A stretch of 64,000 bases of DNA, taken from Bacteroidia bacterium. GTDB lineage: Bacteria > Bacteroidota > Bacteroidia > JADZBD01. This document shows, piece by piece, positions 1-64,000 of the stretch. The position numbers and the translations under genes were made by a program. Every line of letters starts with the position of its first letter. The stretch's first letter is position 1. Under the pieces are notes generated by a model. The model searched no databases. It saw only the letters and a program-made list of their open reading frames with translations, and had not been told where the DNA came from. The stretch is taken from contig JADZBD010000009.1 of the NCBI GenBank assembly GCA_020852255.1, positions 124,001-188,000 on the forward strand, read 5' to 3'.

Positions 1-2
1 TC

Positions 3-647
3 AACCGTGTCACTGACACCTGCATTCCGGAGGACGAAGCCTTTCGGCGTTTGCAGAAACATATTTACAAACTCTGGAAAGAAGCCAATGACAAGGGGGA
101 ACGTTACTTCCCACACGAATTTATGTACAAAATGCTTTTAAGCGGCGTACTGGAGCAGTACTACGAGATTGATCCGAAAAACTCATGGATGCTGGCCGCC
201 GCAGAGAAGAATCTTCCCATTGTTGTTCCGGGCTGGGAGGATTCCACTATGGGAAATATTTTTGCCTCGTATTGCATCAAAGGAGAACTGAAGTCAACCA
301 CAATGAAGAGTGGCATTGATTACATGGTATGGCTGACTGACTGGTACCGAAAAAACTCTGGCGGTAAAGGAGTGGGATTTTTCCAGATTGGAGGAGGTAT
401 TGCCGGAGACTTTCCAATATGTGTTGTTCCCATGATGTACCAGGATCTGGAATGGAAAGAAGTTCCATTCTGGAGTTATTTTTGTCAGATCTCTGATTCC
501 ACCACTTCCTACGGCTCTTATTCAGGCGCGGTGCCGAACGAAAAGATCACCTGGGGGAAGCTGGATATCAATACACCCAAGTTCATCGTGGAAAGTGATG
601 CAACCATTGTAGCACCATTGATCTTTTCCTGGATACTGGGTTGGTGA
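3..647 (+). CDS. Deoxyhypusine synthase-like protein (5' end outside window)
   Basis: This is the C-terminal part of a deoxyhypusine synthase family protein. The reading frame is open to the left edge, so the true start lies outside; the TTG at 51 is internal. The GGG loop, the Ser/Gly-rich stretch before a WGKLD motif and the C-terminal SDATIVAPL segment match the NAD-binding fold. In eukaryotic enzymes a catalytic lysine follows the GGG loop (GGGVVKHH); here the loop reads GGGIAGDF, so that lysine is absent. Bacteria have no eIF5A, so the substrate is unknown. A polyamine-related transfer is only a family-level guess. It converges on trmB with a 2-bp gap. Confidence 0.85.
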   Translation, partial: NRVTDTCIPEDEAFRRLQKHIYKLWKEANDKGERYFPHEFMYKMLLSGVLEQYYEIDPKNSWMLAAAEKNLPIVVPGWEDSTMGNIFASYCIKGELKSTTMKSGIDYMVWLTDWYRKNSGGKGVGFFQIGGGIAGDFPICVVPMMYQDLEWKEVPFWSYFCQISDSTTSYGSYSGAVPNEKITWGKLDINTPKFIVESDATIVAPLIFSWILGW

Positions 648-649
648 TT

Positions 650-1312
650 CTATAATCGGAACTTCACGTAAGTAATCGGAGTTCCCCTTGCAAGATATAT
701 TTTTTCATAGAAGGTCTGCACCCTGCATACCTCCGGATACTGTTCCGGCAATTTATAAAGGTCTGTTGTGTTCGCCAGCAATTCTGCCTTTTGTTCCTTA
801 ATCACATTCAGGGTGTAATGATACAGCAAGGCAGAATCTGTTTTCAGATGAATCACTGCGCCGGCCCGGAGAATTTTTCTGTACCGTTCGAGGAATAAGG
901 GGTGCGTCAGGCGTTTTCTTGCCTTTTCTTTCTGCGGATCCGGGAATGTGATCCATATTTCTGAAACTTCATTCACAGCGAAGGCTTTGTCAATAAAGTC
1001 TATCCGTGTTCGCAGAAACGCCGCATTATTCAATCCGAGTTCCAGGGAAGTTTTCGCACCCCGCCATATTCTGTTTCCTTTAATATCTACGCCGATGAAG
1101 TTCTTCTCCGGATGTTGCATCGCCAGATCAACGGTATATTCTCCTTTGCCGCATCCCAGTTCGAGTACCACCGGGAACAGGTTTTTAAAAAAATCTGAAT
1201 TCCACTTTCCCTTCAGCACAAAACTGTCTGATGCTGCCTGTCTGTAAGGCATATAATGTGCATTAGGAAAGGAATCCAGCTCGGCGAATTGCTCCAGTTT
1301 CCGATGTGCCAT
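650..1312 (-). CDS. trmB: tRNA (guanine-N7-)-methyltransferase
   Basis: TrmB methylates G46 in the variable loop of tRNAs using S-adenosylmethionine. The protein has 220 residues, the usual length. The SAM-binding motif ELGCGKGEY and the FPDPQKEKAR motif typical of TrmB are both visible. I chose the ATG at 1312 because an extension upstream would run into the divergent promoter and carries no conserved sequence. A perfect -7 element (TACATTTG) ends 7 bp before this ATG, so the message would have almost no leader. It diverges from the glycosyltransferase at 1352. Confidence 0.93.
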   Translation of the reverse strand: MAHRKLEQFAELDSFPNAHYMPYRQAASDSFVLKGKWNSDFFKNLFPVVLELGCGKGEYTVDLAMQHPEKNFIGVDIKGNRIWRGAKTSLELGLNNAAFLRTRIDFIDKAFAVNEVSEIWITFPDPQKEKARKRLTHPLFLERYRKILRAGAVIHLKTDSALLYHYTLNVIKEQKAELLANTTDLYKLPEQYPEVCRVQTFYEKIYLARGTPITYVKFRL

Positions 1313-1319
1313 CTGGGTA

Positions 1320-1327
1320 CAAATGTA
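1320..1327 (-). promoter_or_regulatory. -7 element of trmB
   Basis: The minus strand reads TACATTTG, a full match to the Bacteroidota TAnnTTTG element. It lies 7 bp upstream of the trmB ATG and 10 bp from the opposing -7 element at 1338-1345. I see no clear -33 element. Confidence 0.6.
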
Positions 1328-1337
1328 AGAGTATTGA

Positions 1338-1345
1338 TACCTTTG
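1338..1345 (+). promoter_or_regulatory. -7 element of the glycosyltransferase gene
   Basis: The plus strand reads TACCTTTG, a full match to TAnnTTTG. Six bases separate it from the ATG at 1352, so the transcript is predicted to be leaderless or nearly so. It sits back to back with the trmB element. Confidence 0.6.
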
Positions 1346-1351
1346 ATACAA

Positions 1352-2458
1352 ATGCAGAAAAAAGCTCCCCTGGTAATTATTTCTCCGCTGAACTGGGGCA
1401 TGGGGCATGCTACCCGCTGTGTGCCGGTAATACAGGAATTACTAGAAGCGGGATGCAGGGTACAAATTGTAGCAGAGGGGCGAGGAGCCGACTTTCTGAG
1501 CAATGCATTTCCGCAGCTGTCTATCGAAGCTTTTCCCGGTTATGAGATCACCTACCCGGGGGAAGGCGGAAATATGATGATGCGTATGGTAAAAAACACA
1601 CCGGGAATACTGAGAGGAATAAAAAAGGAAAATGAAAAATTGCAGGAATTGGTTGCCAAAACGGGGGCAGACGCTGTGATTTCAGACAACAGGTATGGTA
1701 TGCACCATCCCAGGATTCCGTCCATTTTTATCACCCACCAGGTCAATATCAAAGCGCCTTTTGGAGAAAGTCTTATCGCTGTTATGAATCAGCGGTACAT
1801 ACGAAAATTCAACGAATGCTGGATCCCCGATGAGGCGGGGGCAGAAAACCTCAGTGGGGATCTTGGACATACCCTTCGGTTTTCTTATCACCGCAGGTAT
1901 ATTGGTGCCCTTTCACGATTCACTTCTTCGGGTGTAAAAAAAGAAAAAAAGTTCGATCTCACCCTCTTGCTTTCCGGGCCCGAACCACAGCGTACCGTAC
2001 TGGAAAACTTACTCTATGAAGAAGTGAAAAACCAGATGCAACGCAAGCCGGAATTAAAAACAGCCTGGGTGCGTGGAATGCCGGATAAACCGGCAAGTAC
2101 CTCCCACCTGCCCGGGGTAGTAATGCCTCATGCAGCGGACGAAACACTCCGGGATATTATTGAGAGCAGTACCATGATTATAGCGCGGCCCGGATATTCC
2201 ACACTGATGGATCTGGAAAGACTTGGGGCAAAAGCAGCCTTCATCCCCACCCCGGGTCAAACGGAACAGGAATATCTTGGACATCGTCTGATGGATCTTG
2301 GAATCGCTCTTTGCATGAAGCAGGGAAAGATTGATCTCTCTTTCGCCATTGAATCTTCAGGAGACTATAAAGGATTTTCCGGAAAACCAGCAGGTTCGCA
2401 ACTGCGGACAGCGGTCGCGGAACTATGCAGGCTTTTTCAGGGTAAAGGTGAACACTGA
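1352..2458 (+). CDS. GT28/MurG-like glycosyltransferase
   Basis: This is a 368-residue protein of the GT-B fold. The N-terminal PLNWGMGHATR motif resembles the nucleotide-sugar transferase loop of MurG-like and MGDG synthase-like enzymes. The C-terminal STMIIARPGYSTLMDLERLGAKAAFIPTPGQTEQEYL region, written here in part, carries the donor-binding P/G-rich segment and conserved Glu/Gln residues. Acceptor and sugar are unknown; a cell-surface glycoconjugate is likely. The ATG at 1352 is preferred over one at 1256, which lies inside trmB. Its 3' end overlaps the convergent kinase gene by 36 bp. Confidence 0.75.
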   Translation: MQKKAPLVIISPLNWGMGHATRCVPVIQELLEAGCRVQIVAEGRGADFLSNAFPQLSIEAFPGYEITYPGEGGNMMMRMVKNTPGILRGIKKENEKLQELVAKTGADAVISDNRYGMHHPRIPSIFITHQVNIKAPFGESLIAVMNQRYIRKFNECWIPDEAGAENLSGDLGHTLRFSYHRRYIGALSRFTSSGVKKEKKFDLTLLLSGPEPQRTVLENLLYEEVKNQMQRKPELKTAWVRGMPDKPASTSHLPGVVMPHAADETLRDIIESSTMIIARPGYSTLMDLERLGAKAAFIPTPGQTEQEYLGHRLMDLGIALCMKQGKIDLSFAIESSGDYKGFSGKPAGSQLRTAVAELCRLFQGKGEH

Positions 2459-3262
2459 GCCGGCTCCTTCTGTAGACATAACCTGGATTGTTTGTCCGTG
2501 CGCTTCAATAATATGTTTTACAATGGAGAGACCGAGTCCGGTGCCACCCATTTCCCTTGACCTGCTTTTGTCAACGCGGTAGAAACGTTCAAAAAGGCGC
2601 GGCAGATGTTCCTTTGCGATCCCAATTCCGTTGTCGGATACTTCCACATGAACGATATTCCCGGCATCGTAAACCCTCAATCGGGTTTCCCCGTTTTCTT
2701 TTCCGTATTTGACGGAATTCACCACAAGGTTGACTATGACTTGCCGGATCCTGAATTTATCCGCCACAACCCATACAGACTTTGAATCCGACTCTCTGAA
2801 GGTGAGTGTTATTCTTTTGCTTCGGGCTTTGAGTTCCTGCGCATCCAAAACATCCCGTATCAGTGGAATGATATCAAACTGCTCATACTCCAGTTCCATC
2901 TCACCGGTTTCAAGCTGTGAAATCGCCTGAAGATCTTCCACGATGCTGATCATGCGGTCTACGCTCTTCTCCGCGCGCCGCAAATAATCCTGATTAACCT
3001 TTGGATCTTCCAGACCGCCTTCGAGTAAGGTCAGTATATATCCCTGAATATTAAAGATGGGAGTTTTGAGCTCATGAGACACATTTCCAAGAAATTCTTT
3101 ACGATAGTTTTCCAGTTTCTTCAGCTGTTCCACCTCTGAGCGCCTGGCCTCGGAGAGTTCATCAAATTGTTTCCTGAGTGCAGCTCTTCGCCTGCCAATT
3201 AGAATAAGTGCTGCAGTCAATAATGCGGTACTGAGGATAAACAGAATATGGAAAAAATCCAT
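2423..3262 (-). CDS. PhoR-type sensor histidine kinase
   Basis: The 279-residue kinase has one N-terminal membrane segment (about residues 4-22), a short coiled linker, and then a complete catalytic core. The H box is VSHELKTP with His63, the N box has Asn182, G1 is DNGIG from Asp210 and G2 is GGTGLGLS from about 239. There is no periplasmic sensor domain. As in PhoR of phosphate systems, sensing probably goes through PhoU and the Pst transporter rather than direct ligand binding. It lies 2 bp downstream of the response regulator gene and is the only kinase in this phosphate island, so it is the likely partner of at least the adjacent regulator. Confidence 0.88.
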   Translation of the reverse strand: MDFFHILFILSTALLTAALILIGRRRAALRKQFDELSEARRSEVEQLKKLENYRKEFLGNVSHELKTPIFNIQGYILTLLEGGLEDPKVNQDYLRRAEKSVDRMISIVEDLQAISQLETGEMELEYEQFDIIPLIRDVLDAQELKARSKRITLTFRESDSKSVWVVADKFRIRQVIVNLVVNSVKYGKENGETRLRVYDAGNIVHVEVSDNGIGIAKEHLPRLFERFYRVDKSRSREMGGTGLGLSIVKHIIEAHGQTIQVMSTEGAGSVFTFTLKKPA

Positions 3263-3264
3263 GC

Positions 3265-3948
3265 TTAGAATTCAAACTTATACCCCACTCCTTTCACGGT
3301 CCGGATATAATCCTCTCCCAGTTTCTCCCTTACTTTCCGAACATGTACATCTATTGTCCGGTCTCCAACTATCACTTCATCGCCCCAGACCCTTTGCAGA
3401 ATTTCGTCGCGGGTGAATACCTTACCCGGCTTGGACGCCAGCAAAGCCAGTAATTCAAATTCCTTACGGGGAAGCACGAGCAACGTTCCGCTTCTTGCTA
3501 CGGTATACTTTTCCCTGTCAATTTTCAATTCGCCCGCTTCCAGTACAGGTCCTGATTCATTCACTTCCAGTCGCCGCAGCAAGGCTTTAACCCTGCTTAG
3601 CAGCACTTTAGGCTTGATCGGCTTATTGATATAGTCGTCGGCACCAGCATCGAAACCGGCAATCTGCGTATAGTCTTCGCTGCGCGCGGTGAGCATTGCC
3701 ACCATTACTTTTTTGAGTTCCGGGATCTTGCGGATTTCCGAACACATTTCAATGCCATCCATTTCAGGCATCATAACATCTAAAATGATCAGATGCGGCA
3801 TTACCTCTCTTGCCTTTTTCAGCCCTTCCACTCCGTTAGACGCTGTGAAGACCGTATAACCCTCCCTGTTCAGGTTATAGGAAATGAACTCCAGAATGTC
3901 CGGTTCATCATCCACCAACAAAATCTTATAAACTTCTGTACCGCTCAT
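3265..3948 (-). CDS. PhoB-type response regulator (OmpR family)
   Basis: This 227-residue regulator has an intact receiver (Asp13, Asp14, phosphoacceptor Asp57, Thr87, Lys109) and a C-terminal winged-helix DNA-binding domain ending in RTVKGVGYKFEF. I use the ATG at 3948 because the receiver begins directly after it; an in-frame ATG at 3981 would add eleven residues and lies within the predicted -7 element. It is co-transcribed with the kinase and sits beside pit, phoU and pst genes, so it probably controls phosphate genes. Its own promoter carries a two-unit TTAACA-type repeat, which suggests autoregulation. Confidence 0.88.
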   Translation of the reverse strand: MSGTEVYKILLVDDEPDILEFISYNLNREGYTVFTASNGVEGLKKAREVMPHLIILDVMMPEMDGIEMCSEIRKIPELKKVMVAMLTARSEDYTQIAGFDAGADDYINKPIKPKVLLSRVKALLRRLEVNESGPVLEAGELKIDREKYTVARSGTLLVLPRKEFELLALLASKPGKVFTRDEILQRVWGDEVIVGDRTIDVHVRKVREKLGEDYIRTVKGVGYKFEF

Positions 3949-3978
3949 TGGGAATACGATCAAATAAAGATTCCTTAA

Positions 3979-4023
3979 CAAAACTAAGGAGAATGTACCT
4001 GAACAATGTTAACGAAACATTAA
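3979..4023 (-). promoter_or_regulatory. Putative Pho box and -7 element of the phoB-like gene
   Basis: On the plus strand, TGTTAA (4007-4012) and CATTAA (4018-4023) form an 11-bp direct repeat, read on the coding strand as TTAATG-N5-TTAACA. A perfect -7 element, TAGTTTTG, lies at 3979-3986. The space between repeat and -7 element is exactly 20 bp, the same as at the pstC promoter. The repeat occupies the place where a -33 element would be. Confidence 0.6.
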
Positions 4024-4029
4024 ACAGGG

Positions 4030-5553
4030 CTAAAAAAGTCGGGAAATCCAATAAAATAAGGCGGCCAGGCCAGCCGAAACGGGAATTGTCAATATCCACG
4101 CCCATACCAGATTCAGGGTAACCCCCCAGCGGACGGCAGATAAACGCTTTGTTGCACCTACGCCCATAATAGATCCTGTAATTGTATGGGTTGTACTTAC
4201 GGGTATTTTCATATTCTCTGCCAGAAACAAGGTGAGTGCGCCGGCGGATTCCGCAGCCACGCCTTCAAATGGTGTAACTTTTGTGATACGGGTACCCATC
4301 GTTTTAACGATTTTCCATCCTCCGCTCATGGTACCCAGGCCAATGGCCGTATAACAGGCCAGCGGTACCCAGGTCGGCATCTGGTCAAAGGAGGTAATCT
4401 CCCCTCCGGCAATGAGTGCAGCAGTAATAATTCCCATCACTTTCTGCGCATCGTTGCCCCCGTGACCTATCGAAAACGCGGCAGAAGATACCAGCTGAAG
4501 ACGCTTGAACCATGCAGAAGCGTGATACGTGTTTAGCGAACTGAGGAAGAGCGTAAAAACTGCCATCGTAATAATAATGAAGCCAATCAGTATCCACTTG
4601 AAATTTGCACCGTGAAATATCACTTTGAGCCAGTAACTTTCAAAATTCGCCTTTAGGTGAGAAATATCAAAGCGTTCTTTATCCGGCGAGTCGGAGGTAA
4701 TCCGGTGCGACTCTGTAATTTCCGCTCTCTCATTCAGCTTTGCAATCCGCGTTGCAACAGAGTCTGTCAACTGGGGTTTCACCGTCTGTTCACCTGCCTT
4801 TTTCATGTAATTTGTCCGGCACACCCAATGTCTTCCGCTTTCGTCAGCATTTCCGGTTGAATCTAAAGCAGGTTTCAGCACCGGCGATTGCTCCTTTCCC
4901 AAAACATCTCTGAAGGTCAGGGCCTTTTTCAGGTCCTCCTTTTTCATCTTCTCAGGAAAGGAGATGCTGAGAGCCGTACCACCGTTAAAATCCTTCTTTC
5001 GTTCCAGCGAACTCCAAACCCACCAGCAAGTTCCCACAATTAAAAGCAGAGAAATAATCTTTACTCCCACCCCCTTCCGGAACGAGTTAAGAAACCAGAT
5101 GGAAATAATATAGGCCATGATCATGCCGACAAGGGGTGCGAGAATAATGAAGCTGGCTATTTTAAGAACCGGTTCCGCGTGTACCGCACCAAACCCACCA
5201 TGTGCCATCGCCGCTCCAGCGAATCCGCCAATGAGTGTATGGGATGAACTGGAAGGTATGCCGTACCACCAGGTGAGCAGGTTCCAGGAAATGGCCGCGA
5301 TCAGCCCGCTGATGATAACAGGGAGTGTAATGAATTCTTCCTTAGCTGTTTTGGCGATCGTGTTGGCTACGCCATGATCTTTAAAAATAAAGAAAGCAAG
5401 AAAATTGAACAATGCTGCCCATAGTACCGCCTGGAAAGGTGTAAGAACCTTTGTGGATACTACGGTGGCGATGGAATTGGCCGCATCATGGAACCCATTG
5501 ATGTAATCAAACACCAGGGCCAGGACAATGATGACAATGAGCAGCGTTTCCAT
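4030..5553 (-). CDS. pit: PiT-family inorganic phosphate transporter
   Basis: This 507-residue membrane protein moves phosphate across the inner membrane, probably coupled to protons or sodium. Both PiT signatures are present: GFHDAANSIA near the N-terminus and GGNDAQKVMGI in the second half. The two SHT motifs (SSSSHTLIGG and VSTTHTITGS) are also present. A hydrophilic insert of roughly 100 residues (about 185-305) separates the two halves, longer than in the shortest family members. It follows the DUF47 gene by 6 bp, the usual pairing of a low-affinity transporter with its PhoU-like accessory protein. Confidence 0.93.
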   Translation of the reverse strand: METLLIVIIVLALVFDYINGFHDAANSIATVVSTKVLTPFQAVLWAALFNFLAFFIFKDHGVANTIAKTAKEEFITLPVIISGLIAAISWNLLTWWYGIPSSSSHTLIGGFAGAAMAHGGFGAVHAEPVLKIASFIILAPLVGMIMAYIISIWFLNSFRKGVGVKIISLLLIVGTCWWVWSSLERKKDFNGGTALSISFPEKMKKEDLKKALTFRDVLGKEQSPVLKPALDSTGNADESGRHWVCRTNYMKKAGEQTVKPQLTDSVATRIAKLNERAEITESHRITSDSPDKERFDISHLKANFESYWLKVIFHGANFKWILIGFIIITMAVFTLFLSSLNTYHASAWFKRLQLVSSAAFSIGHGGNDAQKVMGIITAALIAGGEITSFDQMPTWVPLACYTAIGLGTMSGGWKIVKTMGTRITKVTPFEGVAAESAGALTLFLAENMKIPVSTTHTITGSIMGVGATKRLSAVRWGVTLNLVWAWILTIPVSAGLAALFYWISRLF

Positions 5554-5559
5554 GTTAAC

Positions 5560-6201
5560 TTACGCGTGCTTCACGATAATTGACTCGAGCACATTCGCCG
5601 CGTCCTCACACTTATCCGTTGCCGTTTCGAGGGCTGAGAGGACTTCCTTCAGCTTGATGATCTTCACCGCGTCCTTTTCATCCTCAAAAAGCTGAGCAAT
5701 AGACATATCAAAGATATCGTCTGCATGGTTTTCCATGCTGTTGATCTTGACACATGCTTCCCGGATGCGTGCGATGTTCTTCAGGTTTCTCAGTTCGGTG
5801 ACTGCCAAATGCAGCTGTTCCGCTCCTTGCTGGATCAGTTCTGAGAGTTTGACCATAGCCGGGGAAAATGATTCGATTTTATATAGTTCGATTCTTTTTG
5901 CGGAGCCATGGATATAGTCCACAATATCGTCGAGGGAGCTCACAAGGGTATGAATATCCTCGCGGTCAAAAGGTGTAATGAAGTTGGCAGAAAGCTCATT
6001 AAATATCTCATGCGTTACCCCATCACCGACATGTTCCAGGCGTTCAATTTCTTTGATAAGTGCCCGTCGTTTCTCCAGGTCAGCAGTGTTGATCATTTCC
6101 ACAAGTACTTTGGAAATGGCAAGCAGGTTGCCGCTGGCTTTTTCGAAGAGGGGGAAGAATTTCCGGTCCCGGGGGAGCAGAAAGGAGAGCAGATGTGCCA
6201 T
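5560..6201 (-). CDS. DUF47/PhoU-like accessory protein of Pit
   Basis: This 213-residue, mostly helical protein belongs to the DUF47 (YkaA/Pit accessory) family, which is related to PhoU. Acidic helix motifs such as ERLEHVGDGVTHEI and NHADDIFD match the metal-binding E/D-rich helices of that fold. It is translated just before pit and is thought to modulate its transport activity. The ATG at 6201 is immediately preceded by TTAACA on the coding strand, so one repeat of a Pho-box-like pair overlaps the start region. The more plausible operator for this operon lies at 6250-6266. Confidence 0.88.
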   Translation of the reverse strand: MAHLLSFLLPRDRKFFPLFEKASGNLLAISKVLVEMINTADLEKRRALIKEIERLEHVGDGVTHEIFNELSANFITPFDREDIHTLVSSLDDIVDYIHGSAKRIELYKIESFSPAMVKLSELIQQGAEQLHLAVTELRNLKNIARIREACVKINSMENHADDIFDMSIAQLFEDEKDAVKIIKLKEVLSALETATDKCEDAANVLESIIVKHA

Positions 6202-6222
6202 GTTAATTTTGTGTTAACGTGG

Positions 6223-6266
6223 CAAAGAAAGGGGTTTAATCCGTCTCTATGTTAAGTAATTGTTAA
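6223..6266 (-). promoter_or_regulatory. Putative Pho box and -7 element of the DUF47-pit operon
   Basis: TGTTAA at 6250-6255 and again at 6261-6266 is a perfect 11-bp-pitch direct repeat (TTAACA-N5-TTAACA on the coding strand). A -7-like element TTTCTTTG (5 of 6 informative positions) lies at 6223-6230, leaving a 19-bp space. It lies between the phoU stop and the DUF47 start, so it gives the Pit operon its own control. Confidence 0.6.
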
Positions 6267-6271
6267 GAGGG

Positions 6272-6937
6272 TCACTCTTTTTTGGTTCCGTGCTTTAACA
6301 CCTTGGCTTCCACCATAAAAATAATCTCCTCTGCCATGTTTTTGGTCTGATCCCCTACCCTTTCCAGCTTCCTGATCATGGATAATACGTGAAGGGCGTG
6401 CCTTATCTGGTCGGGGTACTTCTGGATACAATCGGAGATAACATGACTGGCACTGTTGTTAATCTGATCCAGTGTTTCATCCATTTTGAAGGCCGTCCGG
6501 GCCAGTCGTGTATCTTCCAATTCAAAGGCCCTGAGGGTATCATTCACCATGGCATTGGCGGTCTGGAACATCGTAGTTATCCGGGTAATCGTGAGCAGTT
6601 CCTTATTGAAATCCTCCTCCACATCCAGAACGAAACGCGAGATGCTTTCCGCAATGTCGCCGATGCGTTCAAGATTCGAATTGATTTTCAGGGTAGCAAG
6701 AACAAAACGGAGGTCGATCGCTACAGGTTGGAAAAGAGCGAACATGTTCTCACAATCTCTGTCTATTTTTAACTCAAATGCATTCACCCGCTTTTCGCCT
6801 GAAATCACTTCACGGGCAAGGTCGCGGTCAAAAGTTGTGAGTGCGTCATACGTTTTTCCGAGTTGCAGAGCGACAAGTTTCCACATTTCAATGGTATCGG
6901 CCTTCAGGATTTTAATTTCTGTATCGAGGTGTGACAT
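6272..6937 (-). CDS. phoU: Phosphate signalling protein PhoU
   Basis: PhoU is the cytoplasmic negative regulator linking the Pst transporter to the PhoR kinase. The 221-residue protein has the two three-helix bundles of the family, each with its metal-binding motif: NLERIGDIAE in the first half and LERVGDQTKNMAEE in the second. It follows pstB by 56 bp on the same strand with no terminator in between, so it is probably the last gene of the pst operon. Confidence 0.95.
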   Translation of the reverse strand: MSHLDTEIKILKADTIEMWKLVALQLGKTYDALTTFDRDLAREVISGEKRVNAFELKIDRDCENMFALFQPVAIDLRFVLATLKINSNLERIGDIAESISRFVLDVEEDFNKELLTITRITTMFQTANAMVNDTLRAFELEDTRLARTAFKMDETLDQINNSASHVISDCIQKYPDQIRHALHVLSMIRKLERVGDQTKNMAEEIIFMVEAKVLKHGTKKE

Positions 6938-6993
6938 ATCGGTGAGATAAATAGATAATGTGTTCGGGCGATGGTACAGTCTAAGAAAAAAGT

Positions 6994-7746
6994 TTATCCG
7001 AAACGTCCGGTTATGTAGTTCTGAGTTTGTATCTTTTCCGGGTTCGTAAAAATTGTCTTTGTTTCGTCGTATTCAATGAGCTCTCCCATGTAGAAGAATG
7101 CCGTATAATCGCTTACTCTTCCTGCCTGCTGCATATTGTGTGTGACGATCACAATGGTGTATTTAGACTTCAGCTCATAAATAAGTTCCTCGATTTTGGC
7201 GGTTGAGATCGGGTCAAGTGCAGATGCCGGTTCATCCATCAGCACCACCGAAGGCTCAATAGCCAGCGCACGGGCGATACAGAGGCGCTGCTGCTGACCT
7301 CCGGATAACTCGAATGCAGATTTTTTCAACTTATCCTTCACTTCCTCCCACAAGGCCGCCTGCCGTAATGATTTTTCAACCCGCTCTTCCAGCAACTTAC
7401 GGTCATTCAATCCATTCACACGCAGGCCGTACGCTACGTTTTCAAAAATGGTTTTAGGAAATGGATTCGGTTTCTGAAAAACCATTCCAACCTTTTTCCT
7501 CAGATCGTCTACATTGGCTCCCTTTCGGTATATATCCTCTTCGTCTACCAGTACTACTCCATTTATCTTCACATTTTCAATCAGATCGTTCATGCGATTG
7601 AACAGACGAAGGTAGGTTGACTTCCCGCACCCGGAAGGACCAATTAGTGCTGTAACCGTATTCGGGCGAATAGCAATATTGATTCCCTTCAGGGCGTGAA
7701 AATCGCCATAATGGAGATGTACATCTTTGGATTGTATCTTGAACAT
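6994..7746 (-). CDS. pstB: Phosphate ABC transporter ATP-binding protein PstB
   Basis: This 250-residue ATPase drives high-affinity phosphate import. Walker A is GPSGCGKST (36-44), the signature is LSGGQQQR (148-155), Walker B ends in MDEP (171-174) and the switch His is residue 204. All match the PstB family, including length. It follows pstA by 4 bp and is part of the pstC-arsC-like-pstA-pstB-phoU operon. Confidence 0.97.
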
Positions 7747-7750
7747 AACA

Positions 7751-8629
7751 CTATTTCATTTTCACTTTTTTTCCGAAATAAACACGCAGGGCATGTGCAC
7801 TTAGATTGGCGATCAGTACAATAAGCACCAGTATCACCGCTGTTCCGTATGCCATGGGCCTTGACTCCTCGATATTTGTGCCGCTGGTCGAAATCACATA
7901 GAGGTGGTACGGCAGCGCCATTACCATATCAAAAATACTTTCAGGAAGTTTGGGAAGAAAGTAGGCCGCGCATGTGAAAAGAATAGGAGCTGTTTCTCCC
8001 GAAACCCGGCTTACGGAAAGAATCAATCCCGTTATAATATTTGGGAATGCGATAGGGAGAATAACTTTCCGAATGGTATAGATCTTTGTAGCGCCCATTG
8101 CATACGAAGCATGGCGGAAACTGCTATCTACCGCTTTGAGTGCCTCTTCCGTTGTACGGATCACAATTGGCAGCGCCAGCAGGCCAAGCGTAAGGGAGCC
8201 CGCAAGTATGGATGCCTGAAACCCGAGCCGGTTCACGAATAAAGACATACCAAACAGTCCGAAAACAATGGAAGGGATTCCTGCCAGATTATTTGTCATT
8301 TGTTTGATGAACTTCTTCACCCATCCCTCCTTCGCATATTCATTAACATAAATACCGGATAAGACCCCAACCGGGAACGCAAAGAGAACGCTACCAAGCA
8401 CAAGATAAAACGTACCCACGATCGCCGGCAAAATTCCGCCCTTCGTCATACCGTCTTCCGGCTGGCTCGTAATAAATTCCCATGAAATAACGTTCATCCC
8501 ACGTGAAAAAATGAAATACAGAATCAGGAAAAGGATGCAAACCACTAAAATGCTGATAAGCCGGAACAGCCAGAACACTGCGAACTGTGTCTGCTTTTTT
8601 CTTTTTGTATGATTGACTCCGCTTCTCAC
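7751..8629 (-). CDS. pstA: Phosphate ABC transporter permease PstA
   Basis: This 292-residue inner membrane permease subunit has a first membrane segment at about residues 18-42. The ABC permease coupling loop [20 protein letters not shown] is visible. Its start codon overlaps the stop of the arsenate-reductase-like gene by 4 bp (ATGA), so translation is probably coupled. With PstC it forms the transport channel. Confidence 0.95.
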
Positions 8630-9012
8630 AATAATGGTATCAGGGCAATTACTTTATCTTTAATCAGATCCCTCACTTTACGAAATTCCGCCATATCCAT
8701 ATCCCTTGGATCAGGAATCTGCCAGTCGAAACGATGCCGTGCAGGGATGAATGGACACTCGTCGCCGCACCCCATGGTTACCACCGCGTCGAACGCTTCC
8801 GACCTGTAGTAATCGACTGATTTGGATTCATGGACCGACAGATCATAGGACAGTTCCTTCATGGCTGCAATCGCTTTGGAATTGATCTTGCCCGAAGGAC
8901 GTGAGCCGGCGCTGCAGAAAATCAAATCCTTCCGGCCCATCATCATTCCAAACGCCTGCGCCATCTGGCTTCTGTTGGAATTCTCGATACAAACAAACAG
9001 GACTTTTTTCAC
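8626..9012 (-). CDS. ArsC-like arsenate reductase / low-molecular-weight phosphatase fold protein
   Basis: This 128-residue protein has the CX5R phosphate-binding loop (Cys8 to Arg14, followed by Ser15), the MGCGDECP motif with Cys82 and Cys86, and the DP loop (Asp101-Pro102). The three cysteines match thioredoxin-coupled ArsC enzymes, which reduce arsenate to arsenite through a Cys relay. A phosphotyrosine phosphatase is less likely because the relay cysteines are present. The gene lies inside the pst operon, overlapping pstC and pstA by 4 bp each, so its level is tied to phosphate uptake. No arsenite exporter is in the window. Confidence 0.85.
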   Translation of the reverse strand: MKKVLFVCIENSNRSQMAQAFGMMMGRKDLIFCSAGSRPSGKINSKAIAAMKELSYDLSVHESKSVDYYRSEAFDAVVTMGCGDECPFIPARHRFDWQIPDPRDMDMAEFRKVRDLIKDKVIALIPLL

Positions 9013-10217
9013 CGCGTTCGTATTTTATTTTTGGAGGAAACGGATTCTACAAGCAGGTTAATTATCAGTGTGAGGATAAACAGTATGCATCCCAGGGCGA
9101 ACAATGCTTTAAAATGCAGTCCGCCGAAAGGAGCTTCACCCAACTCTGCCGCGATTGTTGCAGGAATAGTTCGTACCGGCTCGAGAATACCGGAAGGCAT
9201 TACCGCCGCATTTCCGGTAACCATCAGCACCGCCATGGTTTCGCCGATGGCCCTGCCAATTCCAAGGATGGCTCCGGCTGTGATTCCTGAGGAAGAATAA
9301 GGGATTGTTACTCTGCGTATGGTTTGCCAATGAGAGGCCCCCAGGGCCAAACTGGCCTCCTTCATTGCCCGTGGTGTATTACGAAGTGCATCCTCCGATA
9401 CTGTAATAATAGTCGGGAGAGCCATGATTGCCAGGACAATTGCTCCCGAAAGCGCGGTTTCTCCTACAGGCAATCCGAATAGTTCCTGCACCCAGGGTAC
9501 GACGACCACCAGACCAAAGAATCCGTATACTACAGAAGGAATTCCGGCAAGCAGTTCAATAACCGGCTTCAACCACCTCCGGATCCGCTCATCCGCCACC
9601 TCCGCCATATATATGGCGGTAGCAAGCCCGAGCGGCAGCGCAAAAAGAATTGCAAAAAGGCTTACAAGCAACGTTCCGAGGATCAAAGGCATCACTCCCA
9701 ATTGTGCCGAAGGCTGAGCAGTTGGGAACCACTCCCTGTCCGCTAAAAATCCAGCTGCTGTAACAGGAGGGGTATGCACAATTTTACCCGTGTATCCGTG
9801 GGGTAATTGGTTGCCGGGCACGAATGCCAGGGTCTGCGGTACACTGTCGATAAAATGCTGCAAACACTTCGGGATACCTTCAAGATTTGCACCGATCTGC
9901 TCCTCGGTGTAATAGGAAGCCAGATCCTCCAGGTGGAGCAAGATGATAGTATCCTGTTTGCCACCCACTTCGGCCCAATGCGTAATCTTCTGGTCGAAAA
10001 TATCTTTTACCTGGATGGGAGTAAGATCATTTACCGGATTATCACGATGAACCGTAAGTACAAATCCCTCTTCCACTGTGGTTTCGCCCACTATTCCTAT
10101 GCCCTCCTTAAAAAGAAAAACCACTATCAGGATTACAACCAGGCTGGACACAGCTCCACTCGCCCGGATCATACCCAGAAGAAATGCCTCCCCGACTTTG
10201 CGAAACCACAATCTCAT
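9009..10217 (-). CDS. pstC: Phosphate ABC transporter permease PstC with inserted PstS-like lobe
   Basis: The permease core (about residues 172-400) carries the coupling motif EDALRNTPRAMKEASLALGAS and matches PstC. At 402 residues it is about 100 longer than a typical PstC. The extra segment (about 52-148), between the first and second membrane spans, faces the periplasm. It resembles one lobe of PstS: VLTVHRDNPVNDLTPIQVKDIF here against VIVNPGNKIKQLTREQIENIF in the neighbouring PstS. It lacks the SRETSSGT phosphate loop. I prefer the ATG at 10217; a TTG two codons upstream is possible. It is the first gene of the operon. Confidence 0.92.
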   Translation of the reverse strand: MRLWFRKVGEAFLLGMIRASGAVSSLVVILIVVFLFKEGIGIVGETTVEEGFVLTVHRDNPVNDLTPIQVKDIFDQKITHWAEVGGKQDTIILLHLEDLASYYTEEQIGANLEGIPKCLQHFIDSVPQTLAFVPGNQLPHGYTGKIVHTPPVTAAGFLADREWFPTAQPSAQLGVMPLILGTLLVSLFAILFALPLGLATAIYMAEVADERIRRWLKPVIELLAGIPSVVYGFFGLVVVVPWVQELFGLPVGETALSGAIVLAIMALPTIITVSEDALRNTPRAMKEASLALGASHWQTIRRVTIPYSSSGITAGAILGIGRAIGETMAVLMVTGNAAVMPSGILEPVRTIPATIAAELGEAPFGGLHFKALFALGCILFILTLIINLLVESVSSKNKIRTR

Positions 10218-10236
10218 AAACAAAAAGATGCGATAC

Positions 10237-10281
10237 TAAATGTACCGCATCCTTGATGTTGAAATGTTACGTAATTGTTAA
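10237..10281 (-). promoter_or_regulatory. Putative Pho box and -7 element of the pstC operon
   Basis: TGTTAC (10265-10270) and TGTTAA (10276-10281) on the plus strand form an 11-bp-pitch repeat. The -7-like element is TACATTTA at 10237-10244 on the minus strand. The space is exactly 20 bp. It sits between pstS and pstC, so it drives pstC-arsC-like-pstA-pstB-phoU separately from porin-pstS. Confidence 0.62.
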
Positions 10282-10289
10282 TTCCTGCT

Positions 10290-11108
10290 TTACTTAACAG
10301 GCACGTAACCCACCTTTTCCACTATACCTTGCCCCTCCGTGCTCAGGATATAGTCTACAAAGGGCTTCACCTTGGATTCACTCTTTGTGGCGTAGTAATA
10401 ATAGAGCGGTCTGACAACCGGGTAGCTTTTGTTTTTCGCATTCGTCATGTTCGGCTCCGTAAATGTTTTCCCGTCATATGAAACCTTGAGGGCTGTAACC
10501 TCCTTCTCGAGGTACGCAAGTCCCACGTATCCGATAGCCCCTTTGGTTTGGCCAACGGATTGAATGATGGCTCCGGTAGCGGGCATATTAAGAACCTTGG
10601 GAGAGTAATTCTTCTTCTTCATTACATGCTCTTTGAAGAACTCATACGTACCGGAGGATGTTTCCCTGGAGTAGGCGATAATCTGCATGTCATCACCTCC
10701 TACCTGCTTCCAGTTGGTATACTTGCCGGTAAAGATATTTTCGATCTGTTCACGTGTGAGCTGTTTGATTTTGTTGCCCGGATTTACGATCACGGCGAGT
10801 GCGTCATAAGCAATGATCACTTCCTTTACATTCTTCCCGGATTCCTGCAATTTCATTTTCTCATCCAGTTTCAGTTTCCGTGACGACATCGCAATATCCG
10901 TGGTTCCGTCCATCAGCGCTGAAATTCCTACCCCACTGCCGCCACCCACTACGGTTACCGCCGATCCTTTGTTTGCTTTCATAAAGCTTTCCGCTTCCTT
11001 TTGAGAAAGGGGGAGCACGGTATCACTTCCTTTGATAACCAGGCGAAGCGGTGCTTGCGTGGCCGCCATTAAAGCAATGGCAATTCCTGCGAATAATACT
11101 TTTTTCAT
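10290..11108 (-). CDS. pstS: Phosphate-binding periplasmic protein PstS
   Basis: This 272-residue solute-binding protein has a short signal peptide (about residues 1-18). Typical PstS segments are visible: GSDTVLPL near the N-terminus, GGGSGVGI, SSRKLK and the phosphate loop SRETSSGTYEFF around residues 148-158. It delivers phosphate to PstCA. It starts 11 bp after the porin stop, so the two are probably one transcript, while pstC downstream has its own putative promoter. Confidence 0.95.
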   Translation of the reverse strand: MKKVLFAGIAIALMAATQAPLRLVIKGSDTVLPLSQKEAESFMKANKGSAVTVVGGGSGVGISALMDGTTDIAMSSRKLKLDEKMKLQESGKNVKEVIIAYDALAVIVNPGNKIKQLTREQIENIFTGKYTNWKQVGGDDMQIIAYSRETSSGTYEFFKEHVMKKKNYSPKVLNMPATGAIIQSVGQTKGAIGYVGLAYLEKEVTALKVSYDGKTFTEPNMTNAKNKSYPVVRPLYYYYATKSESKVKPFVDYILSTEGQGIVEKVGYVPVK

Positions 11109-11119
11109 CTTCCTTTGTT

Positions 11120-12412
11120 TTAGAATTTAAATTGTACTCTGAATGTCCAAACGTCATCTGTAATATCTTTGGTAAACCCGCTGAGGTTGCTGCTTGTTTC
11201 GTTGGTGACCATATCCCTGTAAAAGACCAATTTTACATTCGAATCATAATGGAAAATATATCCCAGTCCGAGCGTTGAATACCTAAGGTCTGTTTTACCG
11301 GTTGTTTTGTATGCGTTCGGTCCCTGGGCTGATTTTCCGATCTCATCGCCGGAAACATCTGTATTGGGATCATACCAGTCATATTTAACAACTATTTCAT
11401 GCCTGGTCTGAAGAATCTTCTGTACAAAATAGAAATAGGCGCCATTAAAGTTTCGCTGATACGTGTCGCCGGTTGGCTGTGTTGCGGATCCTCCGGAAGA
11501 AGAAGATGTTCCGGGCATGTTCCCCTGAACATATTCACCCCGGATTGTAGTAAGTCCGGCCGGCCAATCTACACTGAATTGAAAATCGGCCCCGAAATGC
11601 TGACGAGGCGCGATCTTCCCGTAGTTATTCGTATCCGGCTCCTGAGTAAATGTATTCAGCCCGAGGGAATCTGTACCGGCAGACCATATTGTAGAATTAG
11701 CCATTCTGCGTCCGCCTTTATAATAAGACACTCCCATACCATATTTAAACTTTTCACTACCGGAAGTGCGGTCAATACGCATTCTCCCGATAAAATCCTT
11801 TTGGAAATCAAAATCCACAGCCGTACCTCCGGTGCCGTTGAACATTCCAGCATCTATTCTAAAATAACTAAACGGATGTTCTTTGGGCATCTGGAACGTA
11901 ATCATAGCGCCAAGATCTCTTTCTCCCGGAAATACGATCTGCGACATTCTCCCCCGCTCCGGAGTTTCTCTGCTGGACGAAGAATAACTTATCTCATAAC
12001 CAAAGGGTCTGTCGAAAACGCCGGTAGTCAGATGAAACGCTCTCGCCCAGGGGTCGGAGAAACGGGCATATGCGTCTTTAATACCCACACCGCTTTGAGT
12101 AACATCGATTTGAATAACGAACAGGTTGAAAGGGTTGCCGGAGTAGGTTGCTTTGAGTCGGCCCCGCCGCACTGTGAATCGTTTATCCACATTGGAAGGG
12201 AAATTTCCGCCGGCATAGGAAGAAATTCCATTGGAATCTGAGAACTGCACCTGCGACTGAATGTATCCGGTGAACTTAAGTTTATTCAGGTTTCTCAGAT
12301 TTGTCTGCATACCGGTGATAACAGTGCTTAGTGTATCTTCTCCCTGAGCAAAAGCCGTGCCGGCACTGTACATAAGGAAGATAAAACAGATGATTACTTT
12401 TTTTACTTTCAT
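11120..12412 (-). CDS. Phosphate-selective porin O/P family outer membrane protein
   Basis: The 430-residue protein has a signal peptide (cleavage near residue 22, after TAFA) and beta-barrel sequence throughout, ending in the outer-membrane signature VQFKF. The early barrel segment FTVRRGRLKATYSGNPFNLFVIQ and the GVFDRPFGYE motif are typical of the OprP/OprO-like family. It probably forms the outer membrane channel that feeds phosphate to PstS, whose gene follows by 11 bp. The upstream region carries four 11-bp-phased hexamers. Confidence 0.88.
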   Translation of the reverse strand: MKVKKVIICFIFLMYSAGTAFAQGEDTLSTVITGMQTNLRNLNKLKFTGYIQSQVQFSDSNGISSYAGGNFPSNVDKRFTVRRGRLKATYSGNPFNLFVIQIDVTQSGVGIKDAYARFSDPWARAFHLTTGVFDRPFGYEISYSSSSRETPERGRMSQIVFPGERDLGAMITFQMPKEHPFSYFRIDAGMFNGTGGTAVDFDFQKDFIGRMRIDRTSGSEKFKYGMGVSYYKGGRRMANSTIWSAGTDSLGLNTFTQEPDTNNYGKIAPRQHFGADFQFSVDWPAGLTTIRGEYVQGNMPGTSSSSGGSATQPTGDTYQRNFNGAYFYFVQKILQTRHEIVVKYDWYDPNTDVSGDEIGKSAQGPNAYKTTGKTDLRYSTLGLGYIFHYDSNVKLVFYRDMVTNETSSNLSGFTKDITDDVWTFRVQFKF

Positions 12413-12434
12413 ATAACCTTTCGTTTACTTTTGG

Positions 12435-12490
12435 CAAAAATGCCACCGTCAGGTTAATGAAGTATCACTGCAATGTTATGTATGTGTTAA
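12435..12490 (-). promoter_or_regulatory. Putative Pho box and -7 element of the porin-pstS operon
   Basis: Units with an 11-bp pitch are GGTTAA (12452), TATCAC (12463, weak), TGTTAT (12474) and TGTTAA (12485), all on the plus strand. The best -7 match is CATTTTTG at 12435-12442 on the minus strand. The space to the weak unit is 20 bp and to the strong pair is 31 bp, one helical turn more. A TTAACA in the opposite sense at 12494-12499 is just outside. Confidence 0.5.
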
Positions 12491-12508
12491 GAGTTAACAT
12501 TTGGTTCA

Positions 12509-13210
12509 TTAGGCATTAACAGCCAGGCGATATCCCACGCCCTTCACTGTCTTGATCAGGCGATTCCCGGTTTTTTTACGTAACCTCCGGATATGTACAT
12601 CCAGCGTGCGATCAACCCCCTCCTGTTCCTCCCGCTTCCAGATTCGTCTGTAAATTTCTGAACGCGTATAGACTTTATCCGGGTTCTGGCAAAGAAGTTC
12701 CAGCAATTCGAATTCCTTTCTTGACAAGCTAATTTCCTCTGATCCCAGATGCACTGTAAACGCATCCCTGTTGATGATCAGATCGTTATATCTGATCGGA
12801 CCGTCCTTCATGAAATGCCGGGGAGTAGTTGGCTGGCGGTGTTGCCCCGTGAACGATCTCCTGAGCTTAACAGCGATATGTTCAGGATTTCCCGGCTTGA
12901 TGAAATATTCATCAGCTAAATATCCGAATCGCTCACTTTTGGAATGCTCGTCCACTTCATTCAGCAGGAAACTTATCCTGACATTGGAGGAACCGCGCAG
13001 ATTCCTGATCATCTCGGCGAGTTCCAGACTCGCATCCGATCCAATTGAAAGGTCAATAATGGCATGTTGCGGATGGAACGATTCAGCCACATCCAATGCG
13101 AGCAATCCGTCCGCTACCACTTCCGTTCTGAATCCGCTTGAGCGAAGATGCTCCGCCAATTCACGGGCGGGCTTCATATCCTTGCTTACAAGCAATACAC
13201 CGTCTTTCAT
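12509..13210 (-). CDS. OmpR-family regulator with degenerate receiver
   Basis: This 233-residue protein has a C-terminal winged-helix domain (RTLDVHIRRLRKKTG, then IKTVKGVGYRLAV) like PhoB. Its N-terminal receiver is degenerate: the acidic pair is Ser9-Lys10 and the conserved Thr is Leu83, while the phosphoacceptor-position Asp53 and Lys105 remain. Such a receiver probably cannot bind magnesium normally and may act without phosphorylation. The gene lies directly upstream of the porin gene and has a three-unit TTAACA-type repeat at its own promoter, so it may be both member and modulator of the phosphate response. Confidence 0.85.
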   Translation of the reverse strand: MKDGVLLVSKDMKPARELAEHLRSSGFRTEVVADGLLALDVAESFHPQHAIIDLSIGSDASLELAEMIRNLRGSSNVRISFLLNEVDEHSKSERFGYLADEYFIKPGNPEHIAVKLRRSFTGQHRQPTTPRHFMKDGPIRYNDLIINRDAFTVHLGSEEISLSRKEFELLELLCQNPDKVYTRSEIYRRIWKREEQEGVDRTLDVHIRRLRKKTGNRLIKTVKGVGYRLAVNA

Positions 13211-13215
13211 GGCTA

Positions 13216-13271
13216 TAAAAGTGTGAAACAGAATTAAACTGATAGTTAATCTATTGTGAACTCATTGTTAA
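13216..13271 (-). promoter_or_regulatory. Putative Pho box of the degenerate-receiver regulator gene
   Basis: Three units with an exact 11-bp pitch occur on the plus strand: AGTTAA (13244), TGTGAA (13255) and TGTTAA (13266). A weak -7 candidate, CACTTTTA at 13216-13223 (minus strand), lies 20 bp away; a better-looking TAATTCTG lies at 13229-13236, but at 7 and 18 bp from the first two units. The first choice would give a leaderless message. Confidence 0.48.
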
Positions 13272-13374
13272 TTTTAACAAGAACTAATACGTTGGTCCAC
13301 ATTCCATCCCACTTATTCCCACTACATTTCGTTTCAAAGCCTGTACCTGCTTCTCATCCGATACGCCTGGATAC

Positions 13375-13400
13375 AAAAAGGGGCGGATATCCTCCGCCCC
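13375..13400 (-). terminator. Intrinsic terminator of the T9SS protein gene
   Basis: An 8-bp perfect stem GGGGCGGA/TCCGCCCC (13380-13387 with 13393-13400, 5-nt loop) is followed on the minus strand by a run of five T (13375-13379). It lies 21 bp past the stop of the gene at 13422. Confidence 0.8.
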
Positions 13401-13421
13401 CCTTTCACCAAAACCCGATTG

Positions 13422-16121
13422 TTACTGAACCGATAACCGGATTACTCTTTGCTCTTCTCCCGCCTGCACTGAAATAATGTACAAGCCGGGGTTCAACTGA
13501 TTTGTTTCTATTTTCACCTCATGCGCACCAGCTGCAAGGTTCATTTCAGCTGAATTCCACACTACACGGCCGCTCATATCCATCATACGGACTGTAACAA
13601 GAGTCTCACTCAACAGATTCAATTCAAGTGTGGCGGCATAACTGGCAGGGTTCGGGTATACATTCATTCCTTCCAGCACCGAAACCGATTCTTCCATCCC
13701 AACATTGATATAAATATTCTGACAAAGCGTATCAGCACATCCTGCAGACGACGTAGCCACAAGACAAGCCGTCCAGTTTCCATTATTATACAGGTGACTT
13801 GGAGATACCAGATTGGAATTCGTATTGTCTCCAAAACTCCAGAAATAAGTACTTGCCCCTGTGGTTGTATTGGTGAAGGTTACGTTATTGCCGGCCGTGC
13901 TATAAGTGAAGCCTAATACGGGCAGTGGATTTACTGTTACTGTTGTAGGGGCAGAAGCTCCGCTTCCGTTACAAGGATTGCTGTTTGTAACAGTTACTGT
14001 ATATGTTCCCGCCGAAGTCACCGTAATTGACTGGGTAGTTGCCCCGGTACTCCAGAGGTAGGTAGACGCCTGCGATGCGGTCAGTGTGACTGAACTGCCC
14101 TGGCAGATGCTGACGCTGCCGGATGGTGTAACGGTTGGAGCGGGAGAACTGGAAACAGAAACGTTCACCGCATTGGAAACTCCGGTACATCCGTTCGCAT
14201 CCGTGATAGTTACACTGTACGAACCAGTCGTATAAGCGTAAATACTTTGCGTAGTTGCTCCTGTACTCCAAAGGTATGCTGAAGCTGCGTTGGAAGTGAG
14301 TAAAACACTGTCACCGGTACAGAAAACGGTGGGTCCTCCTGCCGTAACTATTGCCGTGGGATTTGCATTCACAGTAACACTGATATTACTTGAAGTAGCA
14401 GAACAACCATTTGCATCTGTTACTGATACATTATAGTTCCCTGCGTTAGATGCTACAATTGACTGGGTTGTTGCGCCAGTGCTCCACAACCAAGATGAAC
14501 CTGCGGAGGCGTTGAGCGTTACTGATCCTCCCTGACAGAACGTAGTAGAACCAGTAGGTGTAACTGTTGCGGTTGGCAGGGGATTAACGGTGACTATTGT
14601 AGGGGATGAGGTGGCAGAACAGCCATAACTGTTGGATGTAATGACCGTATAATTTCCTGAAGTATTCACACTAACCAAATTGGTAGTGGCTCCATTGCTC
14701 CAGAGATAAGATGAAGCCGATGAAGAGAATAAAGAAACAGATCCTCCCTGACAGAATGTAACCGGGCCTCCTGCAGTAATGGTTGGCACAGCCATCGTAT
14801 TATTGATTGCACCGTTATATGGCTCAGCCTGAGGATTGAAATTTGTCCAGCACTTTGTCCAATCCGTTGTTCCAATTGCCCCACGATAGGTTACCGGAGT
14901 AAAAAAGGGATCCTGAAGATTGGTCGCTAAGAAACTTGCGCCAGTCAACAGAGGGGAGCTTGTTTGTGGTTTAAAATTAGGACCGGTGTAGACATAAGGC
15001 GAAGTAAGCATAACATCCTGACTGTTGGTCATGGTTGTATTTGAATTCGAATTATACCAGGCTCGCATGCCGAAGGATAAGCTGGACGAATCCAGATCCC
15101 TTGTATAGCAACCTGCCAACACATTGTTGGCAAATTGAAGATTCCCATTTCCAACAGAAGTAGTGCATCCTGCACTTTCAATCTTAAGGCCGGTGTTAAA
15201 TCCAACAAAAACTGAATTGTAGGTACACGTTGAAGTGTTTCTTCTCAAATGCAATGCCCTTCCGAAATTAGTGTTAATCTGGGTTGAGGAATTAACCTTT
15301 GGTCCGATAATGGTTCCGTTACTAAAAATAGGTTTAGTCTGAGGTGTGTTACCTGTTCCGGTGGCGTCATTGTCAGACTCAAATCCGTTGGAGAGGCTAA
15401 TGTCAGCAATCAAGGAGTCAGATATTCCAATAAAAAACTGAATTCTCCCGGTATATCCATAGTCAGTATCAAACATATCGTCAACTGTGCTCTTTGCAAC
15501 AAGGTACTTTGCATTAACATTTCCTCCGAAGAATTCGAATGCATCATCCCCTCCATGGCTTACTTGTATGTACTCCAAAACGGTTCTTTTACCAACGCCG
15601 CCGCAGGTAAGTCCGTTGGTTTCATTGTTTGGCTGAAATGCAATTCCACCATATTCAATACGCACATAACGGAGCACACCGGAACTATCATTATTATCCG
15701 GACTCATTCCTCCTCCATATAACCCTTTCACCGGATCAATACCACCTTCGGCCAAACGTTGACCTGCCGGGTCATTGATCTGAGCATTTCCAAGGATTAA
15801 AAGCCCTCCCCAGTCACCAGCACTACGAGAACCCGCAGGTTGGTACGAGGTGAATACGATTGGTTGTGTAGCAGTTCCGTTAGCTATAATCTTTGATCCA
15901 CGGGTAATTACCAACGCAGCCGCCTGACCTTTAATTACAGTTCCGGGCTGTATGGTCAGTGTGGCATTGTTTGTAACGTAAACAAATCCACCGGTCAGGA
16001 GGTATATATTGTTATTGGTCCATGTCGTGTTTGTGGTGATATCACCGGAAACATTCACTACCTGAGAACGTACCGCTCCGGCAAGAAGTGCCGCGACAAG
16101 CACAAGTAAGAGTTTTTTCAT
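13422..16121 (-). CDS. T9SS-secreted multidomain surface protein
   Basis: This 899-residue protein has a signal peptide (about 1-19). Next comes a region of about 430 residues rich in short strand repeats, with GGLLILG and FEFFGGNVNAKYL motifs, which looks like a right-handed beta-helix. Four Ig-like repeats of about 80-90 residues follow, each with a YLWSTGATTQSI-type core. After them come a PKD domain (FSFGDNTNS-like) and a C-terminal type A sorting domain (MNVYPNPAS to the end), which directs type IX secretion and surface anchoring. The ligand is unknown. It lies between the porin/pst cluster and a TonB receptor gene, so a role in capturing phosphorus-containing material is possible but unproven. 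Confidence 0.8.
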   Translation of the reverse strand: MKKLLLVLVAALLAGAVRSQVVNVSGDITTNTTWTNNNIYLLTGGFVYVTNNATLTIQPGTVIKGQAAALVITRGSKIIANGTATQPIVFTSYQPAGSRSAGDWGGLLILGNAQINDPAGQRLAEGGIDPVKGLYGGGMSPDNNDSSGVLRYVRIEYGGIAFQPNNETNGLTCGGVGKRTVLEYIQVSHGGDDAFEFFGGNVNAKYLVAKSTVDDMFDTDYGYTGRIQFFIGISDSLIADISLSNGFESDNDATGTGNTPQTKPIFSNGTIIGPKVNSSTQINTNFGRALHLRRNTSTCTYNSVFVGFNTGLKIESAGCTTSVGNGNLQFANNVLAGCYTRDLDSSSLSFGMRAWYNSNSNTTMTNSQDVMLTSPYVYTGPNFKPQTSSPLLTGASFLATNLQDPFFTPVTYRGAIGTTDWTKCWTNFNPQAEPYNGAINNTMAVPTITAGGPVTFCQGGSVSLFSSSASSYLWSNGATTNLVSVNTSGNYTVITSNSYGCSATSSPTIVTVNPLPTATVTPTGSTTFCQGGSVTLNASAGSSWLWSTGATTQSIVASNAGNYNVSVTDANGCSATSSNISVTVNANPTAIVTAGGPTVFCTGDSVLLTSNAASAYLWSTGATTQSIYAYTTGSYSVTITDANGCTGVSNAVNVSVSSSPAPTVTPSGSVSICQGSSVTLTASQASTYLWSTGATTQSITVTSAGTYTVTVTNSNPCNGSGASAPTTVTVNPLPVLGFTYSTAGNNVTFTNTTTGASTYFWSFGDNTNSNLVSPSHLYNNGNWTACLVATSSAGCADTLCQNIYINVGMEESVSVLEGMNVYPNPASYAATLELNLLSETLVTVRMMDMSGRVVWNSAEMNLAAGAHEVKIETNQLNPGLYIISVQAGEEQRVIRLSVQ

Positions 16122-16177
16122 TTTGTTGATTTTAGTTTATGTTTTTCGAAAGGGTAATATTCCCTTTCTTTCGTCAA

Positions 16178-16255
16178 CAAAACTACCTGATCCGGATTGC
16201 TAAATAATTAGCGGATAATTATGCTTTCCGCACTCAGTGATTAAGGAATTGTTAT
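16178..16255 (-). promoter_or_regulatory. Promoter of the T9SS protein gene with weak Pho-box-like repeats
   Basis: A perfect -7 element TAGTTTTG is at 16178-16185 on the minus strand. Plus-strand hexamers AATTAG (16206), AATTAT (16217), GATTAA (16239) and TGTTAT (16250) fall on one 11-bp grid, with the unit at 16228 missing. The nearest is exactly 20 bp from the -7 element. The units near the promoter are poor matches. Confidence 0.38.
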
Positions 16256-16258
16256 CAC

Positions 16259-16284
16259 GAAAAAATGCCGGGAAAACGGCATTT
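16259..16284 (-). terminator. Intrinsic terminator of the TonB receptor gene
   Basis: An 8-bp stem AAATGCCG/CGGCATTT (16263-16270 with 16277-16284, 6-nt loop) is followed by T residues on the minus strand. It lies 18 bp past the receptor stop and separates it from the T9SS protein gene. Confidence 0.8.
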
Positions 16285-16302
16285 AGATTCCATCCCTTTC
16301 TT

Positions 16303-19119
16303 TCAGAACTTTAAACTGAGAGAGAGGGAGTACTGGGTGCCCAGTTGAGTGATCTGAATCACTTTATCCGTTCCGGCACCGTCGAACCTCTTATTCAGAT
16401 TAAAATCCTGATAATAGGTTGGTTTATCATTCAGTATGTTACTCACAGAAAGTTTTATTTCTCCGCGGCGGACCCCTGATTTAGGAGCCTTCCAGAACGC
16501 CTTACTTACCTGAACATCGAACTGTTCCCCGCTGGACTCATAAATATCCTGATATCCGATGGCCCCTACCTCATGGATTCTGCGTCCAATTTTATTAAAC
16601 AAAAGCGAGGCTCCCCATCCTGTTTTCTCTGAAAGGTACATCAATCCTGTGTTAATTACGAAAGGAGATTGCCCTTGCATGGGACGAAACTGTTCCGCGG
16701 TGTCTGTATTTTTCACGCCGTCGAGATTAACTCCGGATCGTATATAAGCAAGATTTGCAAACCAGCTCACATTGCTGAATATCCGGGTATTCAGCAATGA
16801 ATCCAACCAGGTCAACTTTACCCGGTACTCCAACTCGGCTCCGAGGCTCACGGCGGAAGGTGCGTTTTGATAGCTTCTTGTTCTGGATCCCGATCCGCCG
16901 TAAAAGGCCACCATTTCAATCGGATTCACGAAATACTTTCCGAAAACAGAAACTGCAAAGAGTTGATTATATCCGGGAAACCACTCGTACTTAATGTCAC
17001 CGTTCCATATCCTGGTTCGACTCAACGTATCGTTTCCAACCACAGCAGTAGCCGACGAAAAGTCATAAAACGAAAAAGGAGCCAGTTCACGCAGTTCCGG
17101 ACGAACGAGGGTTCGGGAAGCTGCAAAGCGAAAGTTACTTTTCTCCGTTAAAGAATAAGTGATATTAAGGGAAGGCAGAATATCCAAGAAAGCGGTATCT
17201 ATGGTTACAGGACTTCCGTCGTACTGCGCAGAATGGAGTGACAGAAGATAATACTCTGCCCGCACTCCCCAGGTTGCCTTCCACAATTTACCAAAAGACT
17301 GCTCCATCATACCGTAACCTGCCATCATACTCGTTTTCGCGGTATAAGAATCTGAAGGGTTGGTGGCCTCCTCAATGTGTATACCCTGGGCGGACATGTT
17401 CTCCTCCTGGAATATCTCACTCATTGGTAATGAAAGCAGACCGAATGCCATGGGTGAGCTCAGCACATAACCAAAAACCCGTGCATTAAACGCACGGTCT
17501 CTTTGTTCCATCATCAATCCGCCTCGCACTAAATGCTTCTGATTATACCACTTCACAGGAATTGAAAGATCCGTTTGACCCGAAAAAACCGTCTCGTTCA
17601 GTTCCGACCAGAAACGCCCTCCGTAATTGGGAGAAGGTACAGATAATGGAATATAGGCATAAGCAATAGTGTCACCAAAATTCCTGGTATAAACCATTTT
17701 TCTCAGGTCCGGTGTACTACGGCCGGTTTGGCTGTACCCGGCATTCCATTTAATGCGCATTTTTCTTTTTCCGAACACATGCTCGCCTCCCAGTTGAGAT
17801 GAAATCAGTCGCGTAAAATTGTAAATAAATGCAAAGGCACTGTCGTTCCGGTCCAGTTCAAAATTAGGACCGTACCGGTAAATCAAATTGTCCTCTCCAA
17901 TGAGAGAAATCATATTCTTCAGATAGAAGGAAGAGTGTGAGCCCACGTTCCAGCTCAGGTTAAATAGTGCGCCGGTGGTTTGCAGTTGCTGGTATTGGCG
18001 ATCATCGTAAGAGTATAGCCGGGCGGTATCTACGTCATAGTCCTGGCGTGTCACAATCTTCAGCTTACGGCTTTCTGAATACAATGCAGCACCGGTAAAG
18101 CCGAGTGCGGAGTTTTTGATCTTGAAGCGATCACCGAAGGAGAGCTGGATACTCTTTCCAACAGGCGACGAAGGCAACGTGTTGTAGTTCCAGTCATAGT
18201 CGAACATCTTAGTATATGTGGTGTAATGCTGGGGACTATTAAGCAGCGTGCGGAGTGTGTCTGTATCCGGCAAGCCCTCCGGCATGGCACGGTCCTTCAG
18301 CTCCGATGTATACCAGCCATTGGTCGACCGGCCGTACGACATGTATTCTTTGAAGGTACTGATAGAATTATAAGATCCGCCGAGGGAAAGTGCTACAAAA
18401 CCCTTGGATGGAATATCCCGTGTATTAAGTTCGATTATACCACCTGCGAAATTTCCCGGAAGATCCGGAGCAGCCGTTTTATATATTACCAAATTATCAA
18501 GAATGGAAGATGGGAAAATGTCAAAGGAAAAGGCTTTCCTGTCTGGCTCAGTAGAAGGCAACATACTTCCATTAACCATTGCCAGGTTATAGCGGTCGCT
18601 GAGACCCCGTATAAGTACGAATTTATTGTCCTGGATACTGGCACCGCTAACTCTCCGGAGTACTTCACCTGTATTCTTATCCGGCGACTTCCGTATATCA
18701 TCACCGGTAACACCCGTAGTGATCGTATGCGTTCGCTGCTGAAACAGGAGCATTGAGCCTACCGTATGTTTCTCCATGGTAGCGGTTATTTCAACCATAT
18801 CCAGCTCGGTTCCTTCTTCTTTAATTGCGACACTTACCTCTGTTGTACCTTTCTCTGTGACAACAACATTCGTCACCGTACTTGTTTTGTATCCGATAAA
18901 TGAAACCACCAGTTCATAGGTTCCTGCGGGGACATCATAAAACCGGAAAATGCCCTGAACATCGGTAGTGGCTGCACGTTTAAGGTCTTTCAAATGTATA
19001 CCCACCCCTGGAATTTCCTCTCCATTTGTTGCATCCGTTACCTTCCCTGAAATAATTCCTGCGAATAATACCGGCGCAGGAAACAGGAGAAAAAGAAGGG
19101 AGAGAGCATATGTTTTCAT
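16303..19119 (-). CDS. TonB-dependent outer membrane receptor
   Basis: This 938-residue receptor has a signal peptide (1-20), a carboxypeptidase-regulatory-like Ig domain (about 21-110, GKVTDATNGEEIPGVGI), a plug domain (about 130-235, with VLIRGLSDRYN and GGIIELNTRD) and a large beta-barrel ending in YSLSLSLKF. The ATG at 19119 is preferred because it begins the signal peptide; an ATG at 19158 adds unrelated residues. There is no SusD partner. The neighbouring surface protein and phosphate genes, and an array of phased repeats upstream, suggest import of a phosphorus source, but the ligand cannot be read from sequence. Confidence 0.9.
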   Translation of the reverse strand: MKTYALSLLFLLFPAPVLFAGIISGKVTDATNGEEIPGVGIHLKDLKRAATTDVQGIFRFYDVPAGTYELVVSFIGYKTSTVTNVVVTEKGTTEVSVAIKEEGTELDMVEITATMEKHTVGSMLLFQQRTHTITTGVTGDDIRKSPDKNTGEVLRRVSGASIQDNKFVLIRGLSDRYNLAMVNGSMLPSTEPDRKAFSFDIFPSSILDNLVIYKTAAPDLPGNFAGGIIELNTRDIPSKGFVALSLGGSYNSISTFKEYMSYGRSTNGWYTSELKDRAMPEGLPDTDTLRTLLNSPQHYTTYTKMFDYDWNYNTLPSSPVGKSIQLSFGDRFKIKNSALGFTGAALYSESRKLKIVTRQDYDVDTARLYSYDDRQYQQLQTTGALFNLSWNVGSHSSFYLKNMISLIGEDNLIYRYGPNFELDRNDSAFAFIYNFTRLISSQLGGEHVFGKRKMRIKWNAGYSQTGRSTPDLRKMVYTRNFGDTIAYAYIPLSVPSPNYGGRFWSELNETVFSGQTDLSIPVKWYNQKHLVRGGLMMEQRDRAFNARVFGYVLSSPMAFGLLSLPMSEIFQEENMSAQGIHIEEATNPSDSYTAKTSMMAGYGMMEQSFGKLWKATWGVRAEYYLLSLHSAQYDGSPVTIDTAFLDILPSLNITYSLTEKSNFRFAASRTLVRPELRELAPFSFYDFSSATAVVGNDTLSRTRIWNGDIKYEWFPGYNQLFAVSVFGKYFVNPIEMVAFYGGSGSRTRSYQNAPSAVSLGAELEYRVKLTWLDSLLNTRIFSNVSWFANLAYIRSGVNLDGVKNTDTAEQFRPMQGQSPFVINTGLMYLSEKTGWGASLLFNKIGRRIHEVGAIGYQDIYESSGEQFDVQVSKAFWKAPKSGVRRGEIKLSVSNILNDKPTYYQDFNLNKRFDGAGTDKVIQITQLGTQYSLSLSLKF

Positions 19120-19138
19120 TCCATGGTTTTTTGCACCA

Positions 19139-19216
19139 CAAATGACTGAAAACATCATTAGCGCTTGTTTAATCCGGGATTAATGATAGGTTACCCTGCT
19201 GTAAATTCGATGTAAA
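19139..19216 (-). promoter_or_regulatory. Five-unit phased repeat at the TonB receptor promoter
   Basis: Plus-strand hexamers GTTTAA (19167), GATTAA (19178), GGTTAC (19189), TGTAAA (19200) and TGTAAA (19211) all lie on one 11-bp grid. A partial -7 element, GTCATTTG (TTTG half only), is at 19139-19146 on the minus strand, exactly 20 bp from the nearest unit. Confidence 0.5.
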
Positions 19217-19226
19217 CATCAAATGG

Positions 19227-19282
19227 TTAATACAGAGCTAACCATAGATTAATACGCTTTGAGGTTTCACCGGATACCTTTG
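19227..19282 (+). promoter_or_regulatory. Putative Pho box and -7 element of the second phoB-like gene
   Basis: The coding strand reads TTAATA (19227), CTAACC (19238) and TTAATA (19249) with an 11-bp pitch. A perfect -7 element TACCTTTG is at 19275-19282, and the space is exactly 20 bp. This is the only site of the set that points right, and it keeps the same spacing in its own orientation. Confidence 0.58.
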
Positions 19283-19298
19283 CAACGAATCACTGATA

Positions 19299-19979
19299 AT
19301 GCACAAATCATATAAAATTCTCATAGCGGACGACGAAGAAGACATTCTTGAATTCCTGTCTTATAATCTCCGGAAAGAAGGACATATACCGTTTATCGCT
19401 ACTAACGGCCATGAGGCATTGAAAATAGCGCTGCGCGAACGTCCTGATCTGATCGTACTGGATATTATGATGCCAGGTATAGATGGTATTGAAACCTGTC
19501 AGCTCATGCGCGATCATTCCGAGTTGCAGAATACAATTATTGTTTTCCTGTCCGCAAAAAATGAAGACTATACACAAATCGCAGGGTTCGGAGCCGGGGC
19601 CGACGATTTTATACCCAAACCTGTGCGTCCGCGCCTCTTCATTACAAAGATCAATGCCCTCCTTAGGCGCAGTGGCCGTGAAAACGCTGCTTCAGGAACA
19701 TTCCGTACATCCGAACTCTTTATTGACCGGGATCGTTTCCTGTTACAGGTACACGGCAGAACAATAGATTTACCTAAAAAGGAATTCGAACTTATCAGCC
19801 TTCTTACATCCAAGCCCGGAAAAGTATTTACAAGAGAAGAGATCCTGAATCTGGTTTGGGGCAGGGATATTGTTGTAGGAGGCCGGACAGTAGATGTACA
19901 TATACGAAAGCTAAGAGAGAAACTGGGGATCGAAAGAATAAAGACGATTAAAGGGATAGGCTACAAGTTTGCAGACTGA
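19299..19979 (+). CDS. Second PhoB-type response regulator (orphan)
   Basis: This 226-residue OmpR-family regulator is closely similar to the one at 3265-3948: SYNL, EDYTQIAGF and AGADDF in the receiver, and KPGKVFTR in the DNA-binding domain. Its receiver is intact (Asp11, Asp12, Asp55, Ser85, Lys107). No kinase gene is adjacent. It diverges from the TonB receptor gene and shares its intergenic region, so it may control that gene. It could be phosphorylated by the kinase at 2423-3262. Confidence 0.87.
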   Translation: MHKSYKILIADDEEDILEFLSYNLRKEGHIPFIATNGHEALKIALRERPDLIVLDIMMPGIDGIETCQLMRDHSELQNTIIVFLSAKNEDYTQIAGFGAGADDFIPKPVRPRLFITKINALLRRSGRENAASGTFRTSELFIDRDRFLLQVHGRTIDLPKKEFELISLLTSKPGKVFTREEILNLVWGRDIVVGGRTVDVHIRKLREKLGIERIKTIKGIGYKFAD

Positions 19980-19994
19980 AGATCTCACTGGGTC

Positions 19995-20393
19995 TCAGTG
20001 TTCGAACATGAACGTATTGGTCATCTCCTTCCCGATAAAGAAATCCACGATACCTGTAATAATTGAAGGCTTGACCGGTTTAGTCAGGTAATGACTTCCA
20101 CCGGCTGAAAGAGCAGCAATGGCAACATATTCATCCGGATCCGCGGTTAGAAACACAACCGGGATATCCAACCCAAAACCTACACGCAATTCTCTGCACA
20201 TCTGAATACCATTCATTTCCGGCATCCGAATATCGGATATGATAAGATGTGGTTTATATTTTCTGGCTTTTTCGATTCCCTCCACTCCGTTCTTTGCTTT
20301 CAGCACCTCATATCCTCTCCTTTCAATATTATATCCCAGGATCTCCAGGATATCGTCCTCATCGTCTACAATCAGCACGCGCTTTTTAGCCAT
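19995..20393 (-). CDS. Stand-alone receiver-domain response regulator
   Basis: This 132-residue single receiver has no output domain. Asp10, Asp11, Asp54, Thr83 and Lys105 are all present, so it should accept phosphate. The segment YEVLKAKNGVEGIEKARKYK resembles the PhoB-type receivers nearby, suggesting a duplication. It may act as a phosphate sink or a protein-protein switch for the island's kinase. It converges on the second phoB-like gene with a 15-bp gap. Confidence 0.85.
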   Translation of the reverse strand: MAKKRVLIVDDEDDILEILGYNIERRGYEVLKAKNGVEGIEKARKYKPHLIISDIRMPEMNGIQMCRELRVGFGLDIPVVFLTADPDEYVAIAALSAGGSHYLTKPVKPSIITGIVDFFIGKEMTNTFMFEH

Positions 20394-20397
20394 GCCG

Positions 20398-20453
20398 CTA
20401 AGGTAGATTCACTATACCAACAAGGGGTAAAGAGAAGGTTAGATAATCATTAA
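20398..20453 (-). promoter_or_regulatory. Putative Pho box and -7 element of the stand-alone receiver gene
   Basis: Plus-strand units GGTAAA (20426), GGTTAG (20437) and CATTAA (20448) have an 11-bp pitch; each matches 4 of 6 positions of TGTTAA. The -7-like element TACCTTAG (5 of 6) is at 20398-20405 on the minus strand, exactly 20 bp away. Confidence 0.42.
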
Positions 20454-20454
20454 A

Positions 20455-21090
20455 TCAGAAACGGAACTTGTAAATGGAACTCATTTCGTGATTATCACGG
20501 ACGGTAACGTTGAGATCCTTTATCAGTCCGCTTGAAACATTATAGATCCATCCGTGCACATGAAGGGGCTGTCCCCGGTTCCATCCTTCCTGCAGAGTTG
20601 TTGTCTTGCAAATATTATAAACTGATTCTATTACATTCAATTCTGCGAACCGGTCTTCACGAGCCTGAGGATCCTGAATACTATCCAGCTCCTTTTCATA
20701 CAGACGGTACACATCTTTAATATTCCTAAGCCAGTTATCAATAAGTCCGAAGCGCTTATTTGACAATGCGGCCCTAATACCTCCGCAATTGTAATGACCG
20801 CAGACAATAACATGTTTTACTTTCAGCACTTGTACAGCAAAATCGAGGCAACTCAGTAAGTTGATGTCGGTATGATCTACCAGATTCGCAATATTCCGGT
20901 GTACAAATACTTCTCCCGGGCGTGTATTGGTCACTTCATTGGCCGGCACGCGGCTGTCGGAACATCCCACCCAGAATACCGGTGGCGACTGGCCCTCTGC
21001 CAGTTCTTGAAAAAAACGGGGGTTTAACTTTAACTTCGACGCAACAAAATCTTTATTTCCCTGCAGAAGGCGTTGGTAGATGTCATCCAT
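20455..21090 (-). CDS. Beta-class carbonic anhydrase
   Basis: This 211-residue zinc enzyme interconverts CO2 and bicarbonate. The zinc ligands and Asp-Arg dyad are visible: Cys43-Ser-Asp45-Ser-Arg47, then His99 and Cys102 in GHYNCGG. I chose the ATG at 21090, which gives the usual N-terminus MDDIYQRLLQGN; a longer frame upstream overlaps the lipoprotein gene. The start is 1 bp from the stop of the preceding lipoprotein gene, so the two are probably co-transcribed. Confidence 0.93.
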   Translation of the reverse strand: MDDIYQRLLQGNKDFVASKLKLNPRFFQELAEGQSPPVFWVGCSDSRVPANEVTNTRPGEVFVHRNIANLVDHTDINLLSCLDFAVQVLKVKHVIVCGHYNCGGIRAALSNKRFGLIDNWLRNIKDVYRLYEKELDSIQDPQAREDRFAELNVIESVYNICKTTTLQEGWNRGQPLHVHGWIYNVSSGLIKDLNVTVRDNHEMSSIYKFRF

Positions 21091-21091
21091 A

Positions 21092-21601
21092 TCAGGGATA
21101 TACAATTTGTGATTCAACCTGATTTGATTTGTGCCCTGCACGGTCGAAGATCCAGCAAAGGTATTTATAGGTATGCCCGGGAACAAAATGGGGAGCAGAC
21201 GGACCATGGATGAGAATTTCACCCTTGACGCCTTTTGGATCATCCTCCTCCACCACACGAGGTATTGTGTATTCAAATTTCATCCAAGCGGTATCGAAAG
21301 GATGAACAGCCGGGGTGTGTGTACACGTCACCAGCTGATAAAAGGGCTTCCACAAACCGGAAGCAGTATCTAAATAGCGATAATCCAGAAAAAAATCCTT
21401 CACCGAGTCTCCTGCTTCGTATCCCACATCCCCATCTCCATCCGTAAAGTTCACGCGAAACAAGCCGGAATCTCCCGGATAAACTGAATACTCCAGAAAT
21501 TCAATTACCGGTTCAACAGGGTAGACTTCATCTTCCCTGCAGGAAACGAACACTAGCAAAACCATTACCGTGAACAGTGTCTTTCGTAAGAGATTGTACA
21601 T
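21092..21601 (-). CDS. Predicted lipoprotein of unknown function
   Basis: This 169-residue protein starts with a lipoprotein signal peptide ending in VFVSC (Cys21). The mature part contains FTDGDGDVG, a calcium-binding-like acidic loop often found in Bacteroidota surface lipoproteins, and is otherwise beta-rich. I do not recognise a specific function. It is followed by the carbonic anhydrase gene and diverges from the LuxE-like gene. Confidence 0.75.
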   Translation of the reverse strand: MYNLLRKTLFTVMVLLVFVSCREDEVYPVEPVIEFLEYSVYPGDSGLFRVNFTDGDGDVGYEAGDSVKDFFLDYRYLDTASGLWKPFYQLVTCTHTPAVHPFDTAWMKFEYTIPRVVEEDDPKGVKGEILIHGPSAPHFVPGHTYKYLCWIFDRAGHKSNQVESQIVYP

Positions 21602-21668
21602 CAGATCAAAGGTAAGAAAAAGAGGCCATCCGCGATCAGGGATATGGCTATCTTTACGTTTAAACGAT

Positions 21669-22661
21669 TTGACCCAGAGTATATTGTCAGCTTCAGACAC
21701 ACGTTTTAAAGCACGGGCACTGGAGGTCTTTCATTATCAGTATGAAAGGAATCCGGTGTACCGGGATTTTGTGAACAGGTACAACCCTAACCCCCCTCTT
21801 TTCAGTTCCCTCACCGACATCCCCTTTCTTCCGATCTCCCTTTTCAAAACCAAACAGGTCACCTGTTTTCCCGGCGGAAAACATGATCTTGAGTTTCTGA
21901 GCAGCGGTACCGGTACGGAAGGGAGAAGCCGTCATTTGGTACGGCATGCAGCTCTTTACCGCACCTCTATTCTAGAGGGCTTCCGGAGCTTCTACGGGGA
22001 TCCGGAAGATTATATCTTTCTTTTTCTGCTTCCCTCCTGGCATGAGCGCAAGGATTCGTCGCTGGTGTATATGATGCGTGTGCTGATGGAGTCAGCACCG
22101 GATCCGAACCACGGTTTCTTCGGCGATAATACCGATGACCTTATCCGGCATATTCGAGATTACAGGGGAGGGAAAAAACTTTTTCTCACCGGGGTAACAT
22201 ACGCCTTGCTGGATTTGGCTGAAAAAAATATCCGTTTACCTTCGGATGCTGTACTTGTCGAAACGGGCGGTATGAAAGGAAAACGACGGGAGCTCATACG
22301 CGAAGAAGTTCATATGCTTCTTCAGCAAGGAACCGGGCTGCCCTCCATACATTCCGAATACGGTATGACGGAACTTCTCTCTCAGGCCTGGTCGCAGGGA
22401 AGCGGAATCTTCCACTGTCCGCCCTCTATGAAAGTGTTGATTCGCGACCCGGAGGATCCTGGTCATTTTCATACTGATCATCGCAGCGGAAATATTCTGG
22501 TGATCGATCTTAACAACCGCGATTCCTGCAGCTTTATTGCAACAGAGGATATAGGAAAGCATACTTCCGGCGGCGGATTTGAGGTGCTTGGCAGAATGGA
22601 TCATGCAGAACTAAGAGGGTGCAACCTTATGATGGGTGGTCAGGATACAACCAGCAGGTAA
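21669..22661 (+). CDS. LuxE-like acyl-protein synthetase family protein (start uncertain)
   Basis: This protein of about 330 residues resembles the LuxE/acyl-protein synthetase branch of the adenylating enzyme superfamily. Visible motifs are [16 protein letters not shown] (nucleotide loop), [12 protein letters not shown] and [10 protein letters not shown]. No lux reductase or luciferase gene is near, so it probably activates an acyl or aryl acid for a lipid or surface polymer pathway. No ATG is usable: the first in-frame ATG (21570) lies inside the divergent lipoprotein gene. I chose the TTG at 21669, 13 bp after a TATCTTTA -7-like element (21649-21656). Its 3' end overlaps tyrS by 22 bp. Confidence 0.75.
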
Positions 22662-23914
22662 TAATCCTTTTTTCCCTTTTGAGCCAGAAGGTATTTTCCA
22701 GAAATGAGATCAGATGATGAAACGGTGCTGTTCTCATCTACTTTATTCTTATTGATGGATACACCTCCCCCCTGCAACATGCGCCGGGCTTCTCCTTTTG
22801 ATTTGAATACCCCGCACTGTTCACTGAGCAACTCCAGCACCGGGTGAGCAGATCTGAATTGGGAAGAAGGAAGGGAAAACTGCGGTACACCTTCAAGAAC
22901 GGCCAGCAGATCATCCTCCGAAAGTTTTCTGAGTGATTCCGCGGTGCCCTTTCCGAAGAGGATCTCCGAGGCTTCCTTTGCGGACTCGAGGTCGCGGATG
23001 GAATGTACCCGTGCAGTAACGTCATCTGCCAGTGCCTTCTGTAGTATGCGATGGTGCGGCGCTGTTGTATGCTCTTTCTCCAGCGCTTCTATTTCCTCTT
23101 TTGTTTTCAGCGTGAAAAACCGGATAAACGCCGAGGCATCCGCGTCGGAAGCGTTCAGCCAGAACTGGTAGAATTTATAGGGGGATGTTCTCCGGGGATC
23201 AAGCCAGATATTCCCGCCTTCGGACTTTCCAAATTTTGTTCCGTCCGCTTTTTTAATCAGCTGTGTAGTTACAGCGAAGGCATCTCCGCCGTCTTTGCGG
23301 CGAATGAGCTCCGTACCGGTAACGATATTTCCCCACTGATCCGATCCTCCCATTTGCAGTGTCACTCCCTCCTTTTTCCACAGGTAATAGAAATCATATC
23401 CCTGCACCAGCTGATAGGAAAACTCTGTAAAAGAAAGGCCCGTACCGAGGCGGTTCTGAACAGAATCTTTGGCCATCATGTAATTGACCGTTATATGTTT
23501 GCCTACATCCCTGATAAAATCCAGAAACCGGATGTCTTTGAACCAATCATAATTATTCACGATCCGCGCCGCGTTCGGACCTGATCCGAAATCAAGGAAT
23601 TTTCCCATTTGCCTGGTAATGCCCTCAACATTCTTCTGAAGCGTTGCTTCATCCAGGAGATTCCGTTCCTGCGACTTGCCGCTGGGATCACCCACCATAC
23701 CGGTGGCTCCGCCCACCAAAGCGACAGGCCGATGGCCTGCTCTCTGAAAATGCAACAGTGTCATGATTTGTGCCAGGCTGCCCACATGCAGGGAATCCGC
23801 GGTGGGGTCAAACCCGATATAGCCGCTGACCTTCCCGGCCTTAAGCAGGTCTTCCGTGCCCGGCATCATGTCGTGCAGCATTCCCCTCCATTTCAATTCG
23901 TTGATAAAGTCCAT
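22640..23914 (-). CDS. tyrS: Tyrosyl-tRNA synthetase
   Basis: This 424-residue class I synthetase charges tRNA-Tyr. The HIGH motif is HVGS, the KMSKS motif is KFGKS, and the tyrosine-binding region includes [10 protein letters not shown] and [10 protein letters not shown]-terminal S4-like RNA-binding domain (about 355-424) is present. Length and order match bacterial TyrRS. No T-box or other leader is visible upstream. Confidence 0.97.
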
Positions 23915-23979
23915 AGTGGTCTTTCCGTGACGAAGTTAAAAATAAGGAGCTTATCAGTAGCATTAACCCTCTAAGAAAG

Positions 23980-23987
23980 TATCTTTA
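23980..23987 (+). promoter_or_regulatory. -7 element of the epimerase gene
   Basis: TATCTTTA (5 of 6 informative positions) ends 4 bp before the ATG at 23992, so the transcript would be leaderless. Confidence 0.45.
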
Positions 23988-23991
23988 TAAT

Positions 23992-25002
23992 ATGAACGTA
24001 ATTACCGGCGGTACAGGACTCATCGGAGCGCATCTTACCCTTGAGTTGCTAAAGCATGGGGAAGATGTACGCCTTCTCATCCGGCAGGAAAGACGAAAAG
24101 AAGAAATCAGACGGGTCTTCCGTTTTTACGGTCCGGAGGCCGTGCAACTCTTTCACCGAATCCAGTGGGCCATGGGGGATGTAAATGATATCGGGAGCCT
24201 GGAGGAAGCATTTGAAGGCTCAACAAATGTATACCATTTGGCAGGTATAGTAAGTTTACGAAACGACCGGTATGTTCAAATGAAAAAAGTGAATGTGGAA
24301 GGAACAGCGAACGTGGTGAACATCTGCCTGCAAAAAAAACTTTATCTCTGTCATGTAAGCTCCAGTGCGGTATTCGGATACCATCCTGAAGGAATTATGA
24401 TTCATGAAGAGCTGTACTGGAAGGGAGACCATCATTTCAATTGTTACGCCACCACAAAACACGATGGTGAAATGGAAGTTTGGCGCGGGATCGAAGAAGG
24501 GCTGAATGCCGTCATCGTAAATCCCTGTGCCGTGCTTGGACCCGGTGACTGGGATCGCAGCAGCGGGCTGGCCATACGCCGGGCGGCACGGGCACCGAAA
24601 TATTATCCGCCCGGTACAAAAAATTTTGTGGACGTCCGCGACATTGCCGTGATCATGCGCCGGCTTACGGAAAAGAAAATATCAGGAGAACGGTTTCTGC
24701 TCGCTTCCGACTCTGTGACCATCCGCGAAATGCTGATTCATTTTGCAGATGCTTTCGGTCATACACCCCCTCGTTTAGCCATTGGCCGGTTCGGCCTGAG
24801 GAGTATTGCGTTTATCGAGCGGCTTTTTTGCTTTCTTACCGGGAAGGAACGGCAATTGACTGCTCCGGTTATTGCTTCTCTTCTGAGTCACACACGTATT
24901 TCCAACGAAAAGATAAAGAAACAGCTGAACTTTTCTTTCATACCTGTGAAGGAATCCATTCACTTTGCAGCACAACTTTACCGCAAAGAATCCGGCGTAT
25001 AA
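23992..25002 (+). CDS. NAD(P)-dependent epimerase/reductase (extended SDR)
   Basis: This 336-residue extended short-chain dehydrogenase has the Rossmann motif TGGTGLIG at the N-terminus and the catalytic YxxxK (YATTK). The closest general type is the dihydroflavonol-4-reductase-like family that is common in Bacteroidota. The substrate is unknown, perhaps a nucleotide sugar or a lipid-linked hydroxyketone. Its stop abuts the convergent DUF4296 gene with no gap. Confidence 0.82.
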   Translation: MNVITGGTGLIGAHLTLELLKHGEDVRLLIRQERRKEEIRRVFRFYGPEAVQLFHRIQWAMGDVNDIGSLEEAFEGSTNVYHLAGIVSLRNDRYVQMKKVNVEGTANVVNICLQKKLYLCHVSSSAVFGYHPEGIMIHEELYWKGDHHFNCYATTKHDGEMEVWRGIEEGLNAVIVNPCAVLGPGDWDRSSGLAIRRAARAPKYYPPGTKNFVDVRDIAVIMRRLTEKKISGERFLLASDSVTIREMLIHFADAFGHTPPRLAIGRFGLRSIAFIERLFCFLTGKERQLTAPVIASLLSHTRISNEKIKKQLNFSFIPVKESIHFAAQLYRKESGV

Positions 25003-25353
25003 CTATTTGCCGGTTTCAGCGTCCAGTTTTTCTTTATTCAAGCGTTCAATCACCTCATCGTATATTTCGTCCAAAACGGCCGGCACCCTTGCGTAATAGG
25101 CCATACTACTATCGTACTGCGCCCGCGTAACCCCGGCTTCACTGAACAGAAGATCATAATTGACAGTGTCCGCACGAGTGCTGTCTGGATAATGTAACCG
25201 GTTGATCTGCTTTTCCGCATCGGCCTTATGCATTTTTACCAGCAACACTATCATTTGCTCCTCAGCAATTACGGAATCAGGGGTTTGAACGGCGCCCGGT
25301 CCGCAGGCGCTGAGTCCCACACTCAAAATAAAAGCAAATAAGTAATTTTTCAT
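25003..25353 (-). CDS. DUF4296 lipoprotein
   Basis: This 116-residue small lipoprotein has a signal peptide ending in LSAC (Cys17) and a helical body with the YPDSTRADTVNYDLLFSEAGV region typical of DUF4296. Function is unknown. Its ATG overlaps the pyrC stop by 4 bp, so translation is probably coupled. In Bacteroidota this family is often found with pyrC, but I infer no enzymatic link. Confidence 0.82.
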   Translation of the reverse strand: MKNYLFAFILSVGLSACGPGAVQTPDSVIAEEQMIVLLVKMHKADAEKQINRLHYPDSTRADTVNYDLLFSEAGVTRAQYDSSMAYYARVPAVLDEIYDEVIERLNKEKLDAETGK

Positions 25354-26714
25354 CGGTCGAATTTCAGTCTTTGTCCGGAATGTATGGAATGAACGACCCC
25401 GGTCTCCTCTCCGCGGCCGTTTTCGTAAACATGTTTCCCATTCACGAAGGTATGCATCACTTTTGAACGAAAGGTCACACCCTCCAGTGGCGACCATCCG
25501 CATTTGTAAAGGATATTCTCCTTCTTCACCATCCAGGGTGAATCAGGGTTTACCAATGTAAAATCGGCAAAGCAGCCCGGACGCAGGAAACCCCGGTCTC
25601 TTATCCGGAAACAAATCGCCGGGTGATGTGCATAACGCTGCACCATGTCCTCTATTGTAAGTCTGCCTTTACCTACGCATTCCATCAATAAAGGCAATGC
25701 ATGCTGAACCAGCGGTCCGCCGGAAGGCGCCTGCAGATAAGGTTTGCTTTTCTCCTCCACAGTATGAGGGGCATGATCCGTAGCGAGCACATCTATCCGG
25801 CCTTCCTTTAAACCTTTCCACAATGCTTCTCTGTTTTCCGACGACTTCACTGCCGGATTCCATTTTATCAGATTCCCGAGCCGGGAATAATCATCTGCGC
25901 TGAACCATAAATGATGTACACAGGCTTCTGCGGTGATCTTTTTATTTTCCGGAGTGCCTGTCTGAAACAATGATAATTCCTTTCCACTGGAGATATGCAG
26001 AACATGAAGCCGGGATCCATATTTCGCAGCCAGCTCTACAGCCAACGCACTGGAACGGTAACATGCTTCTGTGTCACGGATGAGAGGATGCATTGAAACA
26101 GGGATATCTTCTCCGTATTTGGTCCGCGCTGCCTCCAGATTTCTACGTATAGTAGCTTCATCTTCACAATGCGTGGCGATCAGCAGCGGAGACTCGGCGA
26201 ATAACTGCTCCAGCACTTTATGATCATCCACGAGCATGTTACCGGTAGAAGATCCCATAAAGATCTTAATCCCGCAAACAGTTGCAGGATCGGTACGCAG
26301 TACTTCATTTATATTGTCATGGGAAACACCCATGAAGAAGGAGTAATTCGCAACAGACACTTCTGCTGCCCGGGAATATTTTTGCTCCAGCAATTCTTGT
26401 GTCAGAGTATTCGGGACAGTATTTGGCATTTCCATGAAGGAAGTGATACCACCCGCCACCGCTGCTTTTGACTCTGTCAGAATTTCCGCTTTGTGTGTAA
26501 GCCCCGGCTCCCGGAAGTGCACCTGATCATCAATAAAGCCGGGAAATATATAGCAGTTTCCCGCATCCATCACTTGTTTCGCACTTTTGCCGGCGCGGTC
26601 AATTTCCAGCGGGTCAGTGAGAACCGCCTCTATACGATCACCGTTAACAAGCAACGCCCCGCGAAAGGACTTTCCTTCATTAACCAGTGTTCCGTTTTTG
26701 ACCAGCAAACTCAT
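25350..26714 (-). CDS. pyrC: Dihydroorotase
   Basis: This 454-residue amidohydrolase closes the ring in pyrimidine biosynthesis. The metal-binding motif DDQVHFREPGLTHKAE is present with the first His pair written H-x-R (HFR), followed by further His residues (LIATHCED, HVLHISS) and the DHAPH motif with the catalytic Asp. It is the long, class I type. It overlaps the M28 peptidase stop by 1 bp upstream and the DUF4296 start by 4 bp downstream, making a tight four-gene operon from 28680. Confidence 0.93.
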   Translation of the reverse strand: MSLLVKNGTLVNEGKSFRGALLVNGDRIEAVLTDPLEIDRAGKSAKQVMDAGNCYIFPGFIDDQVHFREPGLTHKAEILTESKAAVAGGITSFMEMPNTVPNTLTQELLEQKYSRAAEVSVANYSFFMGVSHDNINEVLRTDPATVCGIKIFMGSSTGNMLVDDHKVLEQLFAESPLLIATHCEDEATIRRNLEAARTKYGEDIPVSMHPLIRDTEACYRSSALAVELAAKYGSRLHVLHISSGKELSLFQTGTPENKKITAEACVHHLWFSADDYSRLGNLIKWNPAVKSSENREALWKGLKEGRIDVLATDHAPHTVEEKSKPYLQAPSGGPLVQHALPLLMECVGKGRLTIEDMVQRYAHHPAICFRIRDRGFLRPGCFADFTLVNPDSPWMVKKENILYKCGWSPLEGVTFRSKVMHTFVNGKHVYENGRGEETGVVHSIHSGQRLKFDR

Positions 26715-27958
26715 CAGAATGTTATTTCTTTCTCAATTTCCGCGTTGTTCCGGATAAGCACCACTTTTACCTTCTGCCCTTTATTAAATGTGCCCAGGGC
26801 TTTCATGTAATCCTGCATGTGATTTACGGGAATATCTCCCAAACGAATGATAATATCTCCTATGGTGATTCCGGCAGATGCTGCCGGCTTGCCCTCTGTT
26901 ACCCCGTCTATTTTAACTCCTTTTCCCTCAAACGTGTAATCTGGCATTATTCCCATGGTTACCTTAAAGGAGGTTTTTCCACCTCCTGTATTGTTCCTGG
27001 TTTTCAGAAATACCAGTCGGGGGAGCGCATTAATTTCATCGAGTGTTCGTACGATATATTCAAGAATCATGACCACCCCTTCATGGTTTACCTTGTCTGC
27101 ATCATCGGAGGGTTTATGGTAATCAGAATGCTGACCGGTAAAAAAGTGAAGAACAGGGATGTTCTTTAGATAAAAAGAAGTCTGATCGCTGGGACCGATC
27201 CCGGAAGAGTCTTTTGTGATCGTAAGATGGCCTTTCTGGCGGTCCAGCATCGCCACAAAATCCGGTGCAGTGCCCACACCAAACACCATTACTTTTTCGG
27301 TAGTGTCATTCATGCGTCCGATCATATCCAGATTAATCATGCAATTCACTTTACTCAGATCAATGGTGGGATTTTCACAATATCTTTTTGAACCCATCAG
27401 GCCGAGTTCCTCTCCGGAAAAACAGATAAAGAGAAAATTGTAATTCTCTTTCACCTGGTTGGTCTTTAAAAATCTGGCCAGTTCAATCACACCGGCCACA
27501 CCGCTCGCATTATCGTCAGCACCATTGTGTATCTTGCCTTCCGGATCCGGCTCTCTCGAATTGAGATCATGCCCCAGCCCCAGGTGATCGTAATGCGCGC
27601 CAATCACAATAGTATGTTCTGCTTTATTATCGAGAAATGCCACCACATTAAGCCCCTGCACCACTGGTCCGGTACCTACCGTATCGTGTACGCTTGCTCT
27701 TTTTTTGAATGAGAAGGAATAAAGATAACTGCTGAGATTTCCTTTCGGGATCAGATCCAGCTTTCTGAAATGAGATGCAATATAGTTCGCCGCCTTTAGT
27801 TCTTCCTGTGTGCCGGTGCCCCTTCCTTTAAGTTCATCTGAAGCAAGAAAATCCACATGCTTTTTAATCTGGTTTTCGGAAAACTTTGCCTTTGGTTTTT
27901 TCTGTGCCTGCATCGCTAAGGAGAGCGCGGCGAAAAGCAGTGCAATAATTGTTTTCAT
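26714..27958 (-). CDS. M28 family metallopeptidase with C-terminal PDZ domain
   Basis: This 414-residue exported aminopeptidase-like protein has a signal peptide (about 1-18). The zinc ligands of the M28 fold are visible: GAHYDHLG, DDNASG, the catalytic EELGLMGS, NLDMIGRM and HSDYHKPSDD. A PDZ-like domain fills the last about 90 residues. It probably trims peptides in the periplasm or at the surface. It overlaps the preceding glycosyltransferase by 4 bp. Confidence 0.9.
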   Translation of the reverse strand: MKTIIALLFAALSLAMQAQKKPKAKFSENQIKKHVDFLASDELKGRGTGTQEELKAANYIASHFRKLDLIPKGNLSSYLYSFSFKKRASVHDTVGTGPVVQGLNVVAFLDNKAEHTIVIGAHYDHLGLGHDLNSREPDPEGKIHNGADDNASGVAGVIELARFLKTNQVKENYNFLFICFSGEELGLMGSKRYCENPTIDLSKVNCMINLDMIGRMNDTTEKVMVFGVGTAPDFVAMLDRQKGHLTITKDSSGIGPSDQTSFYLKNIPVLHFFTGQHSDYHKPSDDADKVNHEGVVMILEYIVRTLDEINALPRLVFLKTRNNTGGGKTSFKVTMGIMPDYTFEGKGVKIDGVTEGKPAASAGITIGDIIIRLGDIPVNHMQDYMKALGTFNKGQKVKVVLIRNNAEIEKEITF

Positions 27959-28680
27959 TCTTGCTTCTTTTCAACTTTCATAAACCTCATCGAAAGCACA
28001 CCCAGGAATGCCTCCTTAAATATCTTCGTACTCATTTTAGAAACACCCAACTGCCGATCCGTGAAAACAATGGGCACTTCCACCACGTTAAAGCCGAGCC
28101 TTGCGGTTTTGTATTTCATTTCAATCTGGAAGGCATATCCAACGAAGCGGATACTATCAAGATCAATGGTTTCAAGCACCTTTCTCTGATAGCATTTAAA
28201 TCCAGCCGTAGTATCCTTGATGTTAACCCACAGGACCGATCGCACATACAGTGATGCGAAATAAGACATCAGGACCCTGTCGGTGGGCCAGTTTTTGATC
28301 TTTCCGCCTTCGCAGTAACGGGAGCCTACGGCCAGGTCTGCACCTTTAAGGCAGGCTTCACGCAGGCGAATAAGATCAGCAGGAGGGTGGGAAAAATCAC
28401 AATCCATTTCAAAAATGAACTGATAGGCTCGGGCGAGCGCCCACCGGAATCCGTGAATATAGGCTGTTCCCAGTCCGAGCTTTCCCTTTCTCTCTTCGAG
28501 GAAGAGCCGGTCTTTAAAATCCTTCTGCAATCCTTTAACAATCTCTGCGGTACCATCCGGCGAACCATCATCTACAATCAGTACATGAAAGGGCACCGGA
28601 AGTGCGAAAACGGTACGCAGCATGTTTTCGACATTTTCCTTTTCGTTGTAAGTGGGAATAATGACCAGGCTGTCGCTCAT
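27955..28680 (-). CDS. Polyprenol-phosphate mannosyltransferase-like GT2
   Basis: This 241-residue glycosyltransferase of family 2 resembles dolichol-phosphate mannose synthase (DPM1-like): VIIPTYNEKENVE at the N-terminus, DDGSPDGTAE, and the EMDCDFSHPP metal-binding motif. No C-terminal membrane segments are present, as in the soluble type. It probably transfers a sugar to a lipid carrier for protein or cell-wall glycosylation. It is first in the operon that continues into the peptidase, pyrC and DUF4296 genes. A -7-like TATCTTTA lies at 28717-28724. Confidence 0.88.
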   Translation of the reverse strand: MSDSLVIIPTYNEKENVENMLRTVFALPVPFHVLIVDDGSPDGTAEIVKGLQKDFKDRLFLEERKGKLGLGTAYIHGFRWALARAYQFIFEMDCDFSHPPADLIRLREACLKGADLAVGSRYCEGGKIKNWPTDRVLMSYFASLYVRSVLWVNIKDTTAGFKCYQRKVLETIDLDSIRFVGYAFQIEMKYKTARLGFNVVEVPIVFTDRQLGVSKMSTKIFKEAFLGVLSMRFMKVEKKQE

Positions 28681-28716
28681 GTGACGAAAAACGGCAAATC
28701 CGAGCCGTTATTGGCT

Positions 28717-28724
28717 TAAAGATA
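28717..28724 (-). promoter_or_regulatory. -7-like element of the GT2-peptidase-pyrC operon
   Basis: The minus strand reads TATCTTTA, matching 5 of 6 informative positions of TAnnTTTG, 36 bp upstream of the GT2 ATG. No -33 element is clear. Confidence 0.35.
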
Positions 28725-28755
28725 GCTAAATTAATGCAGCCTTCTCCGGGGCATT

Positions 28756-30648
28756 TCAGCCGATCCGGTTTTTAACAATCTCCTCCACTACCGCAGGGTC
28801 AAGTAAAGTAGAAGTGTCGCCAAGATTCCCGGTCTCTCCTTCTGCAATTTTTCGCAGGATTCGCCGCATTATTTTGCCGGATCTTGTTTTTGGGAGCCCT
28901 TTTACCACCTGTATTTTATCCGGGCGGGCGATAGGACCCATATATTTGGTTACGGTATCTATTACTTCCTTTTGCAGCAGGTCTTCCCTTTCCGGGGTAT
29001 GTTCACATATTACAAAGGCATAAATTCCCCAGCCTTTAATGGGATGCGGGAATCCTACTACGGCACTCTCCACTACATTGGGATGCTGGTTGATGGCACT
29101 CTCTACCTCGGCCGTTCCCAGCAAATGACCAGAAACCTTGATCACATCATCCACCCGCCCGGTGATGCGATAGTAACCGTCCGCATCCCTCCGGCAACCA
29201 TCGCCGGAAAAGTAGTAGCCGGGATATTCAGAAAAGTATACTTCTTTGCATCGTTTATGGTTGTTGTAAGTGGTCCGGATGATTCCCGGCCAGGGAAATT
29301 TAAAACATAATCTTCCCTCTGCTTTCATCTCTGTAATTTCTTTCCCGGCTTCATCAAGGAGTACCGGAACTATACCCGGAACAGGGAGTGTGGCGTACGA
29401 CGGACGTTCCGGAGTTATACCTGCCAGAGGAGAGATCATGATTCCTCCCGTTTCTGTCTGCCACCAGGTATCCACAATCGGGCACTTCTCCTTACCGATA
29501 TTCTTATGATACCAGTGCCATGCCTCCTCATTGATAGGTTCTCCTACCGAACCAAGTATCCTGAGGCTGTTCAGTGAGTAGGGCTTCACAAACTCCAGGC
29601 CGGCCGCTTCCAGCGAACGGATAGCGGTAGGAGCCGTGTATAAAATATTCACTTTATGTTTATCCACTACCTGCCAGAAACGGCCGGCATCAGGGAACGT
29701 AGGAATCCCTTCGAACATCAGCGAGGTAGCTCCGTTGAGAAGGGGACCATAAACCAGGTAGGAGTGCCCTGTTACCCATCCAATATCTGCCGTACACCAG
29801 AAAACCTCCCCGGGTTCATACTGGAACACATTCAGAAAGGTGTAGGCTGTGAAAACCATGTACCCTGCAGTGGTATGAACCACTCCCTTCGGTTTTCCGG
29901 TACTTCCGGAAGTATATAAAATGAACAGCATATCTTCACTGTTCATAGGTTCAGCCGGACAAATGTTGCGCTGCTCCCGGCATTCCTCCTCCCACCATGC
30001 ATCTCTGCCGGCAGTCATACTCACGGTGGAGCCTGTTCGTTTGAGAACGATTACTTTTTTAACGGTAGGGCACGTTTTTAAAGCTTCGTCCACCACCGGT
30101 TTCAACGGAACCTCCTTTGCTCCACGATAGCCTCCATCGGCTGTGAGTACGAGGCTGCACTCCGCGTCGTGTATTCGGTCTGCCAGGGAGCTGAAAGAAA
30201 ACCCGCCGAACACTACCGAATGAATTGCACCGATTCTCGCGCATGCGAGAAGGGCAAATGTCAGTTCCGGTACCATAGGCATATAAATGCACACCCGGTC
30301 GCCTTTTCTGACTCCGTTTTTTTTCAGCATGTTGGCTACCCGGCACACTTCGTTGTGTAATTCAAGGTAGGTGAACGTTCGCGAGGGTTCATCCGGATTA
30401 TTAGGCTCCCAAATAATCGCTCGCTGGTGGCCTAGTTTACTCAGGTGCCTGTCGATACAGTTTTCGGTAATATTCAATTCCCCGCCTAAATACCATTTAA
30501 TATCGGGTGCGTCGAAATTCCACTCCAGGATAGTATCCCATTTCTTTTTCCATAAAAACTCTGACGCAATGCCTGCCCAGAATTCCCTTGGGTCTTTTAC
30601 GCCGGCCTCATAGTGCCTGCGGTAATCATCCATGCTTCGAATTCTCAT
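28756..30648 (-). CDS. acs: Acetyl-CoA synthetase
   Basis: This 630-residue AMP-forming enzyme converts acetate, ATP and CoA to acetyl-CoA. The P-loop YTSGSTGKPKG, the WWQTETGG motif and the C-terminal SGKIMRR with the acetylation-site Lys are present. The ATG at 30648 gives the usual N-terminus; a further in-frame ATG lies at 30633. The ORF can be extended to 30750, but that part overlaps proC. It follows proC by 17 bp and has no obvious promoter of its own. Confidence 0.95.
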   Translation of the reverse strand: MRIRSMDDYRRHYEAGVKDPREFWAGIASEFLWKKKWDTILEWNFDAPDIKWYLGGELNITENCIDRHLSKLGHQRAIIWEPNNPDEPSRTFTYLELHNEVCRVANMLKKNGVRKGDRVCIYMPMVPELTFALLACARIGAIHSVVFGGFSFSSLADRIHDAECSLVLTADGGYRGAKEVPLKPVVDEALKTCPTVKKVIVLKRTGSTVSMTAGRDAWWEEECREQRNICPAEPMNSEDMLFILYTSGSTGKPKGVVHTTAGYMVFTAYTFLNVFQYEPGEVFWCTADIGWVTGHSYLVYGPLLNGATSLMFEGIPTFPDAGRFWQVVDKHKVNILYTAPTAIRSLEAAGLEFVKPYSLNSLRILGSVGEPINEEAWHWYHKNIGKEKCPIVDTWWQTETGGIMISPLAGITPERPSYATLPVPGIVPVLLDEAGKEITEMKAEGRLCFKFPWPGIIRTTYNNHKRCKEVYFSEYPGYYFSGDGCRRDADGYYRITGRVDDVIKVSGHLLGTAEVESAINQHPNVVESAVVGFPHPIKGWGIYAFVICEHTPEREDLLQKEVIDTVTKYMGPIARPDKIQVVKGLPKTRSGKIMRRILRKIAEGETGNLGDTSTLLDPAVVEEIVKNRIG

Positions 30649-30665
30649 GAAGTGAAGGTAATAAA

Positions 30666-31466
30666 TTACCGAGCGAGTTCTGCAGCACGCTCGCGTGCTT
30701 TCTGCATACCCGCCGACAGCCCCTCTCCTACTCCTTGCTCTTCGAAACACCGGAAAGCCGCTTCGGTTGTTCCTCCCCTGGACATTACAGCCCGGATGAG
30801 TTCATCAAGGGATTTTCCGGAAGTGTTCAATAGATGAAAAGAACCGAGCATGGTTTGCTTCACAAGATTGCCGGCAATGTGCTCATCCAGCCCCATTCGC
30901 TTCCCGGCCTCAATCATGGCTCTTACGATATAAAAAAAGTAAGCCGGTCCTGATCCGGAAACACCGGTAACGGAATTCAGCATTTCCTCATCTTCAAAAT
31001 AGATAGTTCTTCCGGTTGTTCCCAGAAGATTTTCGGCCTTTTTGGTCTCATCCATAGTCATTTCACGGCTGCAGGAATAACCTGTCATGCCCATGCCTAT
31101 TTCCGCCGGCGAATTTGGCATAGCCCGGACCACGCGGGCTTGTCTGAGTTCCTTCTGAAGGGTGGGAATTCGAATGCCGGCCATAATGGAAATGATGATC
31201 TGACCATCCCGTAACACTGGTCGCAGTTCATCAGCCAGCGCATCGAAGTCTTGAGGCTTTACAGCAATAATAATGATATCACTGCGGCCTACCTCAGGAT
31301 CATTCACGGTAGTAACAAGCCCCAATCCTGCTTCTTTGAGTATTTCCTTTCTTTCACGGCTTTTCTCGGCGAGGTAGAGGCGTGAGCGCTCCACAATATT
31401 ATATTTCAAAAATGCGCGGGCATAGATCAATCCCATATTCCCGCAACCTGCAATAGTTACTTTCAT
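30666..31466 (-). CDS. proC: Pyrroline-5-carboxylate reductase
   Basis: This 266-residue NADPH enzyme makes the last step of proline synthesis. The Rossmann motif GCGNMG is at the N-terminus and the family signature VTGVSGSGPAYFF is near residue 165. It starts 1 bp after the DAHP synthase-chorismate mutase stop, so it is likely translated from the same attenuated transcript. Confidence 0.95.
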   Translation of the reverse strand: MKVTIAGCGNMGLIYARAFLKYNIVERSRLYLAEKSRERKEILKEAGLGLVTTVNDPEVGRSDIIIIAVKPQDFDALADELRPVLRDGQIIISIMAGIRIPTLQKELRQARVVRAMPNSPAEIGMGMTGYSCSREMTMDETKKAENLLGTTGRTIYFEDEEMLNSVTGVSGSGPAYFFYIVRAMIEAGKRMGLDEHIAGNLVKQTMLGSFHLLNTSGKSLDELIRAVMSRGGTTEAAFRCFEEQGVGEGLSAGMQKARERAAELAR

Positions 31467-31467
31467 A

Positions 31468-32574
31468 TTATTTCTTTTCTTCCTGCAGAACAGGGTTCAG
31501 GATTTCTGTCTGGATGCGGATGGATTCATCATGTACGAGTTCGAAGAGTCTTTTAATAAACTCATCCTTCAGTCCGAGCATACGTCCGTTTGCGATCCGC
31601 TGTTCCAGCATTTCATCCCACCGGCTCAGTTGCAGGATCGTCATGTTTTTTGATTTTTTCAGCTCACCGATCTGTTCAGATAGCTGCATGCGGGAACGGA
31701 AAGCCTGCAAAAGCTCTTCGTCCAGTGCGTTGATCTTATCCCGAAGCTGTTCCAGCTTTTCTTTGCTGCCATTGAGAGGGGCGTCCTTTTTTCTTTCTAC
31801 CATTCCCTCAAGGATCTCATTCAACATTTCCGGTGTTACCTGCTGACGTGCATCGCTCCAGGCCAGATCCGGCTGCACATGCGCTTCAATCATCCATCCA
31901 TCCAGATCCATATCTATGGCTTTCTGCGCGAGGTACGGAATGAGCTCCCGTTGCCCTGCAATATGACTCGGATCGCAGAGAACAGGCAGGTTGGGATGTA
32001 AACGTTTCAGTTCAACAACTATCTCCCACAACGGATGATTCCTGAACGGGTGATTTCCGTGAACATGAAACCCGCGGTGTATCGCTCCCAGATGTGTTAT
32101 TCCTGCTTTGTTCACACGTTCCAGCGCACCCAGCCATAATTGCAGATCGGCATGAATGGGATTTTTTATCAGCACGGTGGTATCCGTTCCTTTCAGTGCG
32201 TCTGCGATCTCCTGCACGGTAAAAGGATTGACGGTGCTTCTGGCTCCAATCCAGAAATGCCTGATTCCTGTCTGCAGGCATGCTTCCACATGCTTTGCAG
32301 AAGCAACTTCGGTTATGATTGTAAGACCTGTTTCTCGGTTCACCCTGGTGAGCCAGGGGAGTGCCTTGGCTCCCACCCCCTCAAATGCATCCGGCCGTGT
32401 ACGGGGCTTCCACAATCCCGCACGAAACCAGAATGCTCTTCCCGTTCGCTGCAGCCGGAGGGCTGTCTGGAAAACCTGCTCCTCGGTTTCTGCGCTGCAA
32501 GGCCCGGCGATGAGAAGTTGTCTGCCGCCCGTTTTCCATTTATCTCTTGGTACAATATTGATGTCCGTTTTCAT
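31468..32574 (-). CDS. Bifunctional DAHP synthase-chorismate mutase
   Basis: This 368-residue fusion joins the first committed step of aromatic synthesis with the branch to Phe and Tyr. Residues about 10-260 form a type I beta DAHP synthase (IAGPCSAET, HGNHPFRNHP, CDPSHIAG). Residues about 275-360 form an AroQ-type chorismate mutase (LRDKINALDEELL, with Arg and Lys residues along the helices). The fusion is common in Bacteroidota. It is preceded by a Tyr/Phe-rich leader peptide and an intrinsic terminator, so it is likely controlled by attenuation. Confidence 0.95.
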   Translation of the reverse strand: MKTDINIVPRDKWKTGGRQLLIAGPCSAETEEQVFQTALRLQRTGRAFWFRAGLWKPRTRPDAFEGVGAKALPWLTRVNRETGLTIITEVASAKHVEACLQTGIRHFWIGARSTVNPFTVQEIADALKGTDTTVLIKNPIHADLQLWLGALERVNKAGITHLGAIHRGFHVHGNHPFRNHPLWEIVVELKRLHPNLPVLCDPSHIAGQRELIPYLAQKAIDMDLDGWMIEAHVQPDLAWSDARQQVTPEMLNEILEGMVERKKDAPLNGSKEKLEQLRDKINALDEELLQAFRSRMQLSEQIGELKKSKNMTILQLSRWDEMLEQRIANGRMLGLKDEFIKRLFELVHDESIRIQTEILNPVLQEEKK

Positions 32575-32630
32575 AGTATTTCTGTATGTTGTGATAATGC
32601 GGTCTGTTGTTTTTCCATGCTCATTGTATT

Positions 32631-32661
32631 AAAAAAAAGAACCCCGGCAGGGCCGGGGTTC
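32631..32661 (-). terminator. Attenuator terminator before the DAHP synthase gene
   Basis: On the minus strand GAACCCCGGC (right arm on plus, 32652-32661) pairs perfectly with GCCGGGGTTC (32639-32648), with a 3-nt loop, followed by eight T (32631-32638). It lies 56 bp before the DAHP synthase ATG and 27 bp after the leader stop, so it would cut transcription before the genes. Confidence 0.88.
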
Positions 32662-32688
32662 GAATAGCTTTCATTTGTATCTGGCAAA

Positions 32689-32757
32689 TTACTTCCTCTC
32701 CATTCCCCGGCCTGGTCTGGTGTAATAATACGGGAGGAAGAAATAGTTCGTATTCAT
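32689..32757 (-). CDS. Tyr/Phe-rich leader peptide (attenuation)
   Basis: This 22-residue reading frame starts with ATG at 32757, ends with TAA at 32689-32691, and contains the block YFFLPYYY: two Phe and four Tyr within eight residues. Codons after the block encode TRPGRGMERK. The frame is too short for usual gene prediction, but its composition, its place after a perfect -7 element and before the terminator strongly suggest a leader peptide whose translation reports Phe- and Tyr-tRNA charging, like pheL in enterobacteria. Confidence 0.82.
   Translation of the reverse strand: MNTNYFFLPYYYTRPGRGMERK
32705..32712 (-). promoter_or_regulatory. Antiterminator arm within the leader peptide coding region
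   Basis: The minus strand reads GGCCGGGG, an exact complement of CCCCGGCC in the 5' arm and loop of the terminator (minus strand, 32644-32651 region upstream half). A ribosome stalled on the Phe/Tyr codons would leave this arm free to pair and block the terminator; a ribosome reaching the stop would cover it. Confidence 0.68.
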
Positions 32758-32767
32758 AATAACAGGA

Positions 32768-32775
32768 CAAAGATA
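32768..32775 (-). promoter_or_regulatory. -7 element of the aromatic leader transcript
   Basis: TATCTTTG, a full match to TAnnTTTG, lies 10 bp upstream of the leader peptide ATG on the minus strand. It is downstream of the acyltransferase stop, so the leader transcript starts here. Confidence 0.6.
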
Positions 32776-32803
32776 GAGAACTTGAACCTGATAAAAAAAA
32801 TCT

Positions 32804-33682
32804 TCAGCAGGAAATATTTTCGGGCCGGCGGTGCTTCCACCTCCGGTGGCTCCATAACCAGTTGAATGGTTGAGTGTTAATATCCCTCTCCAGCAAACGC
32901 GTATGGCGCTCCGTCAACTCGTTTTCCCTCAGGGAGGCAGGATCAGTTGTAATCAGCTCCGTCTTTATCAGGTAATGACCACGGCGCACTTTCTGAATCC
33001 ACACATAAACTACAGCCAAATTCATTTTACGCGACATCACCTCTGCGCCCTTATATACGGGAGTATCCTGATTCAAAAACCGTGTCCAGTAAGCGGATTC
33101 CGGGGAGGGCGTCTGATCTCCCAGAAAAACCGTACCGGTTAATATATTCCGGTTCCGCACAAACTCCCTGTAGGTATCCTTCACCGCAACCGGCCTGGTT
33201 CCGAAGCGAGAACGGATCCGGTACATCAGGTGATCAAATCCTCTATTGGAGAGAGGGAGGTAAAGGCAATTTACCTGGTAACCCTCCAGTCCGGCAACAC
33301 TGGCAGATGCCATCTCCCAGTTTCCGCAATGTCCCATCACCCAGATGACACTTTTACCTTGTGCATGGAGCGAGCGGGTCAGTTCACGGGTCTCAGGACT
33401 TATCACACAACGTTTCAATACAGAATTCCGGGAGCAGGAGATCAGTTTTATCGTTTCAAAAATGAGATCACAGAAATGCGCATAGAATTGTTTGGCAATA
33501 AGAATCCGTTCCTTTTCCGTTTTTTCAGGAAAGGCATTCCGTAAATTGCTTAAAACAACTTTCTTTCTATACCCGATGATATAATAAATAAAAAAGTAAA
33601 AGATGGAAGAGCGCAGATAGATCAGACTCCACGGTAAAAGAGAGTCAAGTAAGAGAAAGGGATAGATCAGATAGAAACCCAC
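32804..33682 (-). CDS. Lysophospholipid/lipid A acyltransferase (LpxL/HtrB-like)
   Basis: This protein of about 290 residues has one N-terminal membrane segment region and the acyltransferase motif HX4E (GHCGNWE), with the downstream VFLGDQTPSPE segment typical of the LpxL family. It probably adds a secondary acyl chain to lipid A in the inner membrane. No ATG exists before the conserved region except one at 33754 that overlaps the divergent gene; I tentatively use the GTG at 33682, close behind a TACCTTTA -7-like element (33687-33694). The start is uncertain. Confidence 0.85.
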   Translation of the reverse strand: MGFYLIYPFLLLDSLLPWSLIYLRSSIFYFFIYYIIGYRKKVVLSNLRNAFPEKTEKERILIAKQFYAHFCDLIFETIKLISCSRNSVLKRCVISPETRELTRSLHAQGKSVIWVMGHCGNWEMASASVAGLEGYQVNCLYLPLSNRGFDHLMYRIRSRFGTRPVAVKDTYREFVRNRNILTGTVFLGDQTPSPESAYWTRFLNQDTPVYKGAEVMSRKMNLAVVYVWIQKVRRGHYLIKTELITTDPASLRENELTERHTRLLERDINTQPFNWLWSHRRWKHRRPENISC

Positions 33683-33686
33683 GGGG

Positions 33687-33710
33687 TAAAGGTAGTAAGC
33701 ATTATCTTTA
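33687..33710. promoter_or_regulatory. Divergent -7 elements of the acyltransferase and dehydratase genes
   Basis: TACCTTTA lies on the minus strand (33687-33694) and TATCTTTA on the plus strand (33703-33710), 8 bp apart. The rightward one ends 8 bp before the ATG at 33719. Each matches 5 of 6 informative positions of TAnnTTTG. Confidence 0.42.
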
Positions 33711-33718
33711 TCCTCAGC

Positions 33719-34657
33719 ATGAGCATTACACGTGAACAGATACTTCGCGCCCACCAGCGCATTTCTCCCTATGTTCTGCGTACGCCGGTTGTACGGGCCA
33801 AATCTTTAGAAGCCATGCTGAACTGCGAATTGTTTCTCAAATGCGAGAACCGCCAGAAGATCGGGGCATTTAAAGCAAGGGGAGCCATGAATGCCGTACT
33901 GCTACTTTCCGAAAGCGACCGGAAGAAGGGCGTGGCAACACATTCCAGCGGAAATCACGCACAGGCACTGGCGCTGGCAGCCCGGGAATTCGGACTGAAG
34001 GCCTGGATTGTGATGCCGGAAAACAGTTCCCCCGTTAAAATTGCAGGGGTGAAGGCTCTGGGCGCTGAAGTTATTTTTTGTGCACCGGGAACGGAGAACA
34101 GGAGAGCGGCATTGGATCAGGTGGTAGCACAGCACGGGGCTCTATTCATACCACCTTACGATCACCCGCACATCATTGAAGGACAAGCCAGCGCGGCGAA
34201 GGAACTTATAGAAGAAATTCCCGGTCTGGATCTGATTCTGGTGCCGGTGGGCGGCGGAGGGCTTCTCAGCGGAACAGCATTGGCCGCGCATTATCTTTCC
34301 CCTTCCACCTCCGTGTACGGATGCGAGCCGGAGAATATGGACGATGCTCACCGGAGCTTTCTTTCCGGCAAGCCGGAACCACTGAAGGAAGGAAGCACTA
34401 CGGTAGCTGACGGGCTGCGCACCACGCTTGGCATTCTCCCGCTCACCCTTATAAAAAAATACGTGAAGGGCATCCTGACAGTACCTGAACAGGAGATACT
34501 TCCCGCCATGGAGTTTATTCGCGTACGTGAGGGAGAGATCATTGAACCATCCAGTGCGGTTCCGGTAGCTGCACTTCTAAGAAACAAACGGCTCATCGCA
34601 GGGAAGCGCGTAGGTGTGATCCTCAGTGGCGGAAATGTAAATAAAGCAGATAATTAA
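33719..34657 (+). CDS. Threonine/serine dehydratase or serine racemase-like PLP enzyme
   Basis: This 312-residue fold-type II PLP enzyme has the lysine motif KIGAFKARGA, the SSGNHAQALA loop and the glycine-rich phosphate site GGGGLLSG. The short length without a regulatory ACT domain fits serine racemase, catabolic threonine dehydratase or hydroxyaspartate ammonia-lyase; sequence alone does not decide. It is not the biosynthetic IlvA type, which is longer. Confidence 0.88.
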   Translation: MSITREQILRAHQRISPYVLRTPVVRAKSLEAMLNCELFLKCENRQKIGAFKARGAMNAVLLLSESDRKKGVATHSSGNHAQALALAAREFGLKAWIVMPENSSPVKIAGVKALGAEVIFCAPGTENRRAALDQVVAQHGALFIPPYDHPHIIEGQASAAKELIEEIPGLDLILVPVGGGGLLSGTALAAHYLSPSTSVYGCEPENMDDAHRSFLSGKPEPLKEGSTTVADGLRTTLGILPLTLIKKYVKGILTVPEQEILPAMEFIRVREGEIIEPSSAVPVAALLRNKRLIAGKRVGVILSGGNVNKADN

Positions 34658-34695
34658 AGTCCTCGGAATGAGGCAAGTATCTGCCCTAATTTCCT

Positions 34696-34703
34696 TACCT
34701 TTG
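34696..34703 (+). promoter_or_regulatory. -7 element of mgtE
   Basis: TACCTTTG matches TAnnTTTG fully and ends 19 bp before the mgtE ATG. I see no magnesium riboswitch in the 65-bp gap upstream. Confidence 0.5.
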
Positions 34704-34722
34704 CCACTCTTTTTCCAGGGTC

Positions 34723-36117
34723 ATGCAGTTCGAGGTAACAAACGAATTTCTGGAATCACTCCGGGCGGGCATACGCCGCAAGGATAAGGATTTTGTACTG
34801 GCACAGGTTCACGACCTGTTTCCGGTTGATATTGCCCATATTCTCAATGATCTGGAACCGGCCGAGGCGAAAGATGTCTTTGAACTGCTCGATGAACAAA
34901 CGGCAGCAGATGTAACTTTTGAACTGGATGAGGTTGTAAGGGAGACTCTCTTTGAAACACTCACCTCGAAGGAAATTGCGGAAGATATTATCGAGAACCT
35001 GGAGTCGGATGAAGCGGCTGACCTTATAGCCGAACTTCCGGATAAACAACAGGACGAGGTTCTTCAGCATCTCGAGGATGAGGAACAGGCCAGTGACATT
35101 GCAGACCTTCTGAGCTATGATGAGAACACCGCCGGTGGTCTCATGATGAAGGAGCTCGTAATGGTGCGCGATACGCTCACGATGCGTGAATGTGTACGGC
35201 AACTTCGGGAACATGCTGATCATATTGAAGAGATTTATGCGGTTTACGTGGTAGATGATGCCGAACGGCTGCTGGGGTACATTCCCCTGAAAAAAATTCT
35301 CACTACCAACCTTCGCACCCCCATTAAAGATGTTTATGAGTCGGATATCATTACGGTCAAAGTGAATATGGACAGGGAGGAGGTGGCCAAGACCATGGAG
35401 CGATACGATCTGATCTTTGTGCCTGTAGTGGATACCCTGGGGCGCCTTGCGGGAAGAATCACCATTGATGACGTAGTGGATGTAATCCGAAAAGAGGAAA
35501 CCGAGGATGTTCAGAAGATGGGAGGTATGGAAGCGCTGGAAGATTCTTACATGGGCAGTTCCACCTGGGAAATGATCCGCAAACGTGCCGGATGGCTGAT
35601 CATTCTTTTTATCGGGGAAAGTTTCACGGCTACGGCCATGAGTTTTTTTGAAGATCAGATCGCGAAAGCCGTTGTTCTTGCTCTTTTTGTACCACTCATC
35701 ATTTCCAGCGGCGGGAATACCGGCTCACAGGCCAGTACGCTGGTCATCCGCGCTCTTGCACTGGGAGAAGTCTCCATTCGCGAATGGTGGAAGATTTTTG
35801 TAAAGGAAATCAAAGTAGGTGTAACATTGGGAATCATCCTGGGTGTTTTCGGATTTTTACGCGTAGCGGTATGGTCAAATTTCGTTGATATTTACGGACC
35901 GCACTGGCTGGAAGTAGCCTACACGGTTGGTTTCTCTCTTCTGGGAGTTGTCATCTGGGGCAATCTGGTTGGTTCCCTGTTTCCCATGCTGTTGAAGAGA
36001 TCCGGTTTTGATCCTGCGGTATCATCCACACCATTCGTGGCCACGCTGGTAGATATCACCGGACTTGTACTCTACTTCTCCATCGCTTCGCTGATTCTGG
36101 GCGGATTATTACTCTGA
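34723..36117 (+). CDS. mgtE: Magnesium transporter MgtE
   Basis: This 464-residue inner membrane magnesium channel has an acidic helical N-domain (about 1-130), two CBS domains (about 135-255) and five C-terminal membrane segments, with the SSGGNTGSQAS motif and VSSTPFVATLVDITG in the membrane core. Magnesium bound at the N and CBS domains closes the channel in known members. The next gene begins 1 bp later. Confidence 0.95.
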   Translation: MQFEVTNEFLESLRAGIRRKDKDFVLAQVHDLFPVDIAHILNDLEPAEAKDVFELLDEQTAADVTFELDEVVRETLFETLTSKEIAEDIIENLESDEAADLIAELPDKQQDEVLQHLEDEEQASDIADLLSYDENTAGGLMMKELVMVRDTLTMRECVRQLREHADHIEEIYAVYVVDDAERLLGYIPLKKILTTNLRTPIKDVYESDIITVKVNMDREEVAKTMERYDLIFVPVVDTLGRLAGRITIDDVVDVIRKEETEDVQKMGGMEALEDSYMGSSTWEMIRKRAGWLIILFIGESFTATAMSFFEDQIAKAVVLALFVPLIISSGGNTGSQASTLVIRALALGEVSIREWWKIFVKEIKVGVTLGIILGVFGFLRVAVWSNFVDIYGPHWLEVAYTVGFSLLGVVIWGNLVGSLFPMLLKRSGFDPAVSSTPFVATLVDITGLVLYFSIASLILGGLLL

Positions 36118-36118
36118 C

Positions 36119-37060
36119 ATGAACATTCTTTTCCTGGATACCGCTCATCCCTTCCTTATTGACAGCCTGAGGAAAGACGGACATAACTGCATAGAAGATT
36201 ATGCCGGCGCAGCTTACCTGAAGCGGGGGAATGAAGAAATTCACGGAATTGTGATCCGAAGCAGGGTAAGAATAGGCAAGGAAACAATTGACCTCTTCTC
36301 TTCACTGAAATTTATCGCACGCGTAGGAGCCGGCATGGAGAACATTGATGTTATTTACGCGGAGAGCAAGGGAATCCGCTGCCTGCACGCTCCTGAAGGA
36401 AACCGAACCGCCGTTGCGGAACACGTAATCGGGATGCTTCTGATGCTGATCAACAACCTGAAGAAGGCGGATCGTGAAGTCCGCGAAGGGAAATGGATAC
36501 GTGAAGGTAACCGCGGGTGGGAGCTGGAAGGAAAAACCATCGGGATCATTGGCGGCGGGAATATGGGTAGTGCTCTGGCGGAGCGACTGGTCAGCTTCAA
36601 CTGCAGGATTCTTGTGCATGACAAATACCTTAAACCGGACACTGGAAACGACAATGCCCCTTCTTTACAACTATGCTCGCTGCAGGAAATCTTTCACCAT
36701 GCAGACATCGTTAGTCTGCACCTGCCGCTTACCGAAGAAACGCAGTACTACGCCGATGACCGCTTTTTTGACTCCTTTAGAAAAAAGATCATTTTCATTA
36801 ACACGGCTCGCGGAAAAAACCTCCTGACTTCAGCGCTGGTTCGGGCACTGAGATCGGGAAAAGTTAGCGGCGCCTGCCTCGATGTTCTGGAATATGAAAG
36901 CGGATCCTTTGAGAATCTGTCCGGATTACAGAATGATGATCTCCGCTTTCTTATGAGTTCAGAAAATACTATTCTTACCCCGCACATTGCCGGATGGACC
37001 ATAGAAAGCAATCTGAAAATGGCAGAAATACTATTTCGTAAAATATCTGCACTGAAATAA
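36119..37060 (+). CDS. D-isomer 2-hydroxyacid dehydrogenase
   Basis: This 313-residue NAD-dependent dehydrogenase has the nucleotide-binding motif GIIGGGNMGSALAE, the catalytic Arg in NTARGK, and His in PHIAGWT. It resembles phosphoglycerate dehydrogenase but lacks the C-terminal ACT domain, so it may be a short SerA or another hydroxyacid enzyme. It is separated from mgtE by 1 bp and is probably co-transcribed with it, although the functions look unrelated. Confidence 0.88.
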   Translation: MNILFLDTAHPFLIDSLRKDGHNCIEDYAGAAYLKRGNEEIHGIVIRSRVRIGKETIDLFSSLKFIARVGAGMENIDVIYAESKGIRCLHAPEGNRTAVAEHVIGMLLMLINNLKKADREVREGKWIREGNRGWELEGKTIGIIGGGNMGSALAERLVSFNCRILVHDKYLKPDTGNDNAPSLQLCSLQEIFHHADIVSLHLPLTEETQYYADDRFFDSFRKKIIFINTARGKNLLTSALVRALRSGKVSGACLDVLEYESGSFENLSGLQNDDLRFLMSSENTILTPHIAGWTIESNLKMAEILFRKISALK

Positions 37061-37079
37061 AAAATTGATCTTCATCTGA

Positions 37080-37087
37080 TTATTTTG
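37080..37087 (+). promoter_or_regulatory. -7-like element of ggt
   Basis: TTATTTTG matches 5 of 6 informative positions of TAnnTTTG, 20 bp before the ATG at 37108. Confidence 0.35.
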
Positions 37088-37107
37088 ACCGGATAGTCCC
37101 TTGCCCC

Positions 37108-38766
37108 ATGCGTATCCTAAACTTTATCCTGTTTCTTTTACCACTGAGCTTTTTCGCCCAAAAAACGGCACTTTCCGAAAAAGGCATGGTGGTTTGTGCG
37201 CATCCGCTCGCCAGTCAAATTGGCGCAGAAATATTAAAAAAGGGAGGAAATGCCTTTGATGCAGGCATCGCCGTTCAGTTTGCGCTCGCAGTGATCTATC
37301 CAAATGCCGGTAATCTGGGCGGAGGCGGCTTTATGGTTGCAAGAACTGCGGACGGGAAGAATATATGTCTGGATTTTCGTGAGAAGGCGCCCTCCGGAGC
37401 ATCACGGGAAATGTATCTGGAAAAGAATGGAGAAGTGCATAAAACAGCGAGTCTGGAGGGGGTTTTGGCTGCGGGCGTACCGGGAACCATAGATGGCATT
37501 TTCAAAATGCAGCCGTACGGGCGTTTACCGTTAAAAGACTTGATTGATCCGGCCATCCGGCTGGCTGAAAACGGTTTTCCTGTCACGGAACGGGAAGCCG
37601 CAGCACTGAACAGCCTCAGAAGTAAATTTCTCACTAACAACCAGCATCCTGTTGCATTCGTGAAGAACATCCCCTGGAAAGCGGGCGATACACTTATTCA
37701 GAAAGAACTGGCAGAAAGCCTGAAAAGGATCAGAGACCTGGGCCGCGACGGATTCTACAGCGGCATTACCGCGCAGCTCATCGTGGCGGAGATGAAACGG
37801 GGAAAGGGGCTGATCACGGAAACGGATCTCTCATCCTATTCTGCTGTTTTTCGCACGGCGTTACAATTCTCCTATAAAAATTATTCTGTAATTACGATGC
37901 CCCCTCCTTCTTCCGGCGGAATTATTCTGAGACAGCTGATGGGAATGGTGGAAAAATATCCTGTAAAAGAATGGGGCTATCAGGATGTCCGTTATGTGCA
38001 TCTGGTAGCAGAATGTGAGCGGAGGGTTTTTGCTGAACGTTCGGAACACATGGGGGATCCGGACTTTTTCAAAGTGCCAATGCGCACGCTTACTGATACC
38101 GCTTTTATACGAAAGCGGCTGGCAGATTTCAACCCGGATTATGCTACTCCCGGTATAAATATCCGACCTACAGTTATTCCGCCTGAAAGTGAAGAAACCA
38201 CCCATATCTCTATTGCAGACGGAATGGGAAATGCCGTTTCCATCACCACCACGCTCAATGGCGCATACGGATCTTACACAGTGGTGAAGGGGGCGGGCTT
38301 TCTCCTGAACAATGAAATGGATGACTTCAGTGCGAAACCGGGCACTCCGAATCTTTACGGACTGGTAGGAGGCGAAGCCAACTCTATTGCTCCCAACAAA
38401 CGCATGCTCAGCTCCATGACACCCACCATTTTACTGAAAGACAATATGCTTTTCATGGTAGTGGGAACGCCCGGAGGTTCCACCATTCCAACATCCGTTT
38501 TTCAAACCATCATGAATGTGATTGAATTTGAGCTTTCACCCGAACTGGCTGTGAATGCTCCTAAATTTCATCATCAGTGGTTGCCCGACTACCTGTATGT
38601 GGAAGAGAGCTACCCTGAAAAAATTCTTGATGAACTGAAAATAAAGGGGCATCATCCGAAAAAGCGATCTTCCATAGGGCGAACGGATATCATTCTCATA
38701 CTGCCCGACGGAAAACGAAAAGGTGTAGCTGACAATCGCGGCGATGATGCAGCGGCCGGGGAATAA
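37108..38766 (+). CDS. ggt: Gamma-glutamyltranspeptidase
   Basis: This 552-residue exported enzyme cleaves or transfers gamma-glutamyl groups such as that of glutathione. It has a signal peptide (about 1-17). The autocleavage nucleophile Thr lies in EETTHISIADGMGNAVS, with the later NNEMDDF and SSMTPTI motifs of the family. Autocleavage at that Thr would give large and small subunits. It ends 1 bp before the convergent aspartokinase stop. Confidence 0.93.
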   Translation: MRILNFILFLLPLSFFAQKTALSEKGMVVCAHPLASQIGAEILKKGGNAFDAGIAVQFALAVIYPNAGNLGGGGFMVARTADGKNICLDFREKAPSGASREMYLEKNGEVHKTASLEGVLAAGVPGTIDGIFKMQPYGRLPLKDLIDPAIRLAENGFPVTEREAAALNSLRSKFLTNNQHPVAFVKNIPWKAGDTLIQKELAESLKRIRDLGRDGFYSGITAQLIVAEMKRGKGLITETDLSSYSAVFRTALQFSYKNYSVITMPPPSSGGIILRQLMGMVEKYPVKEWGYQDVRYVHLVAECERRVFAERSEHMGDPDFFKVPMRTLTDTAFIRKRLADFNPDYATPGINIRPTVIPPESEETTHISIADGMGNAVSITTTLNGAYGSYTVVKGAGFLLNNEMDDFSAKPGTPNLYGLVGGEANSIAPNKRMLSSMTPTILLKDNMLFMVVGTPGGSTIPTSVFQTIMNVIEFELSPELAVNAPKFHHQWLPDYLYVEESYPEKILDELKIKGHHPKKRSSIGRTDIILILPDGKRKGVADNRGDDAAAGE

Positions 38767-38767
38767 A

Positions 38768-40018
38768 CTATTTCATAACCATCTGCACCGTGTACCTGCT
38801 CTTCACTTCCAGTAAAATTTGCTTCCCGACCGTTACGCGGTCAATGGTTTCCTGATTATAATAACGTATGGTTACCAGCTCCACGTTTTCATTGTAGAGT
38901 ACACGGTATTTCCTATGCAGGGCCTGGATAAGGTCCGGCAGTTTCCGTGCATCGGCCTGAATACAGACGGAGAATGAAATGGCAGAATTTTGCATGGTGT
39001 TAATATGAACACCCATGCGGGAAAAGAGATCAAAAATATCTCTCAGGTTTTCTTCCACGATAAATGAGAAATCCTTGGGAGAAATAGAAATAAGCACCTG
39101 ATTTACTTTAAAAATAAAGCAAGGAATGGGAAGGGGTGCAGGCTCCGCGGAGATGGCGGTTCCAGGTTGCGAAGGATCCATAAATGATCTCACATAAAGC
39201 GGAATTCCCTTGTTCTGGAGCGGCTTCAGGGTTTTTGGGTGAATGACGGTAGCACCGTAATACGACAATTCGATGGCATCCTGATACGTCAGGCGGTCGA
39301 TGAGCACTGTATGGTCAAACCACTTCGGATCCGCATTGAGCACACCCGGCACATCCTTCCAGATGGTTACGCTTTCCGCATCCATACACCAGGCGAGAAT
39401 GGCCGCTGTATAATCGGAGCCTTCTCTTCCAAGTGTAGTGGTAAAATTTTCCGCAGTAGATCCCAGAAAGCCCTGGGTCACCGTAATCCTCCCTGTACCA
39501 GATAGTCCGCTGCTGATGCGCTCCGCAGTCAGCTCCCAGTCTACCTTCCCTTCCCGCCATGTTTCATCCGTACGGATCCAGTCTCTCACATCCCACCACA
39601 TTGCATCTTTAAATTGCTGCCGGAGATAAGCGTGAACGATTCGTGTGGAGATCACCTCGCCGAAGCTCACGATCTGATCGTATACCTGGTCAAATGAATG
39701 TTCCGGTTCTCCTTCGATTTCCCACTCGAGTTCCGCGAAGGTATTATGCAATTCAGTAAAAAAAAGTGTTTCCTCTCCACCAAAGAGATCCCGTGCGATG
39801 CTGAAATGGAAGTCGCGTATCTCTTTCAGCATCTCACCCTTCTTTTCCCACTTGCCAAAAAACGCTTCTGTTAGTTTTTCCAGCGCGTTGGTTGTTTTCC
39901 CCATGGCAGAAACCACCACGAGTATCCGGTCTTCCGGAAACAAGGAAAGGATTCGGGCTACATTTCGAACCGCGTTGGCATCTTTTACAGATGCACCCCC
40001 GAATTTAAATACTTTCAT
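38768..40018 (-). CDS. Aspartokinase
   Basis: This 416-residue monofunctional kinase phosphorylates aspartate for Lys, Met and Thr synthesis. The N-terminal KFGGASVK, the GREGSDYTAA motif and SYYGATVIHPKT are characteristic. About 115 C-terminal residues fall where regulatory ACT domains lie, so feedback control is likely. The start overlaps the GNAT gene by 14 bp, which suggests coupling. Confidence 0.93.
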   Translation of the reverse strand: MKVFKFGGASVKDANAVRNVARILSLFPEDRILVVVSAMGKTTNALEKLTEAFFGKWEKKGEMLKEIRDFHFSIARDLFGGEETLFFTELHNTFAELEWEIEGEPEHSFDQVYDQIVSFGEVISTRIVHAYLRQQFKDAMWWDVRDWIRTDETWREGKVDWELTAERISSGLSGTGRITVTQGFLGSTAENFTTTLGREGSDYTAAILAWCMDAESVTIWKDVPGVLNADPKWFDHTVLIDRLTYQDAIELSYYGATVIHPKTLKPLQNKGIPLYVRSFMDPSQPGTAISAEPAPLPIPCFIFKVNQVLISISPKDFSFIVEENLRDIFDLFSRMGVHINTMQNSAISFSVCIQADARKLPDLIQALHRKYRVLYNENVELVTIRYYNQETIDRVTVGKQILLEVKSRYTVQMVMK

Positions 40019-40487
40019 GACTGAAGGCCCGAATCTGTTTTTCCACCAGGCGGCAGGATACCCACTCTTTTAAGAACTCTGCCTGGTATTTTTCATAAAA
40101 CTTTATCGCCGGAGTATTCCAGTCGAGCACCTGCCATTCCAGTCGCCGTACCCTCATATCTTTTGCTACGCCAATGACGGCTTCGAACAATTGCCTGCCG
40201 ATCCGGAGCCGGCGAAAATCCTGCCGAACGATGATATCCTCAAGGAAGATGCACCGGCCTTTCCACGTAGAATATTTAACATAATAGAGTGCCATACCCT
40301 GTATCTTCCCATCCACCTCAGCGATGAAGAACCGAAACACAGGATGGTCTCCGAATCCATCCCGCTCCAGATCCTGTAACGTTACTTCCACTTCCCCCGG
40401 GGCCTTTTCATATTCAGCCAACTCCCGGATAAGCTGAAGCACATCGGGTAGATCTTCCCTGAAACCACTTCTGATCCTGACTTCCAT
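40005..40487 (-). CDS. GNAT family N-acetyltransferase
   Basis: This 160-residue acetyltransferase has the acetyl-CoA loop [10 protein letters not shown] and a SAT1/diamine acetyltransferase-like N-terminus ([27 protein letters not shown], given here in part as [17 protein letters not shown]) and FYEKYQAEF near the end. The substrate may be a polyamine or another small amine. The ATG at 40487 follows a TACTTTTA -7-like element (40493-40500) by only 5 bp. Confidence 0.88.
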
Positions 40488-40492
40488 CGGAT

Positions 40493-40533
40493 TAAAAGTA
40501 ATACGAATTTCAATGCCAAAAATCCGATATTTG
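40493..40533. promoter_or_regulatory. Divergent -7-like elements of the GNAT and fbp genes
   Basis: The leftward element TACTTTTA is at 40493-40500 and the rightward element GATATTTG is at 40526-40533. Each matches 5 of 6 informative positions. The rightward one ends 14 bp before the fbp ATG. Confidence 0.38.
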
Positions 40534-40547
40534 CACAAAAGGACGTT

Positions 40548-41564
40548 ATGGCCAAATTGAAAACGCTGGGACAATTCATCATTGAGAGGCAATCGGATTT
40601 TCCATATGCCAAAGGGGAACTTTCCCGTTTGCTGCGCGACATCGGAATTGCGGCGAAGATTGTGAACCGCGAGGTAAATAAAGCCGGTCTTGCGGATATT
40701 ATCGGAGATGTAGGCGAAATAAACGTTCAGGGTGAAAGTGTAAAAAAGCTGGATGTGTTCGCCAACGAACAGTTTATAGCGGCGCTTTCGGTTGGCGGGG
40801 AAGTGTGCGCCATCGCTTCAGAGGAAAACGAAGATATCATTCCGGTGGATAACGCGCATTCCAAGAACGCGAAGTATGTGGTGGCTATGGATCCACTTGA
40901 CGGCTCTTCGAATATAGATGTGAATGTCTCCGTGGGAACGATCTTCAGTATTTACCGGCGGATCAGTTTATCAGGCCCGGGAACGATTGAAGACTTTCTA
41001 CAGCCGGGCACAGAAATGGTAGCTGCCGGATATGTAATTTACGGATCTTCCACCATGCTGGTCTACACTACCGGAAAAGGGGTGAATGGATTCACGTATG
41101 ATCCCAGCATTGGTGAATTTTGTTTATCCCATCCCGGGCTGCAAACGCCCAAACAGGGCAAGACCTATTCCATCAATGAAGGCAACTACATTCATTTTCC
41201 TGACGGAGTAAAGAAATACATCAAGTATTGTCAGGAAGAAGATGCAGCCACCAAACGTCCGTATTCCTCCCGATACATCGGTTCAGCAGTGGCAGATGTT
41301 CACCGCAACCTGCTCAAAGGCGGTATTTTTATTTATCCCACTACCAGCTCATCACCAAAGGGGAAGTTGCGGTTATTGTATGAATGCAATCCGCTTGCGT
41401 TTATTATCGAACAAGCCGGAGGGAAAGCGACGGATGGTGCCAAGCGCATTCTGGAACAGGAAGTAAAGTCCATCCATCAGCGCAGTCCATTCTTCGCAGG
41501 TTCCACCGAGATGGTTGACCTTGCTTCGGAGTTCATGCAAAAATATTCTTCCGTAAAGACCTGA
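40548..41564 (+). CDS. fbp: Fructose-1,6-bisphosphatase class I
   Basis: This 338-residue gluconeogenic phosphatase has the metal-binding [10 protein letters not shown] motif, the [12 protein letters not shown] segment and the [13 protein letters not shown] motif. Length and order match class I enzymes. It is magnesium dependent in known members. It diverges from the GNAT gene. Confidence 0.96.
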
Positions 41565-41592
41565 CGAGCGCAAATCCGGGTGGTACCGGAAT

Positions 41593-42465
41593 TCAGGAAG
41601 AAAGTACCTGCTTAAGTTTTGCGATCGATTCATAATAAGGAGCGATCCGGATATCCAGACGTGCCACGTCCTTCTTCACATCCTCGCGCCGGGCTCTTTT
41701 GAGGGCGAGCAGATTCTCTTTACTTACGGGCATAGCGATTCCCGTCCACGAGCCTATCCACAGAATAAAAAATGCAAGCCAGTAAGGCATAGAAACAAAT
41801 ACCGGACGGTTACCGGAGGTCATTGCAACCTCTTTGTAGAGGGTTTTCATTTCCACCGCTTCCTCCTCCGCAATATTAATAGTACCACTCAGTTCCGCTT
41901 CAATTGCCTTATCAATGACCAGTGCAAGGTCCCATACTCCGATCGTATGCATTGGCTGATGACCACCGGCCACCATTGGTATAAATTTCCGTGTGGAAAT
42001 ATAGCGGTAAATGCTTCGGAACAATCCTCCGTCGCCTATTACAAGCCCTGGTCGGATGCTTAGTTCAGCCGGCCGGGAAAACATTTGCTGCAGTTCAAAC
42101 ATCTGCTGGCCGTAGGCAGATTCTGCATTACTGCGCGCGGCAATACTGCTGATGAATACCGTACGCTTGACCTGTTTTTCCCGTGCAAGCTCCAGTACCT
42201 TCTTTGTACCTTCCAGGTTAATGCGAAAACTGTCCGGATGATTGTGCTGTTTAACATATGCGGCATGAACCACATAATCCGTATTATGAAAAGCTCCCGC
42301 GTCAGGTCCTTTCTCCAGTTCGTAGTGAACATAAAGCACTTCCCTGATCCAATTTTCCGGCATATGATGCACGAGCGCGATAACACGCCAGCCCCTTCTC
42401 ACGAAGTGACTTACCAAATGAGAGCCGATAAAACCGTTCGCTCCTGTGATTGCGATGGAAGGCAT
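41593..42465 (-). CDS. NAD-dependent epimerase/dehydratase (extended SDR)
   Basis: This 290-residue protein has the N-terminal ITGANGFIGSHLV motif and an atypical active site: the usual YxxxK is replaced by a YGQQMFE segment (Tyr present, no Lys at the usual place). One C-terminal hydrophobic segment (about 225-245) could anchor it to the membrane. A sugar nucleotide role is only an inference. A TACTTTTA -7-like element lies at 42479-42486. Confidence 0.78.
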   Translation of the reverse strand: MPSIAITGANGFIGSHLVSHFVRRGWRVIALVHHMPENWIREVLYVHYELEKGPDAGAFHNTDYVVHAAYVKQHNHPDSFRINLEGTKKVLELAREKQVKRTVFISSIAARSNAESAYGQQMFELQQMFSRPAELSIRPGLVIGDGGLFRSIYRYISTRKFIPMVAGGHQPMHTIGVWDLALVIDKAIEAELSGTINIAEEEAVEMKTLYKEVAMTSGNRPVFVSMPYWLAFFILWIGSWTGIAMPVSKENLLALKRARREDVKKDVARLDIRIAPYYESIAKLKQVLSS

Positions 42466-42478
42466 ACTTTTCCCGTCG

Positions 42479-42486
42479 TAAAAGTA
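42479..42486 (-). promoter_or_regulatory. -7-like element of the epimerase gene
   Basis: The minus strand reads TACTTTTA, matching 5 of 6 informative positions of TAnnTTTG, 13 bp before the ATG at 42465. Confidence 0.33.
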
Positions 42487-42586
42487 GGAAAAGATAGTGA
42501 GGGTAACACCGCGATTGAATCCTGATTTTATATATTCTTACTAACTCGTGTTCGTCGTCATTTTATGGCGATTCGGCCATTCATTT

Positions 42587-42633
42587 CCGGTAAAATCATT
42601 CGTTAATATCCGTCGGTAAGATCATTTTACCGG
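42587..42633. repeat. 10-bp inverted repeat at the end of the DUF2304 gene
   Basis: CCGGTAAAAT (42587-42596) and ATTTTACCGG (42624-42633) are perfect inverted copies. An overlapping direct repeat, GGTAAAATCATT (42589) and GGTAAGATCATT (42615), matches at 11 of 12 positions. The right arm overlaps the DUF2304 stop codon. It could be a transcription end signal without a T-run. Confidence 0.55.
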
Positions 42634-42975
42634 TTCATTCCTTCTTTTCAATTCCTCCTTTAAATTCGCCATTTCCTGTGCCAGCATTTTGTTCTGCCGC
42701 TGAAGGCGACTTACGGTTACAGAAAGATGCAACAGATAGATGAGGATAGCGAAGATCGCCCCGATAAAAACCAGGTTTGGTGCCTCATACACTCCGAACA
42801 GACCAGACACCACTTCCAGGCCCTCCCTCCAGATGGAAAATGTCAGCAGCACAAGAGTACAAATGATCCAGATGAACGCATATTCTTCCCTTAGTTTTCC
42901 CTTGAAAATCAGCCGGGCTATATTTCCAAGAAAGAGCAGACTGGCAAGAATGGCGATGACTTGTATACGTTCCAT
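42622..42975 (-). CDS. DUF2304 membrane protein
   Basis: This 117-residue protein has three predicted membrane segments (about 5-22, 32-50 and 65-88) and a charged, coiled-coil-like C-terminus (RLQRQNKMLAQEMANLKEEL). DUF2304 proteins are commonly encoded with family 2 glycosyltransferases, as here, with a 4-bp gap. They may help move or present lipid-linked sugars, but the role is unproven. Confidence 0.85.
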   Translation of the reverse strand: MERIQVIAILASLLFLGNIARLIFKGKLREEYAFIWIICTLVLLTFSIWREGLEVVSGLFGVYEAPNLVFIGAIFAILIYLLHLSVTVSRLQRQNKMLAQEMANLKEELKRRNEPVK

Positions 42976-42979
42976 GATT

Positions 42980-43684
42980 TCAGTGTTTTCTCAGGTGTGA
43001 AAATACAACTCCGAGCGTCACCTTCCACATATAATAGAAAGCATTCAGGGAGTTGATCGACGATTCGCCGCCTCTGCGCACATTCATTATAACCGGGATC
43101 TCTGCTACCTTAAGGCCGTGCCGGGCGTAAATACTGATGGCCTCGGGTTCAGGATAATCATCCGGGTATTCTTCTGCGAGTATATTCAATGTGCGGAGGT
43201 TCACAAGGCGAAAACCGCTGGTACTGTCCAGCACCCTATAGCCGGTGAGCAGGCGGGCCAGGGCGGAAAACCACCGTATCCCCAGGCGGCGCAGCGCGCT
43301 GCTCTGAAAACCCTCCCCGGAAATGAAACGCGATCCGATGACAACATCCAGCTCCTCCTCCTCCATTTTCCTCAGCATGGCCGGTATGGCTTCCGGTGGG
43401 TGTTGTCCGTCTCCGTCTACCTGAATGGCATGTGTAAATCCATGCGCTCTGGCGTATATAAACCCCGTTTGAACCGCTCCGCCAATGCCCAGGTTCACCG
43501 GAAGCGACAGAACCACAGCCCCTGCATTTTCTGCCACCTCCGCTGTATGGTCGGTTGAAAGATCGTTCACTACAACCGGAATCAGCGGAATCCCGGATTC
43601 CTTCGCTATTCTGCGTATTCCCTCCACCACATGACGTATAGAATCCTGCTCATTATATGCCGGAATGACGGCTGCGATCTTCAT
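42980..43684 (-). CDS. Family 2 glycosyltransferase (polyprenol-phosphate type)
   Basis: This 234-residue glycosyltransferase has VIPAYNEQDSI at the N-terminus, the NDLSTDHTAE loop and the QVDGDGQHPPE metal motif of DPM/DPG synthase-like enzymes. A single C-terminal hydrophobic stretch (YYMWKVTLGVVF) may dip into the membrane. With the DUF2304 protein it probably makes a lipid-linked sugar. Confidence 0.9.
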   Translation of the reverse strand: MKIAAVIPAYNEQDSIRHVVEGIRRIAKESGIPLIPVVVNDLSTDHTAEVAENAGAVVLSLPVNLGIGGAVQTGFIYARAHGFTHAIQVDGDGQHPPEAIPAMLRKMEEEELDVVIGSRFISGEGFQSSALRRLGIRWFSALARLLTGYRVLDSTSGFRLVNLRTLNILAEEYPDDYPEPEAISIYARHGLKVAEIPVIMNVRRGGESSINSLNAFYYMWKVTLGVVFSHLRKH

Positions 43685-43796
43685 AGCAGCTATTTATCGC
43701 CAGGTGTACAGATTTGTCGTATAAAATCACCCATTTGTCAAATTCTTTAAAAAAAATGACTTGTCTCTTTTATATAACATTCTTTTTTTCTATATA

Positions 43797-43834
43797 TTTA
43801 CCTAAAGGCAACGGAAACGTACTATTTAGGTAAA
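43797..43834. repeat. Perfect 10-bp inverted repeat upstream of recQ
   Basis: TTTACCTAAA (43797-43806) and TTTAGGTAAA (43825-43834) are exact inverted copies with an 18-nt loop. They lie 77 bp before the recQ ATG. This may be an operator for a dimeric regulator or a leader hairpin; no T-run follows immediately. Confidence 0.6.
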
Positions 43835-43851
43835 AATAGGATTTTTCCATC

Positions 43852-43911
43852 ATGGCTGGCCTTGTGAAAAAGAACGTTTCAAACAATGAGTTTTTAATAC
43901 ATCCCCAATAA
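43852..43911 (+). CDS. Possible 19-residue upstream ORF coupled to recQ
   Basis: An ATG at 43852 opens a 19-codon frame whose TAA stop (43909-43911) shares its last A with the recQ ATG (TAATG). The peptide begins MAGLVKKNVSNNE. Such an arrangement permits reinitiation at recQ. It may be chance: there is no conserved motif, and the peptide is not rich in one amino acid. Confidence 0.3.
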   Translation: MAGLVKKNVSNNEFLIHPQ

Positions 43912-46124
43912 TGAACAGCACCGAGACCAGGTCGCTACAAAGTCATCTCAAGCAATTCTTCGGATTCAGCAAATTCAAAGACCAACAGGAACAGATTATA
44001 CAGAGTGTTCTTGACGGCAATGACACATTTGTTATCATGCCTACGGGCGGGGGGAAGTCTCTCTGCTATCAACTGCCTGCCCTGATCAGCGAAGGGACGG
44101 CTATTGTGGTATCTCCCCTGATCGCCCTGATGAAAAACCAGGTGGATAATATCCGAAGTTTCGGAGCAGAAACGGGCATAGCCCACTTTCTGAACTCTTC
44201 GCTGACCAAGGCAGAAATTCAGCAGGTTCGAAGTGACATTACCGAAGGGAAAACCAAACTTCTCTATGTAGCTCCTGAATCGCTTAATAAAGAGGAAAAC
44301 GTGATTTTTTTTCGCGACATACGCATCTCTTTCTTCGCGATTGACGAGGCACATTGTATTTCTGAATGGGGACATGATTTCCGGCCGGAATACAGGAGGC
44401 TAAGACCCATCTTTGAACAGATCGGTAAAACTCCAATCATTGCACTTACAGCTACCGCCACACCCAAAGTACAGCAGGATATTCTGAAAAATCTGGGCAT
44501 GACCGGGGCCAATGTCTTCAAATCCTCATTCAACCGATCGAATTTGTTCTACGAGATCCGCCCAAAGGTGAATGTGGTAAAAGAGATTATCCGGTTTGTA
44601 CGCAAACACAACGGAAAATCTGGAATTATATATTGCCTCAGCCGGAAAAAAGTAGAGGAGTTGGCCGAAACCCTGCAAGTGAATGGTGTAAAAGCCCTCC
44701 CCTATCATGCCGGGCTGGATGCAGGTACACGGGCCAGCACACAGGACAAATTTCTGATGGAGGAAATTGATGTGATTGTAGCCACAATTGCTTTTGGCAT
44801 GGGAATCGACAAACCAGACGTACGGTTTGTTATCCACCATGATATACCAAAGTCGCTTGAAGGTTACTATCAGGAAACCGGTCGTAGCGGGCGAGATGGT
44901 GGTGAAGGACATTGCCTTACCTTTTATTCCTATGACGACATACAGAAGCTGGAAAAATTTCTGAAAGGAAAACCTGTTGCCGAGCAGGAAATCGGCAAAC
45001 AGCTGATTCAGGAAACAGTCTCCTATGCCGAAACTTCTGTTTGCCGCCGGAAATTTCTGCTCCATTATTTCGGAGAAGAATTCGATGAAAACAATTGCAA
45101 CGGGATGTGCGACAACTGCAAGCATCCGAAATCAAAATTTGAGGGAAAGGAAAATGTAGAACTGATGCTGGAGACGGTTGCGGCCATGAAGGAAAAATTC
45201 AAGGCAAAGGATGTGATCAGTGTGCTGATGGGCACGATGACCTCCACCGTGAAGTCCTATAAGTTCAATAACCTTGAAGTATACGGGAAAGGCGCGGAAG
45301 ATGATAAAGAAGAGAAATTCTGGAACGCTGTAATCCGTCATTCAGTGATTCAGGGATTATTACAGAAAGACATAGAAACCTACGGCATTCTGAAAATTTC
45401 CAAGTCGGGTAAGGAATTTATGCGTTCGCCCCGGAGCATGATGATCACCCGCGACCACGATTATGAAGGTGCGGATTCCGGAGAAGATGAGGATGAAATT
45501 GTAACCAACGGCAACGGGCGCGGAGGAGGTGCGGACGAAGTCCTGTTCGCTATGCTTAAAGATTTATGCAAGCAGGCGGCCGGAAAGCATAAACTTCCTC
45601 CATATGTCATCTTCCAGGAGACTTCTCTTTCCGAAATGGCAATACAGTATCCGACTACAATGGACGAACTGACCAAGATCACGGGGGTCGGACTGGGAAA
45701 GGCACAGAAATTCGGAGCTGACTTTGTAAAATTGATCAAAAAGTATGTTGAAGAAAATGAAATAGAACGGCCACAGGATCTGGTGGTAAAAAGCGTAGTA
45801 AATAAGTCACAGGCAAAAGTTGCTATCATACAGAGTATTGACCGTAAATTAGACCTGGAGGACATTGCCAACGGAAGGGGGCTGAGTTTCGATGAGATAC
45901 TCACCGAGATCGAGCACATTGTGCAATCCGGCACACGTGTTAATCTTGGGTATTATATCAATCAGGTGATTGACGACGAGAAACAGGAAGATATTCTTGA
46001 TTACTTCCGCGAATCCCAAACGGATTCGCTGGAGGCCGCTCTGCAGGAACTTGGTGAAGACTCCTATTCTGAAGAAGAGGTAAGGCTTATGCGGATAAAG
46101 TTCCTGAGTGAATTTGGGAATTAA
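43911..46124 (+). CDS. recQ: ATP-dependent DNA helicase RecQ
   Basis: This 737-residue 3'-5' helicase has Walker A PTGGGKS, the DEAH box in IDEAHCISEWGHDFR, the ETGRSGRDG motif VI and four zinc-binding cysteines (CRRKF to CDNC). A winged-helix domain follows, and an HRDC domain (about 540-610) starts after an acidic linker (SGEDEDE). An additional C-terminal segment of about 100 residues, seen in many Bacteroidota RecQ proteins, completes it. It overlaps the convergent M20 gene by 4 bp. Confidence 0.95.
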   Translation: MNSTETRSLQSHLKQFFGFSKFKDQQEQIIQSVLDGNDTFVIMPTGGGKSLCYQLPALISEGTAIVVSPLIALMKNQVDNIRSFGAETGIAHFLNSSLTKAEIQQVRSDITEGKTKLLYVAPESLNKEENVIFFRDIRISFFAIDEAHCISEWGHDFRPEYRRLRPIFEQIGKTPIIALTATATPKVQQDILKNLGMTGANVFKSSFNRSNLFYEIRPKVNVVKEIIRFVRKHNGKSGIIYCLSRKKVEELAETLQVNGVKALPYHAGLDAGTRASTQDKFLMEEIDVIVATIAFGMGIDKPDVRFVIHHDIPKSLEGYYQETGRSGRDGGEGHCLTFYSYDDIQKLEKFLKGKPVAEQEIGKQLIQETVSYAETSVCRRKFLLHYFGEEFDENNCNGMCDNCKHPKSKFEGKENVELMLETVAAMKEKFKAKDVISVLMGTMTSTVKSYKFNNLEVYGKGAEDDKEEKFWNAVIRHSVIQGLLQKDIETYGILKISKSGKEFMRSPRSMMITRDHDYEGADSGEDEDEIVTNGNGRGGGADEVLFAMLKDLCKQAAGKHKLPPYVIFQETSLSEMAIQYPTTMDELTKITGVGLGKAQKFGADFVKLIKKYVEENEIERPQDLVVKSVVNKSQAKVAIIQSIDRKLDLEDIANGRGLSFDEILTEIEHIVQSGTRVNLGYYINQVIDDEKQEDILDYFRESQTDSLEAALQELGEDSYSEEEVRLMRIKFLSEFGN

Positions 46125-47305
46125 CTCTTCAGTGCAATACAGGAAAGCAGTGCCACACCCGTCTGAAGTGCCTCCTCATCTATATCAAACGTCTCGGTAT
46201 GTACACCGGCGCTGATCCCTTTTGATTTGTTACCGGTTCCCAGTCGAAAAAAACAGCCCGGGATATGCTGAGTATAAAATGCAAAGTCCTCCGCGGTCAT
46301 ACGCACAGGTAAATCCTCCACCTTTTCCTTTCCCAGGTAGGTTTCCGCCGCTTCCCTGCATCTCCCGGTAAGTGCTTCATCATTCCGGAGAAACGGATAT
46401 CCTTTTTCGATGCGGAATTCAACATTTCCGCCCTCTTCCCTGGCTTTGCGTTCTGCAATCTCCTTCATCAGGGCATGAGCTTTTGTACGCCAGTTCTCAT
46501 CCAGGGTTCGGAACGTACCTTCCACATAAACGGATTCGGGAATAACATTCGTTGCACCCTTACCCTCTATTTTTCCAAAAGCGATAACGGTTGGGATGTG
46601 GCCTCCCGCTTTTTTAATCATAAATACATTTCGCAGCTCCATCAACACGGCGGAAGCAATAAATAAGGGATTGATATAATCCGCCGGCATGGCTGCGTGC
46701 CCGCCCTTACCTCTGAAGGTCAGGTATAATTCGTCTGTGCTTGCCATGTACATGCCCGAACGGAATCCCACCCGACCGGTTTCCATTGAAGGAAACACAT
46801 GAAGTGCCACAATTGCCTCCGGCCTGGGGTTTTCCAACACTCCTTCACCGATCATGAGGCTCGCGCCTCCCGGAATTTTCTCCTCACCGGGCTGAAAGAT
46901 CAGTTTAACACTTCCGTGAAGTTCCGCCCGCAGCTCATGGATGATCCTGGCAGCACCAAGCAGGCAGGCCATGTGCACATCATGTCCGCAGGCGTGCATT
47001 ATACCGGGATGTTTGGAGCAATAATCTGCCGCGCTTTTTTCCTGAATCGGGAGAGCGTCCATATCAGCCCTCAGGGCGATACACTTCCCAGGTTTCTCCC
47101 CTGTGATTAAGGCAACAATACCCGTTTTGACGATACCTTTCTTAAAGCTGATCCCATATTCCGTCAGCCTGGCAGCGATAAACTCAGAGGTCTTATATTC
47201 CTGAAACGAAAGTTCAGGATGAGCATGAAGCTGACGGCGGACAGATCGCACCTCCGAATGATACTTTTCCGCCAACGCACGGATTTTATCGTTCAGCTCA
47301 GCCAT
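46121..47305 (-). CDS. M20 family amidohydrolase
   Basis: This 394-residue zinc hydrolase resembles N-acyl-L-amino-acid amidohydrolases and hippurate hydrolases: RADMDALP, the HACGHDVHMA motif, the PGEEKIPGG motif with the catalytic Glu, and the C-terminal MTAEDFAFY with metal-binding residues. It probably removes acyl groups from amino acids; the exact substrate is unknown. It starts 1 bp after the upstream nuclease-like gene. Confidence 0.9.
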   Translation of the reverse strand: MAELNDKIRALAEKYHSEVRSVRRQLHAHPELSFQEYKTSEFIAARLTEYGISFKKGIVKTGIVALITGEKPGKCIALRADMDALPIQEKSAADYCSKHPGIMHACGHDVHMACLLGAARIIHELRAELHGSVKLIFQPGEEKIPGGASLMIGEGVLENPRPEAIVALHVFPSMETGRVGFRSGMYMASTDELYLTFRGKGGHAAMPADYINPLFIASAVLMELRNVFMIKKAGGHIPTVIAFGKIEGKGATNVIPESVYVEGTFRTLDENWRTKAHALMKEIAERKAREEGGNVEFRIEKGYPFLRNDEALTGRCREAAETYLGKEKVEDLPVRMTAEDFAFYTQHIPGCFFRLGTGNKSKGISAGVHTETFDIDEEALQTGVALLSCIALKS

Positions 47306-47306
47306 A

Positions 47307-48320
47307 TCAGTTAATAAACAGCTTCAAATATACTGGTAAATGATCAGAGTAGCCTCCCAGATATTTTGTGCCGTTGAATGTTTTGTACATAGATACTTTG
47401 CCCTCCTTTCCCTTTTTTAAGAGGAAATCCTTTTTATAAATATTTCCGCTCTTGAGATCGCAGCTGATCTGATGTGGACCGCCTTTGAAGGATGAGGAGA
47501 CCAGCATCTGGTCAAAGAGATTCCACTGTTCCTTGAACAGGTAGGTGCCATCGCCGGGATTACCCGATGCGGTTACATTCATGAGTTCAGCGGAGCCCGT
47601 GGGCCGGGGGTGCGCATGCAATACCTCCGTGAGGCTTTTGTTGTCTGGGAGATCATTAAAATCTCCCATTACAAGAATTTTAGCATTTGCCGTAACATAT
47701 TGTATGGAATCAATTTTTTTGCGAAGCCGGCCCGCAGCAAATATTCGCTTCACTTCCGTTTTTTCTTCTCCCCCGATTCTGCTTGGGAAATGAATCACGA
47801 ATACATGTATGCTTTCCTGCCCGTATTTCAAGTGAGCATAGAGAATGTCTCTTGTCTTATTCTCCGGCATTTGCGGATTAGTAGCTGAAATGAACTGATG
47901 GGATTGCAATTTAAAAACACCCTGATCAAACAGGAGTGCGGTCTCAATTCCCCTTACATCCGGTCCGCTGCTGATGAGCATACTATAGTTGCCCTTTATC
48001 AGCCGGGAATTCCTGACCAGGTCTTCCAGGCAGCTCTTCTCCTCCACTTCGCATAAACCGATCAGATCCGGCAGGTCACCGGGAACCGAATCGATTACCT
48101 CCGCCAGGCGATTGATTTTCTTAAAGTATTTTCCCGTATTCCACTTTCGTTTTGCATCCGGGAGAAAGTCGTTATCGCTTTTATGCGGATCATCAATGGT
48201 GTCAAAAAAATTCTCCGTATTGTAAAACATTACGTAGTATTCGGTGTATTTGTGCCTGTGCATCGAGAGCAGAAAAGGCAGCAAAAGAACCGGCAGGAGT
48301 CGGAATACCGCGGTTTTCAC
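47307..48320 (-). CDS. Exported endonuclease/exonuclease/phosphatase family protein
   Basis: This 337-residue protein has a signal peptide (about 1-20) and the EEP fold: FYNTENFFDT, CEVEEKSCLEDL, FVIHFPSR, MGDFNDLPD and the C-terminal GYSDHLPVYL motif with the catalytic Asp-His. It probably hydrolyses a phosphodiester or phosphomonoester outside the cytoplasm. It is 3 bp downstream of the large TolB-like gene and shares its transcript. Confidence 0.88.
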   Translation of the reverse strand: MKTAVFRLLPVLLLPFLLSMHRHKYTEYYVMFYNTENFFDTIDDPHKSDNDFLPDAKRKWNTGKYFKKINRLAEVIDSVPGDLPDLIGLCEVEEKSCLEDLVRNSRLIKGNYSMLISSGPDVRGIETALLFDQGVFKLQSHQFISATNPQMPENKTRDILYAHLKYGQESIHVFVIHFPSRIGGEEKTEVKRIFAAGRLRKKIDSIQYVTANAKILVMGDFNDLPDNKSLTEVLHAHPRPTGSAELMNVTASGNPGDGTYLFKEQWNLFDQMLVSSSFKGGPHQISCDLKSGNIYKKDFLLKKGKEGKVSMYKTFNGTKYLGGYSDHLPVYLKLFIN

Positions 48321-48323
48321 AAA

Positions 48324-51300
48324 TCAAAAGTCGGTGGAAAATGAAAGATAGAAGAGTCTTGGCTTTTGCACAACGCCGTCATCCACACCCCAGGCCCAGT
48401 CGGCCCTCACAAAATAGCCAAGAATACGGCTCCGGAGGCCGAATCCGTAACCGCCAACAATTGGTTCGCGCTGATTTTTTAGTGTAACCAGTACAGGATA
48501 ACCTCCGAGAAAAGTTGTATTCAGGGCATTTTCATCAGAGAAAGGATCCGGTCCGTTCCATGCGGTACCAACGTCTCCAAATCCGATAATTTGAAAATTC
48601 TGAAGAAAATCTGACCGGATCGGTTTATTCATAAGGTAGCGGAACAAAGGCATCCGGAGTTCAGAATTCAGCAGCACAAAACTATTTCCGTTCCTGATAT
48701 TCTGTTTAAATCCACGAAGCGGAGCGGCGAGTGTCTGGTAAGTATAATTTTCTTCTGTGGAGATTGGAATTTCCGTATGGAAAAGCGGATTCATCCACGC
48801 ATCCACGCCTCCCATGTAGTATACGAGCTTCCTGCTTCCGAAGGATGTACTGGCACTTAGGCGGTTGGCCCAAATGAAATCGCGATGAATTTTCAGGTAA
48901 TGCCTGATATCAAGTCCTACGATAGCGATATCAGTAGAGTCCTTTGCCTGAGAGTACACCTCGCCGAAGAGTTTTAGCCTGATACCACGGTAAAGATTCA
49001 GGCCACGTTTGATGGTATTATCGTAGATATACTCTACTTTCAGTCCGCCCCAAAATTCATTCCGGTCGGGTTTTTCGAGGCTCACATCTTCCCGGGCCAT
49101 ATAGACGGTCCGGTCATACCGGGTGCTCAGGGTAGTCTTCAGCGCTGCCACTTCACTGAAGGGATATTTCAGTACATATTTCAACTGGTAAGCATCAATT
49201 TTTATGCGGTAAAGCCCCGACTCAATATCCTCCAGGCTTTGCAGATGGAAGGTATATTCTTTGTCCCAAAGTTTCACCCGGTCCACATACCCAATGAAAA
49301 ACTCATTCGATCCGATCTCCCATGGTAAACGGGCTCCTCCAACGATCTTGTAATCTTCAAAGAGGTCATCCAGTTCAATTCTGAACTGGGCGGAGAAACC
49401 CGGATTCACGTAGGGTCCCCCGGTGAAGCGCTGGTAGGTAGGATTGAGGTAAGAATTATCAAATTGGGTTACCACCTGCTCTGATGTAAAGAAGCGGTTG
49501 TAGTTTCTCATCCGGCCGAAGTCAAATGGTTTGTTCAGCAAAGAATCCTGAACGTTCTTCCCTACCGTGATATCAGGAAGTGGCTTTTTTTCATCCGGGG
49601 TTTTCTGTTTCCCTTTTTCAATGTCGAATACATAATTATCAATATCAATCAGGGTACTGTCCTTTGGAGATGTCTTTTTAACAGGATCCTTCTTCACCTT
49701 GATGTTCACGCTGTTCACAGGGTTGCTCCCCTTTTGATTGGTCTTTTCATAGCGCTGCAGCTGATCTGCGAACCAGGTATTTTTCAATTCCACCGGAACC
49801 AATGCAGAATAGGCGGGTCGCTCTTCCACATAGAGATGATGAAGGCCGTCATGAAAAATCACCTGAGAAATTTTGCCTGAAACAGAACCAAGATCATGCT
49901 CCAGAATATTTCTTGAGTAATTTGTTACTGCCAGTGTTTTGGTCAGATACCTGTAGTGCTCTGCGGTATCTACAAAAGCCAGCACACTATCAAAGGTGGC
50001 CACATAGCGGTTCCTCACGCCATTCTCATCCGACAAGTAGCAAATAGCGGAGGAATCATAAGGGAAAGCCATTATTTCGTTTGCGTAAGGGGTGGAGGTA
50101 ACTCTTTTCAGCACAGGACTACGGGAGGGATAATTATAGATGAACAGGTCTTTATAATAAGCGACCTGCTCGGGCGCTCCTTTCTTTTTCCATCCCAGTG
50201 TATCATTGCTCCGGTTGGATGAGAAAATGATCTTCCCATTCCTCAGGAAACGCGGGTAGAAATCATCGTAGATATCATTGGTGATCTGTTCAACATTGCT
50301 GCCGGCGATATGGAACACATAAATATCAGATTGTCCCTTGTTCACCCCGGAAATGGCGATTCTTTTTCCATCCGGGGCATAGGAGAGGTCCAGGATCTTT
50401 TCGAAATTAACCATCTTAACAATGTCCTTTTTGCCATTACTCAGGGTATAATAGGTCATTAACAATTCCCCCTTATACTCTGTAATAATGGTCAGAATTT
50501 CACCGGTGGGATGCCAGGTGAGCAGCGGGAACGAATAATCATTGATGCGATCAATCTTTTTCTCCCGTTTAATAATCCGTTTTGTTTTCCCGGTGGTCAG
50601 ATCCCGGATCCAGACTTTGTACTGACCCATCTCATTGGTTACGTAGGCCAGTTTTTGTCCGTCGGGGCTCACTTTTGCCTGGCTGAACACCCGGGAGGCT
50701 TTTATTTTTTTCAGGACGGAGGGAGAGGAGGGCAGATTTCTGGATTTATCGGAATCTCCGTATCGTCCTTTATAGAATTCAAGCCATTCATAGGTAACAT
50801 TCTTCACCGAAACTCCGAGTACGAACAAGAAAGCATTCTCCACATTCCGGCTCAGCTTGGTCATATAAAGGATATTGGAGATTACATTTTCTCCATAGGT
50901 TTCTCCAATATAAGACCACAGTGAATGTCCTGAGGCCGTAGCATCCTGTCCGGTGAGGTGATTAAAATCCTCGTATCTGCCAGAAACAATCCCATCCTTC
51001 ACCCGGTTCTCTGTTTCCGGATCATATTTGTTTGAAACGTAGGAAATAAGTCCTTGTGTGAACCATTCCGGCAATACCAGAAAAGTACTGTTCTTAACCA
51101 TCTCCTTCACATTACCTCCATACATCATTTGGTTTACGACCACCTCCGCCACTCCCCCCCGAATCTGTTCTTCCAGTTTCCTGTGGTCTCCTTCAAAATA
51201 GACGGCCACCTTACTTCCCACAATGCGGGTTACCCCCCCAACGTTGGCCTGCTCATTATACACCAGTCCCATATTGCTGGCCTTAAACTCACTTTGCGAA

Positions 51301-51581
51301 TTATAAATGATGAATTCCACTTTGGATTCAAGCGGAAAATCGAAGAGTTTTTCAATCTGGGCCAGGTGTTTGCTGGCATTGATGGCCACGAACTCCGCTA
51401 TTTCGCGTCCGCCCTGATAGAAATAGACATTGTACTTATCGTAACTATAGTACGTCCAGTGGTGTGGCAGATTATGCTGCACCCTGTTCTTTCCGAAGTC
51501 CTGGTGAGAACCGTAATAGAATTGGGCGGGAAGTAATCCAGTAATCCCTGAAAAAACGAATAAAAATAGTCTCCGGAGCAT
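48324..51581 (-). CDS. Large TolB-like beta-propeller and outer-membrane barrel protein
   Basis: This 1085-residue protein has a signal peptide (about 1-19), an N-terminal domain of about 270 residues resembling the MA-family metalloprotease fold, PD40/WD40-like propeller repeats (about 290-560, including SPDGQKLAYVTN and APDGKRIAISG), a linker with basic and proline-rich stretches, and a C-terminal beta-barrel (about 720-1085) like the bacterial surface antigen domain, ending in LSFSTDF. The expected HExxH is absent: the equivalent helix reads GGVAEVVVNQM. The protease part may therefore be structural. The family is widespread in Bacteroidota but its role is unknown. Confidence 0.8.
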   Translation of the reverse strand: MLRRLFLFVFSGITGLLPAQFYYGSHQDFGKNRVQHNLPHHWTYYSYDKYNVYFYQGGREIAEFVAINASKHLAQIEKLFDFPLESKVEFIIYNSQSEFKASNMGLVYNEQANVGGVTRIVGSKVAVYFEGDHRKLEEQIRGGVAEVVVNQMMYGGNVKEMVKNSTFLVLPEWFTQGLISYVSNKYDPETENRVKDGIVSGRYEDFNHLTGQDATASGHSLWSYIGETYGENVISNILYMTKLSRNVENAFLFVLGVSVKNVTYEWLEFYKGRYGDSDKSRNLPSSPSVLKKIKASRVFSQAKVSPDGQKLAYVTNEMGQYKVWIRDLTTGKTKRIIKREKKIDRINDYSFPLLTWHPTGEILTIITEYKGELLMTYYTLSNGKKDIVKMVNFEKILDLSYAPDGKRIAISGVNKGQSDIYVFHIAGSNVEQITNDIYDDFYPRFLRNGKIIFSSNRSNDTLGWKKKGAPEQVAYYKDLFIYNYPSRSPVLKRVTSTPYANEIMAFPYDSSAICYLSDENGVRNRYVATFDSVLAFVDTAEHYRYLTKTLAVTNYSRNILEHDLGSVSGKISQVIFHDGLHHLYVEERPAYSALVPVELKNTWFADQLQRYEKTNQKGSNPVNSVNIKVKKDPVKKTSPKDSTLIDIDNYVFDIEKGKQKTPDEKKPLPDITVGKNVQDSLLNKPFDFGRMRNYNRFFTSEQVVTQFDNSYLNPTYQRFTGGPYVNPGFSAQFRIELDDLFEDYKIVGGARLPWEIGSNEFFIGYVDRVKLWDKEYTFHLQSLEDIESGLYRIKIDAYQLKYVLKYPFSEVAALKTTLSTRYDRTVYMAREDVSLEKPDRNEFWGGLKVEYIYDNTIKRGLNLYRGIRLKLFGEVYSQAKDSTDIAIVGLDIRHYLKIHRDFIWANRLSASTSFGSRKLVYYMGGVDAWMNPLFHTEIPISTEENYTYQTLAAPLRGFKQNIRNGNSFVLLNSELRMPLFRYLMNKPIRSDFLQNFQIIGFGDVGTAWNGPDPFSDENALNTTFLGGYPVLVTLKNQREPIVGGYGFGLRSRILGYFVRADWAWGVDDGVVQKPRLFYLSFSTDF

Positions 51582-51617
51582 GCCCGTTTATTATCTTGCT
51601 AATTTAACGAAAAAACC

Positions 51618-52265
51618 ATGATACGTATTGCCTGTTTTACCTTCAATCCCTTCGCCGAAAACACCTATGTATTGTCCGACAACACCGGAGAATGCGTAAT
51701 CATTGATCCGGGCTGTTATGACGACAGAGACCGGCGGGAACTGGCTGATTATATTGAAGATAACCAGCTCAAACCCGTGCACTTACTGAACACCCATGGA
51801 CATATTGATCATGTCTTCGGCAACAAATTTGTTTGCGAAAAATGGCAGATACCTGTGGAGATCCATCGTGAGGATCTCAAGACCTTACAGGCCATGGCAG
51901 AAGTGGCCCGGCTTTACTCTTTAAATGCAGAAATTTCCCCCGAACCAGGGGGCTGGCTGGAAGAAGGCGTAAAGGTATTATTCGGGCAATCGGGGCTGGA
52001 AGTTCTTTTTACACCCGGTCATTCCCCGGGCAGTGTATGCTTTTACCATCCCGGGCAAAAATTTCTGATTGGGGGCGACGTATTATTCCGGGAAAGTATT
52101 GGCCGTACCGATCTACCCGGCGGAGATCACTCCGGGCTTCTTAATAATATTACGACCAAACTTTTCACCTTACCGGAGGAGGTAACAGTATACCCCGGTC
52201 ACGGTCCGGAAACAACCATTGGGCACGAGAAAAGGCTTAATCCATTTGTAGGAGGAGGCCAATGA
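51618..52265 (+). CDS. MBL-fold metallo-hydrolase (glyoxalase II-like)
   Basis: This 215-residue protein has the metal motif THGHIDHVFG, PGHSPGS, a central DVLF and the C-terminal YPGHGPET motif. It resembles single-domain hydroxyacylglutathione hydrolase-like proteins, but the thiol substrate is unknown. It diverges from the large outer membrane gene and may be translated with the SprT-like gene 31 bp downstream. Confidence 0.9.
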   Translation: MIRIACFTFNPFAENTYVLSDNTGECVIIDPGCYDDRDRRELADYIEDNQLKPVHLLNTHGHIDHVFGNKFVCEKWQIPVEIHREDLKTLQAMAEVARLYSLNAEISPEPGGWLEEGVKVLFGQSGLEVLFTPGHSPGSVCFYHPGQKFLIGGDVLFRESIGRTDLPGGDHSGLLNNITTKLFTLPEEVTVYPGHGPETTIGHEKRLNPFVGGGQ

Positions 52266-52296
52266 CCTTCGACCGCACATACACTAATTTGCAAGC

Positions 52297-52926
52297 ATGA
52301 TTCCGGAGCAATTACTGAGAAACCGAATGATTCTGGAAAAGTACATTCCGGAACAGGCAGCAGACCTCATTGCACGCTGGATCTACCGGTACGATTTCAA
52401 GCTAAAGATAAAGCGTTCAAGATCCACGAAGTACGGAGACTACCGTCCACGGCTTCCCGGGCGGAACCACCAGATCAGTGTCAATAATGACCTCAACCGA
52501 TATAGTTTTCTACTTACGCTGGTTCATGAGATCGCCCATCTTACGGCCACGGAAAAATACGGTTACACTTCTGCTCCGCACGGGCGGGAGTGGAAACATG
52601 AGTTCAGGATCCTGATGCAGCCCTTTTTTGCGATGGGGATCTTTCCTGACGACGTTCACCGGGCTGTTCTGAATTACCTGAAAAATCCTGCAGCCACGAG
52701 CTGTTCTGATCTCCAGTTACAGCGCGTTTTACATCGGTATAACAAGGAAGTGCCCCCGCTGCACCTGGAAGAAATGCCGGAAGGAGCAGAGTTTATCTAC
52801 CGGAACCGGCGGTTTACCAAAGGAGCCTGCCGCAGAAAGCGCTATGAATGCCGGGAGAAAAAATCGGGAAAAACCTATCTGTTCAGTCCGCTCACACCCG
52901 TGGAGGAGGTGAGTGAAAATCAGTAG
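52297..52926 (+). CDS. SprT-like metalloprotease-fold protein
   Basis: This 209-residue protein has the zinc motif HEIAHL (HExxH) and a further His (HGREWKHEF) downstream, matching the SprT-like domain of Spartan-type proteases. Bacterial members are poorly studied. The C-terminal Zn ribbon of some SprT proteins is replaced by a basic tail (RRKRYECREKKSGKTYLFS) with only scattered cysteines. Confidence 0.85.
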   Translation: MIPEQLLRNRMILEKYIPEQAADLIARWIYRYDFKLKIKRSRSTKYGDYRPRLPGRNHQISVNNDLNRYSFLLTLVHEIAHLTATEKYGYTSAPHGREWKHEFRILMQPFFAMGIFPDDVHRAVLNYLKNPAATSCSDLQLQRVLHRYNKEVPPLHLEEMPEGAEFIYRNRRFTKGACRRKRYECREKKSGKTYLFSPLTPVEEVSENQ

Positions 52927-52968
52927 ATTTCTTAACGGAATATTCCGTGGTTTTCACTCACAAATCCT

Positions 52969-52976
52969 TACTTTTG
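52969..52976 (+). promoter_or_regulatory. -7 element of the aminotransferase gene
   Basis: TACTTTTG fully matches TAnnTTTG, 19 bp before the ATG at 52996. Confidence 0.5.
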
Positions 52977-52995
52977 GCCCATAAACTCTAAACCC

Positions 52996-54285
52996 ATGAG
53001 TACCACCATGACCGGGAGCAGGGAACAGATCATTTCCAAGACCGCGGAAAACATTATCGGATCCGAAATTCTGAAACTTGCCGGAGAGATCAATGAAAAG
53101 GTTAAGAACGGAGAGAAGATTCACAATTTCACTGTTGGCGACTTTAATTCAAAGCTTTTTCCCATTCCCGCCGAACTCAAAGCGGAGATATTAAAAGCCT
53201 ACGAGAACGACGAGACAAACTATCCACCTGCAGACGGTGTTCCGGAATTACGTCAGGCGGTAAGTGAATTTTTGAAATCGAAAGGTGGCCTGGATTATAA
53301 ACCGGAACAGATCCTGATTGCCGGAGGTGCCCGCCCGATTATCTACGGTATTTTCCGCACGCTGGTAGACGAAGGCGACACGGTGCTTTTTCCGATTCCA
53401 TCCTGGAATAACAACCATTACACCTACCTGCTTCACAGTAAGGCCGTAATGGTAGAAACCAGGCCGGAAAACAACTTCATGCCAACGGCCGAAGAACTGA
53501 AGCCACATATTGCGGAGGCTAATCTGCTATCCGTTTGTTCACCATTGAATCCTACCGGCACATGTTTTACCAAAGAAGGGTTAGAAGCCATCTGTGATCT
53601 GGTGCTTGAAGAGAACCTGAAACGGAGCGCCATCGGCAAGAAACCGCTTTATGTGCTTTATGACCAGATCTACTGGGCGCTTACTTTCAGCGGAACACAG
53701 CATTATAATCCCGTCTCCCTGCGTCCGGAAATGAGAGATTATACCGTTTTTGTTGACGGGATTTCAAAATCGCTGGCGGCAACCGGAGTACGCGTAGGAT
53801 GGAGCATGGGTCCAAAAAAAGTGATGGATCGCATGAAGTCCATTATCGGACACGTAGGAGCATGGGCTCCCCGCGCAGAGCAGGTAGCGGTAGCAAAGTT
53901 CCTTCGTAATACGGAAGCTTACGAGCGTTTTCAGCAGGATATCCATAAGAAAATCACTGATCGCCTCACCGCTTTTCATAATGCATTTCAGACATTGAGG
54001 AAAGAAGGTTACCGCGTTAACTCCATCGCCCCCCAGGGTGCCATTTACCTCACGGTGCAATTTGCCCTCAAGGGGATGCGTACACCGGAAGGGAAAACGC
54101 TGAATAACACACGCGATATCACCAGTTACATCCTGAATGAGGCGAAAGTGGCAATAGTGCCTTTTTACGCATTTGGCACATCTGAGAGTTCAGACTGGTA
54201 TCGCTTATCCGTGGGTACCGCGAAAACCGAAGAAATCCCTGCAGTGATGGAGGCGATCCGGGTGGCATTAAAAAAACTTTCCTGA
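52996..54285 (+). CDS. Class I/II PLP-dependent aminotransferase
   Basis: This 429-residue fold-type I enzyme has the PLP lysine in the VDGISKSLAATGVRVGW motif, the SPLNPTGT motif and the YDQIYWAL strand. It resembles the aspartate aminotransferase-like group of Bacteroidota. The amino donor and acceptor are not clear. It lies 6 bp upstream of manC and probably shares its transcript. Confidence 0.9.
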   Translation: MSTTMTGSREQIISKTAENIIGSEILKLAGEINEKVKNGEKIHNFTVGDFNSKLFPIPAELKAEILKAYENDETNYPPADGVPELRQAVSEFLKSKGGLDYKPEQILIAGGARPIIYGIFRTLVDEGDTVLFPIPSWNNNHYTYLLHSKAVMVETRPENNFMPTAEELKPHIAEANLLSVCSPLNPTGTCFTKEGLEAICDLVLEENLKRSAIGKKPLYVLYDQIYWALTFSGTQHYNPVSLRPEMRDYTVFVDGISKSLAATGVRVGWSMGPKKVMDRMKSIIGHVGAWAPRAEQVAVAKFLRNTEAYERFQQDIHKKITDRLTAFHNAFQTLRKEGYRVNSIAPQGAIYLTVQFALKGMRTPEGKTLNNTRDITSYILNEAKVAIVPFYAFGTSESSDWYRLSVGTAKTEEIPAVMEAIRVALKKLS

Positions 54286-54291
54286 ACGGAA

Positions 54292-55383
54292 ATGTCCAGG
54301 CATAACTATTGTGTGATTATGGCCGGCGGAGTGGGAAGCCGGTTTTGGCCTATGAGCCGGAGTTCTTATCCCAAACAATTCCTTGATGTACTTGGAACAG
54401 GGCGTACGTTGCTTCAGCAAACACACGACCGGTTTAAACGGATTTGCCCGGTGGAAAATATTCTTGTTATCACACATGAGTCCTACAGGAATCTTGTAAA
54501 GGAACAACTGCCGGGAATTGCAGATGATAATATTCTTTGCGAACCGGCAAGAAAAAATACAGCACCCTGCGTTGCGTACGCCTGCTACAAAATCTCTAAG
54601 AAGGATCCGGATGCCATGACCGTTGTTGCTCCGTCTGATCATTTGATTCTCAAAGAAGACACCTTTGTAAAAGCCATCCGTTCATGCTTTTCAAAGGCGA
54701 AATCAGAGGACTGTCTGATCACGCTCGGCATAAAGCCTACGCGTCCCGATACAGGATATGGTTACATACAGTTTATTGAACTGAAGAAACAGGAGAAGGA
54801 CAGCCGGATCAAAAAAGTGAAGACTTTTACTGAGAAACCGGATCTGGAAATGGCAAAGTTTTTCATGAAGAGCGGAGATTTTCTATGGAATGCCGGTATT
54901 TTTATATGGAGCGTGAAAAGTATCCGTTCCGCTTTTAAAAAACATATGCCTGAAATGGACAAAACATTTTCGGCAGGGGATTCTTTCTGGTATACAAAGA
55001 AAGAGTCCGAATTCATCAGGGATGCATACGAAAACTGCAAAAGCATTTCAGTGGATTATGCCATACTTGAAAAAGCTGAAAACACCTATGTACGCTCCTC
55101 CATTATCGGTTGGAGTGATCTTGGCACCTGGGGATCACTCTATGATCATATCCGGCATGATGCCTCCGGAAACGCGATTGTCGGGAAAAATGTGATGATG
55201 TATGATTCGAAAAACTGCATCGTAAACGTTTCCAGGGACAAACTGGTAGTCATCGAGGGATTAGAAGAGTACATAGTAGTAGAATCCGACAACATCATTC
55301 TGATATGTAAAAAGCAGGACGAGCAGCAGATCCGCAACTTTGTCAACGATGTTAAGGTTACCAAAGGCGAAAAGTTCATCTGA
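54292..55383 (+). CDS. manC: Mannose-1-phosphate guanylyltransferase
   Basis: This 363-residue nucleotidyltransferase makes GDP-mannose. The N-terminal MAGGVGSRFWPMSRSSYPKQ motif, FTEKPD and the W-rich NAGIFIWS segment are typical. No phosphomannose isomerase domain is fused, so this is the short type. GDP-mannose could feed the polyprenol-phosphate sugar enzymes elsewhere in the window. Confidence 0.93.
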   Translation: MSRHNYCVIMAGGVGSRFWPMSRSSYPKQFLDVLGTGRTLLQQTHDRFKRICPVENILVITHESYRNLVKEQLPGIADDNILCEPARKNTAPCVAYACYKISKKDPDAMTVVAPSDHLILKEDTFVKAIRSCFSKAKSEDCLITLGIKPTRPDTGYGYIQFIELKKQEKDSRIKKVKTFTEKPDLEMAKFFMKSGDFLWNAGIFIWSVKSIRSAFKKHMPEMDKTFSAGDSFWYTKKESEFIRDAYENCKSISVDYAILEKAENTYVRSSIIGWSDLGTWGSLYDHIRHDASGNAIVGKNVMMYDSKNCIVNVSRDKLVVIEGLEEYIVVESDNIILICKKQDEQQIRNFVNDVKVTKGEKFI

Positions 55384-55389
55384 TTTTCC

Positions 55390-56661
55390 ATGTTTTGCAT
55401 GCTCACGCTTTTCCGCCGGTTGATTCTTTGTCAGTTTTGTCTTTTACTTTTTCTCCCCCTGATCATTCCCTCCCAGGATCTGCCGGAACTCATTCCATTT
55501 AAAAAAAATGGAAAGTGGGGTTACTCCGATCCCAACCGCAAGATCATTCTTGATCCAGTATTCGACCGTGCAGAACCGTTTAATGACGGAATTGCCAGGG
55601 TAGAATTTAAAGGAAAGCCACAATGGATTGATCTCAAAGGGCTTCCGGCCTCCCCCCCGCTCTCTTTGAATCTCAGGAAAAAAATGGGCTATGAGGTAAT
55701 CATGAAGAATGACAAATACGGTGTGGCCAATACCATGAAGGAAGTAATCATTAAGCCTCAATATGATCAGCTTAAACACGGCATTGTTACTCCCGGCGGG
55801 GAGCCAGACTTCAGTAAAAAGCTCTTTCTTGTTAAAACCGGTAAGGGCTGGGGCATTGTGAATGAAAAGAATGAAGAAGTGGTGCCGGCCGAATACGAGG
55901 AATGCAAACCTTTTCTGCTGGGTTTCGCCCTCATCAGAAAAAAGGACAAATGGGGGGCCTATAATCTTAAAGGAAAAATGATCCTCAGCCCGGAGTATTC
56001 CAGCCTTAGCCTGGGCAACTGTCCCGTATTCCTGACAGAAAAAAAGATCACTGCAGACAGCTCTGTATTCGGATTTTACCATATGGAAAAGAGAGAACTC
56101 ACCCCCACACCTTATAAAGATGCCGGGGACATGTATTACGGAATGGCAGCCATTCTGAAGGACAGTCTCTGGGGTTATCTGAACGATGAGGGAAAAGAAG
56201 TAACAGAATTCAAATTTCATACCGCCGGTCCTTTCCTGCTCGATTCAGGTAAATTTGCATTGGTAACATTAAATAAGCGATCCGGCATTATTGACCAGGA
56301 CGGGCAGTATATCATTTTCCCTTCTTATAAAGCCATCACCGCATTTGAAGAAGGTTTGTTTGTAGTTCAGGACACGCTGGAGCGCTGGGGGCTGCTCAAC
56401 CGTTCCGGTTCAGTGACAGTACCCGTACAATACGAACAGGTGAGCAAACCAAAAGAGGGTTATATTGCGATTAAAACGGGCGGTAAATGGGGCATTCTGG
56501 ATAAAGATGGTGGCGCCGTGGTGGCGCCTCTTTACGAGGGCGAATTACGGATTGAAGGCGGAGGATTATTTTCCGTTTATGATCCCGGCGGAGAACTCAT
56601 CGGATATATTAGTTTTTACGGAACCGAATACTGGTGGAAGGAAGAAGACGAGACGAAGTGA
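55390..56661 (+). CDS. WG-repeat protein
   Basis: This 423-residue exported protein has a signal peptide (about 1-28) and about eight WG (KWGY/GWGI-type) repeats, each about 45-55 residues. Examples are GKWGYSDP, KGWGIVNEK, DKWGAYNLK and GKWGILDKD. WG repeats form beta-rich binding surfaces, but no specific function is known. It begins 6 bp after manC. Confidence 0.88.
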   Translation: MFCMLTLFRRLILCQFCLLLFLPLIIPSQDLPELIPFKKNGKWGYSDPNRKIILDPVFDRAEPFNDGIARVEFKGKPQWIDLKGLPASPPLSLNLRKKMGYEVIMKNDKYGVANTMKEVIIKPQYDQLKHGIVTPGGEPDFSKKLFLVKTGKGWGIVNEKNEEVVPAEYEECKPFLLGFALIRKKDKWGAYNLKGKMILSPEYSSLSLGNCPVFLTEKKITADSSVFGFYHMEKRELTPTPYKDAGDMYYGMAAILKDSLWGYLNDEGKEVTEFKFHTAGPFLLDSGKFALVTLNKRSGIIDQDGQYIIFPSYKAITAFEEGLFVVQDTLERWGLLNRSGSVTVPVQYEQVSKPKEGYIAIKTGGKWGILDKDGGAVVAPLYEGELRIEGGGLFSVYDPGGELIGYISFYGTEYWWKEEDETK

Positions 56662-56719
56662 GCAGCTGCAAACAGAAAACCGAATGATCAAAAAAATATA
56701 ACAGTTAAATATAAACACT

Positions 56720-58117
56720 ATGGAATATCGCATTGAAAAAGACACCATGGGGGAGGTAAAAGTACCTGCCGGAAAGTATTGGGGTGCGCAAACGGAACGT
56801 TCCCGCAACAATTTTAAGATCGGCCCGGAGGCCAGTATGCCGAAAGAAATCATTTATGCCTTTGCCTATCTGAAAAAAGCGGCTGCCCATGCCAATACAG
56901 AACTCAAGGTACTAGCGAAGGAAAAAACCGAAATGATTTCGAAGGTATGCGAGGAAATCCTTGCCGGCAAGCTCGATGACCAGTTTCCGCTGGTAATCTG
57001 GCAAACGGGATCTGGCACCCAGAGCAATATGAACGCCAATGAAGTGATTGCGTACCGCGCGCATGTAATCAGCGGGGGAAAGCTAACGGACGAGAAGAAG
57101 GTGCTTCATCCGAATGACGATGTGAACAAATCACAATCTTCGAACGATACCTATCCCACCGCAATGCATATTGCAGCATACAAGCTAACGGTAGAATGTA
57201 CCCTTCCGGGCATGAAAAGCCTGCGCGATACGCTCGATAAAAAGGCGAAGGAATTCCAAAGTATTGTTAAGACCGGCCGGACCCATTTCATGGATGCCAC
57301 TCCCCTTACGCTGGGGCAGGAATTTTCCGGATATGTTCAGCAAATCGATAACAGCATACGATGCATTAAAAATGCTCTCGAAGTAGTACGCGAACTGGCG
57401 TTGGGAGGAACAGCGGTGGGTACCGGACTGAATACACCCAAAGGTTATGACGTACTGGTGGCAAAAAAAATCGCCGAGTTCACGGGACTCCCCTTCGTAA
57501 CTGCACCCAACAAGTTTGAAGCCCTGGCTGCGCACGATGCCATGGTGGAGCTTTCCGGAGCTTTCAAACGGTCTGCCGTAGCACTGATGAAAATTGCGAA
57601 CGACGTTCGAATGCTCAGTTCCGGACCGCGCAGCGGTATCGGAGAGATCATCATTCCCGATAACGAACCCGGCTCGTCCATCATGCCCGGAAAGGTTAAT
57701 CCGACACAGCCGGAAGCCCTGACAATGGTCTGTGCCCAGGTAATGGGGAACGACATGGCAGTAGCGATTGGAGGCTCCAACGGTCATTTTGAGCTTAACG
57801 TCTTCAAACCACTTATTGCTGCCAATGTACTGCAGAGTGCCCGTTTAATCGGCGACGCATGCGTTTCATTCAATGAAAAATGTGCCACCGGCATTGCCGC
57901 CAATAAGGATATGGTAAAACGTCACATGGAAAATTCGCTGATGCTTGTTACAGCACTGAATCCGCACATCGGTTATGAAAATGCGGCAAAAATCGCAAAG
58001 AAGGCCCACAAAGAGAACAAGACCCTGCGTGAGGCTGCTATTGAACTCGGGCTACTCACTAACGAACAGTTTGATCAGTGGGTGAAACCGGAGGATATGG
58101 TAGGGAGTTTGAAATAA
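56720..58117 (+). CDS. fumC: Fumarate hydratase class II
   Basis: This 465-residue iron-free fumarase interconverts fumarate and malate in the citric acid cycle. GSGTQSNMN, the [14 protein letters not shown] segment and the signature [11 protein letters not shown] with the catalytic Ser are present. Length is normal for FumC. The leader contains TATAACAGTT, a 10-mer that recurs before the next gene. Confidence 0.97.
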
Positions 58118-58157
58118 GAAGAAGCCGGCGATTTTTTATAACAGTTCAATTCACACC

Positions 58158-58736
58158 ATGCCACTGAGATTCCGGTTGCTGATCTTTGTTCTCTTTTTCT
58201 CAGGGGTGATGGATGCCCAGAGCAAAAAAGATTCGCTGTATAATCCGAAGCAGGAGATTATTTATCAGGGTAACAAATACCGGGTCTGGAACAACTGGCT
58301 TAGCGGCGGTTTCGGGTACGGCATGGACGTGACCCACACCCGTGATATTTTCTGGCTTGGTCTTGATTATAATTTCCACATCAAATGGACGTATTTCCAA
58401 CTGGGATTTTTCCTTTCCGGCCGCGATTTCGGCGATTATGACAACACCCAGATTCATGGAGGAATTGTGAAGAGAAAAGAAACGACACAATACAACCTGA
58501 GTGCCTTCGGGGGTGGGTCATGGTCCACCGGGTTTCCACTCGACAGCGGGCGCTTCGATGTTCGAAATCCTTATGAAGAATTTGGTATTTATGCCGGTGG
58601 TCAGGCGATTTATAAACTAAAGTATGATATCGGAATCGGTTTCACCGGTATAATTAATTATAATGCCTATCACCTGTGGATTGGTGCCCGTATTGATATT
58701 TATTTTTCCGGGGCGTATAAAGGGAGGAATAAATAG
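58158..58736 (+). CDS. Exported protein of unknown function
   Basis: This 192-residue protein has a signal peptide (about 1-21) and a beta-rich body with repeated aromatic strands (IKWTYFQLGFFLSG, YKLKYDIGIGFTG), like a small outer membrane barrel. It ends in YKGRNK rather than an aromatic residue, so barrel membership is uncertain. I do not recognise the family. It starts 40 bp after fumC. Confidence 0.7.
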   Translation: MPLRFRLLIFVLFFSGVMDAQSKKDSLYNPKQEIIYQGNKYRVWNNWLSGGFGYGMDVTHTRDIFWLGLDYNFHIKWTYFQLGFFLSGRDFGDYDNTQIHGGIVKRKETTQYNLSAFGGGSWSTGFPLDSGRFDVRNPYEEFGIYAGGQAIYKLKYDIGIGFTGIINYNAYHLWIGARIDIYFSGAYKGRNK

Positions 58737-58758
58737 GGAATAATAAATTGAGCCGGAA

Positions 58759-59851
58759 TTATTTTTCTCCGCCCTTTTGCATCAGGTAGGCTTTGATAAA
58801 TCCATCCAGGTTACCATCAAGAATTCCCTGGGCATCGGAAGTCTCAAAACCGGTACGAACGTCTTTAACCAGTTTATAGGGATGCAACACATAGTTCCGG
58901 ATCTGGGAACCCCACTCTATTTTCATTTTTCCCGCTTCAATAGCGGCAGTGGTTGCCATCCGTTTTTTCATTTCCAGCTCAAAGAGCATAGATTTCAGAA
59001 TACGGATTGCATTCTCTTTGTTGGTGCCCTGAGAGCGTGATTCCTGGTTCTTGATAATAATCCCCGAAGGCCGGTGATAGAGACGAACCGCTGTCTCCAC
59101 TTTGTTCACATTCTGTCCGCCGGCACCGCCTGAACGAAAAGTCTCCCAGTCGCAATCAGCTTCCTTCACCTCTATCTGAATGGTATCGTCTACCAGAGGA
59201 TATACGTATACGGAAGCGAATGAAGTATGTCTTCTGGCATTGGAATCAAATGGTGATATCCGGACCAGGCGGTGAACACCGTTCTCCCCTTTGAGGTAAC
59301 CATAGGCAAAATCTCCCTCGAACTGCAGCGTTACAGACTTCACGCCCGCCACCTCACCGGAGTTCATGTCCTGTTCCGTGATCTTCATTCCCATTTTCTC
59401 TCCCCACATGATATACATGCGCATAAGCATTGCCGCCCAGTCGTTACTTTCCGTTCCTCCAGCACCCGCATTGATTTCCACCACACAGGACATTTTATCC
59501 TCCGCTCCGGACAGCATATTTTTAAATTCAAGCTCTTCCAGCAGCCGGAAGGCCTGGGCATACTGTACATCTACTTCCTCTTCTGTTGCCTCTCCCGCTT
59601 TGAAAAAATCATAAATAGTTGCTGTGTCATCTGCTGCACTGCTCAGTGACTTATAGGAATCCGTCCAGAATTTTTTTGAATTCAGCTTTTTGAGGGTGGC
59701 CTCGGCCTTTTTGGGATCATCCCAGAATCCGGGAGCAAGTGTTCTCTCCTCCTCTTCCTCTATCTCACGTTGCTTACGATCGACGTCAAAGATGCCTCCT
59801 CAGCGCTTCCGTGCGCTCCCTGAGATCTTTCAGCTGGTCCGATGTGATCAT
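58759..59851 (-). CDS. prfB: Peptide chain release factor 2 with programmed +1 frameshift
   Basis: RF2 recognises UGA and UAA. The first frame runs from ATG at 59851 for 21 codons to an in-frame TGA (59786-59788). The second frame continues from 59787 to 58759, joined by a +1 shift to give 363 residues. Stop recognition SPF (199-201) and hydrolysis GGQ (244-246) are intact. The slip site is CTT-TGA-C, three bases after an AGGAGG element. The gene starts 69 bp downstream of recX. Confidence 0.96.
59786..59800 (-). promoter_or_regulatory. prfB programmed +1 frameshift site
   Basis: The minus strand reads AGGAGG-CAT-CTT-TGA-C. AGGAGG (59795-59800) is a Shine-Dalgarno-like stimulator, CTT (59789-59791) the slippery codon and TGA (59786-59788) the slow stop. 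This is the classical RF2 autoregulation site: low RF2 delays termination and favours the shift. Confidence 0.95.
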
Positions 59852-59919
59852 ACGAAGGGTTTTTTTAAAGTAAAGGGAATCGGTATGTGAGTGAGGTTAA
59901 AACTGCCGGGGCGAAGTTA

Positions 59920-60381
59920 TTAAATTAATTGACGCAAAATATCGGAGACCAGGTCGTTTTCGAAGCCCCGGGACAGAAGATATTTACGGACCTTCAGCGC
60001 TCTAACCCGCGCATTCGGCGCTTTTGTTCTCTTTAATGCTTTTTCGGCCAGCCGTTGCAGTGTATTCAGATAATCCCCCTGAGCAATCTCTGATAATCCG
60101 GAGCGGACACAATAGGGCGACAATGCGCGTTGTTTCAATTCTATTTCGATTTTTTTCCGGCCCCATTGCTTCATACGGAATTTACCACCGGCAAATGCCC
60201 TTGCAAACCGTTCTTCATCAATATATCCTTCGGAAATCAGCTGGGCAATGTGTGATTCCACAACATTTTTATCCTGTTTCCATTGAAGCAACTTTTCCCG
60301 TACCTCTTGCTGGCAGCGTTCCTGAAAAGCGCAGTAATTACGTGCTTTTTGCAACGCTTCACCGGGTGGAATGAGTTTCAT
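59920..60381 (-). CDS. recX: RecX regulatory protein
   Basis: This 153-residue helical protein contains three RecX-type triple-helix units, with FAGGKFRMKQWGRKKIEIELKQR, given here in part, as the most recognisable segment. RecX family proteins bind RecA filaments and limit their growth. recA is not in the window. The ATG at 60381 gives full length. Confidence 0.88.
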   Translation of the reverse strand: MKLIPPGEALQKARNYCAFQERCQQEVREKLLQWKQDKNVVESHIAQLISEGYIDEERFARAFAGGKFRMKQWGRKKIEIELKQRALSPYCVRSGLSEIAQGDYLNTLQRLAEKALKRTKAPNARVRALKVRKYLLSRGFENDLVSDILRQLI

Positions 60382-60540
60382 GCAGGAAGGAGGATGCTTG
60401 TTAAGTGAATGAAGATAAAGAGTTATCGCGAACGTACTATTAATTTTAAATCCTTAAACCGACCTCGCCCTCCTCCATCCGTTGTGGTATGTTTCCTATT
60501 ACACCCGGTACCGGTCTCTGCATCAATAAGGCGTTTCCCC

Positions 60541-61875
60541 TCAGATCATTCCCCTTGCTTTGAGCTCCAGGTATTTATTAATAGTGTTAACGCTAAGGTC
60601 CTCCGGCCGTGTAAAGATGCTCTGGATACCGAACTGCCGCAGGCGCTGAACAATCTGATTTTTTTCCAAAATAAATTTCTGAGCGATGGTTTGCAGATAG
60701 ATCTCTTCCAGGTTTTCCACTTCTCTCCTGGAGTAATTACTTACTTCTGTATTCTCAAAAAAAATCACAACCATCAGGTGACTCTTATTGATGCGCCGGA
60801 TAATGGGCAACTGGCGTTCAAGGTTGAAGATACTTTCGAAATTAGTGTACAGAAACAGCAGACTCCGGTTACGGATCATATTGCGCACCGTCAGGTACAA
60901 TAGCTCATAATTGGCCTCGAGCGACTTAGGTTCCTCTGCGTAAAGTCCTTCAAGGATCTGATTCAGCTGGTTGGAACCTCTGTCTGCTTTGATAATGGTG
61001 CCAATCTTATCACTAAACGTAATCAGCCCTGCCTTGTCATGCTTCTGCAATGCAGTATTTGAGATCACCAGCGAGGTGTTGATGGCATGGTCCAGCAAAC
61101 TGAGTCCGTTGAAGGGCATGCGCATACTTCGGGAATTATCAACCAGGCAATACACCTGCTGAGCCTTTTCATCCTCGTACTGATTGAGCATCAGTTCTCC
61201 CCTTCTGCCCGTTGCTTTCCAGTTTATACTTCGGAAATCATCGCCGCGCACATAATTTTTAATCTGTTCAAATTCGTAACTATGTCCGATGCGTCGAAGT
61301 TTTTTAATTCCATGAAAATTTGAGATCCTCGCCAGCGTACGCAACTCAAACTGTTTCATTTGAACGATACTGGGATAAACCGCCGACTTGACCTCCAGCT
61401 TAAACGGGATTCTCCGTTCCACCATTCCGATAAATGTGGTAAGAAAAACATTGACCTTCCCGAAAAGGTACTCTCCCCTTGTGAGCGGGCGCAGCAGATA
61501 AGAGGTAACTTTTTCTTCTGCGGGACTCAGTTTGAATTTCAGAGAAAAGTTTCGCTCCTGATACTGCTTCGGTAACTCATCCACGAGGTTAACGCCCAGG
61601 GTAAGTCCGTAATTGTTTCTCAGGGTTATCCGTACCGGATTCTCGTCGCCCATAGAAAAAACCCTGGGAATATCTCTCCTGCATTCCATCCGGAGAGAGG
61701 GATTAAAAAGCAAGAAAACATCAGCGATGGTTATCGCTAATCCAACTACGGCCAATGCCTGTGCCACCGGAAAAAGCATCGACCATACAAAGGCGAAAGC
61801 AAACAGCACGGCAATGGCTCCGAAGACAATGAAAAAACGGTTCGAAAGATAGATATTTAAGAAAAAGCTCTTCAC
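60541..61875 (-). CDS. DUF58 domain protein
   Basis: This 444-residue protein has two N-terminal membrane segments (about 12-32 and 36-54) followed by a DUF58 region with a von Willebrand A-like fold. The metal-site pattern DNSRS is visible (VDNSRSMRMP). DUF58 proteins are commonly encoded with MoxR ATPases, as here, and are thought to act in envelope protein or complex assembly. It overlaps moxR by 4 bp. Confidence 0.9.
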   Translation of the reverse strand: MKSFFLNIYLSNRFFIVFGAIAVLFAFAFVWSMLFPVAQALAVVGLAITIADVFLLFNPSLRMECRRDIPRVFSMGDENPVRITLRNNYGLTLGVNLVDELPKQYQERNFSLKFKLSPAEEKVTSYLLRPLTRGEYLFGKVNVFLTTFIGMVERRIPFKLEVKSAVYPSIVQMKQFELRTLARISNFHGIKKLRRIGHSYEFEQIKNYVRGDDFRSINWKATGRRGELMLNQYEDEKAQQVYCLVDNSRSMRMPFNGLSLLDHAINTSLVISNTALQKHDKAGLITFSDKIGTIIKADRGSNQLNQILEGLYAEEPKSLEANYELLYLTVRNMIRNRSLLFLYTNFESIFNLERQLPIIRRINKSHLMVVIFFENTEVSNYSRREVENLEEIYLQTIAQKFILEKNQIVQRLRQFGIQSIFTRPEDLSVNTINKYLELKARGMI

Positions 61876-62861
61876 CGCGGTACTTCTATGTTCTGAATAA
61901 TACCTTTGATCACATCCTCTGTACGCACCCCTTCCATTTCGCGTTCAGGAGTGAGGATGATTCGGTGATTAAGAACCGGGTAGGCCACATACTGAATATC
62001 GTCGGGCGTCACAAAATCCCGTCCGCTCATTGCAGCGATCGCCTTAGCTGTCCGCATCATGCTCAATGAAGCACGGGGAGAAGCTCCAAGGAAAAGATCT
62101 CCATTATTGCGTGTGTTCCCAACAATGTTAGAGATGTAATCCAGTAATTCATCCTTCACATGAATTTTCTCAATGATTTTAGAGCATTCCCGGATTTCCG
62201 CTGCGCCAAGTACCGGTTTTACATCCTCGGCAGCTCTCATGCTGAAATCGTCCCTGAATTTCCTGAGTATTTTCTGCTCCTGCTCCAGCGTAGGATAACT
62301 AATCTTAATCCGAAATACGAAACGATCCAGCTGCGCTTCCGGTAATTTATAGGTGCCTTCCTGCTCCACTGGATTTTGTGTTGCTACAACAAAGAAGGGA
62401 TATTCCATTTTGTGCGTCTCTCCGTCGATCGTTACCTGCTTCTCCTCCATTACTTCGAACAGAGATGCCTGTGTTTTCGCAGGGGCGCGATTGATCTCAT
62501 CAATCAGCACGATATTGGAAAAAATAGGGCCTCTCTTAAAGTGAAACTGGCTGTCCTTCATACTGAAAACGGAAGTTCCCGTAACATCCGCCGGCATGAG
62601 ATCGGGTGTGAACTGAACCCTCGAAAAATCTACGGACAGCGACCTGGCCAGTAGCTTTGCCGTAAGTGTCTTAGCAATTCCAGGAACACCTTCCACCAAA
62701 ACATGCCCGCCGGTAAAAAGTCCCGCGAGCATAAGATCCACCATTTCTTCCTGTCCCACGATCACCTTGGCGATCTCGGCACGTACTTTTGATACTGACT
62801 GAGACAGAGTGGTCAGCATGTCCGCATTTCGGCCGGCTGAATAAGTTTGATTTTCTTCCAT
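61872..62861 (-). CDS. MoxR-family AAA+ ATPase
   Basis: This 329-residue ATPase has Walker A GVPGIAKT, Walker B in IVLIDEINRAP, sensor 1 VVATQNPVEQEG and the GASPRASLS arginine-finger region. MoxR proteins work as chaperone-like ATPases with DUF58/VWA partners. It is 6 bp downstream of the DUF4350 gene and overlaps the DUF58 gene by 4 bp, so it sits in one operon with both. Confidence 0.93.
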   Translation of the reverse strand: MEENQTYSAGRNADMLTTLSQSVSKVRAEIAKVIVGQEEMVDLMLAGLFTGGHVLVEGVPGIAKTLTAKLLARSLSVDFSRVQFTPDLMPADVTGTSVFSMKDSQFHFKRGPIFSNIVLIDEINRAPAKTQASLFEVMEEKQVTIDGETHKMEYPFFVVATQNPVEQEGTYKLPEAQLDRFVFRIKISYPTLEQEQKILRKFRDDFSMRAAEDVKPVLGAAEIRECSKIIEKIHVKDELLDYISNIVGNTRNNGDLFLGASPRASLSMMRTAKAIAAMSGRDFVTPDDIQYVAYPVLNHRIILTPEREMEGVRTEDVIKGIIQNIEVPR

Positions 62862-62867
62862 AGTTAT

Positions 62868-64000
62868 TTATTTACAGGTTTTGTAGAATTCATCCAGCAA
62901 CTGATGAAAACGGATCAACTCCGCATCATCCGGATCAGTGGATGTTGCATTGAACATTTGAAATTGCTTATGCAACTCGGAAAGCTGAGAGATTGAAACG
63001 CCGGACTTTTCCGACACCTTTCTCCGGTCCTGCTCCGTACTCATATCGGCGTGCAAACCGTACCGATTGCGTAAAAATGCGAGGAATTGCCGTTCTTTCA
63101 GAAGGCAGAGTGAGCGATGGTTGCGCTGAAGATAATAGAGTCGTCCGATAGAAGTAACAAACTCCAGGGAGGAATTGGTATTTGGTTCCATGAGCGGTAT
63201 GGGACGTTGTCTCCGGCGGGCTCTGAGAAATATGTAGAGGATAACCAGGGCCAGGGCCGTATAGAGCGCCCAGCGCAAGGCCGTCTGCGACAGCAGGTAG
63301 CGCAGAGGAGATGCCATGATATCGTGCTGTCCGTACTGATTGAAGCCGGCATTTTTCGGGAAATAATACTCTTTACTACGCTCATCCCAGTAGGTATTAC
63401 CCCGGCTCATGTGCGAGAACACTCTTCCGGCATAATCAAATCCGTCTTGTTTTACCATAAAATAATTCGTAAAAAGAATCGGGTTGGAATGGAAATAGAA
63501 GGCTCCCTTTCCGTATGGCACCTTGAAATAATTCACGTAGTTGGAGTCGTTACGGGTAAGATACCCCAGTGAGATAAACTGGGAAGCCGAATCCTGTTCC
63601 CCGCAAAAATAACTATAGTCAATAATATTCCATTCATACACGGACGTTTTCTTCCAGCTGTGGAACTTGACTCTATAATTTCCTTTTGCATTGAAAATGT
63701 CCGGGTGATAAAAATTGAATTCCATAACGGAGTCAAGCACGGCGGAATAGGGCTCCCATACCGGGTTACATGAATAATCATAGATCCGGTACATGAGGTT
63801 TTCAGGAAAATACCTGGAAATCAGAAATGCGTTATTTCCCTGATCAACGAATGAAAGCAGATTTTCGAGTGCTAACGAATCGAGGTACAGGCTTCCGCCG
63901 ATCAGAACATAGTTCGCGGTGTCCTTCCAGGAGAGTTTTGGCAGCTCCTCTCCCATAGGACGCGAGATCACGCTGAACTCCGATTCTTTACACCTGTTCT
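62868..64000 (-). CDS. DUF4350 domain protein (5' end outside window)
   Basis: The frame is open through the right edge, so the start lies outside the window; the GTG at 63971 is internal. The soluble part (visible residues before about 240) resembles DUF4350. A membrane segment LRWALYTALALVILYIFL lies near the middle of the visible part, and a C-terminal cytoplasmic helical tail follows. It belongs to the MoxR/DUF58 operon, where it is often predicted to be a membrane partner. Confidence 0.82.
   Translation of the reverse strand, partial: NRCKESEFSVISRPMGEELPKLSWKDTANYVLIGGSLYLDSLALENLLSFVDQGNNAFLISRYFPENLMYRIYDYSCNPVWEPYSAVLDSVMEFNFYHPDIFNAKGNYRVKFHSWKKTSVYEWNIIDYSYFCGEQDSASQFISLGYLTRNDSNYVNYFKVPYGKGAFYFHSNPILFTNYFMVKQDGFDYAGRVFSHMSRGNTYWDERSKEYYFPKNAGFNQYGQHDIMASPLRYLLSQTALRWALYTALALVILYIFLRARRRQRPIPLMEPNTNSSLEFVTSIGRLYYLQRNHRSLCLLKERQFLAFLRNRYGLHADMSTEQDRRKVSEKSGVSISQLSELHKQFQMFNATSTDPDDAELIRFHQLLDEFYKTCK

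Follow-up and report, generated by a model that had tools for sequence, protein, structure and literature searches.

A putative Phe/Tyr ribosome-mediated attenuator directly ahead of a DAHP synthase-chorismate mutase gene in a Bacteroidia genome without detectable pheA

In the window, i.e., the whole 64-kb stretch of DNA analyzed here, an acyltransferase gene, a short leader region, and a gene for a DAHP synthase-chorismate mutase fusion (DAHPS/CM) follow one another on the minus strand (Table 1). The fusion carries both Pfam domains listed in Table 1, and its NCBIfam matches all lie under the curated cut-offs. Since proC and an acetate-CoA ligase gene (together 28756-31466) closely trail DAHPS/CM, they may share the attenuator described below; co-transcription would probably make the acetate-CoA ligase gene the third of the unit. 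A proC gene likewise sits behind DAHPS/CM in the one further genome of this order that was compared (the sister genome, G001).

Table 1. Leader elements and neighboring genes in the window.
Feature	Position	Strand	Basis or remark
Acyltransferase gene, upstream of the leader	32804..33754	- (same strand)	ORF list
Putative Bacteroidota-type -7 promoter element TATCTTTG (fits TAnnTTTG)	32768..32775	-	Sequence; 10 nt before leader ATG
Leader peptide ORF MNTNYFFLPYYYTRPGRGMERK, 22 codons/22 aa	32689..32757	-	ORF scan, shuffles, equivalents in relatives
Predicted protector (1:2) hairpin, control-codon stretch with G-rich stretch before leader stop	32692..32740	-	Minimum-free-energy and centroid fold; arm borders approximate
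Antiterminator arm (region 2) GGCCGGGG	32705..32712	-	Exact complement of 32658-32651
Region 3 CCCCGGCC, inside terminator	32651..32658	-	Sequence
Intrinsic terminator GAACCCCGGCCCTGCCGGGGTTC, perfect 10 bp, -19.1 kcal/mol	32639..32661	-	Sequence and fold
Terminator T run, eight T	32631..32638	-	Sequence
DAHPS/CM fusion, first gene behind the attenuator	31468..32574	-	PF00793 + PF01817
proC, pyrroline-5-carboxylate reductase	30666..31466	-	One base past DAHPS/CM stop; TIGR00112 above cut-off
Acetate-CoA ligase gene	28756..30648	-	TIGR02188 above cut-off; start codon picked by eye

The leader region contains all the parts that an earlier note on this DNA had listed, at the coordinates it gave: a -7 element, a 22-residue leader ORF with the block YFFLPYYY, an antiterminator arm that exactly complements a segment of the terminator, the 10-bp terminator itself, and eight T. 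The block occupies codons 5-12, and six of its eight residues are Phe or Tyr (F/Y; four Tyr and two Phe). Inspection of the sequence upstream of TATCTTTG showed no clear -33 TTTG; any -33 promoter motif is weak, and the leader ORF lacks an evident Shine-Dalgarno sequence. The terminator stem lies 64 nt before the ATG of DAHPS/CM (32574), between the leader and the first structural gene. The same note had overlooked a further predicted pairing, a 1:2 hairpin formed when the leader-coding sequence near 32740-32730 folds onto a G-rich stretch ending at about 32692.

To judge how readily such an arrangement arises by chance, we scanned both strands of the window and found this single match for an F/Y leader followed by a terminator. 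When the region was put through 20,000 dinucleotide shuffles, 9 of them contained an F/Y ORF (at least six of eight residues), 21 a comparable terminator, and none both. The fold of the whole leader gains modestly over shuffles (z = -1.63). Overlapping TTG and ATG ORFs on both strands were considered as alternative leaders, and only the ORF in Table 1 unites an F/Y block, the arm, and the terminator spacing. No Rfam family reached its gathering score anywhere in the window; a riboswitch or T-box domain thus has no Rfam match, and the ORF and terminator occupy nearly the whole leader. The terminator might also simply serve the acyltransferase gene, which lies upstream on the same strand, with the ORF a product of chance. 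We consider this extremely improbable: the terminator stands about 140 bp beyond that gene and behind a promoter-like element, the shuffles never joined the two parts, and F/Y leaders with their arms are conserved in position across families (see below).

To follow the predicted switch, we placed a model ribosome, whose footprint extends 10 nt beyond the A-site codon, at successive codons of the leader and predicted the fold of the emerging RNA as far as the terminator loop. For A-site positions from codon 1 to codon 12, region 3 pairs with region 2 at -20.1 to -24.2 kcal/mol, to be compared with -19.1 kcal/mol for the terminator. This pairing falls to -11.9 kcal/mol at codon 13 and is lost by codon 14, so the switch point coincides with the end of the control block. 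Hence, these folds, with and without a ribosome footprint as the earlier note had proposed, leave the arm free when the ribosome stalls within the block and masked once it has moved beyond. Both Phe codons sit where a stall is predicted to free the antiterminator. In the equilibrium fold of the full-length leader, the antiterminator is preferred for stalls at codons 5-9 and the terminator at codons 10-12; antitermination at the latter would therefore depend on kinetics, i.e., on the antiterminator forming first. In a spacer-shuffle test on the window's leader alone, the arm paired equally well in 9.5% of shuffles, which falls short of significance. Taken as predictions, the folds describe an antiterminator and a terminator that would exclude each other according to the position of the ribosome.

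Comparison with relatives gave several observations. A contig search with a single protein brought up two relatives, and Limnovirga soli alone is a close one. First, the sister genome carries the operon pheA-DAHPS/CM-proC (L045), with a leader at L045 8758-8842 that consists of TACATTTG, MTNKNRYYFFFYPTPTKGLRKEIYFCN, and a terminator of 16 bp lying 24 nt before pheA; its block is RYYFFFY. In the nascent fold of this leader, pairing persists up to codon 13 and the block spans codons 7-12, which again places the switch at the end of the block. The two leaders are thus alike in architecture, in switch point, and in the downstream order DAHPS/CM-proC, but in the sister pheA comes first behind the leader, and the sequences of terminator and arm differ. 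Second, the loci scanned across Bacteroidia hold 46 F/Y-leader-plus-terminator arrangements, of which three precede neither pheA nor DAHPS/CM and were set aside. The remaining 43 leaders were analyzed; some come from related genomes and are not all independent. For 48 pheA loci the start could be placed, and 35 of them show an F/Y leader no more than about 390 nt away, as opposed to 35 of 2,400 shuffles (1.5%); in this class, leaders before pheA are as a rule mixed. A TAnnTTTG motif occurs up to 60 nt upstream in 21 of the 43. Third, the mean pairing energy of the distal leader arm with the terminator of the same leader is -15.7 kcal/mol, and none of 10,000 permutations among leaders came as low; the window's terminator scores -16.6 kcal/mol with its own arm and -9.7 kcal/mol with the sister's. 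Taken singly, 19 of the 43 leaders reach 5% in the shuffled-spacer test. The earlier note had named loss of the Phe/Tyr block or of the alternative pairing in close relatives as a sign against attenuation; the window's leader came through this check, with the block kept in the sister and at the 35 pheA loci and with arm and terminator covarying.

One leader, in G025 (L046, MNWHKAYFFYYSPSRD), resembles that of the window in lying directly before DAHPS/CM with TATTTTTG and a terminator. It differs in that G025 has pheA elsewhere, and its arm pairing is predicted to be weak (71% in the shuffled-spacer test). A tandem pair of F/Y leader-terminator units stands ahead of pheA at L100, L101, L105, and L111 (G180, G141, G058, and G110, respectively).

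We then asked where pheA lies in the window's genome, which is 99.83% complete in 28 contigs. A search for PF00800 found none there and was positive in all 14 control genomes; the sister's PheA also had no match, even at an E value of 10. The tyrA gene is present, on another contig. In the window, DAHPS/CM stands directly behind the leader terminator, at the position that pheA holds in the sister. The simplest history, drawn from these two genomes, is a deletion that removed pheA from its place between the leader and DAHPS/CM; a relocated pheA hidden in an assembly gap is a less likely alternative. More broadly, PF00800 occurs in 56 of 197 sampled Bacteroidia genomes and is absent from 141, and 41 DAHPS/CM-bearing genomes chosen outside the PF00800-positive set were again negative on re-test. 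DAHPS/CM itself is kept in most sampled genomes. We examined 48 DAHPS/CM loci, nearly all from PF00800-less genomes (a few low-completeness ones were not re-tested), and a convincing F/Y leader precedes the window's alone. The one other match, an F/Y ORF ahead of DAHPS/CM in G071 (L122), was judged to be due to chance, since a shuffle rate of 1.7% gives about 0.8 expected cases in 48. At three loci (L048 6672-7644, L050 7749-8721, and L056 7871-8846), from two families and from genomes without pheA, a deoxyhypusine-synthase-like gene lies directly upstream of DAHPS/CM; PF01916 was tested in L050 only.

We propose, with a probability of about 0.88, that the window's leader attenuates transcription in the classical ribosome-mediated way, that it derives from a pheA operon, and that it now acts directly on DAHPS/CM after the loss of pheA. 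RNA polymerase would start a short way before the leader ATG, with a ribosome trailing it along the 22-codon ORF. With ample charged tRNA-Tyr and tRNA-Phe, the ribosome would pass YFFLPYYY, reach the stop codon, and mask the arm GGCCGGGG, in which case the terminator would form and transcription would halt before DAHPS/CM. When charged Tyr (or Phe) tRNA is scarce, the ribosome would stall in the block and leave region 2 unmasked; this arm would capture CCCCGGCC as soon as it is made, pre-empt the terminator, and allow transcription of DAHPS/CM and proC, and probably of the acetate-CoA ligase gene. Without translation, the 1:2 hairpin would be expected to promote termination. As to descent, the leader would be the attenuator that Bacteroidia have before pheA, and it would have come to stand immediately before DAHPS/CM once the intervening pheA had gone. 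Control by Phe and Tyr codons through ribosome-mediated attenuation, the mechanism named in the earlier note, is strongly supported by the anatomy, the in silico positioning of the ribosome, the conservation in the sister and the class, and the covariation of arm and terminator. What has weakened is its rationale that reading both Phe and Tyr befits an enzyme that supplies both branches: mixed leaders are usual before pheA, pheA intervenes in the sister, and no prephenate dehydratase was found here. The mixed readout therefore seems to have been handed down and not to be an adaptation to DAHPS/CM, and from the sequences the rationale appears not to be needed.

The loss of pheA also invites the reading that the leader is a relic whose sensing is no longer selected and that now acts as a constant partial terminator. 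The failure to find pheA in this genome fits such a relic, as does the absence of convincing F/Y leaders from DAHPS/CM loci in the other sampled pheA-less genomes. We nevertheless hold it to be improbable: the parts are intact, with a perfect terminator, an exactly complementary arm, and a switch point at the block end, and arm and terminator have diverged from the sister yet still match each other, so they have changed together. Moreover, DAHPS/CM and tyrA remain, and sensing of Tyr is therefore still sensible.

The benefit of sensing Phe, in contrast, is unclear, since no pheA is detectable. A refinement compatible with inherited attenuation is that the readout has become effectively Tyr-only, with the Phe codons incidental; we view this as possible, if somewhat doubtful. 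It agrees with the presence of tyrA alongside the missing pheA and with the block's surplus of Tyr, whose F/(F+Y) of 0.33 is tied for the lowest of the 43 leaders (median, 0.54). However, two leaders ahead of genuine pheA share the value of 0.33, so composition does not discriminate, and a stall at either Phe codon is predicted to free the antiterminator. The sampled Bacteroidia without PF00800 may be Phe auxotrophs or may use an unrecognized enzyme. We offer as a speculation, and a rather unlikely one, that the organism still makes Phe with a prephenate (or arogenate) dehydratase that has no relation to PF00800; this would explain why the leader has kept its Phe codons. The same enzyme could then serve many of the sampled Bacteroidia that have DAHPS/CM without PF00800. 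A search for PF00497, as a sign that a periplasmic cyclohexadienyl dehydratase might make Phe instead, gave no match.

In the enterobacterial pheL/pheA system, a Phe-rich leader peptide, alternative 1:2, 2:3, and 3:4 pairings, and an intrinsic terminator precede an aromatic-pathway gene. The window's leader shares a leader peptide with Phe, alternative pairings, and a terminator before a gene of that pathway. Unlike pheL, it has a mixed Phe/Tyr block, a Bacteroidota-type promoter element, and no evident Shine-Dalgarno sequence, and it precedes genes for a DAHPS/CM fusion and proC, not one for a chorismate mutase-prephenate dehydratase. On our best reading, the mechanism is of the known pheL/trpL type and what is unusual is the history, a leader directly on DAHPS/CM without detectable pheA.

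The accessible text of PMC9723704 describes, for Flavobacterium psychrophilum, clues that upstream leader peptides attenuate amino-acid operons. Separately, it lists a structured 5' element upstream of pheA that is conserved in Flavobacteriaceae and has no Rfam match. As far as that text describes the element, the class-wide pheA leaders are probably the same, whereas in the window, whose genome has no detectable pheA, the leader lies directly before DAHPS/CM and hence not ahead of pheA, as the pheA attenuator of Bacteroidia does. Our literature search on Phe/Tyr attenuators of Bacteroidota found nothing specific beyond this study. The present comparison shows that, in many families of Bacteroidia, pheA is preceded by a predicted F/Y ribosome-mediated attenuator. 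In one case the switch appears to have outlived the gene that it probably evolved with and to sit now directly on the first enzyme of the pathway. It also makes two questions testable: the drift of control codons once one branch is gone, and the supply of Phe without a recognizable prephenate dehydratase.

The window's genome also has a trp leader (L043 2620-2720, G000:C18), in which MKMNKNNWWWLSTHS, with the control codons WWW, is followed by a 9-bp terminator and nine T ahead of trpE. Its predicted mechanism is that of the window's leader, with Trp in place of Phe/Tyr and trpE in place of DAHPS/CM; attenuation of this kind is therefore at home in the genome. The last gene of the trp operon encodes a second DAHP synthase.
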